This document shows positions 1-44,204 of a DNA stretch of 44,204 nt, in pieces. A model generated the notes under the pieces. That model worked only from the letters and a program-made list of their open reading frames with translations, made no database searches and was not told the DNA's origin. The stretch spans positions 1 through 44,204 of the forward strand of contig JAFTSO010000040.1 of the NCBI GenBank assembly GCA_017467265.1. The letters run 5' to 3'. Numbering within the stretch: position 1 is the first letter of the stretch; each line of letters begins with the position of its first letter. Source of the DNA: Clostridia bacterium (lineage in GTDB: Bacteria > Bacillota > Clostridia > Christensenellales > Borkfalkiaceae). A program made the translations under genes and the position numbers.

Positions 1-488
1 CGTACGAGATCGATCTTTCGACGATCAAACCGACGGTGGCATTCCCCCATTTGCCCGAAAATACCAAGACGTTCGATGAGATCGGCGATATTGCTATCGA
101 TCAGGTCGTAATCGGCTCTTGCACCAACGGGCAGTATAAGGATATCGCCGAGGCGGCGGAAATTCTCAAAGGTAGAAAGATTGCAAAGCGCGTCCGCGCC
201 ATTATTATTCCTGCGACGCAGGACGTATATATGCAGGCGGTAGAGAACGGCTTGGTAAAGATTTTCATAGAGGCAGGCTGTATCGTATCCACGCCCACGT
301 GCGGACCTTGTTTGGGCGGCTATATGGGCATTTTGGCGGCAGGTGAGCGCGCCGTTGCGACGACGAATAGAAACTTTGTCGGTCGTATGGGGCACGTGGA
401 GAGCGAAGTGTATTTGGCTTCGCCTGCGGTAGCGGCGGCAAGCGCGATCGCAGGGAAAATTGCATCGCCTGAGGAGGTGCTGAAATGA
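1..488 (+). CDS. leuC: 3-isopropylmalate dehydratase large subunit, C-terminal part (5' end outside window)
   Basis: LeuC and LeuD together isomerise 2-isopropylmalate to 3-isopropylmalate in leucine biosynthesis. The reading frame is already open at position 3, and only about the last 160 of the usual ~420 residues are here. The in-frame GTG at 36 is an internal valine, not a start. Visible family signatures are the IGSCTNGQ motif and the CGPCLGG motif, which together supply the three cysteines that hold the catalytic 4Fe-4S cluster. The stop overlaps the leuD start by four bases (ATGA), so the two subunits are translationally coupled. Cytosolic. The identification is secure; only the truncation by the window edge limits it. 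Confidence 0.97.
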
Positions 489-979
489 TTTTTAACGGAA
501 AATCGATCAAATACGGCGATAACGTGGATACGGACGTCATTATTCCTGCCCGTTATCTCAACACCATCGACAAAAAAGAGCTGGCGTCCCATTGCATGGA
601 AGATATTGACAAAGATTTTGTCAACAAAGTGGAAAGCGGCGATATTATGGTGGCTGGCTACAACTTTGGCTGTGGCTCGTCCCGTGAACACGCGCCGATC
701 GCGATCAAGGAAAGCGGTATTTCGCTGGTCATCGCGCGTAGCTTTGCCCGTATTTTCTATCGCAACTCCATCAATATCGGGCTTGCGATCGTGGAGTGCC
801 CCGAGGCGGTGGACGGGATCAAAGACGGGGATAAGGTAGAGGCAGATCTCGACAACGGCGTGATCTACAATCGCACGACGGGGGCGAGCTTTCAGACGCA
901 GCCTTTCCCTGCGTTTATCCAAAAAATTATCGAAAACGGCGGTTTGGTATCGTCTATTCAAAAGGGCGTAATTCGTTAA
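485..979 (+). CDS. leuD: 3-isopropylmalate dehydratase small subunit
   Basis: This is the swivel-domain partner of LeuC. It is 164 residues long, the usual size of the short LeuD form found in Clostridia and archaea. The N-terminal [15 protein letters not shown] stretch and the [13 protein letters not shown] motif, which helps form the substrate site, are both intact. The ATG overlaps the leuC stop by four bases. A gap of 30 bases separates it from leuB, so leuC-leuD-leuB form one operon. Confidence 0.97.
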
Positions 980-1009
980 GTAAAAACGAACGGCGCATAG
1001 GTGAGAATT

Positions 1010-2080
1010 ATGAAAAATTACAAAATCGGCTTATTGAAAGGGGACGGGATCGGCCCTGAAATCGTGGAAAGCGCGGTGCGCGTTTTGGAAGCGGTCGGCA
1101 AAAAACGGGATATTTCCTTTACGTTCACGCCCTATTTGATCGGCGGTGCGGCGATCGACGCTTGCGGCAAACCGTTGCCCGACGAAACGGTGGCAGGGTG
1201 TTTAGCTTCGGACAGCGTATTGCTCGGCGCGGTGGGCGGCCCGAAATGGGATACGCTCCCTGGCAACGTACGCCCCGAAAAGGCGCTGCTTGGGATTCGC
1301 GCGGCGATGGGGTTGTTCACCAACCTTCGCCCTGCAAAATTATACCCTGCGCTCAAAGGGGAGTGCCCCCTGCGCGAAGATATCGTGGCGAACGGCTTTG
1401 ATATTATGATCGTGCGTGAACTGACGGGGGGGATCTATTTTGGCGAACGCGGTTATCGCGAGGGCAAGTACGGCGAAGAGGCGTACGACACCGAGGCGTA
1501 CAGCCGTATGGAAATCGAACGTATCGTGCGCGTAGCTTTTGAAACGGCGAAAAAACGCCGCAAAAAGCTGACGAGTATCGACAAGGCGAACGTGTTGGAA
1601 ACGTCTAGACTTTGGCGCAAGATTGTGCACGAAATCGCGGCGGAATACCCCGAAGTAGAGGTGGCGGATATGCTCGTCGATAACGCGGCGATGCAGCTCG
1701 TTCGCAACCCGTCGCAGTTTGACGTGATCGTCACCAGCAATATGTTCGGGGATATTTTGTCCGACGAGGCGTCGCAGATTACGGGCTCCATCGGTATGCT
1801 GCCGTCGGCGTCGTTGAACGAAGGAAAGCGCGGCTTGTACGAGCCGATCCACGGCTCTGCGCCCGATATTGCAGGGCAGAATAAGGCGAATCCGATCGCA
1901 ACGATCTTGTCGGCGGCGATGATGCTCTTGTATGCGTTCGATGAAACGGCGGCGAGCGACGATATCGTAAACGCTGTGGACAAAGTGTTGGAGGCAGGGT
2001 ATCGCACGGCAGATTTGGCGCACGGCGCGCCTGCGCTCTCGACGGTGGAAATGACGGATAAGATTATCGAAAATCTTTGA
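1010..2080 (+). CDS. leuB: 3-isopropylmalate dehydrogenase
   Basis: LeuB oxidises and decarboxylates 3-isopropylmalate with NAD+, the third step specific to leucine synthesis. The start chosen is the ATG at 1010, because an AGGTGA ribosome site (999-1004) sits at proper distance; the in-frame GTG at 1001 is part of that site. The 356-residue product begins with the typical [15 protein letters not shown]. It carries the [11 protein letters not shown] substrate and metal region, the [14 protein letters not shown] metal-binding segment and the [12 protein letters not shown] cofactor loop. Length and motifs are normal for the family. Confidence 0.97.
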
Positions 2081-2098
2081 TTTTCAGGAGTGAAGAGT

Positions 2099-3283
2099 AT
2101 GACGGAAAACAAATTGAACGCGCTCTATGCAAAGCTCTGCCTTTGCACGGTGTTTCGCAAAGTGACCGACAAACCCTTGTTTAAGGCGTTCGAGCGGTAT
2201 TGCTTGGCGGAAACGCCCAACGAAAAGCGCAAGGCGTACGCGGCTTTAGCGGAGATTATCTATGAGAACGGTGGCTCGCTGACGGACAGCGTGGTAAGGC
2301 TGGTTTCCGAAGACGAAAACGTGTACGTGAAGTGCGTGGCGGCGGACAAAATTCCCGATAAAAACATCGAAACGGCGGCAAGAAAAGAATTGTCGGCGTT
2401 TGCCCTTTTCGGCGCGCTTTGCCGCAAAGACTTTGCGGAAGATATGGGAGAGTGCGAGTGCGATTTGCCCGACTTTTTGTCCGTGAACGCGGATATGGGT
2501 GGTATCTACGACGAAAGATTGAAAAATCTGCACCGTTACGGTTACGGTATTTTCTCTTCGCGGTGTATGTTCCGTTTGTCCGACGACAAGGAGATCGAAC
2601 CGATCGTCAGCGCGGACAAAACGAGTATGGCGCAGTTTATCGGCTACGAGCAGGAACGCGCCAAGGTGGTAGAGAACACGCGTGCGTTCATCGCAGGACG
2701 TCCTGCGGCAAACGTACTCCTTTGCGGCGACGCAGGCACGGGAAAATCTTCCACGGTCAAGGCGGTGGCAAACGAATTTTTCGGCGACGGCGTGCGTTTG
2801 ATTGAGCTTCGCAAAGATCAGCTGCGGTATCTGCCCAACGTGATGGCAAAGGTCAGCGGTAATCCGTTAAAATTTATTATCTTTATCGACGATTTGTCGT
2901 TCAACAAAAACAACGACGATTTCAGTATGTTAAAGGCGGCGCTGGAAGGCTCGGCGAGTGCGACGGCAGACAACGCCGTGATCTACGCGACGAGCAATCG
3001 TCGGCATATTGTCAAGGAGAGCTTTGGCGATCGCGAGGGGGACGACGTGCACAGAAACGACACGCTGCAAGAAACGCTCTCGCTGTCCGAACGCTTTGGA
3101 TTGACCGTGCTTTTCTCGAAACCTGACAAAAAGCTGTTCTTGTCTATCGTGCACGAGCTGGCAAAACGCAACGGAATTACGATGGCAGAGCAGGATCTGG
3201 ACGTGCAGGCAGAGGCGTTTGCGATCCGCAAAGGCAGCAGATCGGCGCGCTGCGCGGAACAGTTTATCAACAGCCTATTATAA
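2099..3283 (+). CDS. DUF815-type AAA+ ATPase, function unknown
   Basis: The protein has 394 residues. A mainly helical N-terminal part (about 1-170) is followed by a AAA+ core. Walker A (GDAGTGKSS) lies near residues 209-217 and Walker B (FIIFIDDLSF) near 256-265; a later ATSNRRH segment resembles a sensor region. This arrangement matches the DUF815 family (Pfam PF05673), conserved ATPases of unknown role. The ATG at 2099 is preferred over the in-frame GTG at 2090 because CAGGAG (2085-2090) is the ribosome site. It follows leuB by 18 bases, so it is probably cotranscribed with the leucine genes, but no link to leucine synthesis is evident. A 100-bp repeat starts six bases after the stop. Confidence 0.85.
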   Translation: MTENKLNALYAKLCLCTVFRKVTDKPLFKAFERYCLAETPNEKRKAYAALAEIIYENGGSLTDSVVRLVSEDENVYVKCVAADKIPDKNIETAARKELSAFALFGALCRKDFAEDMGECECDLPDFLSVNADMGGIYDERLKNLHRYGYGIFSSRCMFRLSDDKEIEPIVSADKTSMAQFIGYEQERAKVVENTRAFIAGRPAANVLLCGDAGTGKSSTVKAVANEFFGDGVRLIELRKDQLRYLPNVMAKVSGNPLKFIIFIDDLSFNKNNDDFSMLKAALEGSASATADNAVIYATSNRRHIVKESFGDREGDDVHRNDTLQETLSLSERFGLTVLFSKPDKKLFLSIVHELAKRNGITMAEQDLDVQAEAFAIRKGSRSARCAEQFINSLL

Positions 3284-3289
3284 ACGGGC

Positions 3290-3389
3290 AAACGACGTAT
3301 CCACGTCGCGCTACTTTGTCGCCGCGCAGTCACGTACTACTTGTACGCTCTTTTGCGGCTTCGCGTATCGCTCGTAGCTACGCCGTTTT
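3290..3389 (+). repeat. Intergenic structured repeat, copy 1 (100 bp)
   Basis: This element aligns almost end to end with 37383-37483. Both copies start six or fewer bases from the stop of a plus-strand gene and run in the same orientation. Ends are imperfect inverted repeats (AAACGACG at 3290-3297; CGCCGTTT at the far end). Three stems are shared with copy 2: 3293-3297/3304-3308 (CGACG/CGTCG), 3321-3325/3355-3359 (GCCGC/GCGGC) and, nested inside, 3333-3337/3343-3347 (CGTAC/GTACG). Loops differ between the copies. There is no open frame of interest and no T-tract, so it is not a simple terminator. Confidence 0.75.
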
Positions 3390-3401
3390 AGTGGTCCACT
3401 A
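3389..3401. promoter_or_regulatory. Short perfect palindrome upstream of ilvA
   Basis: TAGTGG-T-CCACTA is a 13-bp perfect palindrome, about 75 bases upstream of the ilvA start. It abuts a TATAAA-like hexamer (3400-3405), but I could not find a matching -35. Its size suits a protein-binding operator better than an RNA hairpin, since the loop is a single base. The regulator is unknown and the site is weakly supported. Confidence 0.3.
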
Positions 3402-3473
3402 TAAAATAAAAAACGCAAAGACACAAAATGGGGCTATATGTCCCGCGATGAAACACAATTTCGAGGTGAAAAT

Positions 3474-4667
3474 ATGCTTACAATCGACAACGTATATCGT
3501 GCGAGCAACGCGCTCAAAGGCGTGGCGAGAAAAACGGACGTTTTGTACGCGCCCAAGCTCTGCCCGGGGGTAGAGCTGTATCTCAAAACGGAAAACTTGC
3601 AGATTACAGGCTCGTTCAAGGTACGTGGTGCGTATTACAAAATGACTCGCCTTTCTGCGGAAGAAAAGGCACGCGGCGTAATCGCCTGTTCGGCAGGCAA
3701 CCACGCGCAGGGCGTAGCGCTCGCCGCGCAGAAAAACGGGATCAAGGCGGTGATCTGCTTGCCCGATGGTGCGCCTATCTCCAAGGTCGAGGCGACGAAG
3801 AGCTACGGCGCGGAAGTCTGTCTGGTCGAGGGGGTGTATGACGACGCCTATCAAAAGGCGTTGGAACTTCGCGATGAAAAAGGATATACTTTCCTGCACC
3901 CGTTCAATGACGAGGACGTGATTGCTGGGCAGGGTACGATTGCGCTGGAAATCGCCGATCAGCTCCCCGATCTCGACGCGGTGCTCGTGCCCATCGGTGG
4001 GGGCGGTCTAATTGCAGGGATTGCGTACACGATCAAAACGCTCAACCCCAACGTCAAGGTTATCGGCGTAGAGGCAAAGGGCGCGCCTGCGATGAAGAAC
4101 GCAATCGAGCACGGCGGCGTGGAAGAGCTGTCGTCCGTATCGACGATTGCCGACGGTATCGCGGTGAAAAAGCCGGGGGATTTGACGTACGAGATTTGTA
4201 GTAAATACGTGGACGAAATTGTGACGGTGTCAGACGACGAAATTTCGGCGGCGATTCTTGCGCTGATGGAACAGCACAAGCTCGTGACCGAGGGCGCAGG
4301 CGCGGTGGGCGTTGCGGCGGCGATGTTTAACAAAGTCGATCTCAAAGGCAAGAAAGCGGTGTGCGTGCTCTCGGGCGGTAATATCGACGTGACGATCCTT
4401 TCACGTGTGATCAAGCGCGGTCTATTGATGTCGGGCAGAAATTGCCAACTGATGATCGAGCTGATGGACAAGCCCGGTCAGCTGAAAAACGTGTCCCGTA
4501 TCATTGCCGATTGCGGCGGCAACGTGACCAGCGTACATCACGAGCGTGCGAACGAAGGCTCGGACGTCAACGGTTGCTATCTTCGTATCGTTTTGGAAAC
4601 GAGAAACTTTGAACATATCGCACAGATCCGTCAGGCGTTGACGGAATTCGGCTTTAAGCTGTTATAA
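3474..4667 (+). CDS. ilvA: Threonine ammonia-lyase with C-terminal ACT domain
   Basis: This PLP enzyme deaminates threonine to 2-oxobutanoate, entry to isoleucine synthesis, through an unstable enamine/imine. The start is the ATG at 3474, which follows a GAGGTGA ribosome site; the longer frame from 3438 has none. The 397-residue product has the PLP lysine (about K49) in GSFKVRGAYYKM, a GGGGLIAGIA phosphate-binding glycine loop, and a C-terminal ACT-like domain (about 325-397, starting near LMIELMDKPGQLKNV). That layout is the medium single-ACT form common in Clostridia, and the ACT domain suggests allosteric control by an amino acid. It sits 16 bases before ridA. Confidence 0.94.
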   Translation: MLTIDNVYRASNALKGVARKTDVLYAPKLCPGVELYLKTENLQITGSFKVRGAYYKMTRLSAEEKARGVIACSAGNHAQGVALAAQKNGIKAVICLPDGAPISKVEATKSYGAEVCLVEGVYDDAYQKALELRDEKGYTFLHPFNDEDVIAGQGTIALEIADQLPDLDAVLVPIGGGGLIAGIAYTIKTLNPNVKVIGVEAKGAPAMKNAIEHGGVEELSSVSTIADGIAVKKPGDLTYEICSKYVDEIVTVSDDEISAAILALMEQHKLVTEGAGAVGVAAAMFNKVDLKGKKAVCVLSGGNIDVTILSRVIKRGLLMSGRNCQLMIELMDKPGQLKNVSRIIADCGGNVTSVHHERANEGSDVNGCYLRIVLETRNFEHIAQIRQALTEFGFKLL

Positions 4668-4683
4668 AAAGGAGAAAAATAAT

Positions 4684-5064
4684 ATGGCAGAACTCAAAAA
4701 AGTATCGACGGATAAAGCGCCTGCGGCGATCGGACCGTACTCGCAGGCGATTGTATGTGGGGATATGGTGTTCACTTCGGGACAAATCCCCATCAACCCG
4801 ACAAGCGGCAACGTAGAAGCGACGACGATCGAGGCGCAGGCGGAGCAAGTAATGCAGAACCTTGGCGAAGTGTTAAAGGCGGCAGGCAGCAGTTTTGAAA
4901 AAGCGGTAAAGACGACCTGTTTCTTGGCGAATATGGACGATTTTGCGGCGTTTAACGGCGTGTATGCAAAGTATTTCACGACCAAACCTGCACGCAGCTG
5001 CGTGGCGGTAAAGACGCTCCCCAAAAACGTTTTGGTCGAGGTGGAAGTGATCGCGACTTTGTAA
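4684..5064 (+). CDS. ridA: RidA family reactive imine/enamine deaminase
   Basis: RidA hydrolyses the 2-aminoacrylate and 2-iminobutanoate intermediates released by PLP dehydratases such as the IlvA encoded just upstream. The 126-residue product has the full family layout: APAAIGPYSQAI near the N terminus, FTSGQIPINP, and the C-terminal segment containing PARSCVAVKTLPKN, whose arginine is the usual substrate-binding residue. A strong AAAAGGAG ribosome site precedes the ATG. The ilvA-ridA pair is therefore a metabolically sensible two-gene operon, and a terminator hairpin follows. Confidence 0.94.
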   Translation: MAELKKVSTDKAPAAIGPYSQAIVCGDMVFTSGQIPINPTSGNVEATTIEAQAEQVMQNLGEVLKAAGSSFEKAVKTTCFLANMDDFAAFNGVYAKYFTTKPARSCVAVKTLPKNVLVEVEVIATL

Positions 5065-5090
5065 TCGCATAAAAACTGAAAACGAGCGGA

Positions 5091-5137
5091 AAACCGCGGT
5101 GGACAAGGACAGTCTGCCGCGGTTTTACATTTTTTTA
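5091..5137 (+). terminator. Intrinsic terminator after ridA
   Basis: Arms AAACCGCGG (5091-5099) and CCGCGGTTT (5117-5125) form a perfect 9-bp stem. A T-rich run with a short interruption follows. Confidence 0.8.
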
Positions 5138-5229
5138 ACAAAATAAAAACAGAAGATTTGCGTTTGGGGAACAATTTTTTGATAAAATTCTCTTACAATA
5201 TAGACAGTAAAACGAAAACGGAGAAAATT

Positions 5230-6162
5230 ATGAACGCGATTGAAATCAGAAATTTATCCAAATCCTTCCGCGGTATGTACGCGGTAAACGGATTAAAGAT
5301 GCGCGTACCCGTGGGCGCGATTTACGGCTTTATCGGCGAGAACGGGAGCGGTAAATCGACGACGGAAAAGCTGATCTGCGGACATCTTGTCCCCGACGGC
5401 GGCGAAATTTTGCTGTTTGGCAAACCGTACACCGACGCAGGGGTGCGTGCAAAAATCGGCGCGCTGATCGAAAACGCAGGTTGTTTCCCCTCGTCTAGCG
5501 TGTATGCGAATTTGAAAATGCAGGCGTTGAATTTGGGGCTGGAAAACCCCGACGAAGAAATTGCGCGCGTGCTCAAAATCGTGCGTATGGAAGATTCCGC
5601 GAATATTAAATTTAAGAGCTGTTCGCTGGGTATGAAACAGCGCATCGGGATCGCGATGGCGTTGCTTGGCGAGCCTGCTCTGCTCATTTTAGACGAGCCG
5701 ATCAACGGCTTGGACACGGACGGGATGCGGATTATGCGCGAAATTCTCGTCGATATCACCAAAACGTACGGGTGCACGGTGTTAATTTCGTCGCACATTT
5801 TGGGCGAGCTGGAAAAGATTGCCACCCATTACGGGATTATTCGTCAAGGGCGTATGGTACAGGAGTTGACGGCAAAGGAAATGGAGAGCCGCGCACGCGT
5901 ATTCACGTCCTTAAAAACGGCGGATATGCAGGGCGCGAAAGCGGTGTTGCGTGAAAAATTCCCGTCCGTTCGCGAAGAGGACGGATATCTGCGTGTGTAT
6001 GACGTGGACGAAACGGAGAACATCGTGGCGCACTTGCTCGACAACGGGCATACGGTCAGCGAAGTGAAAAAGAACAAGATCGGGCTGGAAGAATACTACA
6101 TCGAGCTGATGAGTAAAAAGGAGAACGAGGACTATGGAAAACACGCGCACGTTAACGTTTGA
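5230..6162 (+). CDS. ABC-2 type transporter ATP-binding protein (pair 1)
   Basis: Nucleotide-binding subunit of a BcrA/LanF/NatA-like ABC transporter. It starts at the ATG at 5230 after a GGAGAAA ribosome site; the longer frame has no such site. In the 310-residue product, Walker A is GENGSGKST (about 36-44), the ABC signature is SLGMKQR (about 132-138), and Walker B with the catalytic glutamate is LLILDEP (about 151-157), followed by an SSHILGELE H-loop. The last ~75 residues form a family-specific C-terminal domain. The gene runs 29 bases into the permease that starts at 6134. It is a close paralogue of the ATPase at 6973, with 42 identical bases around Walker A (5329-5370 and 7072-7113). 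The substrate is unknown; peptide antibiotic defence or export is plausible. Confidence 0.9.
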   Translation: MNAIEIRNLSKSFRGMYAVNGLKMRVPVGAIYGFIGENGSGKSTTEKLICGHLVPDGGEILLFGKPYTDAGVRAKIGALIENAGCFPSSSVYANLKMQALNLGLENPDEEIARVLKIVRMEDSANIKFKSCSLGMKQRIGIAMALLGEPALLILDEPINGLDTDGMRIMREILVDITKTYGCTVLISSHILGELEKIATHYGIIRQGRMVQELTAKEMESRARVFTSLKTADMQGAKAVLREKFPSVREEDGYLRVYDVDETENIVAHLLDNGHTVSEVKKNKIGLEEYYIELMSKKENEDYGKHAHVNV

Positions 6163-6961
6163 AGAACCGAGCTTTGCAAAGCGTATCAAAGGTATGCTCG
6201 GCGTAGATTTTTACCGTCTATTCCACACGCCGCTCTTTTACATTTTCTTGGCGATCGCGGCGGTGATCCCTGCGATGATCTTGGGTATGACGAGTATGGA
6301 AAACGCGGAAGGGGTGGTAGAGCCGCTGTACACGAACACTTGGCAGGTGATCGCGGCTGGCGAACCGCTGTACGCGATTAAAAACATCGCCGATTACGCG
6401 AATATGAATATGGTGTTTATTTTCGGCGGTATTATGGTGTCCATCTTTATCGGGCACGATTATAAGAGCGGCTACGTAAAACAGCTGTTTACCACGCACG
6501 CAAAAAAGGAAGATTATATGCTGTCCAAAACGGCGATCGGCGCGTTCTCAATGGTGTGTATGTGCATAACCTATTTGCTGGGCACGATTGTTGCAGGGCT
6601 GTTCGTGCAGGCGTCCTTTAAGGTGCGCGTGGGTGGGCTTTTTTGCGCGATCTTGGGCAAAATGCTGATGAGCCTGGGCTGGGCGAGTCTGTACGTATTC
6701 CTGAATATTATTTTCAGAAAATATTTCGGGATATCGATCGCGTCGTCCTTTTTCTTCGGGACGGGGATTTTGATTGTCGGCGTTGCAGCGGCGGCAGGCA
6801 ATACGCCTATGCTAAACGTGTTCTTGTACGGATCGTCGGTGTACGCTTGTTTGAGCGCGAATTTGTTGTCCGTTGCGGTATGTCTGGGGGTGTCCGTGGC
6901 TTGGGCGGCGATCTATAACGTACTTGGCACGGTGATTTTATCCAAGTGCGACGTGTATTAA
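6134..6961 (+). CDS. ABC-2 type transporter permease (pair 1)
   Basis: A 275-residue membrane protein with six predicted hydrophobic stretches. The first follows FYRLFHTPLFYIFLAIAAV near residue 30; later ones follow the polar HDYKSGYVKQLF motif near residue 110. That motif is typical of ABC-2/bacitracin-type permeases. It overlaps the end of the pair 1 ATPase gene by 29 bases, indicating coupled translation. It shares the FTSPLFY/HTPLFY entry, the (R/K)SGY(A/V)K(N/Q)LFT motif and overall layout with the permease at 7871, so both pairs derive from a duplication. Confidence 0.85.
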   Translation: MENTRTLTFEEPSFAKRIKGMLGVDFYRLFHTPLFYIFLAIAAVIPAMILGMTSMENAEGVVEPLYTNTWQVIAAGEPLYAIKNIADYANMNMVFIFGGIMVSIFIGHDYKSGYVKQLFTTHAKKEDYMLSKTAIGAFSMVCMCITYLLGTIVAGLFVQASFKVRVGGLFCAILGKMLMSLGWASLYVFLNIIFRKYFGISIASSFFFGTGILIVGVAAAAGNTPMLNVFLYGSSVYACLSANLLSVAVCLGVSVAWAAIYNVLGTVILSKCDVY

Positions 6962-6972
6962 CGGGGGAGAAT

Positions 6973-7869
6973 ATGAACGCAGTAGAAATTAGAAATTTGA
7001 CGAAAAATTTTGGCGCGAAACAGGCGTTGAACGGGCTGAATATGACCGTCCCCGAAGGGGCGATTTACGGGTTTATCGGCGAGAACGGGAGCGGTAAATC
7101 GACGACGGAAAAGATTATTTGCGGCTTGCTCCACCAAAGCGGCGGCGAAGTCAGGTTGTTTGGAAAAGAGCAGACGGATGTGGACGTTCGTGCGAAGATG
7201 GGGGTGCTGATCGAAGCACCCGGGTGCTTTGCAGGGCTTACCGTTTGGAATAATTTGATGTTGCAGGCGGAGAATTTGTCTTTGCCAAAACCGCAGGAAA
7301 AGGTACGGGACGTATTGAAACTAGTGCGTATGGAAGGCGCGGCAGGGAACAAGTATAAGAACTGTTCGTTAGGTATGAAACAGCGTATCGGGATCGCGAT
7401 GGCGCTGCTGGGCGAGCCTGCGTTGCTCGTTTTGGACGAACCGATCAACGGGCTGGACGCGGACGGACTGCGAATTATGCGCGAAGTATTGACGGACGTG
7501 GCGAAAAGGGGGTGCACAGTGATCGTGTCCTCGCATATTTTGGGCGAGCTAGAAAAAGTGGCTACCCATTACGGCATTGTGCGCGGCGGCAAGATGATCA
7601 GAGAAATGACGGCGGAAGAGCTGGAAAACAGTTGCCGCAGCTTTGTTGCTTTGCAAGCAAAAGATATGGCGCGCGCAAACGCGTTGCTGCGTGCAAAATA
7701 CGTGCGCGTGGAAGAGGACGAAAAGGGGTATTTGCGCGTGTATGATCAGGTATCCGTCGAGAGCGTTGTGGAATATCTCTACCGCTACGGCGTGGTGGTC
7801 AGCGAGGTTGGCACGGATAAGATCGGGCTGGAAGAATACTACATCGACCTGATGCAGGGGGAGAAATAA
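6973..7869 (+). CDS. ABC-2 type transporter ATP-binding protein (pair 2)
   Basis: A 298-residue paralogue of the ATPase at 5230. The ATG at 6973 is chosen because GGGGGAG lies just before it; it follows the pair 1 permease by 11 bases. Walker A (GENGSGKST), signature (SLGMKQR), Walker B (LLVLDEP) and H-loop (SSHILGELE) are all intact, so it should be a competent ATPase. The C-terminal domain ends with KIGLEEYYIDLM, nearly identical to the pair 1 ending. It presumably works with the permease two bases downstream, though mixed complexes with pair 1 are possible. Confidence 0.9.
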   Translation: MNAVEIRNLTKNFGAKQALNGLNMTVPEGAIYGFIGENGSGKSTTEKIICGLLHQSGGEVRLFGKEQTDVDVRAKMGVLIEAPGCFAGLTVWNNLMLQAENLSLPKPQEKVRDVLKLVRMEGAAGNKYKNCSLGMKQRIGIAMALLGEPALLVLDEPINGLDADGLRIMREVLTDVAKRGCTVIVSSHILGELEKVATHYGIVRGGKMIREMTAEELENSCRSFVALQAKDMARANALLRAKYVRVEEDEKGYLRVYDQVSVESVVEYLYRYGVVVSEVGTDKIGLEEYYIDLMQGEK

Positions 7870-7870
7870 T

Positions 7871-8710
7871 ATGGAAAGAAAATTGGAAAAGAACACCTTT
7901 GGCAAACGGCTGAAAAGTATGCTCCGCGTGGATACAAGACGTATGTTCACGTCACCGCTCTTTTATATCATGGTGGGGATTTCGCTCGTCGTGCCCATTT
8001 TGATTTTGGTAATGACGACAATGATGGACGGCAAGGTGTCCGTCGATCCGCAGACGGGTAAGGAAACGGTGATGGAAGGTTTTAAGAACGTCTGGCAGAT
8101 TTTCGGCTCGGTGAGCGATACGGGCGGAGCTACGGGCGGAGCAAACGCCGAGGGCGCAGGTATGGGTATGGATATGAGCATCACGTCGATGTGCAATATC
8201 AATATGATGTATTTTGCGGTGGCGGTGCTGGTGTGTCTGTTCGTCGCGGAAGATTTCCGCAGCGGATATGCTAAAAATCTCTTCACCGTTCGCGCAAAAA
8301 AGACGGACTACGTGATCTCGAAAACGGCGGTTTGTTTTATCGGCGGCGCGGCGATGATCTTGGCGTTCACGCTCGGCGCGCTCATCGGTGGCAAAGTGGC
8401 AGGGCTGCCCTATACGATGGACGGGTTTAACGTGTACAATTTCGTTTGCTGCGTGCTTTGCAAAACGCTGCTCGTGTCCATTTTTTCGTCTATTTTTTTG
8501 GTGATGAGCGTAGTGGGCAAACAAAGATCGTGGCTCTCCCTTTTGCTCTCGTTTGGATTGGGTATGTTCCTGTTTATGACGGTATCGATTGCCAGCCCCT
8601 TGGACGCAGGCGTGCTGCACGTAATTTTGTGCGGCGTGGGCGGCGGATTGTTCGCCGTAGGTCTGGGCGCGATCAGCAATCTCGTCCTGAAAAGGACCGC
8701 TTTGGTATAA
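7871..8710 (+). CDS. ABC-2 type transporter permease (pair 2)
   Basis: A 279-residue membrane protein with about six hydrophobic segments. The first (about residues 35-55) is followed by an extracytoplasmic loop rich in Gly, Ala and Met (about 80-110) that pair 1 does not have. The EDFRSGYAKNLFTVRAKKTDY motif after the second segment matches the equivalent region of the pair 1 permease. It is preceded by GGGGGAGAAATA, the ribosome site, and is the last gene of the four-gene block. The substrate is unknown. Confidence 0.85.
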   Translation: MERKLEKNTFGKRLKSMLRVDTRRMFTSPLFYIMVGISLVVPILILVMTTMMDGKVSVDPQTGKETVMEGFKNVWQIFGSVSDTGGATGGANAEGAGMGMDMSITSMCNINMMYFAVAVLVCLFVAEDFRSGYAKNLFTVRAKKTDYVISKTAVCFIGGAAMILAFTLGALIGGKVAGLPYTMDGFNVYNFVCCVLCKTLLVSIFSSIFLVMSVVGKQRSWLSLLLSFGLGMFLFMTVSIASPLDAGVLHVILCGVGGGLFAVGLGAISNLVLKRTALV

Positions 8711-8763
8711 AAAACAAGGTTTACAAAACGTTAACGAAATCCTTTCAAACGGTTTACGCTTTT

Positions 8764-8795
8764 TTGATAAAAGAGCAATAATCCCCTTGTATAAT
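8764..8795 (+). promoter_or_regulatory. Possible promoter for the two small genes
   Basis: A perfect TATAAT (8790-8795) is preceded by TTGATA (8764-8769), but the 20-base spacer is longer than usual, so the -35 assignment is doubtful. TTTTTTGATAAAA (8760-8772) also occurs at 5175-5187, upstream of the first ABC gene. Confidence 0.45.
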
Positions 8796-8827
8796 AGGGA
8801 CGTAATCTGAAAGGAGAGGAGAAAAAT

Positions 8828-9172
8828 ATGAACGAACACGAAAGAGCATTTGTAAAACGTATCCGCGGCGACTACGAAGAAAAAGCGCAGACGCCGCTGG
8901 ATGAATTGATTGCGTTGGATAAAAAGGCAAAGCGCCCCGCGCTGATTTTCGGGGTATTTGCGGCGCTGGTGATGGGCGTGGGTATGTGTCTTGCGATGAA
9001 GGTGATTTTCGCCTCGCACGTCTGGACGATGCCCGTCGGTATTGCGGTGGGCTTGGTAGGGATCGGCTTGGCGGCGCTTAACTACTACCTGTATCGGGTA
9101 TTACAGCAAAAGGGTAAGGACAAATACGGCGAAACGATTCTTTCCATTTCGAGAGAATTGATCGGCGAATAA
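8828..9172 (+). CDS. Small conserved two-TM membrane protein
   Basis: A 114-residue protein. It has a charged N-terminal 35 residues, two hydrophobic helices (about 37-60 and 68-88) separated by a short loop, and a charged C-terminal tail. The LDKKAKRPALIFGV junction and GMCLAMKV motif are familiar from small clostridial proteins that databases often label dihydropteridine reductase, a name not supported by any visible enzyme motif. I would call it a conserved membrane protein of unknown function. It has a strong AAAGGAGAGGAG ribosome site and probably its own promoter, and is cotranscribed with the gene at 9199. Confidence 0.75.
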   Translation: MNEHERAFVKRIRGDYEEKAQTPLDELIALDKKAKRPALIFGVFAALVMGVGMCLAMKVIFASHVWTMPVGIAVGLVGIGLAALNYYLYRVLQQKGKDKYGETILSISRELIGE

Positions 9173-9198
9173 AAACTATAAAATAAGGAGAAAAAATT

Positions 9199-9450
9199 AT
9201 GGGTTTGAAAGCATTTTTCAAAAAAGCGTTCGGGGATATGAAAGAGAGCGCAAAACAGCAACACGAAGTGGATAAGGCGAATTTCAACGCGGTCAAAGCG
9301 GAATCGAAAGCGACGTGGGAAGAGGCGAAAATGTCCCCTTCGGCGCGCCAAGCGATGATGCAGGAAGAACGTGAAAAGCAGATCGCGGAAGCAAACGCAC
9401 GCACGGCGGCGGCACAGGCGCGCATCGACGCGGCAAAAAACCGTAAATAA
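9199..9450 (+). CDS. Small charged helical protein, unknown
   Basis: An 83-residue soluble protein, almost entirely Ala, Lys, Glu, Gln and Arg after a short MGLKAFFKKAFGDM start. It should form one or two long helices, possibly a coiled coil. No domain is recognised. An AAGGAG ribosome site lies just ahead of the ATG. It follows the two-TM gene by 26 bases and is closed by a bidirectional terminator, so the two small genes form one transcript. The amphipathic N terminus may bind membrane; this is inference. Confidence 0.7.
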   Translation: MGLKAFFKKAFGDMKESAKQQHEVDKANFNAVKAESKATWEEAKMSPSARQAMMQEEREKQIAEANARTAAAQARIDAAKNRK

Positions 9451-9464
9451 GAGCAAAAAATCAA

Positions 9465-9490
9465 AAGCCCCCGACACGTGTCGGGGACTT
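9465..9490. terminator. Bidirectional terminator between convergent genes
   Basis: CCCCGACAC (9469-9477) and GTGTCGGGG (9478-9486) form a perfect inverted repeat. AAAG and CTTT extend it past one mismatch. It lies between the plus-strand small gene and the minus-strand CDF gene. Confidence 0.75.
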
Positions 9491-9505
9491 TGCATATTTT
9501 GCGGA

Positions 9506-10672
9506 TTATACAAAGGGACGTTCTACGCGGATTACGCAAAAACAGTTGGGTTTTTGTTGGCAGATTTTATCGCAGACGAGATGTTCCGCCTCTTCCGTTT
9601 CCATTTTACAATCGGCAGGAATCAGCAGATCGAAAATGAGATTGACGTTCGTTTCGCCCATCGTCATACGGAAATCGTGGATGGTAAAGGTGGGATCAAT
9701 TTCCTTTGCGGCGGCCGCCGCCAAAGCGTGCAGCTCGTTGACGAGCGGATCGTTCATCACCAGCGGATCGAGGTGGATTGTGACGATACAACCGAACGTT
9801 TCGTGCATATCCCGTTCCATACGATCGACTTCTTCGTGGGCGATATTGATGTCCGCTTCCGAATCGACTTCGGCGTGGAAAGAAACGATCTGGCGACCGG
9901 GGCCGTAGTCGTGCACCATTACGTCGTGGATACCGATTACGAGCGGATATCCCTTTGTAAAGGTATAAATTTCTTGAATAAATTCAGGATCGGGGGTAGA
10001 GCCGAGCAACAGATCGATGGTTTCCTTTGCGGCTTTCACGCCCGTGAACAAGATGAACGCGGCGACGAGAATCCCTGCGTAGCCGTCAATACGGTAGCCC
10101 CAAATTTTCGCCACGATAGACGAAACGAGTACGAGCGTGGTGGCGATACAGTCGCTTAAACTGTCGAACGCGGCGGCTTTGAGCGCGGTGGAGTTGATCG
10201 TCTTTGCAATTTTGCGGTAGAAGAAAAACAGCCACACTTTGACAAGGATCGCCGCGCCCAGCACAATCAGCGTGATCGTGCCGACGGTGGGGAGCTGGGG
10301 GTGAATAATCTTATCGATGGACGAAGTCAAAAGCTCGAACCCGACCAAGATGATGAGCATATCGACGATAAAGCCCGTCACGTATTCCAGCCGACCGTGC
10401 CCCAAGGGGTGCTCTTTATCGACGGGTTTGTTGGCGAGGCGAAAGCCGATCAGCGTGACGACGGACGAGCCTGCGTCCGAGATGTTGTTAAATGCGTCCG
10501 CAATGATGGCTACCGAGCGCGCAATCAGACCCATCGTCAGTTTTCCTGCAAAGAGCAAAACGTTCAAAATAATGCCTGTAAAGCTGCCGAGGGCGGCGTA
10601 TTTTCCGCGCACTTTTGGATCGCGCGGATCTTTGTTTTTACCGATAAAAATTTTGGTGAGTAAATTCGTCAT
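9506..10672 (-). CDS. Cation diffusion facilitator transporter, probably Mn2+ type
   Basis: A 388-residue CDF family exporter with six transmembrane helices and a C-terminal cytoplasmic domain (about 210-388; that domain is usually a metal-sensing dimer). The transport site reads N62-x3-D66 in helix 2 (FNNISD) and D170-x3-D174 in helix 5 (FDSLSD). This N-D-D-D set is the one reported for Mn2+-exporting CDFs such as MntE, whereas Zn2+ CDFs carry a histidine in helix 5. HPLGHGR after helix 2 is the usual family loop. The C-terminal extension is longer than in minimal CDFs. It has its own consensus promoter and diverges from a CaCA transporter. Metal choice is an inference from the site. Confidence 0.9.
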   Translation of the reverse strand: MTNLLTKIFIGKNKDPRDPKVRGKYAALGSFTGIILNVLLFAGKLTMGLIARSVAIIADAFNNISDAGSSVVTLIGFRLANKPVDKEHPLGHGRLEYVTGFIVDMLIILVGFELLTSSIDKIIHPQLPTVGTITLIVLGAAILVKVWLFFFYRKIAKTINSTALKAAAFDSLSDCIATTLVLVSSIVAKIWGYRIDGYAGILVAAFILFTGVKAAKETIDLLLGSTPDPEFIQEIYTFTKGYPLVIGIHDVMVHDYGPGRQIVSFHAEVDSEADINIAHEEVDRMERDMHETFGCIVTIHLDPLVMNDPLVNELHALAAAAAKEIDPTFTIHDFRMTMGETNVNLIFDLLIPADCKMETEEAEHLVCDKICQQKPNCFCVIRVERPFV

Positions 10673-10719
10673 AGCGTTTCCGTCCGTAAAAAAGGGTACG
10701 CATAGGCGCGTACATCTGT

Positions 10720-10748
10720 ATTATATGCTTTCTATGGAAAATTGTCAA
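10720..10748 (-). promoter_or_regulatory. Consensus promoter of the CDF gene
   Basis: On the minus strand, TTGACA (10743-10748) and TATAAT (10720-10725) are separated by 17 bases. Both hexamers are perfect sigma-A consensus. The 5' untranslated region is about 40 bases and contains no recognisable riboswitch. Confidence 0.85.
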
Positions 10749-10749
10749 C

Positions 10750-10779
10750 TGAAAACAAAAGGTGTGAAAACGAAAGGTG
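10750..10779. repeat. Tandem 15-mer between divergent cation-transporter promoters
   Basis: TGAAAACAAAAGGTG (10750-10764) is followed directly by TGAAAACGAAAGGTG (10765-10779), identical at 14 of 15 bases. It lies between the CDF and CaCA promoters, so it could be a regulator site for one or both. No regulator gene is nearby. Confidence 0.5.
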
Positions 10780-10800
10780 TTTAAATGCATATTGAAAAAC

Positions 10801-10830
10801 TTGACAAACATAGAGTATTTATGCTAAAAT
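10801..10830 (+). promoter_or_regulatory. Promoter of the CaCA transporter gene
   Basis: TTGACA (10801-10806) and TAAAAT (10825-10830) are 18 bases apart. The first gene downstream starts at 10865. Confidence 0.75.
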
Positions 10831-10864
10831 ACCGCTTGGCATTAAAAAAGGAGGATAGTAAAAA

Positions 10865-11941
10865 ATGGATTTAGCGGCTACGCTATTAGGTAGCGGATTA
10901 TCGTCTGTGTTGATTGTGTTCATAGCGGTCGTATTGCTCGGCGTCGGGTTTGTATTCTTGGTAAAAGGCGCGGACTGGTTTGTGGGCGGCGCGGCAGGGA
11001 TCGCGGAAAAATTGCGCGTGCCTACGCTGATTGTCGGTTTGACCATCGTTTCGTTCGGTACGAGCGCGCCCGAGCTGGCTACGTCGATCATTTCCGCAGC
11101 GCAGGGCAGCGCCGATATGGCAATCGGGAACGTCATCGGCAGCAACATTACGAACATTTTGCTGATTTTAGGGCTAGCGGCGGTGATCTGCCCGTTGGTG
11201 GTGCAAAAAAACACGCTGCATATCGATTTTCCCGTGCTCTTGGGGGCGAGCATTTTGATTTTGCTGCTGGGTGGTTTTGATAACGAAATCGGGCGTATCG
11301 ACGGGACGGTGATGTTCCTTTTGTCCCTTGCGTATATGATTTTTTTGGTGGTGTACGCGGTACGCGAAAGTAAAAAGACCCCTACCGTGTCCGCGTTGAA
11401 CGAGCACGAGGTCGTGATAGAGAGTGCGGAGCACGTAGAAAAGGACGAGAAAAAGGGCATTGCCGCTTGGATAGAAAAAATGAGTCAGCACACTTGGTTT
11501 TTGGCTTTGCTCACGGTCGTGGGGTTGGTGTTTGTCGTGGCTGGCGCGCTGTTTGGGGTGATTCCGGGCGCAACCGTGGTTGCGACGAAAATCGGCATCT
11601 CCGAAAAGGTGATCGGGCTGACCGTGGTGGCGATCGGCACGTCCTTGCCCGAGCTGGTCACTTGCGTGATTGCGGCAAAGAAAGGGGAAACGGATATTGC
11701 GGTGGGCGATATTGTCGGCAGTAATATCTTTAACGTGATACGTACCCTGGGCCTTTGCGCGATGATTCTGCCCTTGCCGTTTGCAAATTCGTTCTGGATC
11801 GACGGATCGATTGCGTTGGGGGCGGCGGTACTCCTGTCCGTGCTTGGCTATTGCAAAGGACACAAGGTACGTCGCTGGGCAGGGATTTTGATGCTCGGCT
11901 GTTTCGCCGCATATTACGTATATTTATTTGCATTTGTCTAA
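10865..11941 (+). CDS. Calcium/sodium antiporter, CaCA family (YrbG-like)
   Basis: A 358-residue membrane protein with about ten transmembrane helices. The two alpha repeats of the cation/Ca2+ exchanger family are clear: GTSAPELATSI near residue 60 and GTSLPELVTCV near residue 258, whose acidic residues bind Ca2+. Each is followed by a D/N-VIGSN-type segment (NVIGSNITNIL; DIVGSNIFNV). The middle loop (about 175-205) is hydrophilic. An AAAAAGGAGGAT ribosome site precedes the ATG. It probably exchanges Ca2+ for Na+ or H+ across the cytoplasmic membrane. The divergent pairing with a CDF transporter suggests a local divalent-cation module. Confidence 0.92.
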   Translation: MDLAATLLGSGLSSVLIVFIAVVLLGVGFVFLVKGADWFVGGAAGIAEKLRVPTLIVGLTIVSFGTSAPELATSIISAAQGSADMAIGNVIGSNITNILLILGLAAVICPLVVQKNTLHIDFPVLLGASILILLLGGFDNEIGRIDGTVMFLLSLAYMIFLVVYAVRESKKTPTVSALNEHEVVIESAEHVEKDEKKGIAAWIEKMSQHTWFLALLTVVGLVFVVAGALFGVIPGATVVATKIGISEKVIGLTVVAIGTSLPELVTCVIAAKKGETDIAVGDIVGSNIFNVIRTLGLCAMILPLPFANSFWIDGSIALGAAVLLSVLGYCKGHKVRRWAGILMLGCFAAYYVYLFAFV

Positions 11942-11980
11942 AAAAAGCAAAAATAATTTTGAAAAAGCGTGCAAAAACGC

Positions 11981-12009
11981 TTGCCTTTGTGACAGAAATT
12001 ATATATAAT
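11981..12009 (+). promoter_or_regulatory. rplS promoter
   Basis: TTGCCT (11981-11986) and a perfect TATAAT (12004-12009) are 17 bases apart. A small hairpin (AAGCGT 11965-11970, ACGCTT 11977-11982) touches the -35 and may weakly end the upstream CaCA transcript. Confidence 0.8.
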
Positions 12010-12021
12010 AGTTGCTGACTT

Positions 12022-12086
12022 CGAGCGTTCCGCTGCCTTTTTATTGGGCGTGGTGAGGAATCACGCAGCGGGTTATGAACGTTTCG
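12022..12086 (+). ncRNA. L19 leader (ribosomal protein autoregulatory leader)
   Basis: The 5' untranslated region of rplS folds as a long three-way structure. Outer arms pair at 12025-12030 and 12077-12082 (GCGTTC with GAACGT, one G-U). An inner perfect stem pairs CGCTGC (12031-12036) with GCAGCG (12065-12070), and a further hairpin sits inside. Position, size and outer/inner stem order fit the L19 leader known upstream of rplS in Bacillota, thought to bind L19 for feedback control. The assignment rests on context and pairing, not on a covariance search. Confidence 0.65.
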
Positions 12087-12110
12087 TAAATAACGGAGGT
12101 AAAGTCTAAA

Positions 12111-12455
12111 ATGAAAGGAATCATCGAAGCTATCAACGCTGAAAGTATGAAAGCTGAAGTTCCCGCATTCAACGTAGGCGACACGGTTAAGGTCGGCTAT
12201 AGAATCATCGAAGGCGGCAAGGAACGTGTTCAGAACTTCGAAGGCGTCGTAATCGCGAAGAAAAACGGCGGCATTTCCGAAACTTTCACCGTACGCCACA
12301 TTTCTTATGGCGTAGGCGTAGAAAAAACGTATCCTATTCACTCCCCGAAAATTGCGTCCATCACGGTCGTTAGAAAGGGTAAAGTTAGAAGAGCGAAACT
12401 GTACTATCTGCGCGGTCTTACCGGTAAAGCGGCAAAAGTTAAGGAAAAAATTTAA
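12111..12455 (+). CDS. rplS: 50S ribosomal protein L19
   Basis: A 114-residue protein matching bL19 over its whole length. Marks are [15 protein letters not shown], the [20 protein letters not shown] segment, and the basic C-terminal [21 protein letters not shown]19 sits at the 30S-50S interface. A GGAGGT ribosome site precedes the ATG. It is transcribed alone here, with its own promoter, leader and terminator. In many Bacillota rplS lies after trmD, which is not seen here. Confidence 0.97.
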
Positions 12456-12480
12456 GCATCGGACAACAACCGAAAAGAGT

Positions 12481-12518
12481 GGATCTGCCCAAAGTCAACG
12501 GCAGATCTATTTTTTTTG
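12481..12518 (+). terminator. Intrinsic terminator after rplS
   Basis: GATCTGCC (12482-12489) pairs with GGCAGATC (12500-12507), and a run of eight T follows at 12511-12518. A weaker GGCG/CGCC hairpin followed by eight T lies downstream near 12556-12592. The rest of the gap to 12741 holds only the promoter listed next. Confidence 0.85.
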
Positions 12519-12617
12519 CTTTGCAAAACAGGAGCTGTAAAATAGGGCGAGTGCGCGGCGTTTGCGTTGTCGCCGTCATTTTTTTTGTGAAAAAACAAAT
12601 ATTCCCCGTCAATTCGG

Positions 12618-12646
12618 TTTACTTTTTCGTTCGTTTCCTTTATAAT
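12618..12646 (+). promoter_or_regulatory. Promoter of the GT-C-like membrane protein gene
   Basis: TTTACT (12618-12623) and a perfect TATAAT (12641-12646) are 17 bases apart, followed by a leader of about 90 bases before the ATG at 12742. Confidence 0.65.
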
Positions 12647-12741
12647 GTAGAACAGGAATATATAAGGAAGGGATTTTTTTGATTTTTTCCGTTCACTTTC
12701 CGTATAACGGAAAAGAAAGAAAAAATTCCGAAGGACTTATT

Positions 12742-14703
12742 ATGAGAAAATTTTTCAAAAAGATCAAACAGATCACGGCGTACACCTGGGCGCTGATCGT
12801 TCTCATCGCGATTTATTTCGTGACGGGTATCACCACGCTCGGCTCTACGCAGACCACGGGCAACGCGTTCTATCTCGAAGAGAATAAGACCGCATACTTC
12901 AACGTTTCGCGCGAAAGCGGCGAAAAACTGGACGATATTTACGTAAACGTCGGCTCGATCTACGGCACGGAAACGGGGTATGCCACCGTCACCGTGAAGT
13001 ACTATTCGAATACGGGCAGCAACCCTACGGCGAGCAGCTCGTACTGGAAAGAGCTGGGCAAAGTGGATATCGGCAACGTCTATTGCGGTTCGTCCATTAT
13101 AGAGGTGAAAGGCTCGAACTTTAACTGGGCACCCCTGATCACGGACGCGAATAAGAGCTATTCGTACATCTCCATCACTTCGACCGTAAGTATGGACATC
13201 AACGAAATGGTATGTCTGAACCAAAAGGGTGAAAAGCTCACGATCAAGGCGTACGTGCCTGACGGCGTGAAATATAAGCAGGACGATCTGCTCCGCGTAT
13301 GCGACGCGCAGGATTCGTTCACGCTCGATCAGAGCTTTAAGAACACGTTCACGAGAGAAGAGGCGCACTATCTTGCGTCCGCGCTGACGGTGAAAAGCGG
13401 TGACTCCGTATTGAGCAACGCGAAATATAACCTCGACGCACATTACAATTTCTTGGGTACGGCGCTCTTCCTGCCGTCCATCTCGATGTTCGGCGTGAGC
13501 ACGTTTGCGTTCCGTTTGCCCGTATTCTTGGCGTCCTGCGCGTTGCTCGTGTTCGCGGCGCTGTTGGTGCGCGAAATCACGAAGAGCAACAAGGCCTCCT
13601 TCGTATTCGCGACGGTACTTGCGCTCGGCGGCGTGCTGACGACGGTGGGCAAAGTGGCGTCCCCGATGATGTTCGTGGCGAGCGCGCTCGTTGCTAGCCT
13701 GTACTTTATGTACCGTTTCTTTGCACGTGGTATCTCGTCGAAGAAAATAACAAAGGGCGGTATGAACGTGCTCTTGTCGGGCTTGTTCGCGGCGGTGGCG
13801 ATGTCCATCGACGCAACGGCGGCTCTGCCCGTAGTCGGTATTCTCGTGCTCTTCGTATTCGGCTTGCGCCGTCAGAAAGCGGCGTTCGCGCTCGAGCTTA
13901 AAAAGACGGAAGGCAAAGAAGAAACGGTGAAGCTGAAAAACGGCGAAACGAAAGTTGTCAACAAAGAAGAAAGAAAGGCGCGTGCGGCGTACGAACGTAA
14001 GAACCGTATTGCAATCGGGTTCGCGGCGTTGTCCTTTGTGGCGGCGACGGTGTTCATTATCCTGCTCGCGGCGATCGGCGGCTATCACGCATACGTGAAA
14101 GCGCGCAGCGCGGAAAAGGTTGGGTTCTTGACCATTTTGTTCAGACAGGCTTGGGGCTCTGGTCGCGGTTTTGTGACGACGGGCTACTCCGCTATGAACG
14201 CGTCCAGCGTATTCGCTTGGTTCTTGCCTTTGAAACCTGCAACGCTCGCGAGCGGTGCGGCTGGCGGTAAATATCTCGCGTTCAGCGTTCTGCCGAATAT
14301 GGTGGCTACGTTGGCGGCGTTGGCGTCCTTTGTGTTCGTGCTCGCCAAGGTCGTGCTCGGATTTGTGAAGAAAGCAAACGACAAAGAATCTCTCCGTCTG
14401 CTCAGAGGCGCGATTATTCTGCTGTGCGGTATGATCTCGGCGATGATCACGGCGAGCGTGCGTATGGGCGTGACGGCGGAAAGCAGCCTGCTCTTCCACG
14501 TGTGCTATCTTGGCTTTATCGCTTTGGCGGCTACGCAGCTGCCGAAGAACAAAATCGGCAATATCGCGCTGTGGAGCGTCGTGGGTTTCGTAGCGGTGAA
14601 CTTTGCGCTTTGCCTGCCTTCGTTGTACGGCTTTGCGGTATCGACGGGCTGGGTAAAAGCGTACGGCTGGACAGCTTGGCTCAACAACGGATTTTTTAGA
14701 TAA
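12742..14703 (+). CDS. GT-C/PMT-like polytopic membrane protein with inserted beta-rich outer domain
   Basis: A 653-residue protein. The ATG at 12742 follows AAGGAC; the longer frame from 12679 starts inside the leader. It has one transmembrane helix at about 14-33, then a hydrophilic, Ser/Thr/Tyr-rich beta-type domain (about 37-185) predicted outside the cell. An acidic EEAHYLASAL motif (about 206-215) and an LDAHYNFLGTALFLPS/FGVSTFAFRLP segment (about 230-255) then follow. These resemble the DE-x-Y...A and second-helix regions of PMT/ArnT (GT39/GT83) glycosyltransferases that use a lipid-linked sugar. About ten further helices follow, with a highly charged cytoplasmic loop (about 380-420). 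The family match is remote, so glycosyl transfer is a hypothesis. The gene is monocistronic. Confidence 0.6.
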   Translation: MRKFFKKIKQITAYTWALIVLIAIYFVTGITTLGSTQTTGNAFYLEENKTAYFNVSRESGEKLDDIYVNVGSIYGTETGYATVTVKYYSNTGSNPTASSSYWKELGKVDIGNVYCGSSIIEVKGSNFNWAPLITDANKSYSYISITSTVSMDINEMVCLNQKGEKLTIKAYVPDGVKYKQDDLLRVCDAQDSFTLDQSFKNTFTREEAHYLASALTVKSGDSVLSNAKYNLDAHYNFLGTALFLPSISMFGVSTFAFRLPVFLASCALLVFAALLVREITKSNKASFVFATVLALGGVLTTVGKVASPMMFVASALVASLYFMYRFFARGISSKKITKGGMNVLLSGLFAAVAMSIDATAALPVVGILVLFVFGLRRQKAAFALELKKTEGKEETVKLKNGETKVVNKEERKARAAYERKNRIAIGFAALSFVAATVFIILLAAIGGYHAYVKARSAEKVGFLTILFRQAWGSGRGFVTTGYSAMNASSVFAWFLPLKPATLASGAAGGKYLAFSVLPNMVATLAALASFVFVLAKVVLGFVKKANDKESLRLLRGAIILLCGMISAMITASVRMGVTAESSLLFHVCYLGFIALAATQLPKNKIGNIALWSVVGFVAVNFALCLPSLYGFAVSTGWVKAYGWTAWLNNGFFR

Positions 14704-14722
14704 TAGACAATAAACGAGAAAG

Positions 14723-14760
14723 ACGAAGTCCCAAGGCGCGCGCCTGTGGATTTCGTTTTT
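14723..14760 (+). terminator. Intrinsic terminator after the GT-C-like gene
   Basis: ACGAAGTCC (14723-14731) pairs with GGATTTCGT (14748-14756) with one G-U. GGCGCGCGCC lies in the loop, and five T end the element. Confidence 0.75.
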
Positions 14761-14812
14761 CGCCTTTCTTTGCCGCTTTGGCGGCGATAACCCACAAAGG
14801 GGGGGACGGAAT

Positions 14813-16348
14813 ATGATCGCAAAGGTACAAAGTTATGCGCTTTCGGGTTTGGAAGGCGTCTGCGTGACGGTGGAGGCAGACGTCTCCAAAGGCTTACCTG
14901 CGTACGAAATGGTGGGCTTGCCCGACGCGGCGGTGAAGGAATCGAAGGAGCGTGTACGCAGTGCAATCAAGAACAGCGCGTTGGAATTTCCTGCACATAA
15001 AATCACCGTCAATCTCGCCCCTGCCTACGTCAAAAAGGAAGGCTCGTCCTTCGATCTGCCCGTTGCGATCAGTTTGCTGCTTGCTTACGGAGAATTGCAG
15101 GCGGACGTACAGGGCTACATTTTCCTTGGCGAGCTGGCTTTAAGCGGCGAGTTGCGCCCCGTATCGGGGGTGTTGCCGTCCATCATCTCGGCTCGCGATC
15201 GTGGGTTTAACAAATTCATCGTGCCTAAAGACAACGAAAAAGAGGCTGGATATATCGAGGGCGTTAGCGTTTTTGCGGCGAAAAATCTCAAAGAAGTCAT
15301 CGATCATCTCTCGGGCTTGCGCCCCTTACAGCCCGTTCCCGCGGCGTCGTTTGCGGCGGCGAAAGGCAGGGGGGAAAGCGCGCACGATCTTTCGTTTGTC
15401 AAAGGTCAGGCGATTGCAAAGCGTGCCTTGGAAGTGGCGGTGGCAGGCGGTCATAACGTTTTGTTCGTCGGGCCGCCGGGTAGCGGTAAAACGATGCTCG
15501 CGCGGTCGTTGCCCACCGTATTGCCAGATATGTCCTTTGACGAAGCTCTGGAAATCACGAAAATACACTCGGTTGCAGGCACGCTGGGTGAAGACGGGAT
15601 TGTCACCGTTCGGCCTTTCCGCAGTCCGCACCACACCGCCACGACGGTGTCCTTGTGCGGCGGTGGCAACAAGAGCGTGCACCCGGGCGAAATCAGCCTT
15701 GCCCACGGCGGCGTACTGTTTTTGGACGAGCTGCCCGAATACAAGCGTTCGTCGTTGGAAGCGTTGCGTCAGCCGTTGGAAGACGGCGTGATCACCATTT
15801 CGCATGCCGGCGGCACGGTCACGTATCCCGCGTCGTTTATGCTGTGCGCGAGTATGAACCCCTGTCCTTGCGGACATTACGGGAGTAAAAAACGCCGTTG
15901 CAGCTGTACCCCCAACGATATTCGTAAATACCGTGCAAAGATCTCTGGACCGTTGCTTGACCGTATCGATATTCAGGTGGAAGTGGACGGCGTGGAATAC
16001 GACGATTTGGTATCGGAAACGTGTGAAGAAACGAGTGCAGCGGTGAAGGCGCGTGCAGACAGCGCGCGTGCGATCCAACGGGAGCGTTTTGCAGGCAGCA
16101 GCGTTAAGACGAACGCGGAAATGGGTGAAAAGGAAACGCGTGCGTATTGCCGATTGAGCAAGGAATGCGAAGACGTACTGCGCGAAGCGTTCGAGAGCTT
16201 GCATCTCTCTGCGCGTGCGCGTTCGCGTATTGTAAAGGTCGCGCGTACGATCGCCGATCTCGAACTTTGCGAAGAGATCTTGCCCGAGCATTTGTACGAG
16301 GCAATCTCGTATCGGACGTACGGCTCGGACCTGTTCCAAACGGAGTAA
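14813..16348 (+). CDS. comM: YifB/ComM family Mg-chelatase-like AAA+ ATPase
   Basis: A 511-residue protein. The N-terminal part (about 1-165) is a Lon-protease-like fold starting IAKVQSYALSGLEG with the GLPDAAVKESKERV segment. A AAA+ core follows with Walker A GPPGSGKTMLARSLP (about 222) and Walker B VLFLDELPEY (about 305). A cysteine-rich insert (CASMNPCPCGHYG...RRCSCTP, about 345-370) and a C-terminal helical domain complete the family layout. In other bacteria ComM is a helicase for branch migration during transformation. Standing two genes before dprA, it fits a DNA uptake or recombination neighbourhood. The ribosome site before the ATG is a G-rich run with a GGA. Confidence 0.95.
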   Translation: MIAKVQSYALSGLEGVCVTVEADVSKGLPAYEMVGLPDAAVKESKERVRSAIKNSALEFPAHKITVNLAPAYVKKEGSSFDLPVAISLLLAYGELQADVQGYIFLGELALSGELRPVSGVLPSIISARDRGFNKFIVPKDNEKEAGYIEGVSVFAAKNLKEVIDHLSGLRPLQPVPAASFAAAKGRGESAHDLSFVKGQAIAKRALEVAVAGGHNVLFVGPPGSGKTMLARSLPTVLPDMSFDEALEITKIHSVAGTLGEDGIVTVRPFRSPHHTATTVSLCGGGNKSVHPGEISLAHGGVLFLDELPEYKRSSLEALRQPLEDGVITISHAGGTVTYPASFMLCASMNPCPCGHYGSKKRRCSCTPNDIRKYRAKISGPLLDRIDIQVEVDGVEYDDLVSETCEETSAAVKARADSARAIQRERFAGSSVKTNAEMGEKETRAYCRLSKECEDVLREAFESLHLSARARSRIVKVARTIADLELCEEILPEHLYEAISYRTYGSDLFQTE

Positions 16349-16351
16349 GCT

Positions 16352-16639
16352 ATGATAGCATTTTTTAAGGAACATATCTTTTTCTATATCGGGTATCTCG
16401 TGGGCGTGTCCATCGTGGCGTTTTTCGCGTATGCGATCGATAAGAGCAAAGCAAAGCGCGGCGCTTGGCGTATTCCCGAGAAAGTCCTGCTGACGCTGTC
16501 GTTTATCGGCGGCGGAGTGGGGGGATATGCGGCGATGCACGCCGTCAGACATAAGACGAAGAAATGGTATTTTCACTTTGTCAATCTGTTGGGCTTGGCG
16601 TGGCAGATCGGTGTACTGGCGTATTTGCTCGCGGTATAA
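16352..16639 (+). CDS. DUF1294 family small membrane protein
   Basis: A 95-residue protein with three hydrophobic stretches (about 10-28, 45-62 and 75-94). It carries the family signature in which DKSKAKRGAWRIPE leads into the second helix and HKTKKWYF leads into the third. That pattern is the DUF1294 family (Pfam PF06961), whose role is unknown. It starts three bases after the comM stop and ends 12 bases before dprA, so it is cotranscribed with both. Confidence 0.85.
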   Translation: MIAFFKEHIFFYIGYLVGVSIVAFFAYAIDKSKAKRGAWRIPEKVLLTLSFIGGGVGGYAAMHAVRHKTKKWYFHFVNLLGLAWQIGVLAYLLAV

Positions 16640-16651
16640 AGGAGAACGCGC

Positions 16652-17518
16652 TTGCTACATTTTGAAAAATATTTACAAGATAACTTCGTGACGATCGAGC
16701 GAACGGACGGGCTGTATCCCAAGGCGTGGAAAACGCTCCCTGACGCACCCGAACGGCTGTACGCGGTGGGCAATACCGCATTGCTGCGAAAAAGGATTTT
16801 CGTGGTGGTAGGCTCGCGGCGTACCCCTGCGAATGCGATGAAGCTGGGGGAAACGATCGCCGGAGAACTCTCGGATGAGTTCGTGATTGCGACGGGCTCG
16901 GCGGACGGCGGTGACACGGCAGCGATCGAGGGCGCGTGGCAAAAGGGTGTGATTTGTCTGTTGGCAGGCGGCTTTTCGGCGATACCGCAGGCGAATTTGC
17001 CCTTGCTCGAACGGGTAGCAAAAAACGGCTTGCTCCTGTCCTTACACGAATACGACACCCCCGTACGTACCTTTTCGTACGAGTACCGCAATAAATATTT
17101 GGCGGCACTCGGCGACGGCGTGCTCGTACTGGGCGCAGGGGAAAAGAGCGGCGCGCTCATCACGGCGAAATACGCAAAGAGCTTTGACAAGGAAATTTTC
17201 GCGTTGCCCTATCCGCCCAAAGCGTTATCGGGCGCAGGATGCAACGCACTCATCAAAAAAGGCGCGCACTTGACGGAAAGCGCAGCGGACGTGTTTGCTG
17301 TTTACGGCGTGGACGCGTCTTCGCGAGCGGTAAAAATCGAGCTTTCCGCAGACGAAGAAAAGCTGTACGAAACGCTCCGCGAACGTGGCGAAGGGCACAG
17401 CGGCGAGTTGTCGGCGATGACGGGGATTCCCGTGTTTAAGCTCCGCGCGGTGTTATCCGCGTTAGAGATCAAAGGGCTGGTCGTTTCGCTGGGCGGCAAC
17501 CGCTATTCGGTAGTATAA
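16652..17518 (+). CDS. dprA: Divergent DprA/Smf-like DNA-processing protein, TTG start
   Basis: A 288-residue protein of the DprA Rossmann family. DprA protects incoming single-stranded DNA and loads RecA. The start is a TTG at 16652 with AAAGGAGA eight bases before it; no ATG fits. A short N-terminal segment replaces the usual SAM-like domain. The Rossmann core starts VVGSRRTPANAM (about 52), and RNKYLAALGDGVLVLGAGEKSGALITAKYA-type conserved residues follow near 150-175. The motif usually written SGxARGID reads TGSADGGD here, so the DNA-binding loop is altered. A winged-helix domain closes the protein (about 230-288). It lies directly before topA, as in many Bacillota. Confidence 0.88.
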   Translation: MLHFEKYLQDNFVTIERTDGLYPKAWKTLPDAPERLYAVGNTALLRKRIFVVVGSRRTPANAMKLGETIAGELSDEFVIATGSADGGDTAAIEGAWQKGVICLLAGGFSAIPQANLPLLERVAKNGLLLSLHEYDTPVRTFSYEYRNKYLAALGDGVLVLGAGEKSGALITAKYAKSFDKEIFALPYPPKALSGAGCNALIKKGAHLTESAADVFAVYGVDASSRAVKIELSADEEKLYETLRERGEGHSGELSAMTGIPVFKLRAVLSALEIKGLVVSLGGNRYSVV

Positions 17519-17581
17519 ACCGCCGCAAAAGCGCGTATAACATAACAAGGCAAAAAAATTTTTAGACGTAAGGAATATATA

Positions 17582-19918
17582 ATGGATTTAATCATCGTAG
17601 AGTCGCCTTCCAAGGCGAAAACCATCACCAAGTACTTAAAGGGCAAATACCGCGTCGATGCGTCCGCAGGGCACATCCGCGATCTGCCCGTGCATACGCT
17701 CGGCGTGGACGTGAAGAACAATTTCGAGCCGAAATACGTCAATTCGGATAACAAAGAAGACGTGATTCGACGTTTGGTGGACGCGACGAAAAAAGCCGAT
17801 CGCGTTTACCTTGCAACCGACCCTGATAGAGAGGGGGAGGCGATTGCTTGGCATTTGCAAACGGTGCTTGGGCTGGACGAAAAGGGCGAGAACCGTATCG
17901 AGTTCAACGAAGTTTCCCAGCGCGCCATTGAGGCGGCGCTCAAAACGCCCCGTCAGATCAATTACAGCTTGGTGGACGCGCAGCAGGCGCGCCGCGTACT
18001 CGATAGACTGGTGGGATATAAGCTGTCCACGCTGTTAAACCACAAGATCGAGGACAAGAAAGGGAACGGCAAACGCACGCTCTCGGGGGGCAGAGTGCAA
18101 TCGGTTGCACTCCGTCTGCTCGTCGAACGGGAAAGGGAGATCACGGCGTTCGTGCCGCAGGAATACTGGAATTTGACGGCGGATCTGCAAGATCAGCCCA
18201 AGGCATACGCACCTTTTAAGGCGAGACTGGAAAAGAAAGGCGCGAAGAAATACAAGCCCTCGTCCGCAGACGAAACCGCACAGGTGCTCGCAGCGATCGA
18301 ACAGGGCAGATTTATCGTTTCCAAAGTAAAGAAAACGGTGGCGAAATCGCACGCGCCCGCGCCGTTCACGACCAGCTCCTTGCAGCAGGACGCGTCGAAC
18401 AAGCTGGGCTTGACCGCTCCCGAAACGATGAGCCTTGCGCAGCATTTGTACGAAGGTATCGCGACGGAAAACGGCGATCATATCGCGTTTATTACGTATA
18501 TGAGAACGGACTCCGTTCGCGTATCGAAAGAGGCACAGACGAAGGCTTTGGAGCGTATTCGCGCGGTGTACGGTGACGAATTTGTGCCCGAAAAACCCAA
18601 CTATTACGCGACGAAGAAGGGGGCGCAGGACGCGCACGAGGCGATCCGTCCGATTGATCTTTCGATGACGCCACAAAAGGCAAAGACGTTGCTCGATAAA
18701 AAGCATTTCGCGCTGTATAAGCTGATTTACGAGCGTTTCTTGGCGTCGCAGATGGCAGAGGCGAAATATAACAGTATGCAAATGGAAATCGATAACAGCG
18801 GATACGTGTTCAATGCAAGCGGTAAAGTGCTGCTCTTTGCAGGGTTCACGGCGGTGTATCAGGATTTCAATGCGAAGAAAGACGACGAGGACGAAATCAG
18901 CAGCGAAAAGCTGTTGCCCGACCTTTCCGAAGGGGACGTGCTCGATCTCGTGACGATGAAAAAAGAACAAAAATTCACAAAGCCGCCTATGCGCTATACG
19001 GACGCGTCCATCGTCAAAACGATGGAAGAAAAGGGGATTGGCAGACCGTCCACGTATGCGACGATCATTTCGAAATTGATGCAGAAATACGTCAAAAAGG
19101 AAGGCAAATATATGATTCCCACCCCGATCGCGTACGACGTGGTGGATATGCTCGTGAACTGCTTTAAGGACGTTATGGACGTCGGATTTACCGCGGATAT
19201 GGAAACCAAGCTCGATGACATCGAAGACGGTGGCGTGGACTGGCGCGCGGTGATCGGGGAGTTCTACCCGGGGTTTGAAAAGAACCTGCGTGCAGCCTCC
19301 ACCTACGGTGATCAGCTCACCGAAGAAGTGTGCGGCAAATGCGGTCATTTTATGCTCCGCCGTATCGGTAAATTCGGCAAATATCTCGCTTGTTCCAACT
19401 ATCCCGAGTGCCAAAATATCATCAGCGAGAGTGCGGAAGAAGTGTCCGCGATCCGCTGCCCGAAATGTGGCGAAAATATGGTGGTCAAGAGCGGTAAATT
19501 CGGTAAATTCTTGGCTTGTCCCAGCTATCCCGACTGTCGTTCGACAATGTCGATGCCTTCGGACGAAGCACCCAAGCTCGCAGGGAAGTGCCCTGAGTGC
19601 GGCGCGGCGATGACGGTGCGGAAATCCAAGCGCGGCAAGACGTATTACAGCTGTCTTGGCTATCCCGATTGTAAATTTATGAGCTGGGACGTGCCCACGG
19701 GGGACAAATGCCCCGAGTGCAACGAGCCGCTCGTCTATACTTCGACGGGGAATATCAAGTGCAGCAACAAAGAATGCTCGTACAAAATCAAGGTAGAAAA
19801 GGCGAAGGGTACGAGAGCACCGCAGATGGAAGACGACTTCACGCCGCCCCCCTTGGAAGAGCCGTTTTATGACGATTACGAAGGGTGGTTCCCTGCCGAT
19901 TATAACGATGAAAACTAA
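17582..19918 (+). CDS. topA: DNA topoisomerase I
   Basis: A 778-residue type IA topoisomerase, which relaxes negative supercoils. The TOPRIM domain starts IIVESPSKAKTI and has its DPDREGE metal motif near residue 80. The active-site tyrosine lies in ITYMRTDSVR (about 304). Four zinc-finger-like repeats close the protein (about 580-745). They begin CGKCGHFML, CPKCGENMV, CPECGAAMT and CPECNEPLV, each with a second cysteine pair in an NYPEC/SYPDC/GYPDC/NKEC box. An acidic tail ends it. The start ATG follows TAAGGA. The coding end overlaps the trmFO start by 11 bases. Confidence 0.97.
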   Translation: MDLIIVESPSKAKTITKYLKGKYRVDASAGHIRDLPVHTLGVDVKNNFEPKYVNSDNKEDVIRRLVDATKKADRVYLATDPDREGEAIAWHLQTVLGLDEKGENRIEFNEVSQRAIEAALKTPRQINYSLVDAQQARRVLDRLVGYKLSTLLNHKIEDKKGNGKRTLSGGRVQSVALRLLVEREREITAFVPQEYWNLTADLQDQPKAYAPFKARLEKKGAKKYKPSSADETAQVLAAIEQGRFIVSKVKKTVAKSHAPAPFTTSSLQQDASNKLGLTAPETMSLAQHLYEGIATENGDHIAFITYMRTDSVRVSKEAQTKALERIRAVYGDEFVPEKPNYYATKKGAQDAHEAIRPIDLSMTPQKAKTLLDKKHFALYKLIYERFLASQMAEAKYNSMQMEIDNSGYVFNASGKVLLFAGFTAVYQDFNAKKDDEDEISSEKLLPDLSEGDVLDLVTMKKEQKFTKPPMRYTDASIVKTMEEKGIGRPSTYATIISKLMQKYVKKEGKYMIPTPIAYDVVDMLVNCFKDVMDVGFTADMETKLDDIEDGGVDWRAVIGEFYPGFEKNLRAASTYGDQLTEEVCGKCGHFMLRRIGKFGKYLACSNYPECQNIISESAEEVSAIRCPKCGENMVVKSGKFGKFLACPSYPDCRSTMSMPSDEAPKLAGKCPECGAAMTVRKSKRGKTYYSCLGYPDCKFMSWDVPTGDKCPECNEPLVYTSTGNIKCSNKECSYKIKVEKAKGTRAPQMEDDFTPPPLEEPFYDDYEGWFPADYNDEN

Positions 19919-21245
19919 CGCAAAAGTAGTGGTAATCGGGGGAGGTTTGGCAGGCAGCGAAGCGGCGTATTACCTTGCGTCGCGCGGCATACCCACCACG
20001 CTGATCGAGATGAAACCGAAAAAATTCACGCCTGCGCACGAGAGCGAGAACTATGGTGAGCTGGTCTGCTCCAACTCGCTCAAAAGCAACGACGTGTACG
20101 CGAACGCCTGCGGTCTTTTGAAAGAAGAGATGCGTTTGCTCGGCTCGATGGTGATCGAGGCGGCGGACGCGACGAGAGTACCTGCTGGGGCGGCACTTGC
20201 CGTGGATAGGGATAAATTTTCGGCGTATATTACAAATAAATTGAAAGCGTGTCCAAACTTGACGTTGGAGCACGGCGAAGTGGAAACGCTGCCCACGCTC
20301 GAAAAGGACGGGGACGTGTACGCGATTATCGCGACAGGACCGCTGACGAGCGAGCCGCTGAGCGAAAGTATAAAAGAAAATTTTGGCGGTGGCTTGCATT
20401 TTTACGACGCGTCCGCGCCGATCATTTCGGCGGAGAGCGTAGATATGTCCTGCGCGTTCACGGGCGATCGCTACGGCAAGGGCACGGGCGATTATATCAA
20501 CTGTCCGATGGACAAGGACGAATATTATGCGTTCGTGGACGAATTGCTATCGGCGGAAAAGGCGCATCTGCACGAGTTTGAAAAACGGGAAATTTTCGAA
20601 GGGTGTATGCCCATCGAAGTGATGGCGAGTCGCGGCAAGGACACGCTCCGCTACGGCACGTTAAAGCCCGTAGGGCTTTACGGCGACGACGGCAAACGTC
20701 CGTACGCGGTATTGCAGTTGCGCAAAGAGAACGAAACGGGCACGTGCTACAATCTGGTCGGCTTTCAGACGAATTTGAAATTTCCCGAGCAAAAACGGGT
20801 ATTTTCGATGATTCCTGCCTTGAAAAACGCAGAGTTTTTACGTTACGGCGTGATGCACAGAAATACGTATATTCAGTCCCCCGACGTTTTGAATCGCGAT
20901 TTTTCGTGTAAGAATAATAGACGGATGTTTTTTGCAGGGCAGATCACGGGCGTAGAGGGGTACGTCGAGAGCGCGGCGAGCGGACTTTTGGCGGCGATCC
21001 ATATCGCCGATGAAATTCTTTCTCGCACGCCCCATGTTTTTGACGAGAGGACGGTGTGCGGCGCGCTGGAAACGCATATCTCTACACAGGTCAAGGATTT
21101 TCAACCGATGAACGCGAATTTTGGCATTTTAGCCCCTTTGCCCGTGCGGATCAAGGACAAAAAGGAGCGGTACAAAACGCTCGCCGAGCGCGCGCTGTCC
21201 ACAATTCGCGAAGAACTTGCAAAAAATCAACCGAAAACCAAGTAA
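19908..21245 (+). CDS. trmFO: Folate/FAD-dependent tRNA (uracil-54) methyltransferase
   Basis: TrmFO adds the T-loop methyl of tRNA (m5U54) using methylenetetrahydrofolate and FAD. The 445-residue product begins with the dinucleotide motif VVVIGGGLAGSEAA. It has the CSNSLKSND segment (Cys about 53) and EGCMPIEVMASRG (Cys about 223), whose cysteines are the known catalytic pair, and FAGQITGVEGYVESAASG near the C terminus. The ATG at 19908 overlaps topA by 11 bases and lacks a close ribosome site, so it likely depends on translation of topA. The order topA-trmFO-hslV-hslU matches Bacillus, except that xerC is missing. Confidence 0.96.
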   Translation: MKTNAKVVVIGGGLAGSEAAYYLASRGIPTTLIEMKPKKFTPAHESENYGELVCSNSLKSNDVYANACGLLKEEMRLLGSMVIEAADATRVPAGAALAVDRDKFSAYITNKLKACPNLTLEHGEVETLPTLEKDGDVYAIIATGPLTSEPLSESIKENFGGGLHFYDASAPIISAESVDMSCAFTGDRYGKGTGDYINCPMDKDEYYAFVDELLSAEKAHLHEFEKREIFEGCMPIEVMASRGKDTLRYGTLKPVGLYGDDGKRPYAVLQLRKENETGTCYNLVGFQTNLKFPEQKRVFSMIPALKNAEFLRYGVMHRNTYIQSPDVLNRDFSCKNNRRMFFAGQITGVEGYVESAASGLLAAIHIADEILSRTPHVFDERTVCGALETHISTQVKDFQPMNANFGILAPLPVRIKDKKERYKTLAERALSTIREELAKNQPKTK

Positions 21246-21257
21246 GGAAGTAAGAAT

Positions 21258-21851
21258 ATGGAATTTAGAGGAACAACCATTTGCGCGGTCAAAAAGAACG
21301 GCGTGACGGCGAGTGCCGGCGACGGGCAGGTGACGATGGGCGAATCGGTCATTTTCAAAAACACGGCGATCAAGGTGCGCCGCATTTTCGGTGGCAAAGT
21401 CATTTTGGGCTTTGCTGGATCCGTGACGGACGCGTTTGCGCTCACCGAGCGTTTTGAAGGGATGCTGAACAAATTCGGAGGCAATCTGATGCGCTCGGCG
21501 GTGGAGCTTGCGGAGCTTTGGCGCAGCGATAAAATCGGCAGAAAGCTGGATGCGATGATGATTACGGCGGACGAAAATACATTGCTCATTTTGTCGGGCA
21601 CGGGCGAAGTAATCGAGCCGGACGAAGGGGTGTGCGCGATCGGTAGCGGCGGCAATTACGCTCTGGCGGCGGCACGTGCGCTGTATCAGGAAACGGACTA
21701 CGATGCGGAAACGATTGCAAAAAAGGCGTTGAAAATCGCGTCGCAAATCTGCGTGTTTACCAACGATAATATTCGTTGCGAAACGGTGGGCATAGCCGCG
21801 GAAAATCCCGTAAAAAAGGCACGTAAAAAGACGGAAAAGGAGGACGAATAA
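21258..21851 (+). CDS. hslV: ATP-dependent protease subunit HslV
   Basis: HslV is the dodecameric, proteasome-like peptidase of the HslUV (ClpQY) complex. The 197-residue product has a short MEFRG propeptide. Thr6 (TTICAV) would become the N-terminal nucleophile, unlike the serine form of some Bacillus. [28 protein letters not shown] and [16 protein letters not shown] are standard HslV segments. A Lys/Glu-rich tail of about 15 residues extends the C terminus. The stop overlaps the hslU start by one base (TAATG). Confidence 0.95.
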
Positions 21852-23158
21852 TGGATTTATCCCCCAAACAGATCGTCTATAAATTAGACAAATATATCAT
21901 CGGGCAGGACGAAGCGAAAAAGGCGGTGGCAATCGCCCTTCGCAATCGTTATCGTCGCGCGCAGCTCCCTGCGGAGATCCGCGAAGAGATTACGCCCAAA
22001 AACATCATTATGAAAGGCCCTACGGGTGTAGGCAAAACGGAGATTGCGCGTCGTCTGGCGAAGCTGGTCAAAGCGCCCTTTGTCAAGGTAGAGGCGACCA
22101 AATACACCGAAGTAGGGTACGTAGGCAAGGACGTGGAAGGTATGATTCGCGATCTTGCAGAGTGCGCGTATCGGTTGGTAAAAGCGGAAAAAGCGGACGA
22201 AGTGAAAGCCAAAGCGACGGCGGCGGCAGAAAAACGCCTTGTCAAGGTGCTCTCCGAGGCGAAAAAGGACGAGCGTGACAAGCTGGACAAGGATATTTTC
22301 GAAAACAATTTGCTGGAAGGTCTGCGCAAAGGCGAATACGACAATTTTATGATCGAAATGGAAGTGGCGGACGAACCGCAAGCGATGGAGCTCGTGCCCG
22401 GCGGCGCGGCGATCTCGATCGGCAGCATCTTCGGGGATATGTTCCAGAACAAGAAGAAAAAACGCCGTTTGAGTGTGCGTGAGGCGTTCCAAATTTCGCT
22501 CGCAGAAGAATCGGAAAAGCTGATGGACGAAGACGCGATCAAATCGGAGGCGCTCTATCGCGCGGAAAACGACGGGATTGTGTTCATTGACGAAATCGAC
22601 AAGATCGCAGGCAAGGGCAACCGCGGCGGAGCGGACGTTTCGCGAGAGGGGGTTCAACGGGATATACTCCCCATCGTTGAAGGCTCGACAGTCGTCACCA
22701 AATATGGCCCGATCAAGACCGATTTCATTTTGTTCATCGCGGCAGGCGCGTTCCACGTGGCGGCGGTGGAAGATCTGATTCCCGAGCTGCAAGGGCGTTT
22801 CCCCGTTTCGGTGGAATTGCACAGCTTAACAAAGGAAGATTTTATCAAAATTTTGACGGAAACGGAAAACTCTCTCACGTTCCAGTACGGGCAGCTGTTG
22901 AGTGTGGATAACATCAATCTGGAATTTGACGAAGGCGCGATCGAACGGATTGCGGAAGTGTCGGTAGAGCTGAATTTGACGTCCGAGGACATCGGCGCGC
23001 GCCGTTTGCATACGGTTATGGAATATCTTCTCGAAGATATTTCGTTCAACGCCGGCGGCGATTATCCTCTGTTCACGCTGAAAATCGACAGAAAATACGT
23101 GGACGAGCATTTGCAGAAACTCACGGGCGACCGTAATTTGAAGAAATACGTTTTATAA
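21851..23158 (+). CDS. hslU: ATP-dependent protease ATPase subunit HslU
   Basis: HslU is the AAA+ unfoldase that feeds proteins into HslV. The 435-residue product begins LSPKQIVYKLDKYIIGQDEAKK. Walker A is GPTGVGKTE (about 57-65), and a helical, charged I domain (about 110-230) follows. Walker B is IVFIDEIDKIA (about 243), with an arginine-finger region near GRFPVSVEL and the C-terminal KKYVL that docks into HslV. All expected parts are intact. Coupling to hslV by one-base overlap fits equimolar expression. Confidence 0.96.
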   Translation: MDLSPKQIVYKLDKYIIGQDEAKKAVAIALRNRYRRAQLPAEIREEITPKNIIMKGPTGVGKTEIARRLAKLVKAPFVKVEATKYTEVGYVGKDVEGMIRDLAECAYRLVKAEKADEVKAKATAAAEKRLVKVLSEAKKDERDKLDKDIFENNLLEGLRKGEYDNFMIEMEVADEPQAMELVPGGAAISIGSIFGDMFQNKKKKRRLSVREAFQISLAEESEKLMDEDAIKSEALYRAENDGIVFIDEIDKIAGKGNRGGADVSREGVQRDILPIVEGSTVVTKYGPIKTDFILFIAAGAFHVAAVEDLIPELQGRFPVSVELHSLTKEDFIKILTETENSLTFQYGQLLSVDNINLEFDEGAIERIAEVSVELNLTSEDIGARRLHTVMEYLLEDISFNAGGDYPLFTLKIDRKYVDEHLQKLTGDRNLKKYVL

Positions 23159-23178
23159 AATAGATTAGGAAAAATACT

Positions 23179-24429
23179 ATGATTAATATTCCCAAGGGCA
23201 CGAAAGACGTTCTGCCCCAAGACAGTTATAAATGGCAATACGTAGAGAGCACGGCACGCGAAATCGCAGGGCTTTTCAATCTCAAAGAGATACGTACCCC
23301 CACCTTTGAACATACCGAGCTGTTTCAGCGTGGCGTTGGCGACACCACCGACATTGTCACAAAGGAAATGTACACCTTTAAGGACAAGGGCGATAGATCG
23401 ATCACCTTGAAACCCGAAGGCACGGCAGGTGCGGTGCGTTCGTTCATCGAGAGCGGACTGGCGAACGGCGTTTTGCCTGCAAAAATGTATTATATCACCC
23501 CTGCCTTCCGCTACGAGCGGCCGCAGGCTGGTCGACTTCGTGAGTTCCATCAATTCGGCGTGGAAATTTTTGGTGCGAAAGGCGCACAAACGGACGCGGA
23601 GGCGATCGTGATGGCGGATACGCTACTGAAAAAGCTGGGGCTGAACGTCCAGCTGTATATCAATTCGATCGGCTGTCCCACTTGCCGTGCGGCGTTTAAT
23701 AAGGCGCTGAAAGAATTTTTCGAGCCTAACCTGGAAAATCTTTGCTACGATTGCAAAACGCGGTATGCAAAAAATCCGTTGCGCTTACTCGATTGCAAGG
23801 AAGAGAATTGCAAGAAGATTAATTCGGACGCGCCGTCTATTTTGGAATACCTTTGCGACGATTGCGCGGCGCACTTTGACACGCTGAAAGCGTGCCTTAC
23901 GCTGGCTGGTGTGGATTACAAGATTGACCCTCGTATCGTGCGTGGGCTCGATTATTACACGCGTAGCGTGTTTGAGTTTGTATCGACGTCCATCGGCGCG
24001 CAAGGTACGGTGTGCGCAGGGGGCAGATACGACGGCTTGATCGCGGAGCTGGGCGGTAATCCGATGCCTGCGGTGGGCTTTGCGGCAGGCATTGAAAGAC
24101 TGCTGATCGTGATGGAGCAGACGGGGGTGGAAATCCCTGCGCCGCACGTGCCCACGGTATATATCGCAGGTATGGACAACGATTGTCGTCAAAAGGCGTT
24201 CGAACTGGCGACGGTGCTCCGCGCCAAAGGCGTATTTGCAGAGATCGATCATATGGAGCGTTCGGTGAAGGCGCAGTTTAAGTACGCGGACAAGCTGGGC
24301 GCGAAATACGTGGCGGTGATCGGCGGCAACGAGCTTGCCGAAGGTAGAGCCAACGTTAAATGTATGGCGACGGGTGAGAGTGAAAGCGTAGCTTTTGCGG
24401 ATATGCCGACATATTTTTTGACGAAATAA
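23179..24429 (+). CDS. hisS: Histidine-tRNA ligase
   Basis: A class II aminoacyl-tRNA synthetase of 416 residues. It begins INIPKGTKDVLP, has motif 2 (FRYERPQAGRLREFHQFGVE, about 112-131), a histidine-specific LDYYTRSVFEF segment (about 256) and motif 3 (AVGFAAGIERLL, about 293). The anticodon-binding domain lies at about 320-416. A cysteine-rich stretch near 155-235 (CPTC, CYDC, CKEENC, CDDC) resembles the inserted zinc-like region seen in some HisRS. It follows hslU by 20 bases with an AGGAAAAA ribosome site, in the place where codY stands in Bacillus. No T-box leader fits in that gap. Confidence 0.96.
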   Translation: MINIPKGTKDVLPQDSYKWQYVESTAREIAGLFNLKEIRTPTFEHTELFQRGVGDTTDIVTKEMYTFKDKGDRSITLKPEGTAGAVRSFIESGLANGVLPAKMYYITPAFRYERPQAGRLREFHQFGVEIFGAKGAQTDAEAIVMADTLLKKLGLNVQLYINSIGCPTCRAAFNKALKEFFEPNLENLCYDCKTRYAKNPLRLLDCKEENCKKINSDAPSILEYLCDDCAAHFDTLKACLTLAGVDYKIDPRIVRGLDYYTRSVFEFVSTSIGAQGTVCAGGRYDGLIAELGGNPMPAVGFAAGIERLLIVMEQTGVEIPAPHVPTVYIAGMDNDCRQKAFELATVLRAKGVFAEIDHMERSVKAQFKYADKLGAKYVAVIGGNELAEGRANVKCMATGESESVAFADMPTYFLTK

Positions 24430-24456
24430 CCAAAGCTAAAAAAGGAGGAAAAGAAA

Positions 24457-24780
24457 ATGGTAAAATACGTAAATGCAGCAGGGTTGGAAGAATTGATCGC
24501 GAGTGCGAAATTGCCCGTTTTTTGTGACTTTTGGGCGAGCTGGTGTGGACCTTGCAGAATGCTCGCGCCCGTGTTCGAAGACCTTTCGGATAAATACGAG
24601 GGCGAGGCGGTGTTTGTAAAGATCGACATTGACGAAGAGGACAGCGAGGCGGCGGCGATCAAATACGGCATTTCGTCGATTCCGAATATTATCGTATTCA
24701 AGGACGGAAAGCCCGTGGCAAACCATCTCGGCTTTGCGCCCGAGTCGGTGCTCGATGCCTTTGTGCAAGCAAACCTTTAA
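24457..24780 (+). CDS. trxA: Thioredoxin
   Basis: A 107-residue classic thioredoxin with the redox motif WASWCGPCRM (Cys pair at about 29 and 32), the FVKIDIDEE strand, the cis-proline region ISSIPNIIVFKDG and a C-terminal helix. It reduces protein disulfides in the cytoplasm. The ribosome site AAAGGAGG is strong. It follows hisS by 27 bases and ends the long housekeeping run, as a terminator follows directly. Confidence 0.95.
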   Translation: MVKYVNAAGLEELIASAKLPVFCDFWASWCGPCRMLAPVFEDLSDKYEGEAVFVKIDIDEEDSEAAAIKYGISSIPNIIVFKDGKPVANHLGFAPESVLDAFVQANL

Positions 24781-24792
24781 GAAGAAAAAGAG

Positions 24793-24822
24793 AAATCCCG
24801 TCCTATAAGGACGGGATTTTTT
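24793..24822 (+). terminator. Intrinsic terminator after trxA
   Basis: AAATCCCGTCC (24793-24803) pairs perfectly with GGACGGGATTT (24809-24819). A T-run follows. Confidence 0.9.
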
Positions 24823-24843
24823 ACAAAAAAATTCGTGATGTTC

Positions 24844-24871
24844 TTGACAAAATTTTGGAATATGATATAAT
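24844..24871 (+). promoter_or_regulatory. Promoter of the lipoprotein gene
   Basis: Perfect TTGACA (24844-24849) and TATAAT (24866-24871) hexamers are 16 bases apart. Confidence 0.8.
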
Positions 24872-24904
24872 AAATATAAATAAAAAACAAGGAGAGCTTG
24901 TATT

Positions 24905-25783
24905 ATGAAAAAAGTATTCAAAATGGCAATGGGTTGTGTTTGTGCGTTGTCGGTGATGATGGCGGTTGGGTGTGACAAAGGCGGCAGCAGCTATACGACA
25001 CAGGAAACGCTGAACGGCAAAACGACGGAAGAAAAATACACCGAGATTATGGCGACGATCGACGGGCAGAGTGAGAACTTTACTAGCCTTACCAAATTTG
25101 ACGTGCATCTGGATATGACGATGCAGGGCGCGACGATGGGGCTGGATATGGATATGAGCACCACGATCAAAATGGACGGCGATAATTTCATTGAAAACGA
25201 TTATATCGACGGCGGCACGTTTATGGGTGAACAATTCGGTACAATGAATTTGAACGTTTGGTACGTGGGCGGCGTGGCGTACGTGGACGGTACGGACAGC
25301 GGCAATTTTGAAGGACAAATTAACAATACGAAGACGAAATACACCGCGACGATCGCGCAGATCTGTGATATTGCTGGGCTGGATCAGGACGAACTGTGGA
25401 ACCCGATCTACGATTTCTCGGATACAGCGTTTGAGGATGTCAAGTTCAACGTAGGCGAGAGCGATTCGTATTTTGAAATCATAATGAAAGGCGAAGAAGC
25501 GGCGAATTATGCGGAAAAGCTCGTGGCGTTGAAAGGGGTAAACGGCGACATTTCTATTCCCCAAGTCAATTACAAGTTTATGATGGATACGGAAGGGAAT
25601 TTCGAATACGTTAAGATCGATTACGAAATGACAATGACGGCAACCGTGCAAGGTCAAGCGGTGACGTATAAATACAAATATGACGGCACGATCACTTTCT
25701 CGGACGTCGGCACGACGGTTGTTGCTGCGCCTGAGGGCGGCGAAACGTGGAGAGATATCACCGCATATCTGCCTTTGTCCTAA
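24905..25783 (+). CDS. Predicted lipoprotein, beta-rich, function unknown
   Basis: A 292-residue exported lipoprotein. A short Lys-containing start and a hydrophobic core lead to the lipobox MAVGC, with the modified cysteine at about residue 23. The mature part is acidic and rich in Thr, Met, Asp and Gly. It alternates short strands such as VHLDMTMQ, LDMDMSTTI and YEMTMTATV. This looks like an anti-parallel beta sheet similar in style to LppX/LprG or DUF6612-type lipoproteins that hold lipids or hydrophobic ligands; the match is only by pattern. The ribosome site is AAGGAG. The gene stands alone with its own promoter and a terminator. Confidence 0.8.
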   Translation: MKKVFKMAMGCVCALSVMMAVGCDKGGSSYTTQETLNGKTTEEKYTEIMATIDGQSENFTSLTKFDVHLDMTMQGATMGLDMDMSTTIKMDGDNFIENDYIDGGTFMGEQFGTMNLNVWYVGGVAYVDGTDSGNFEGQINNTKTKYTATIAQICDIAGLDQDELWNPIYDFSDTAFEDVKFNVGESDSYFEIIMKGEEAANYAEKLVALKGVNGDISIPQVNYKFMMDTEGNFEYVKIDYEMTMTATVQGQAVTYKYKYDGTITFSDVGTTVVAAPEGGETWRDITAYLPLS

Positions 25784-25840
25784 CAGTTTTTTTCAAAATG
25801 GGGCATAGCATATCGCAACGAACGTGAAAAACAAAGTAAA

Positions 25841-25867
25841 AACCCGACGGGGCGTCCGTCGGGTTTT
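25841..25867. terminator. Bidirectional terminator between lipoprotein and rubrerythrin genes
   Basis: AACCCGACGG (25841-25850) and CCGTCGGGTT (25855-25864) form a perfect 10-bp stem. It has a T-run on the plus side and an A-rich flank that serves the minus strand. Confidence 0.85.
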
Positions 25868-25916
25868 CTATTTTGTTGTTTATCGTCAGCCGCCCGTTGG
25901 GCAGGAGAACAATCGA

Positions 25917-26555
25917 TTAATAATTTTCCGCTCTTACCTGGAAATATGCCTGAGGATGTGCACAGATAGGGCATACGTCGGGTGCTTTCTTGCCTACAAC
26001 GATATGACCGCAGTTCGAGCATTGCCATACAGCGTCGCCTTCCTTGGAGAATACAAGGTCGCCCTTAACGTTCGCAAGCAGCTTTCTGTATCTTTCTTCG
26101 TGTTCCTTTTCGATTGCCGCAACGCCTTCAAAAAGTTTTGCGATGTCGTCAAAGCCTTCTTCGTGTGCTACCTTTGCACAACCGTCGTACATATCCGTCC
26201 ACTCGTAGTGTTCACCGAGCGCAGCTTCCAAAAGGTTGTCAGCCGTGGAGGAGATTTCGCCGCCGTTCAAGAGCTTAAACCAGATTTTAGCGTGTTCCTG
26301 CTCGTTCTTTGCCGTTTCTTCAAAGATTGCTGCGATCTGCACAAAGCCTTCTTTCTTTGCTTTGCTTGCAAAGTAGGTGTACTTGTTTCTTGCCTGCGAT
26401 TCGCCAGCGAAAGCCGCCTGCAAGTTCGCTTCCGTCTTGCTGCCTTTCAATACGGGAACTTTCTCAAATTTGCCGCTTTGCTTGCAAACAGGGCAAACTT
26501 CAGGAGCGCTATCGCCTTCTACTACGTGATTACAAACCGAACATTTGAATTTCAT
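25917..26555 (-). CDS. Rubrerythrin with rubredoxin-like metal sites at both ends
   Basis: A 212-residue non-haem diiron protein that reduces hydrogen peroxide in anaerobes. The start is the ATG at 26555 with MKFKCSVC; the longer frame is leader. An N-terminal small rubredoxin-like knuckle carries Cys5-x2-Cys8 and Cys21-x2-Cys24. The ferritin-like four-helix core (about 40-165) has E52, the E-x2-H at 85-88, and a second E-x2-H near 149-152. A classical C-terminal rubredoxin domain carries Cys179-x2-Cys182 and Cys195-x2-Cys198. Having an FeS4-type site at each end combines the normal and reverse rubrerythrin layouts. It has its own promoter with an operator-like palindrome. Confidence 0.93.
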
Positions 26556-26599
26556 AATGGATACCTCATTTATTTTTATTTTTTGCTTTCTTAATAGGA

Positions 26600-26618
26600 T
26601 CAAGTTTCATTAACTTGA
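26600..26618. promoter_or_regulatory. Operator-like palindrome at the rubrerythrin transcription start
   Basis: TCAAGTT (26600-26606) and AACTTGA (26612-26618) are perfect inverted arms five bases apart. They lie four bases downstream of the minus-strand -10, so a bound protein would block transcription. It does not match the PerR, Fur or Rex consensus that I know. Confidence 0.5.
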
Positions 26619-26622
26619 ATAT

Positions 26623-26651
26623 AGTATAATACAAAAAAAAGCGTTTGTCAA
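26623..26651 (-). promoter_or_regulatory. Promoter of the rubrerythrin gene
   Basis: On the minus strand, TTGACA (26646-26651) and TATACT (26623-26628) are separated by 17 bases. Confidence 0.85.
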
Positions 26652-26821
26652 TAGTTTTTAAGAAAAAATTTTGAAAAAATGTATATTTTTTTTGAAAGAC
26701 AAAATTTGCGCGAAAAAACGGGCGGATTTTTCGCAATTTTAACAGAGTTTTCGCAAAAGGGAAACAAAAGGCTGATAGAATAATGATGCGGTTATATTAT
26801 ATTGTACGCGCGTAAGAAAGA
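26652..26821. other. AT-rich gap between divergent promoters, no gene seen
   Basis: The gap between the rubrerythrin and cardiolipin synthase genes is about 355 bases. Apart from the two promoters and the palindrome, this 170-base core has long A and T runs. It also has two TTTTCGCAA-type words, at about 26729-26736 and 26752-26758. I see no open frame with a ribosome site, no tRNA and no clear hairpin. Confidence 0.5.
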
Positions 26822-26850
26822 TTGACAAACACGAAAAAAATTGGTACAAT
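26822..26850 (+). promoter_or_regulatory. Promoter of the cardiolipin synthase operon
   Basis: TTGACA (26822-26827) and TACAAT (26845-26850) are 17 bases apart. Confidence 0.85.
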
Positions 26851-26910
26851 GTTTTTACGCGGAGTGGGATATACTATAAAATGTAGGTAAAAGAACGGAG
26901 AAAGGGGTAG

Positions 26911-28536
26911 ATGAAAAGACTCGGCGAAAGAAAAAAGAAATGGATAGAGCGGACGGCGAAAAACAACCGAAGTTATAAGTTGTACTTGTATAATCGGTTT
27001 TTTACGTTTTTGCTGTTGGTGCTCGTTCAAATCGTCGCATACGTATTCGCGGCGTATCTCATCGTGTACGAATCCCCGATTGCGTTCGGTTTGCAGATCG
27101 CTATCGCGGTGTTAGAGCTGGTAATGCTGCTATATCTCATTAACAAAAACGATCGCGCTGCGTCCAAGCTAAACTGGATCTTGCTCATTTTGCTCGCACC
27201 CGTCGTTGGCGTGGTGGGGTATTTGCTGTACGGCGAGGGCAAGCCCACGCGCAAAATGCAGAAAAAAATTGACGTATCGCGTGCGGAAATTCGAGCGCGT
27301 ATTACCGAGCATTATACGCAAAAGGGCATAGACGGTACGCAAACAACGGAGAACGTGCACGGTTGCGACCGTCGCGACGTGGGAGTGGCGCAATATCTCT
27401 CTGCCTGTGGGTATCCTTCCTATTACGGCGACGAAGTCGTATATTTTGAGAGTGGTGAAAAGATGTTCCCGAATATGCTTGAGGCGATTGAGGGTGCGGA
27501 GCAGTACATTTTGCTCGATTATTTTATCATCGCGCACGGAAAAATGTGGGAAGAGATTTTGCGGCGGATTTTGGAAAAGGCGGAGCAGGGGATACGGGTA
27601 CGTATTCTGTACGACGATTTTGGTTGTATGATGACGTTGCCGCCCAAATACGATCGGTATTTGGAGAGCCTACACGAAAATATCCGCTGTATGACGTTCA
27701 ACAACGTCGTGCCGATTTTTGCGGTGCGTATGAACAACCGTGATCACCGCAAAATTCTGGTGGTGGACGGCAAAACGGCATTTACAGGCGGCGTCAATCT
27801 CGCCGACGAATATATCAACGAAAAGCAGCGGTTTGGCTACTGGAAGGACACGGGCGTTCAGATTACAGGGGCGAGCGTGCGATCTTTCGTCGAAATGTTT
27901 TTCTATATCTGGAACGCCTTTCGCGAGGACAAAGAAGACGTGATCGCGTACCTGCCCCCCACGTCCATGAAAAAGGCGGAAAAAACGAGCGGCACTATGT
28001 GCGTGCCGTACGACGATTCGCCCTTGGATAAAACGAGCGTGGGCGAGTTTGTATATGCGGATATGATACAGCGCGCGAAGCGGTATATTTACGTGTTTAC
28101 GCCCTATTTAGTGCTGGACGATTTCTTGCGGACGGAGTTGCAGATGGCGGCGGCGCGCGGCGTGGACGTGCGGATCGTCACGCCGGGGATACCCGATAAA
28201 AAGGCGATTTATCGCGTGACGAGAGCCAACTATCCCGCGCTGATGAAAGCTGGTGTGAAAATTTACGAATATACGCCCGGGTTTATCCACGCCAAGAGTA
28301 TGGTGTGCGACGACGAATACGCGGCGGTGGGCACGATCAATCTCGATTACCGCAGCCTGTATTTCCATTTTGAAAACGCGGTGTATTTCACCGACAAAGA
28401 CGCGGTGGCAGCGGTGAAACGGGACGCGGAATCGACCTTTGCCGTATCGAAACTTTGCACGCCGCAAAACACAAAACGTAGTCCGTTTGGCAGGCTGATC
28501 GACGCGTTGCTACGGGTATTTGAAACGCTATTTTAA
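26911..28536 (+). CDS. cls: Cardiolipin synthase (phospholipase D family)
   Basis: A 541-residue membrane enzyme that joins two phosphatidylglycerols into cardiolipin. A basic N terminus (about 1-30) precedes three hydrophobic segments (about 31-50, 56-76 and 88-107), one more than in many Cls. Two PLD catalytic motifs follow: HRKILVVDGKTAFTGG near residue 280 and HAKSMVCDDEYAAVGT near 455. Each has the H-x-K-x4-D pattern. A GGAGAAAGGGG ribosome site precedes the ATG. It heads an apparent three-gene transcript with the zinc-ribbon protein and the SGNH hydrolase, closed by a terminator at 30012. Confidence 0.95.
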   Translation: MKRLGERKKKWIERTAKNNRSYKLYLYNRFFTFLLLVLVQIVAYVFAAYLIVYESPIAFGLQIAIAVLELVMLLYLINKNDRAASKLNWILLILLAPVVGVVGYLLYGEGKPTRKMQKKIDVSRAEIRARITEHYTQKGIDGTQTTENVHGCDRRDVGVAQYLSACGYPSYYGDEVVYFESGEKMFPNMLEAIEGAEQYILLDYFIIAHGKMWEEILRRILEKAEQGIRVRILYDDFGCMMTLPPKYDRYLESLHENIRCMTFNNVVPIFAVRMNNRDHRKILVVDGKTAFTGGVNLADEYINEKQRFGYWKDTGVQITGASVRSFVEMFFYIWNAFREDKEDVIAYLPPTSMKKAEKTSGTMCVPYDDSPLDKTSVGEFVYADMIQRAKRYIYVFTPYLVLDDFLRTELQMAAARGVDVRIVTPGIPDKKAIYRVTRANYPALMKAGVKIYEYTPGFIHAKSMVCDDEYAAVGTINLDYRSLYFHFENAVYFTDKDAVAAVKRDAESTFAVSKLCTPQNTKRSPFGRLIDALLRVFETLF

Positions 28537-28553
28537 CGGGGACGGAGAAGATT

Positions 28554-28937
28554 ATGGGAAACAAACCGAAAAAAATGTCGAGAAGAGAACGTGAACGCCG
28601 TATGATCGAAGAGATGGAATCGGCGATGTACGGCGACAAAGTGCGTTCGATGCACGCGCAGTCGAGCGAAACGATAGAAGTGCAAGAAAAGCAAGAAACG
28701 AGCGCTCCCGTGCGTGAAAAGCAACCCACGCCCAAGGCAAAGCAGAAGAAATCAAGCGAGAAAACGATGCATTGCCCGCGTTGCAGGACGGTGATGGAGA
28801 ACGGGAAATGTCCGACGTGCGGACATTACGTTTACGTGCCAATGTCCAACGAAAAGCGAAACAAAATCCGCCTGATCGTCGGGGGCGTGTGTGTAATCGG
28901 CTTTGTAATTTTGTTCGTGATCATGCAATTAAAATAA
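28554..28937 (+). CDS. Zinc-ribbon protein with C-terminal membrane anchor, unknown
   Basis: A 127-residue protein. A strongly charged N-terminal half (Arg/Glu-rich to about 28, then a Gln/Lys/Ser linker to about 72) leads to a zinc ribbon with CPRC and CPTCGHY (about 75-90). One hydrophobic helix (about 105-123) ends the protein. The ribbon and tail anchor suggest a cytosolic head tethered to the membrane. No known family is recognised. It lies 17 bases after cls with a GGACGGAGA ribosome site, so it is probably cotranscribed with cls. Confidence 0.75.
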   Translation: MGNKPKKMSRRERERRMIEEMESAMYGDKVRSMHAQSSETIEVQEKQETSAPVREKQPTPKAKQKKSSEKTMHCPRCRTVMENGKCPTCGHYVYVPMSNEKRNKIRLIVGGVCVIGFVILFVIMQLK

Positions 28938-28951
28938 AAGGGAATACGTTT

Positions 28952-29995
28952 ATGAAAAACGCAGGGGATATTGATAAAAATTTTCGTATAGAAAAGAAAG
29001 TTTTGCGGCAAGATTTGGTGTATTACGACGCAAAGGATGTTGACGTTTACGGGGTAAAATACGAAGAGGGGCTTTACCGCCGTATGCCCGACAACGCCGC
29101 GCGTGCGGTCAGCGAAAACGTCGGGCTGATCGCAAAGGAGTGCGCTGGGGGAAGACTCCGCTTTGTGACGGATAGCCAGTTCGTGGCAATTTCCGTTTCG
29201 TATGCGTCTGTGGCGAAAGTGCCTAATTATTCGCATACGGCGACGATGGGGTTTGATCTGTACGCAGGACAGCGGTATATCGGGGCGTTTGTACCAGCGA
29301 TGGATACCGTGGACGAGTTTGAGAGCGTTTTGGATATTCCTTGTAGCCAAGGCGCGCAGGCGTACACTCTGCATTTTCCGATTTGTAGCCAAATCAAAGG
29401 GATACGGATCGGGGTAAAGGCAGGGAGCGTGCTCACGAGCGCACCTAAGTATAAAAATGCACAGCCCGTCGTGTTGTACGGTTCTTCGATCACGCAAGGC
29501 GCGTGCGCGTCCCGTCCGGGGAACACTTATGCGAATATGTTGAGTCGCGCTTTGGATTGCGATTATATCAATTTGGGCTTTTGGGGGAACGCGCTGGGAG
29601 AAGAACGTATTGCGGAATATATCGCTGGATTAGATATGTCCCTGTTCGTTTACGATTACGATTATAACGCGCCGAACGTAGAGCATCTGCGCGCGACGCA
29701 CGAAAAAATGTTCAAAATTATCCACGCGGCGCAGCCGAACCTGCCGATCCTGATGCTGTCTGCGCCCTTATGCTATCCTACGCCCGACGGGGAAGAACGG
29801 TTTGCAGTCATCAAAAAGACCTACGACAATGCCATCGCAAACGGCGATCAAAACGTGGCGTTGCTGTCAGGGACGGAGCTGATGCAGCCTATCCACGACG
29901 TCGCGCTCGCCGACAATATCCACCCTGCGGATATAGGCTTTGCGGCGATGGCGAAAGCAATCGGTAAGCAGATAAAACAAATGCTAAAAATTTGA
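28952..29995 (+). CDS. GxDLY/SGNH-type hydrolase (esterase or lipase-like)
   Basis: A 347-residue protein. The ATG at 28952 after AAAAGGGA is chosen; the longer frame runs inside the gene before it. The N-terminal beta domain (about 1-170) contains GFDLYAGQRYIG, the GxDLY mark that accompanies Lipase_GDSL_3 enzymes. The C-terminal SGNH domain has the catalytic serine in LYGSSITQGA (about 175), the glycine/asparagine block in LGFWGNALGE (about 208), and the Asp-His pair in ADNIHPADIGF (about 322-332). There is no signal peptide, so it is probably cytoplasmic. It may remove acyl groups from carbohydrates or lipids; the substrate is unknown. It lies 14 bases after the zinc-ribbon gene. Confidence 0.85.
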   Translation: MKNAGDIDKNFRIEKKVLRQDLVYYDAKDVDVYGVKYEEGLYRRMPDNAARAVSENVGLIAKECAGGRLRFVTDSQFVAISVSYASVAKVPNYSHTATMGFDLYAGQRYIGAFVPAMDTVDEFESVLDIPCSQGAQAYTLHFPICSQIKGIRIGVKAGSVLTSAPKYKNAQPVVLYGSSITQGACASRPGNTYANMLSRALDCDYINLGFWGNALGEERIAEYIAGLDMSLFVYDYDYNAPNVEHLRATHEKMFKIIHAAQPNLPILMLSAPLCYPTPDGEERFAVIKKTYDNAIANGDQNVALLSGTELMQPIHDVALADNIHPADIGFAAMAKAIGKQIKQMLKI

Positions 29996-30011
29996 AAAAT
30001 ATTTTTTGGAA

Positions 30012-30036
30012 AGGGCGCGGTGATCGCGCTCTTTTT
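30012..30036 (+). terminator. Intrinsic terminator after the SGNH hydrolase gene
   Basis: AGGGCGCG (30012-30019) pairs with CGCGCTCT (30025-30032) with one G-U, and five T follow. Confidence 0.8.
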
Positions 30037-30110
30037 GCTGCCTTTTTTGTGCCTCTGTTCGCGTGGCAAAAAAATCCTATAAAAACACGAACGAATTTTC
30101 GGGGGAAGTG

Positions 30111-30139
30111 TTTACAAAAGCGCAGTTTTGTGTTATAAT
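30111..30139 (+). promoter_or_regulatory. Promoter of the SbcD-like/YhaN-like operon
   Basis: TTTACA (30111-30116) and a perfect TATAAT (30134-30139) are 17 bases apart. Confidence 0.85.
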
Positions 30140-30171
30140 AAAAAAACGAAAGAAAAAACGGAGAAACGCAC

Positions 30172-31254
30172 GTGAGAATTATACATACGGGGGATATTCA
30201 TCTCGGCTCGCCCTTGCGCGGCTTGCCGATGGACAAAGCGAAACTTCGCCAAGCGGAAATCGTGGACGGTTTCCGTCGTTTGTGCACGTATGCGCGTGAA
30301 AACGGCGTGCAAGCGGTGCTGATTGCAGGCGATTTGTTCGACGAGAACGCCGCTACGCCGTCCCTGCGTGCGGATGTTTTGGCGGCGGTGGAAAATGCCG
30401 CGCCCGTTTGCTTTTTCTACGTTTCGGGCAATCACGACGGGCGCACGCTCGACGGAGAAACGCTGCCTAAAAATTTTTATGTATTTTCCAAAAATCACGG
30501 CTGGCACAGCTACGAGCTACCCGAAGGGGTATCGATCACGGGGATCGACGGCAGGGATATGCGCGTGGACGCATACGCGGCGCTCCGTCTTGCGCCCGAA
30601 CGTTTTCATATCGTACTAATGCACGGGGACGTGTCCCGTCCACAGGGAGCGGACGGCATTTCTTTGCAGCAGCTCCAAAATCGCAATATCGATTATCTCG
30701 CGCTGGGGCATATCCATATTCCGATGATGAACGCGGAGCGTTTGGACGGGCGCGGTCGGTATCGCTATTGCGGCTGTCTGGAAGGCAGGGGGTTCGACGA
30801 GTGCGGAAAACGCGGTTTTTTCCTGTTGACGGTGCAGGGCGGCAGGCTGGTGAACGAACAGTTTGTGTCGCTGGCAAAGCGAGACGTGGTCGATTGTCGC
30901 GTGGATATTTCCGCGTGCCGCAGCTATTATGACGTGGAAACGGCGGCGCTTGCCGCGCTGAAAACGGCGGCAAAAACGGAAGACGTGGTAAAGCTGGTAC
31001 TTTGCGGCAGTCACGAGGTCGGTTTGCGTAAGGACGTGTCGTTGCTCGCCGCACGCTTGTCCGAACAGTATTTTTACGTAAAAGCGGTGGATGAGAGCCG
31101 CATACGTATCGATTTTGAGCAATATAAAAACGATCTTTCCGAACGGGGTGAATTTGTGCGCGAGGTGTGCCGTATGGCGATGAGCGAGCAGGAACGCGCC
31201 GAGATTTTGGACGTGGGATTAAAGGCGCTTGCAGGGGAGGAGATCGACTTATGA
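30172..31254 (+). CDS. SbcD/YhaO-like metallophosphoesterase (DNA repair exonuclease family)
   Basis: A 360-residue calcineurin-like phosphoesterase. It starts with GTG (30172) after CGGAGAAA. The five family motifs are present: HTGDIHLGS (about 5-13), LIAGDLFDE (about 50-58), VSGNHDG (about 86-92), VLMHGDVS (about 148-155) and LGHIHIP (about 176-182). These hold two metal ions, usually Mn2+. The C-terminal part is the capping domain seen in Mre11/SbcD proteins. It overlaps the next gene by four bases (ATGA), as in yhaO-yhaN of Bacillus. It likely cuts DNA ends with that ATPase partner. Confidence 0.9.
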   Translation: MRIIHTGDIHLGSPLRGLPMDKAKLRQAEIVDGFRRLCTYARENGVQAVLIAGDLFDENAATPSLRADVLAAVENAAPVCFFYVSGNHDGRTLDGETLPKNFYVFSKNHGWHSYELPEGVSITGIDGRDMRVDAYAALRLAPERFHIVLMHGDVSRPQGADGISLQQLQNRNIDYLALGHIHIPMMNAERLDGRGRYRYCGCLEGRGFDECGKRGFFLLTVQGGRLVNEQFVSLAKRDVVDCRVDISACRSYYDVETAALAALKTAAKTEDVVKLVLCGSHEVGLRKDVSLLAARLSEQYFYVKAVDESRIRIDFEQYKNDLSERGEFVREVCRMAMSEQERAEILDVGLKALAGEEIDL

Positions 31255-33467
31255 AGATACTCTCTTGTTATATTACGGGGTTTGGGAAATTTAGCAATCA
31301 GAGCTTTACGTTTGCCGATTTGACGGTGATCAAGGAAGATAACGGCTGGGGCAAAACGACGCTAGCGGCGTTTATCCGCTGTATGCTGTTCGGTATGAGC
31401 GCAGGCAGGGGCAAAGCGGTGGAAGAGAATGCGCGCGCGCACTATGCGCCTTGGCAAGGCGGCACGTACGGCGGCACGCTTACTTTTGCGGTAGGTGGGG
31501 ATACGTATCGCGTGGAACGCGTTTTTGGCAAAACGCCGATGCAGGACGTCGGGCGTGTTTACGATAAAAACAATATGCAGCGTTTCGAGTTTGGAGAGAG
31601 AGCGGAACGGCTGGGTGAAACGCTATTTGGCGTGGACGCGGACAGCTACGCGCGGAGTGTATATATTCCGCAAGGCGAAATCGAAACGGGTGGATTTTCC
31701 GAAGATATTAAGAGCCGTTTGCTTGCGCTGTTGAGCAACGGCGGCAACGGAGAAACGAGCGCGGAACGCGCCTTGCAAAAGCTGGACGACGCGGACAAGA
31801 AACTGCGCGCAAAACGCCGCCCTGCCAAGGGCAAACTGGACGAGATTGACGAGCGTTTGGAAGAGATTGCACGGCAAAAAGACGACGCGGATAAGAACGC
31901 GCTGTTGGCGCGCCAGCTCCGCGCGCAAGCGGCACAGATTGAGCAAGATATTGCCGCGTGTAATCAAAAGCTGGAAGAGTTGGATCGCCGCATAGAGAGT
32001 GTTTCGCGCCGCAACGAGTTGGCGGCGGCAAGGAGCGCACACGCGCGTTTAACGGCGGCAAAGGACGAGCTCACGCGCCTGCGTGCCTTTTTCGGCGAAC
32101 ACGATCCGACGGCGCTCAACGTGGACGGGTTGCAAACGGCGGTCAACGAGCTGTATCAATGCAAAGAACGCCTGCGTGAAATAGAAGGGCAGCTTTCCGT
32201 GCCTATAACGGGAGAAGAAGGGGAGCTGCGCGCGCAGATCACGGCTTGTGAAAAAACGCTCTCGTCCTATGACGAAATTTTGTCTAAAACAGAAAAGAAA
32301 AGCGCAAAACCCAAGGGCAAAAAGATCGTGCCCAAGGTCACGCGACGTATGCGTTGGCTACTCATTTTGTCCGTGACGGCGGCGATTGTCGGCGCGGCGT
32401 TGGCTGGTACGTTATTCGCGCTCGGACTTGCGCTGCTCGGCGCAGGCGCGGTGGGTATGCTCGTCGGCTTTTTGTGCATTTTGCCCCGTCGGGAAAAGGT
32501 GGGCAAGGCGGCGCAGGAAGATACGAGTGCGCAGGACGAAATTTCACGCTTGTACGATGAAACGTATGCCGAGCTGACGAATTTGCAGCGGCGGCTTGCC
32601 GCACTTACGGGCGGCGACGAAGGCGCGCCGATTACGGATAGAGCGGCGATGGAAAACGAACGCAAGGAGCTTTGTGAAAAGATCCGTGTGAAAGAAGGGA
32701 GTGTCGCTGCCTTTTTGCAGAATTTTGCGTTCGGTCAGATCTACGATTATCGTGCCTCGCTCGATCAGCTGCGTGAAAATATTGCGCGCTATCAAACGGT
32801 GCGAGGTGACGTGCAGGAATACGAACGCAGCTTGCAGGGATATTCCGCGGATGAAATTTTTTCGGTAAATCCCGAAGAGATGGGGGACGTGTCCGCGTTA
32901 AAGGCGCAAAAGCTGGCTTGGTCGCAAAAAAAGGAAGAGTTGACGGGGCAGCGGAGCGAACAAATCGCCGACGCGGAAAATCTGGTACGGCGGCTGGACA
33001 GAGCGGCGCTCGTTGCTGAAGAGAATATGTTGACGGAAGAAAAAGCGCGGCTGGAAAAACGGCACGCTGCGATTTTGGCAGCGCGCACAATTTTGCTGAG
33101 AGCGAAAGAAAATATGGCGTTGCGCTATCTCGATCCCGTAGAAAAGGGGTGTCGTCATTATTTGGGGGTGCTCGGCGGTGCGGAGAACCTGCGTTTTGCC
33201 GCGGACGGTACGCCCGTGTACGAGGCGTTCGGCGCATACCGTCCCTTGGGGTATTACAGCGTGGGCTCGAAAGAGCTGGTGGGGCTGTGTACGCGCGTCG
33301 CGCTCGCGGACGCGATCTTTCAAAAGCAGCCGCCTGTGCTTATATTTGACGATCCGTTTGTCAATTTAGACGATAAAAAAACGGAGAGAGCAAAGGCGCT
33401 CGTCAAAGAACTCTCCAAGCGCTATCAGATCATATATCTGACCTGCAAGAGTGAAAGAAAAATATAA
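31251..33467 (+). CDS. YhaN-like SbcC/Rad50-type ATPase with a membrane hairpin
   Basis: A 738-residue ABC/SMC-type ATPase. The ATG at 31251 lies within the stop of the nuclease gene. The N-terminal half-site begins ITGFGKF and has Walker A EDNGWGKTT (about 29-37). Long charged coiled-coil stretches follow (about 190-350 and 440-640). They are broken by a hydrophobic hairpin of two helices (about 365-413) with basic flanks, as in the YhaN family. Walker B is VLIFDDPFVNLD near residue 698. There is no zinc-hook CxxC, so it is not a standard SbcC. It is shorter than Bacillus YhaN. Probable partner of the upstream nuclease; membrane attachment is inferred. Confidence 0.85.
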   Translation: MKILSCYITGFGKFSNQSFTFADLTVIKEDNGWGKTTLAAFIRCMLFGMSAGRGKAVEENARAHYAPWQGGTYGGTLTFAVGGDTYRVERVFGKTPMQDVGRVYDKNNMQRFEFGERAERLGETLFGVDADSYARSVYIPQGEIETGGFSEDIKSRLLALLSNGGNGETSAERALQKLDDADKKLRAKRRPAKGKLDEIDERLEEIARQKDDADKNALLARQLRAQAAQIEQDIAACNQKLEELDRRIESVSRRNELAAARSAHARLTAAKDELTRLRAFFGEHDPTALNVDGLQTAVNELYQCKERLREIEGQLSVPITGEEGELRAQITACEKTLSSYDEILSKTEKKSAKPKGKKIVPKVTRRMRWLLILSVTAAIVGAALAGTLFALGLALLGAGAVGMLVGFLCILPRREKVGKAAQEDTSAQDEISRLYDETYAELTNLQRRLAALTGGDEGAPITDRAAMENERKELCEKIRVKEGSVAAFLQNFAFGQIYDYRASLDQLRENIARYQTVRGDVQEYERSLQGYSADEIFSVNPEEMGDVSALKAQKLAWSQKKEELTGQRSEQIADAENLVRRLDRAALVAEENMLTEEKARLEKRHAAILAARTILLRAKENMALRYLDPVEKGCRHYLGVLGGAENLRFAADGTPVYEAFGAYRPLGYYSVGSKELVGLCTRVALADAIFQKQPPVLIFDDPFVNLDDKKTERAKALVKELSKRYQIIYLTCKSERKI

Positions 33468-33472
33468 AAGAT

Positions 33473-33506
33473 GAAATTTCCGTGAAAGCACGGAAATTTC
33501 TTTTTT
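33473..33506 (+). terminator. Intrinsic terminator after the YhaN-like gene
   Basis: GAAATTTCCGTG (33473-33484) and CACGGAAATTTC (33489-33500) form a perfect 12-bp stem with AAAG as loop. Six T follow. Confidence 0.92.
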
Positions 33507-33512
33507 GAACAG

Positions 33513-33541
33513 TTGACTTTATTCCTAAAAAGGAATAAAAT
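33513..33541 (+). promoter_or_regulatory. Promoter of the heterodimeric ABC exporter operon
   Basis: TTGACT (33513-33518) and TAAAAT (33536-33541) are 17 bases apart. The spacer is filled by a perfect inverted repeat, listed separately. Confidence 0.8.
33518..33539. promoter_or_regulatory. Operator-like inverted repeat inside the exporter promoter
   Basis: TTTATTCC (33518-33525) and GGAATAAA (33532-33539) are perfect arms six bases apart. The site fills the space between -35 and -10, so a bound dimer would exclude RNA polymerase. MarR-family operators before drug exporters in Bacillota often look like this, but no regulator gene lies in the window. Confidence 0.65.
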
Positions 33542-33580
33542 GATATCGTTGATAGGCTAACAAAGAAGGTAAACGAAAAA

Positions 33581-35392
33581 ATGTCGAGAGAAAAAACGAA
33601 AAAAACGGGAATGGTACGCACGCTGATCAAGAGTGTGCGGCAGTATAAAAAACCGTCGCTTATCACCCCGATCTTTATGGCGGTCGAGGCGTTTTGTGAG
33701 TGTTTGATACCGTTTTTTATGGCGAGGATGATCGCCAAAATCAACGTGGACGGGATCACGTCCACCCAAGCGATGCAACGCATTTTGACCTACGGCGGTA
33801 TCATGGTAATTTTAGCGATGCTGTCGATGTTTAGCGGCGTAATGGCAGGGCGGTTTGCCGCGACGGCAAGCTGCGGTTTCGCTGCGAACTTGCGTCACGA
33901 TTTGTTCTACAAAGTGCAAAAATTTTCCTTTTCGAACGTGGATAAATTCTCCACGTCGTCGCTCGTCACGCGCGTGACGATGGACGTGACGAACGTGCAG
34001 CAATCGTACCAGATGTGCCTGCGTATCGTTATCCGCGTGCCGTTGCAATTTCTGTTTGCGATCATTATGAGCTTTGTCATCAATCCAAAGCTTGCGTGGA
34101 TTTTCGTGGCGATTGTGCCCCTGTTGGCAGTGATTTTGTTCTCGATAATGCGGTACGTAATGCCGTTTTTCAGGAAAATTTTCAAAAAATACGACGCGCT
34201 GAACAACTCCGTGCAAGAAAACGTGGGCGGTATCCGCGTGGTCAAATCGTTCGTACGCGAAGAGTACGAAACGGAAAAATTCCAAAAGGCTGCAGGGGAA
34301 GTGCGGAACGACTTTACCAAAGCGGAAAAAATTCTCGCACTCAACAACCCGATTATGACGTTCTTTATCAACGTAGCGGCGACGTTAATCGCGTTCTTCT
34401 CGGTGTATGCGATTGTGGACAAAACGCATTGGGCTGCGTATAAGGGGTTTGAAGCGGGACAGCTCTCCGCGCTCATTTCGTACGGGATACAGATGCTCTC
34501 GTGCCTGATGATGTTTTCGATGATCTTCGTAATGCTGTCGATGTCCATCGAATCGGCGCGCCGTATTGCGGAAGTGCTCAACGAAGAATCGGATATTGTC
34601 AGCCCCGAAAATGGAATTACGGAGGTCAAAGACGGCTCGATCCGTTTTGAAAACGTTAATTTTAAGTATTCCGCCAAGGCGGCGAAGTTTGCCCTTTCGG
34701 ACATCGATTTAGAGATCAAATCGGGCGAAACGGTGGGGATTTTGGGTGGCACGGGCTCGTCCAAGACCACGCTGATTCAGCTCATACCCCGTCTGTACGA
34801 CGCGACGGAAGGGGAAGTGTACGTCGGCGGCGTGAACGTAAAGGACTACGATCTGGATACCTTGCGCCGCGAAGTTTCCATCGTTTTGCAAAAGAACGTG
34901 CTCTTTTCGGGTACGATTAAAGAAAACCTGCGTTGGGGGGACGAGAACGCGACGGACGAAGAAATCGAGCGCGTTTGTAAGCTGGCGCAGGCGGACGAAT
35001 TTATCCGCTCTTTCCCCGATGGGTATGATACCTATATCGAGGCAGGCGGCACGAACGTTTCGGGCGGTCAAAAGCAGCGGCTTTGTATCGCGAGAGCTTT
35101 GCTCCGCAAACCCAAAGTATTGATTTTGGACGATTCGACGTCGGCGGTGGATACTAAGACGGACGCGCTGATCCGTCACGCGTTCGCACAGGAAATCCCC
35201 AACACGACGAAAATCATCATCGCGCAGCGTGTTGCGTCCGTGGAAAACGCGGATAAAATTCTGCTCCTCGACGGCGGCAAAATCGTTGCCTGCGGCAACC
35301 ATAGCGAACTGATGCAAGGCAGCGAAATTTACCGTGAAATTTACGAAGCGCAAACCAAGGGAAAGGAAAGCGAAGAAGGGGGTGACTTGTAA
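33581..35392 (+). CDS. ABC exporter half-transporter, degenerate-site subunit
   Basis: A 603-residue protein. A six-helix exporter domain (about 15-325) precedes a nucleotide-binding domain (about 345-590). Walker A reads GGTGSSKTT (about 386-394), with Ser in place of the usual Gly before Lys. The signature is NVSGGQKQR (about 490-498). Walker B reads LILDDSTSAVD (about 514-524), where Asp replaces the catalytic Glu. Such changes mark the subunit that carries the weak ATP site in heterodimeric exporters. Its stop overlaps the start of the second subunit by one base (TAATG). The substrate is unknown; drug or lipid export is usual for the family. Confidence 0.92.
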   Translation: MSREKTKKTGMVRTLIKSVRQYKKPSLITPIFMAVEAFCECLIPFFMARMIAKINVDGITSTQAMQRILTYGGIMVILAMLSMFSGVMAGRFAATASCGFAANLRHDLFYKVQKFSFSNVDKFSTSSLVTRVTMDVTNVQQSYQMCLRIVIRVPLQFLFAIIMSFVINPKLAWIFVAIVPLLAVILFSIMRYVMPFFRKIFKKYDALNNSVQENVGGIRVVKSFVREEYETEKFQKAAGEVRNDFTKAEKILALNNPIMTFFINVAATLIAFFSVYAIVDKTHWAAYKGFEAGQLSALISYGIQMLSCLMMFSMIFVMLSMSIESARRIAEVLNEESDIVSPENGITEVKDGSIRFENVNFKYSAKAAKFALSDIDLEIKSGETVGILGGTGSSKTTLIQLIPRLYDATEGEVYVGGVNVKDYDLDTLRREVSIVLQKNVLFSGTIKENLRWGDENATDEEIERVCKLAQADEFIRSFPDGYDTYIEAGGTNVSGGQKQRLCIARALLRKPKVLILDDSTSAVDTKTDALIRHAFAQEIPNTTKIIIAQRVASVENADKILLLDGGKIVACGNHSELMQGSEIYREIYEAQTKGKESEEGGDL

Positions 35393-37383
35393 TGGCACAA
35401 GCGACGACAAGAAAACCCGTTATGCCCAAAGGCCCTATGCGCGGTCGAGGTATGCCCGTACCCAAGGGTATGATTAAAAAGGGCACGCTTAAACGCCTGT
35501 TGAAAACGGTGTTCCGCTATTATAAGTGGCGTATGATTTTCGCTTTGCTTTGCATTGCAATCAGCTCGATCGGCAGTTTGGTTTCGTCTATCTTTATGGC
35601 GTCGGTCGTGGATGAAGTTATTACGCCTGCAATTGGGAAAGACGGAACAGGTTGGACGCTCCTACTTCAAAACCGATTGATAGATTTGGTTATTATGATG
35701 ATTACGGTGTACGGCGCGGTCATTTTGGCGTCGTTCACGTATACGCGGATTATGGCGACGGTCACACAAGGTATGCTGTACCATTTGCGTACCGATATGT
35801 TTGCGAAAATGCAAAAATTGCCGATCAAATACTTTGATACGCACGCGCACGGCGATATTATGAGTACGTACACCAACGATACGGACGCCACCCGTCAGCT
35901 TATCGGACAGAGTTTACCGACGGTGCTCAGTAGCTCGCTCACGCTGGTGGCGACGGTATTTTTGATGCTGCGATACAGTTTTTGGCTGTTTTTGGTGGTG
36001 ATGGTATCGACGTTTGCGATGACGTTCGTTGTGAAAAAGATCGGCGGCGGCAGCGCGAAATATATGGTAGCCCAGCAGACGTCCCTTGCCCAAGAAGAGG
36101 GCTTTATGGAAGAGATGATGAAAGGGCAGAAGGTCGTCAAAGTTTTCACGCACGAAGAACGGGCGAAGGAAGATTTTGAAAAGCTCAATCAGCAGCTCTT
36201 TAAGGACAGCGAGCGCGCGCATATGTACGGCAACGTGTTAGGGCCTATCCTTGGCAATATCGGCAATATTACGTACGTATTGATTGCGATCGTGGGCGGC
36301 GCTCTGTTTGCGCTCGGCACAAAGAACGTCAGCCTTGGTACGCTGCTCTTTAACGACGGCGCGCTGCTCGGGATCGGCGTGATCGTGGCGTTTTTGGGTA
36401 TGTCTAGACACTTTACGCAGATTGTTAACCAGACTTCGCAGCAGGTATCAATGATTGCGATGGGCTTGGCAGGCGCGAGCCGCGTATTTACGCTGATGGA
36501 CGAAGAACCCGAGAAAGACGAGGGGTACGTGACCTTGGTGAACGCGAAATACGACGGCGACGGGGCACTCGTCGAGACGTCGGAACGCACGGGTTTGTGG
36601 GCTTGGAAACATTATCACAAGGCGGATAACACGACGACGTATACCGAGCTGAAAGGGGATATCGTGATGGATATGGTCGATTTCTCCTACGTGCCTGAAA
36701 AGCAGGTACTCACGGACGTCACGCTGTATGCAAAGCCGGGACAAAAGATCGCGTTCGTTGGCGCAACGGGTGCTGGCAAAACGACGATTACCAACTTGAT
36801 CAACCGTTTCTACGATATCGCCGACGGCAAAATCCGCTATGACGGTATCAATATCAATAAAATTTGCAAAGCGGATTTGCGTAAATCGCTGGGGATTGTT
36901 TTGCAGGATACCAACCTGTTCACGGGTACGGTGATGGAGAATATCCGCTACGGGCGTTTGGATGCGACGGACGAAGAGTGTATCGCGGCGGCAAAGCTCG
37001 CCAATGCGGACGATTTTATTTGCCGTTTGCCCGACGGGTATAATACGATGCTGACGAACAACGGCGCGAACCTGTCGCAGGGGCAAAGACAGCTCCTGTC
37101 GATCGCGCGCGCGGCGGTTGCGGACGCGCCCGCAATGATTTTGGACGAAGCGACTTCCTCTATCGATACCCGTACCGAGGCACTCGTCAACGACGGTATG
37201 GATAAACTGATGCACGGCAGAACGGTATTCGTCATCGCGCACCGTTTGTCCACCGTACGCAACTCCAACGCGATTATGGTTTTGGATCACGGCAAAATTA
37301 TCGAGCGTGGCACGCACGACCAGCTGCTTGAACAGAAAGGGACGTATTATCAGTTATACACAGGCGCGTTTGAGCTTGAATAA
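35392..37383 (+). CDS. ABC exporter half-transporter, canonical-site subunit
   Basis: A 663-residue partner of the protein encoded just upstream. An Arg/Lys/Pro-rich N-terminal extension of about 35 residues precedes the six-helix domain. The nucleotide-binding domain (about 410-655) has Walker A GATGAGKTT (about 457-465), an LSQGQRQL signature (about 561) and MILDEATSSID (about 582) with the catalytic Glu intact. A stretch of about 30 residues (near 385-415, DGALVETSERTG...) lies between the membrane and ATPase domains. Together the two subunits make one asymmetric exporter. The repeat copy 2 begins at the last base of the stop codon. Confidence 0.92.
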   Translation: MAQATTRKPVMPKGPMRGRGMPVPKGMIKKGTLKRLLKTVFRYYKWRMIFALLCIAISSIGSLVSSIFMASVVDEVITPAIGKDGTGWTLLLQNRLIDLVIMMITVYGAVILASFTYTRIMATVTQGMLYHLRTDMFAKMQKLPIKYFDTHAHGDIMSTYTNDTDATRQLIGQSLPTVLSSSLTLVATVFLMLRYSFWLFLVVMVSTFAMTFVVKKIGGGSAKYMVAQQTSLAQEEGFMEEMMKGQKVVKVFTHEERAKEDFEKLNQQLFKDSERAHMYGNVLGPILGNIGNITYVLIAIVGGALFALGTKNVSLGTLLFNDGALLGIGVIVAFLGMSRHFTQIVNQTSQQVSMIAMGLAGASRVFTLMDEEPEKDEGYVTLVNAKYDGDGALVETSERTGLWAWKHYHKADNTTTYTELKGDIVMDMVDFSYVPEKQVLTDVTLYAKPGQKIAFVGATGAGKTTITNLINRFYDIADGKIRYDGININKICKADLRKSLGIVLQDTNLFTGTVMENIRYGRLDATDEECIAAAKLANADDFICRLPDGYNTMLTNNGANLSQGQRQLLSIARAAVADAPAMILDEATSSIDTRTEALVNDGMDKLMHGRTVFVIAHRLSTVRNSNAIMVLDHGKIIERGTHDQLLEQKGTYYQLYTGAFELE

Positions 37384-37483
37384 AACGACGTATATGCGTC
37401 GTATTTCAGCGTTGCCGCTCGGTCACGTACTAATCGGTACGCTTCCTCGCGGCGTCTTGAACTGCTCGCATCTCCGCCGTTTT
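37383..37483 (+). repeat. Intergenic structured repeat, copy 2 (101 bp)
   Basis: Homologous along its whole length to 3290-3389 and in the same position relative to the gene before it. Shared stems: 37385-37390/37397-37402 (ACGACG/CGTCGT), 37414-37418/37449-37453 (GCCGC/GCGGC) and nested 37426-37430/37437-37441 (CGTAC/GTACG). The loops TATATG and TAATCG replace TATCCA and TACTT of copy 1. Ends AAACGACG and CGCCGTTT are imperfect inverted repeats. No transposase is nearby. A separate terminator lies 27 bases downstream. Confidence 0.75.
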
Positions 37484-37509
37484 GATGTTTTAGATTGTTG
37501 AAAAATAAA

Positions 37510-37538
37510 AAAGCAAGGCGATTTGCCTTGCTTTTTGT
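37510..37538. terminator. Bidirectional terminator between exporter and importer operons
   Basis: AAAGCAAGGC (37510-37519) and GCCTTGCTTT (37525-37534) form a perfect 10-bp stem. T-runs exist on both strands, serving the plus-strand exporter and the minus-strand amino-acid importer. Confidence 0.9.
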
Positions 37539-37552
37539 TTGCATTTGTGCAA

Positions 37553-38443
37553 TTACATTAACACTTTGGATAGGAAATCTTTCAGACGTTCGTCCTGCGG
37601 ATTTTCGAAAAATTCCTTGGGGGTATTTTCTTCTTTGATTACGCCCTCATTCATAAAGATTACGCGGTTTGCCACTTCCTTGGCAAAGCCCATTTCGTGC
37701 GTGACGACGACCATCGTCATACCCTCGTTGGCGAGCTCCGTCATAACCTTTAACACTTCGCCGACCATTTCAGGATCGAGCGCGGACGTCGGCTCGTCAA
37801 AGAGCATTACGTCGGGGGACATAGCGAGGGCGCGCACGATCGCAATACGCTGTTTTTGACCGCCCGAAAGGGTGGACGGATACACGTTCGCCTTGTCTTC
37901 CAACCCGATGCGTTTGAGTAGGTCCATCGCGGTTTGCTCGGCTTCTTCCTTGCTCTTGAGCTTGAGTTTTACAGGCGCGAGCGTGATATTTTGCAAAATC
38001 GTCAGGTGGGGGAACAGGTTGAACTGCTGGAACACCATGCCGATCTTTTGACGGTGCTTATCCAAATTTTTTTGTATGGATTTTTCCGTCGCCTTTTCCT
38101 TTTTACGCAGTTCTTGGTAGGCGAGTTTGGCTTCGTTGACAGCCGTTTGGTCGTATTCGTCCGTGCCTTTTTTCGCTTGCAGAGCTTTCCAAGCGGCTTT
38201 CCACTCTCTGCGCTCCTTTTTGAACACAGTTTCGCCGTTGAATTCGATGCGTCCCGAGGTGGGTTCTTCGAGCCTGTTCAGACAGCGAAGAAAGGTGGAC
38301 TTGCCGCACCCCGACGGGCCGATGACCGCCACCACGTCCCCTTTGTGGATATCGATATCCACGCCTTTGAGAACCTCTAATTTGCCGAAATATTTATGCA
38401 GATTTTTTACAGAAAGGACGGTGTTTTTTTCTTGCTGTTCCAT
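37553..38443 (-). CDS. Polar amino-acid ABC importer ATPase with a charged helical insertion
   Basis: A 296-residue GlnQ/HisP-like ATPase, compared with about 240 in the family. The start is the ATG at 38443, 11 bases after AAGGAG; the frame also opens at a GTG touching that site. Walker A is GPSGCGKST (about 42-50), the Q-loop is [12 protein letters not shown] (about 136-147), the signature is LSGGQKQR (near 190) and Walker B is [12 protein letters not shown] (near 213-224). Between Walker A and the Q-loop, residues about 74-124 are an extra Lys/Glu/Ala-rich, helix-forming block absent from normal GlnQ. It is the last gene of the operon with the permease and binding protein. Confidence 0.92.
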
Positions 38444-38444
38444 A

Positions 38445-39116
38445 TTATTTGTCACTCCTTGAAAGTTTCTTTTCGAGTAATCGCAGCAGGAAAGTCAAAA
38501 TCAGCACCACGACCAAGTACATAACGGCGACGATGATATACGGAGCAAACGGTTCGCGTGTTCTGCCGATGATATTATCTGCCACCTTTGTTAAATCCAT
38601 AACGCCAATCGTACCGATGATAGAGGTTTCTTTGATTAAGGCAATAAACTCGTTGCAGAACGGGGGGAGTGCACGTCGAATTGCCTGCGGTAAAACGATA
38701 TGCCATAACACCTGCAATTTGCTCAACCCCAAGGAACTGCCTGCCTCTAATTGTCCGTCGTCAATGCTCTCCAAGCCGCCGCGGATAATTTCGGCTACGT
38801 ACGCGCCCGAATTGATACCGAAGGTCAAAATGGCGATCGTCATATCGGAGAGCGAAACGAGAATAACCAGCCACATCAGCAGCATTTGGACGTAGACGGG
38901 CGTGCCGCGAAAGATCGTGATATAGACGTCACAGATTCGGCGCGCAATTTTCAATTTGCCGTATTTTTTGTTCGTATATTTAATCAGCGCAACGATAATA
39001 CCGATTACGCAGCCGACTAAAATAGCGCCTAAGGAAATGGTCAAGGTCGTTTGCAACCCTTCAAAATACCATTTCCAACGGTTGCCTTTTAGTGCAATTC
39101 TAAAATTTTTCCACAT
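38445..39116 (-). CDS. Polar amino-acid ABC importer permease
   Basis: A 223-residue HisM/GlnP-type inner membrane permease with about five helices. It starts at the ATG at 39116 after AAGGAG; the longer frame has no ribosome site. The ATPase-docking EAA loop, [22 protein letters not shown]-like at about 140-160, is intact (Glu, Ala, Gly and Leu-Pro in place). Only one permease gene is present, so it should form a homodimer. The stop lies one base before the ATPase ATG, and a terminator-like hairpin lies upstream, between it and the binding protein gene. Confidence 0.93.
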
Positions 39117-39138
39117 ACAATCTCCTTTTACATACAAA

Positions 39139-39163
39139 AGCAGAACCGAAAAACGGCTCTGCT
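39139..39163 (-). terminator. Attenuator-like hairpin between binding protein and permease genes
   Basis: On the minus strand, AGCAGAGCCG and CGGTTCTGCT form a perfect 10-bp stem with TTTTT as loop, followed by TTTTG. In an operon this probably cuts most transcripts after the binding protein, giving more of it than of permease and ATPase. Confidence 0.7.
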
Positions 39164-39185
39164 ATCGTACAAATGCAATGATGGA

Positions 39186-40007
39186 TTATCTTGCAAGTTT
39201 TTTCGCGGGCAATTCGTCGATTACGACAACGTCGCATTTGCCAGCTTTTAATGCGCTGTAAGCAAGAGGACCGTCGTCATAGGGGATAACCTGTGCGCCC
39301 GTATCCTTCAATACACCGCTGTTGATAGCGTCTTCGATCATAATATGTCCCGTCGTACCTTTCTGCACGCCGATTTTCTTGCCTGCCAGCTGGTCAAGGG
39401 TGCTGTATGCCTGATCTTCCTTGCTGATGATGCATTGAACGGTGGAGAAATAGGGATCGGAGAAATCAACGAATTCTTTGGGCTCGTCGTAAATCGTCAT
39501 GCCTGCCGCACCGAGTGCGTTGTCCTCAACGGCGAGCTTTGCAACGATAGAGTTGAACGCTACGTCGTGGAAACTGACTTGCATATTCATTTCTTCTGCA
39601 ACGAGCTGCATAATGTACATATCCGCACCTACAACGTTGTTGTCATTGTCACGGAATTCAAAGGGAGGGAATTCTGCGTTGGTGTAAACCTGCAACGTAC
39701 CTGCGGTATTGTCGGAAAGGTCGGGGAATTCCAACGTGACGGTAGGGGTGGTGTCCGAATCGATCGCGTCGTAGTAGCTGATGATCGTTGCGATATCGAT
39801 CTCTGCAATTACGGCGTTCATCGCCGACAAAATCGCTTCTTTGTTGGTCGAATTTTTACCGATCGCAAGTCCGTATTGTTCGTTGTCTTCCGATTCGATT
39901 GCCGTTGCAACGTATTTTGCGTCATCCTTACCGCAGCTCGAAAAACTCATCGCTGCGAACGCTGCCGTCGCTGCCAAAGTGCATGCCAAAACTTTCTTAA
40001 TGCTCAT
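39186..40007 (-). CDS. Substrate-binding lipoprotein of the amino-acid importer, apparently circularly permuted
   Basis: A 273-residue SBP_bac_3-like lipoprotein. The ATG at 40007 follows AAGGAG; a signal peptide leads to the lipobox FSSC (Cys25). Residues about 104-273 match the family from its usual start (VYTNAEFPPFEF) through VDFSDPYFSTVQ and KKIGVQKGTTG to AGKCDVVVIDELPAKK, then stop. The normal last ~50 residues, which should read like YGIAVxKGNxELLxAINxAL..., are absent there. They appear instead at residues 32-82 (EQYGLAIGKN...AVIAEI), joined by a 20-residue acidic linker. The carboxylate-binding Arg usually found in GMT-x3-R is replaced (GMTIYDEPKEFVDFS). The order suggests a natural circular permutation. 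Confidence 0.9.
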   Translation of the reverse strand: MSIKKVLACTLAATAAFAAMSFSSCGKDDAKYVATAIESEDNEQYGLAIGKNSTNKEAILSAMNAVIAEIDIATIISYYDAIDSDTTPTVTLEFPDLSDNTAGTLQVYTNAEFPPFEFRDNDNNVVGADMYIMQLVAEEMNMQVSFHDVAFNSIVAKLAVEDNALGAAGMTIYDEPKEFVDFSDPYFSTVQCIISKEDQAYSTLDQLAGKKIGVQKGTTGHIMIEDAINSGVLKDTGAQVIPYDDGPLAYSALKAGKCDVVVIDELPAKKLAR

Positions 40008-40057
40008 AATGTTAATCTCCTTTTGATAACGTTTTGTTTTTTTCATTTCGTCTGCTT

Positions 40058-40086
40058 ATTTTATAATGTATGAAAGAATATGTCAA
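40058..40086 (-). promoter_or_regulatory. Promoter of the amino-acid importer operon
   Basis: On the minus strand, TTGACA (40081-40086) and TAAAAT (40058-40063) are separated by 17 bases; an overlapping TATAAA could serve with a 15-base spacer. Confidence 0.8.
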
Positions 40087-40201
40087 CCGTTTTTCAATCA
40101 AAATCAAAAAAATTTATATTTTTCTTGAGAATAAATTGCATAAATGTATAAAATTTGCGAATATACTGCATAAAAAAATAAAAACGGGAGAAATCGAGTA
40201 A

Positions 40202-41422
<1,221 letters not shown>

Positions 41423-41512
41423 GGACACGGTACGCGTGTAGCGAAAAAGTTTGTTAAGTATATGAATTTTCCGTGAAAATTGTAAAAAGCGGAAAAATCT
41501 GTAAAAAAACGC

Positions 41513-41541
41513 TTGCCAAAAAGTGTAAAAAAGGGTATCAT
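41513..41541 (+). promoter_or_regulatory. yajC promoter
   Basis: TTGCCA (41513-41518) and TATCAT (41536-41541) are 17 bases apart, in a gap of 170 bases after tgt with no clear terminator. Confidence 0.7.
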
Positions 41542-41592
41542 AGAATACGCAATTAAAAAAAACGCGCGATAGAGCGCGGAGGAGAAGAAATT

Positions 41593-42066
41593 ATGTTTTT
41601 GACGAATTTATTGTCGGCGGCAGAGAGCGCCGTGGACAGCTTGACGAGCAGCGGCGCACCTCAAAACCTTTCGTTCTGGGATAAATACGGTATGCTGCTC
41701 TTGGTAGGCGGTTTCTTTGTATTGCTCATTTTGGGTATGGTATGGAGCTCGCGCAAGCGCAGAAAGCAGCAGGAAGAAACGGCGGAAAAAATCAGCTCGC
41801 TCAAAGCTGGTACGGAAATCGAAACGATCGGCGGCATTTTCGGTACGATCGTGCAGATGAACAAAAAGGAAGGCACGTTCATTTTGGAAACGGGCGCAGC
41901 AGGCTTTGGCAAGACGTACATTTGCTTTGATAGAAACGCGATCGCGCGTATCATCGACCCCGTAATGGCAACGAAAGAAGAGCTGGCGGCGGAAGAAGCG
42001 GAAGATGCCGCTCCTGAATTTGAACCCGTTGCAGAAGAAACGACGGACGAAAAGGCGGATAAATAA
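41593..42066 (+). CDS. yajC: YajC family preprotein translocase subunit
   Basis: A 157-residue single-pass membrane protein that assists the SecDF-YajC part of the Sec export machine. One hydrophobic helix (about 33-50) is followed by the basic RKRRKQQEE segment, then the conserved LKAGTEIETIGGIFGTIVQM core (about 70-90). The C-terminal tail (about 120-157) is strongly acidic. Length and domain order are normal for Clostridia. It has its own promoter, though read-through from tgt is possible. Confidence 0.92.
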   Translation: MFLTNLLSAAESAVDSLTSSGAPQNLSFWDKYGMLLLVGGFFVLLILGMVWSSRKRRKQQEETAEKISSLKAGTEIETIGGIFGTIVQMNKKEGTFILETGAAGFGKTYICFDRNAIARIIDPVMATKEELAAEEAEDAAPEFEPVAEETTDEKADK

Positions 42067-42104
42067 GACCCGTCCTATGGAAAAACAGAAAAAGTTCTAA
42101 ACGG

Positions 42105-42141
42105 AAAACACCTTCGCATACGATAACAGCGGAGGTGTTTT
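42105..42141 (+). promoter_or_regulatory. Hairpin that contains the ribosome site of the TIGR04086 gene
   Basis: AAAACACCTTCGC (42105-42117) pairs with GCGGAGGTGTTTT (42129-42141) apart from one A-G mismatch. The right arm contains the ribosome site GGAGG (42131-42135), nine bases before the ATG. With T-runs after it, it may act both as a partial terminator for yajC and as a translation brake. Confidence 0.65.
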
Positions 42142-42144
42142 TAT

Positions 42145-42522
42145 ATGCGAAACGAAAGTATGTACGGCGGTACGTTTGCCGTGATCAAAGGGGTATTGGC
42201 GGCACTGCTGATCTCCGTGTTGTTTTCTATTTTCTTTGCGGTAGTGCTCCGCGTTGCGCCCGTGCCGGATAGGGCGGTATATCCCGTCAATCAGACGGTC
42301 AAGGTGCTGGCGGCGTTTTTAGGTGCATTGTTTTTTATTCGCGGCGAAAGGGGCTGGTGCAAGGGGCTGGTGCTCGGCGTCCTGTTTTTTGCGCTCTCGT
42401 ACGTGACGTTTTCCGCGGTCGGGGGTACGTTTTTGCTCTCGCCGCTGTGCTTGGCAGAGCTGGTATTGACGGCGCTTGGCGGCGTGATCGGCGGCGTGTT
42501 GGGGGTGAATTTACGGCGGTGA
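42145..42522 (+). CDS. TIGR04086 family membrane protein
   Basis: A 125-residue protein with four hydrophobic helices (about 14-34, 50-65, 72-90 and 97-120) and a short basic end. Its layout and its place between yajC and the SCIFF peptide gene match the TIGR04086 family, putative membrane proteins that in Clostridia sit beside scfA. Whether it acts with SCIFF is unknown. The ATG at 42145 follows GGAGG, which lies in a hairpin. Confidence 0.75.
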   Translation: MRNESMYGGTFAVIKGVLAALLISVLFSIFFAVVLRVAPVPDRAVYPVNQTVKVLAAFLGALFFIRGERGWCKGLVLGVLFFALSYVTFSAVGGTFLLSPLCLAELVLTALGGVIGGVLGVNLRR

Positions 42523-42599
42523 TCGGCGCGCTCGTGCGCGCATAAAAATAAAAAAATACTCTGCGCGCGCGAAAAGCGGAAAAAAGTAGAAAAAACTAC

Positions 42600-42628
42600 T
42601 TGCAATTTATGAAAAAGTGTATTATAAT
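42600..42628 (+). promoter_or_regulatory. Promoter of the SCIFF peptide gene
   Basis: TTGCAA (42600-42605) and a perfect TATAAT (42623-42628) are 17 bases apart, 40 bases before the scfA ATG. Confidence 0.85.
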
Positions 42629-42667
42629 AGACGTATCAAAAATCACAACACGATTTAGGAGGACGTT

Positions 42668-42820
42668 ATGATTAAGACGATCGCAAAACCCGCAGATAAG
42701 AAAGTGACCGCTTGCGGCGAGTGCAGAAGCACCTGTCAGTCCGCTTGCAAGACGAGCTGCACGGTAGGCAACCAGTCCTGCGAAAGAATCACGCGCGAAG
42801 AAAAGATCGAACGCAAATAA
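42668..42820 (+). CDS. scfA: SCIFF (six-cysteine) ribosomally made precursor peptide
   Basis: A 50-residue peptide. Cysteines stand at 16, 19, 23, 27, 31 and 38. The spacing and the SACKTSCTVGNQSCER run are the SCIFF (six cysteines in forty-five residues) consensus, found across Clostridia. The known pathway has ScfB make thioether cross-links between the cysteines and nearby residues. Its biological role is still unclear. AGGAGG (42658-42663) precedes the ATG at normal distance. A hairpin terminator separates it from scfB, so the peptide is likely made in excess over the enzyme. It is short and was found by reading the sequence. Confidence 0.96.
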   Translation: MIKTIAKPADKKVTACGECRSTCQSACKTSCTVGNQSCERITREEKIERK

Positions 42821-42869
42821 TTCTTTGGCACAGCGCGGCGATTGCCGCCAAGCGTAGGAAATAATCGCA

Positions 42870-42902
42870 AAAAACGGCGTATTGGTTCAGTACGCCGTTT
42901 TT
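42870..42902 (+). terminator. Attenuator/terminator between scfA and scfB
   Basis: AAAAACGGCGTA (42870-42881) and TACGCCGTTTTT (42891-42902) form a perfect 12-bp stem ending in five T. It sits inside the two-gene unit, so only part of the transcripts should reach scfB. Confidence 0.85.
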
Positions 42903-42944
42903 AACCGAGTTTAGAAAGTTTTAACCCAAAAGGAAAAAGATACC

Positions 42945-44204
42945 GTGATACACGTATTTAATTACCGAGATAAAAATTACATTTATGACGTGGGCAGCGG
43001 CGCTCTGCACGAGTGCGATCAGCCCACCGCCGACTATTTGAAAGCGAAAGAAGAAGGACAAGCCGTCGATATTACCTATATCACGGACGAACAGATCGCC
43101 GAGATCGTTTCGGACGTGGAAGGCTTGAAAGAGCAGGGCTTGCTCTTTAAGGACGAAGTGAAGGCATATCCCGTCAAGAGTAGCGAAGTGAAGGCGCTCT
43201 GTATTCACATTTGCCACGATTGTAATTTCCGTTGCCGCTATTGCTTTGCGGACGAGGGGGCGTACCACTCCAAGCGCGAGAGTATGTCCTTTGAAACGGC
43301 AAAGGCAGCGGTCGATTTTCTCATCAAAAACAGCGGAAAGCGCAAGGTGTTAGAGATGGACTTTTTCGGCGGCGAGCCTTTGATGAACCTCGACGTTTTG
43401 AAAAAGACGGTGTACTATGCCAAGGAAGAAGGGGCGAAGGTAGGCAAAAAATTCTTGTTCACCACGACGACGAACGCACTTCTTTTGGACGACGAAACGA
43501 TAGCGTTTTTCAACGACGAAATGGAGAACGTCGTATTGTCCTTGGACGGCAGAAAAGAGGTGCACGACGCCATACGTACCACGATCAACGGCAAGGGTAC
43601 GTTCGATTTGATCATTGATAAAATCAAAAAATTCATTTCCTTGCGCGGCACGAAGAGCTACTACGTGCGCGGTACGTTCACGGCGAAAAATCTCGACTTT
43701 GCAAAGGACGTTTTGTTTATTGCCGATCAAGGCGTAGATTCCATCTCAATGGAGCCTGTCGTGACGGATATTGACGATTTGCAGATCAAAAAGGAGCATA
43801 TTCCCACGATCAATGCGGAATATGAAAATCTTTGCGAGGCGTATTTAGAGCGGCACAAAAAGGGCGAAGGGTTTAATTTCTTCCATTTCAATATTGATTT
43901 GGAAGGCGGACCGTGCCTTTCCAAACGCGTTTCGGCGTGCGGTGCAGGCAACGAGTATTTTTCAGTGACGCCCAACGGCGATCTGTATCCCTGCCACCAG
44001 TTCGCAGGCAACGAAAAATTCCGTATGGGCAGCGTTTTCGAGGGGATCACGCGTGACGACACGCGCGAGCTGTTCAAAAATTCCTGCCTGTTCACCCGTA
44101 AAAAATGCGAGAATTGCTTTGCAAAATTCATCTGCTCGGGTGGGTGCAGCGCGAACAATTACAACTTCAACGGCGATATCAACGATCCGTACGAAGTGAC
44201 CTGC
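42945..44204 (+). CDS. scfB: SCIFF maturase, radical SAM/SPASM protein (3' end outside window)
   Basis: The frame stays open from the GTG at 42945 to the window edge, giving 420 of about 450-470 residues. A weak AAAAGGA site lies 11 bases before the GTG. The N-terminal part (about 1-80) is a RiPP-recognition-like domain. The radical SAM cluster motif is CNFRCRYC (Cys93, Cys97, Cys100), followed by DFFGGEPLMN. The C-terminal SPASM part has GPCLSKRVSACGAGNEYF, PNGDLYPCHQFAGN and the CENC/FICSGGCSANN group (about 320-405), which hold auxiliary Fe-S clusters. It should install thioether links in the ScfA peptide. Confidence 0.96.
   Translation, partial: MIHVFNYRDKNYIYDVGSGALHECDQPTADYLKAKEEGQAVDITYITDEQIAEIVSDVEGLKEQGLLFKDEVKAYPVKSSEVKALCIHICHDCNFRCRYCFADEGAYHSKRESMSFETAKAAVDFLIKNSGKRKVLEMDFFGGEPLMNLDVLKKTVYYAKEEGAKVGKKFLFTTTTNALLLDDETIAFFNDEMENVVLSLDGRKEVHDAIRTTINGKGTFDLIIDKIKKFISLRGTKSYYVRGTFTAKNLDFAKDVLFIADQGVDSISMEPVVTDIDDLQIKKEHIPTINAEYENLCEAYLERHKKGEGFNFFHFNIDLEGGPCLSKRVSACGAGNEYFSVTPNGDLYPCHQFAGNEKFRMGSVFEGITRDDTRELFKNSCLFTRKKCENCFAKFICSGGCSANNYNFNGDINDPYEVTC

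Follow-up and report, generated by a model that had tools for sequence, protein, structure and literature searches.

The locus and its genes

The window, a stretch of 44,204 nucleotides (positions 1 to 44,204 of contig JAFTSO010000040.1 in the Clostridia bacterium assembly GCA_017467265.1), carries on its minus strand an SBP_bac_3 lipoprotein gene followed by genes for an amino-acid ABC permease and ATPase. We divided the SBP into three segments and describe chain order by their letters: A is the N-part of lobe I, B is lobe II and T is the tail. The features are as follows:

39186..40007, minus strand: SBP_bac_3 lipoprotein gene in circularly permuted (T-A-B) order, 273 aa, from the ORF and HMM tests
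39936..40007, minus strand: signal peptide, residues 1-24, from the sequence, with the lipobox judged by eye
39933..39935, minus strand: lipobox Cys25, the presumed lipid anchor and mature N-terminus, from the sequence and alignment A2
39762..39917, minus strand: T segment, residues 31-82, counterpart of a conventional SBP's C-terminal end, from the tail HMM
39699..39761, minus strand: linker, residues 83-103, joining the old C-terminus to the old N-terminus, from the rotation scan
39444..39698, minus strand: A segment, residues 104-188, N-part of lobe I as far as the first hinge strand
39189..39443, minus strand: B segment, residues 189-273, lobe II as far as the IDELPA motif with its Asp
39140..39162, minus strand: intercistronic hairpin followed by a U-run in the SBP/permease gap, from folding against shuffles
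38445..39137, minus strand: amino-acid ABC permease, BPD_transp_1, GlnP-like, with an ATG at 39116
37553..38455, minus strand: amino-acid ABC ATPase, GlnQ-like, with some 47 additional residues from Walker A to the Q-loop

The SBP reading frame runs from an ATG at 40007 to a stop codon at 39186-39188, and a second in-frame ATG lies upstream at 40046. Cys25 is invariant in all 18 rows of alignment A2. It is followed by the motifs EQYGLAIGKN and AMNAVIAEI, and the protein ends in ...CDVVVIDELPAKKLAR. A preliminary description of this DNA had placed a hairpin and a ribosome site in the 69 bases after the stop codon, which is what we found, with the permease ATG at 39116. The stretch 39117-39188 (72 nt) gave a z of -5.48, and 0 of 200 shuffles folded as low. 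A hairpin and U-run between the SBP and permease genes would suit lower expression of the downstream genes.

The permease scores above the TIGR01726 cut-off (68.3 vs 42.2). The best match of the ATPase is GlnQ PRK09493 at 310.7 bits, below the cut-off of 379 for that model. Walker A and the Q-loop are separated by 86 residues in the window ATPase, compared to a median of 39 over 111 ATPase rows; spacers of at least 79 residues were seen in 17 rows, all from TAB loci, a count that includes duplicates and whose two highest values could be pattern errors. With a permease and an ATPase in its operon, the window SBP has the setting of a polar amino-acid ABC importer. Among distinct loci with 1200 or more bases available downstream, both genes followed in 92 of 93 TAB, 18 of 21 BTA and 75 of 78 ABT loci, and in the remaining three BTA loci the SBP is fused to the permease. 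The protein would capture substrate for a polar amino-acid importer, as conventional SBPs do.

GlnH, HisJ, ArtJ and T. maritima ArgBP, whose class we take to be cluster F (type II), share with the window protein a homologous body, the fold, the lipobox and a GlnP/GlnQ-like operon. In HisJ and GlnBP, an arginine that presumably corresponds to position 176 holds the ligand carboxylate. This residue is Arg in the other 17 rows of A2 and Pro in the window (Pro176, codon CCC, 39480-39482, minus strand), which therefore lacks the ligand-carboxylate Arg of conventional cluster F SBPs. Pro176 may reflect another ligand, decay or a base error of the MAG.

Chain order of the binding protein

PF00497 matched the window protein over residues 105-218 only (69.7 bits, gathering score 26.4), and NCBIfam TIGR01096 (Lys/Arg/Orn binding) spanned only residues 98-266, corresponding to profile positions 19-182 of 250. 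The last 68 positions of TIGR01096 had no match downstream of the body. The tail, which follows lobe II in conventional cluster F SBPs, precedes the body in the window protein. Within the window genome (79% complete), the window SBP was the only PF00497-type match, and a search for the tail returned the protein itself alone, with the next E at 0.6.

We assembled two sets, one of 74 distinct SBPs in conventional order and one of 48 distinct proteins in the window's order, with 11 loci set aside, and built a tail HMM from the C-terminal segments of the 74 conventional SBPs alone. This HMM matched the N-segment in 48 of 48 same-order proteins (8.3-77.8 bits). The window N-segment scored a modest 12.9 bits, in comparison to a maximum of 8.2 bits over 960 shuffled N-segments, and the weakest of the 48 (L015) lay just above that maximum. 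Reversed N-segments were matched in 47 of 48 cases, with a best score of 5.3 bits. The proposal that the ending of an SBP_bac_3 protein sits directly after the lipobox was thus confirmed. The segment had been placed at residues 32-82; it exists, and its limits are corrected to about 31-82. Likewise, the linker described as 20 acidic residues is real, but it spans 21 (residues 83-103) and is acidic only in part.

When the N-segment was moved to the end of the chain, the score against a conventional full-length profile rose by 15.4 bits for the window protein. Across all 48 proteins the same swap gave a gain (median +34.7 bits), each protein scoring above its own 10 shuffled controls. The gain in profile score on swapping, which the preliminary description had named as a check on its reading, was therefore obtained throughout. 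A scan of all rotations of four proteins placed the best cut inside the linker; in the window protein, the best cuts fell within SDTTPTVTL. Nine of nine NCBIfam models among the matches listed rose on the reordered window protein, by 2.7 to 11.3 bits. For TIGR01096 the score increased from 107.8 to 118.3 bits and the coverage from positions 19-182 to 19-236; both scores are below the cut-off of 256.35 bits, so no substrate is assignable from this model. Together, the tail HMM, the order swap and the NCBIfam gains support the original reading of a circular permutation.

The AlphaFold2 model of the window protein is confident as one fold (pLDDT 95), predicted to be the two-lobed SBP fold, with T as strand-strand-helix-helix. 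The sequence and fold matches listed were all type II proteins, of the SBP_bac_3 type or another. In order-dependent alignment, residues 76-249 of the model matched the initial ~170 residues of solved SBPs, which leaves the last ~55 residues of these structures for model residues 1-60. Some VIA-align rows instead placed the T helices on the start of the chain (model range from 28-31), which may be the behaviour of an order-dependent aligner. T would therefore close lobe I. The sequence shows that the counterpart of the segment closing lobe I in conventional proteins comes first in translation, immediately after the presumed anchor Cys, and that a 21-residue linker leads on to the old N-terminus. 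T starts with what we take, from the domain limits of GlnBP, to be the last strand of lobe II, which would put the anchor on lobe II. The edge of lobe II would then hold the new termini, making lobe I one continuous stretch, and the lipid anchor would have shifted from lobe I to lobe II. Unlike GlnH, HisJ, ArtJ and ArgBP, the window protein has the T-A-B order, a linker where these proteins have free ends, and termini and an anchor that are probably at the lobe II edge. Once folded, it would be an ordinary two-lobed flytrap that shuts around its ligand and hands this on to the permease.

Distribution and origin of the rotated orders

The preliminary description had suggested a search for the same order in related Clostridia, and it was found there, in the 48 proteins above and later in 98 distinct TAB proteins. 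We made segment HMMs for A, B and T from the conventional set and applied them to the ORFs of 251 loci, some of which had been fetched twice. The ORF rows comprised 127 TAB, 86 ABT, 33 BTA and 3 ABTABT, and more rarely BTABTABTA (2), BTABTA (1), AB (1) and AT (1). The non-identical rows numbered 98 TAB, 81 ABT and 32 BTA. BTA proteins have a signal peptide, then lobe II, and end at or slightly past the first hinge strand. Three (BTA)n proteins run on into the permease; these are the arrays B-T-A-B-T-A(-B-T-A) of L066, L090 and L129, in which the first B-T may pair with the last A or each unit may be a BTA fold. Permease fusion was also seen in single BTA (L214, L221, L224), TAB (L047) and ABT (L084) proteins. 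One TAB gene (L037, genome G657) has a single TAA within the profile match. A further order, B2-T-A-B1, is cut inside lobe II and occurs at three loci (L300-L302) in one family of another class; the B2 part of L301 was assigned by eye.

The distribution searches were confined to one phylum and scored a small number of candidates in each genome, mostly six; the counts are therefore lower bounds. Across the class (391 genomes, E 1e-40), at least 37 genomes with matches carried TAB, the order of all 37 being confirmed by the segment HMMs. Thirty-four of these lie outside the taxonomic order of the window, in 11 families, with 16 in a single family (f38). BTA numbered at least 13 among the matches listed. 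Across the phylum (398 genomes), TAB was present in two genomes, that of the window and G746 of the same class. No TAB was found in other classes in this search at the same threshold, which more divergent cases could escape. The other classes contained the three B2-T-A-B1 loci and a tandem ABTABT in G1318, with its junction matched. Six genera among the first 251 loci have mixed chain orders, including the genus of the window (ABT and TAB). No genome with two orders was found among the genomes searched, with mostly six candidates scored in each.

Two sets of loci contain ABT and TAB genes in the same slot before the permease and ATPase, which points to rotation in place. In genus g205, TAB (L252, L253) and ABT (L255, L256, L257, L259, L122) share a slot with three upstream neighbor families in common; L252 and L255 have upstream neighbors at 90, 82 and 63% identity, with the permease at 74% and the ATPase at 85%. 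Other loci of this genus lie outside the slot (L254, TAB; L258, L260 and L261, ABT). In family f82, L270 (TAB) and L271 (ABT) have four upstream genes in common (59-78%), and the permease and ATPase are 71 and 88% identical. The signal peptides of the syntenic ABT/TAB pairs are alike. The last part of the TAB linker in L252 is the lead-in found ahead of A in the ABT protein L255. The old N-terminal lead-in is thus kept in the linker, in agreement with tandem duplication followed by trimming. Such an origin would comprise a tandem duplication of the SBP gene and an in-frame fusion of the two copies, after which the first lost A-B and the second lost T. A DNA-level intermediate directly joining an ABT and a TAB gene was not found among the related loci.

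The permuted protein might instead be a chimera, its T acquired by fragment transfer from another SBP gene. The window clade, in which T and body have both diverged widely from their ABT relatives (identity to L019 is 38.7%), leaves room for this, as does the T of L270, which is 66% identical to non-syntenic L269 vs 64% to same-slot L271. However, in g205 the T segments of the TAB proteins L252, L253, L086 and L254 are nearest, among 12 ABT proteins, to the T of L255 (72, 66, 75 and 82%), and L255 occupies the slot of L252 and L253. Together with the old lead-in kept in the linker, this makes a chimera improbable.

Rotation of one gene could also have happened once, in an ancient permutation that was simply inherited, with the conventional order persisting elsewhere. 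The grouping of 38 of the 40 TAB rows in two large groups of the 92-row tree is in keeping with this. Against it, 12 changes among five labels, two of which are tandem arrays, were obtained both in a FastTree tree of 176 reordered rows and in an IQ-TREE tree of 92 rows (thinned from 222). Given the starred branches of the 92-row tree, TAB requires no fewer than 5 changes, ABT no fewer than 6 and BTA no fewer than 3, gains and losses together. AU tests rejected TAB as one clade (p 0.00015) and BTA plus tandem BTA as one clade (p 0.00065); the groups were set by chain order and not by the tree, and a tree had been inspected before testing. Given also the syntenic slots common to TAB and ABT, we consider a single event very unlikely.

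The remaining readings have still less in their favor. The N-segment would be a chance likeness or an added domain on a truncated SBP or pseudogene, as the loss of a near-invariant Arg in the window copy might suggest. This is barely credible given the tail signature in 48 of 48 same-order homologs, the confident single fold, the kept operons, the standing of the protein as sole SBP_bac_3 match in its genome, and purifying selection on T (dN/dS 0.03-0.10 in the 9 of 14 TAB pairs with finite dS, many dS values being above 1 and near saturation). The sources are mostly MAGs, but an assembly or binning artefact has a negligible chance with TAB in the single-contig genomes G847, G875 and G994 and in 98 distinct proteins.

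Three ABT proteins (L060, L061, L105) fall inside a starred TAB group of 11 TAB and 3 ABT rows in the 176-row tree. After T, each has a stretch ending in PEGLKLSWNV, which is similar to the linkers of TAB proteins, for example APEGLKLTWDLS in L118. At L304 (G302:C11:24000-31000), two adjacent ABT genes both have a linker-like C-terminal extension, and this locus is possibly a stepping stone between ABT and TAB. The simplest reading of the extensions in these four loci is a return from TAB to ABT. An alternative is an ABT ancestor that already had the extension, with several gains of TAB; the branching around L060, L061 and L105, which is not settled in the 92-row tree, leaves room for it.

The permutation holds, and relatives among gut bacteria indicate more than one origin for the order, which is one of several rotations. 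The window gene almost certainly encodes a circularly permuted TAB lipoprotein of a one-permease polar amino-acid importer, probably of duplication-and-trimming origin and recurrent in Clostridia, where rotations have occurred several times with more than one cut point. The fuller course is, in our judgment, probably one of repeated rotation in place, with separate gains of TAB and BTA, the B2-T-A-B1 form in another class, one or more reversions of TAB to ABT (with a C-terminal linker scar in L060, L061, L105 and L304), tandem arrays as stepping stones, all new cuts in or beside lobe II, and a tether moved from lobe I to lobe II.

Relation to known binding proteins

The TAB order also arises within one chain in the tandem substrate-binding domains of GlnPQ (6h30), in which T of the first domain and A-B of the second are placed as in TAB, with profile positions 19-239 on residues 187-395. 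GlnPQ differs from the window protein in having two complete conventional domains in tandem, with no rotated single domain. Tp0684 (TpMglB-2) of Treponema pallidum is, like the window protein, a lipid-anchored binding protein of an ABC system whose chain is naturally circularly permuted. Its description reports that it still binds ligand and changes shape, and that the topology occurs in Gram-positive gut bacteria; its authors suggest a link to membrane tethering (PMC4990184). Tp0684 is a sugar binder of Type I / cluster B (Type Ic / cluster Bc), probably another fold class than that of the window protein. Its cut also differs, in that the first N-lobe strands now stand at the C-terminus, which adds a fourth hinge crossing. 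Apart from Tp0684, we found no further natural permuted binding proteins in the open-access papers searched.

The matched Pfam and NCBIfam models span the body only, and thus chain order goes unnoticed in annotation. Close homologs of different order (75% identity) and the same-slot pairs provide natural controls for folding, hinge motion and ABC docking. With several rotations, tandem arrays and a possible reversal in one class, the duplication-and-trimming route becomes directly testable.
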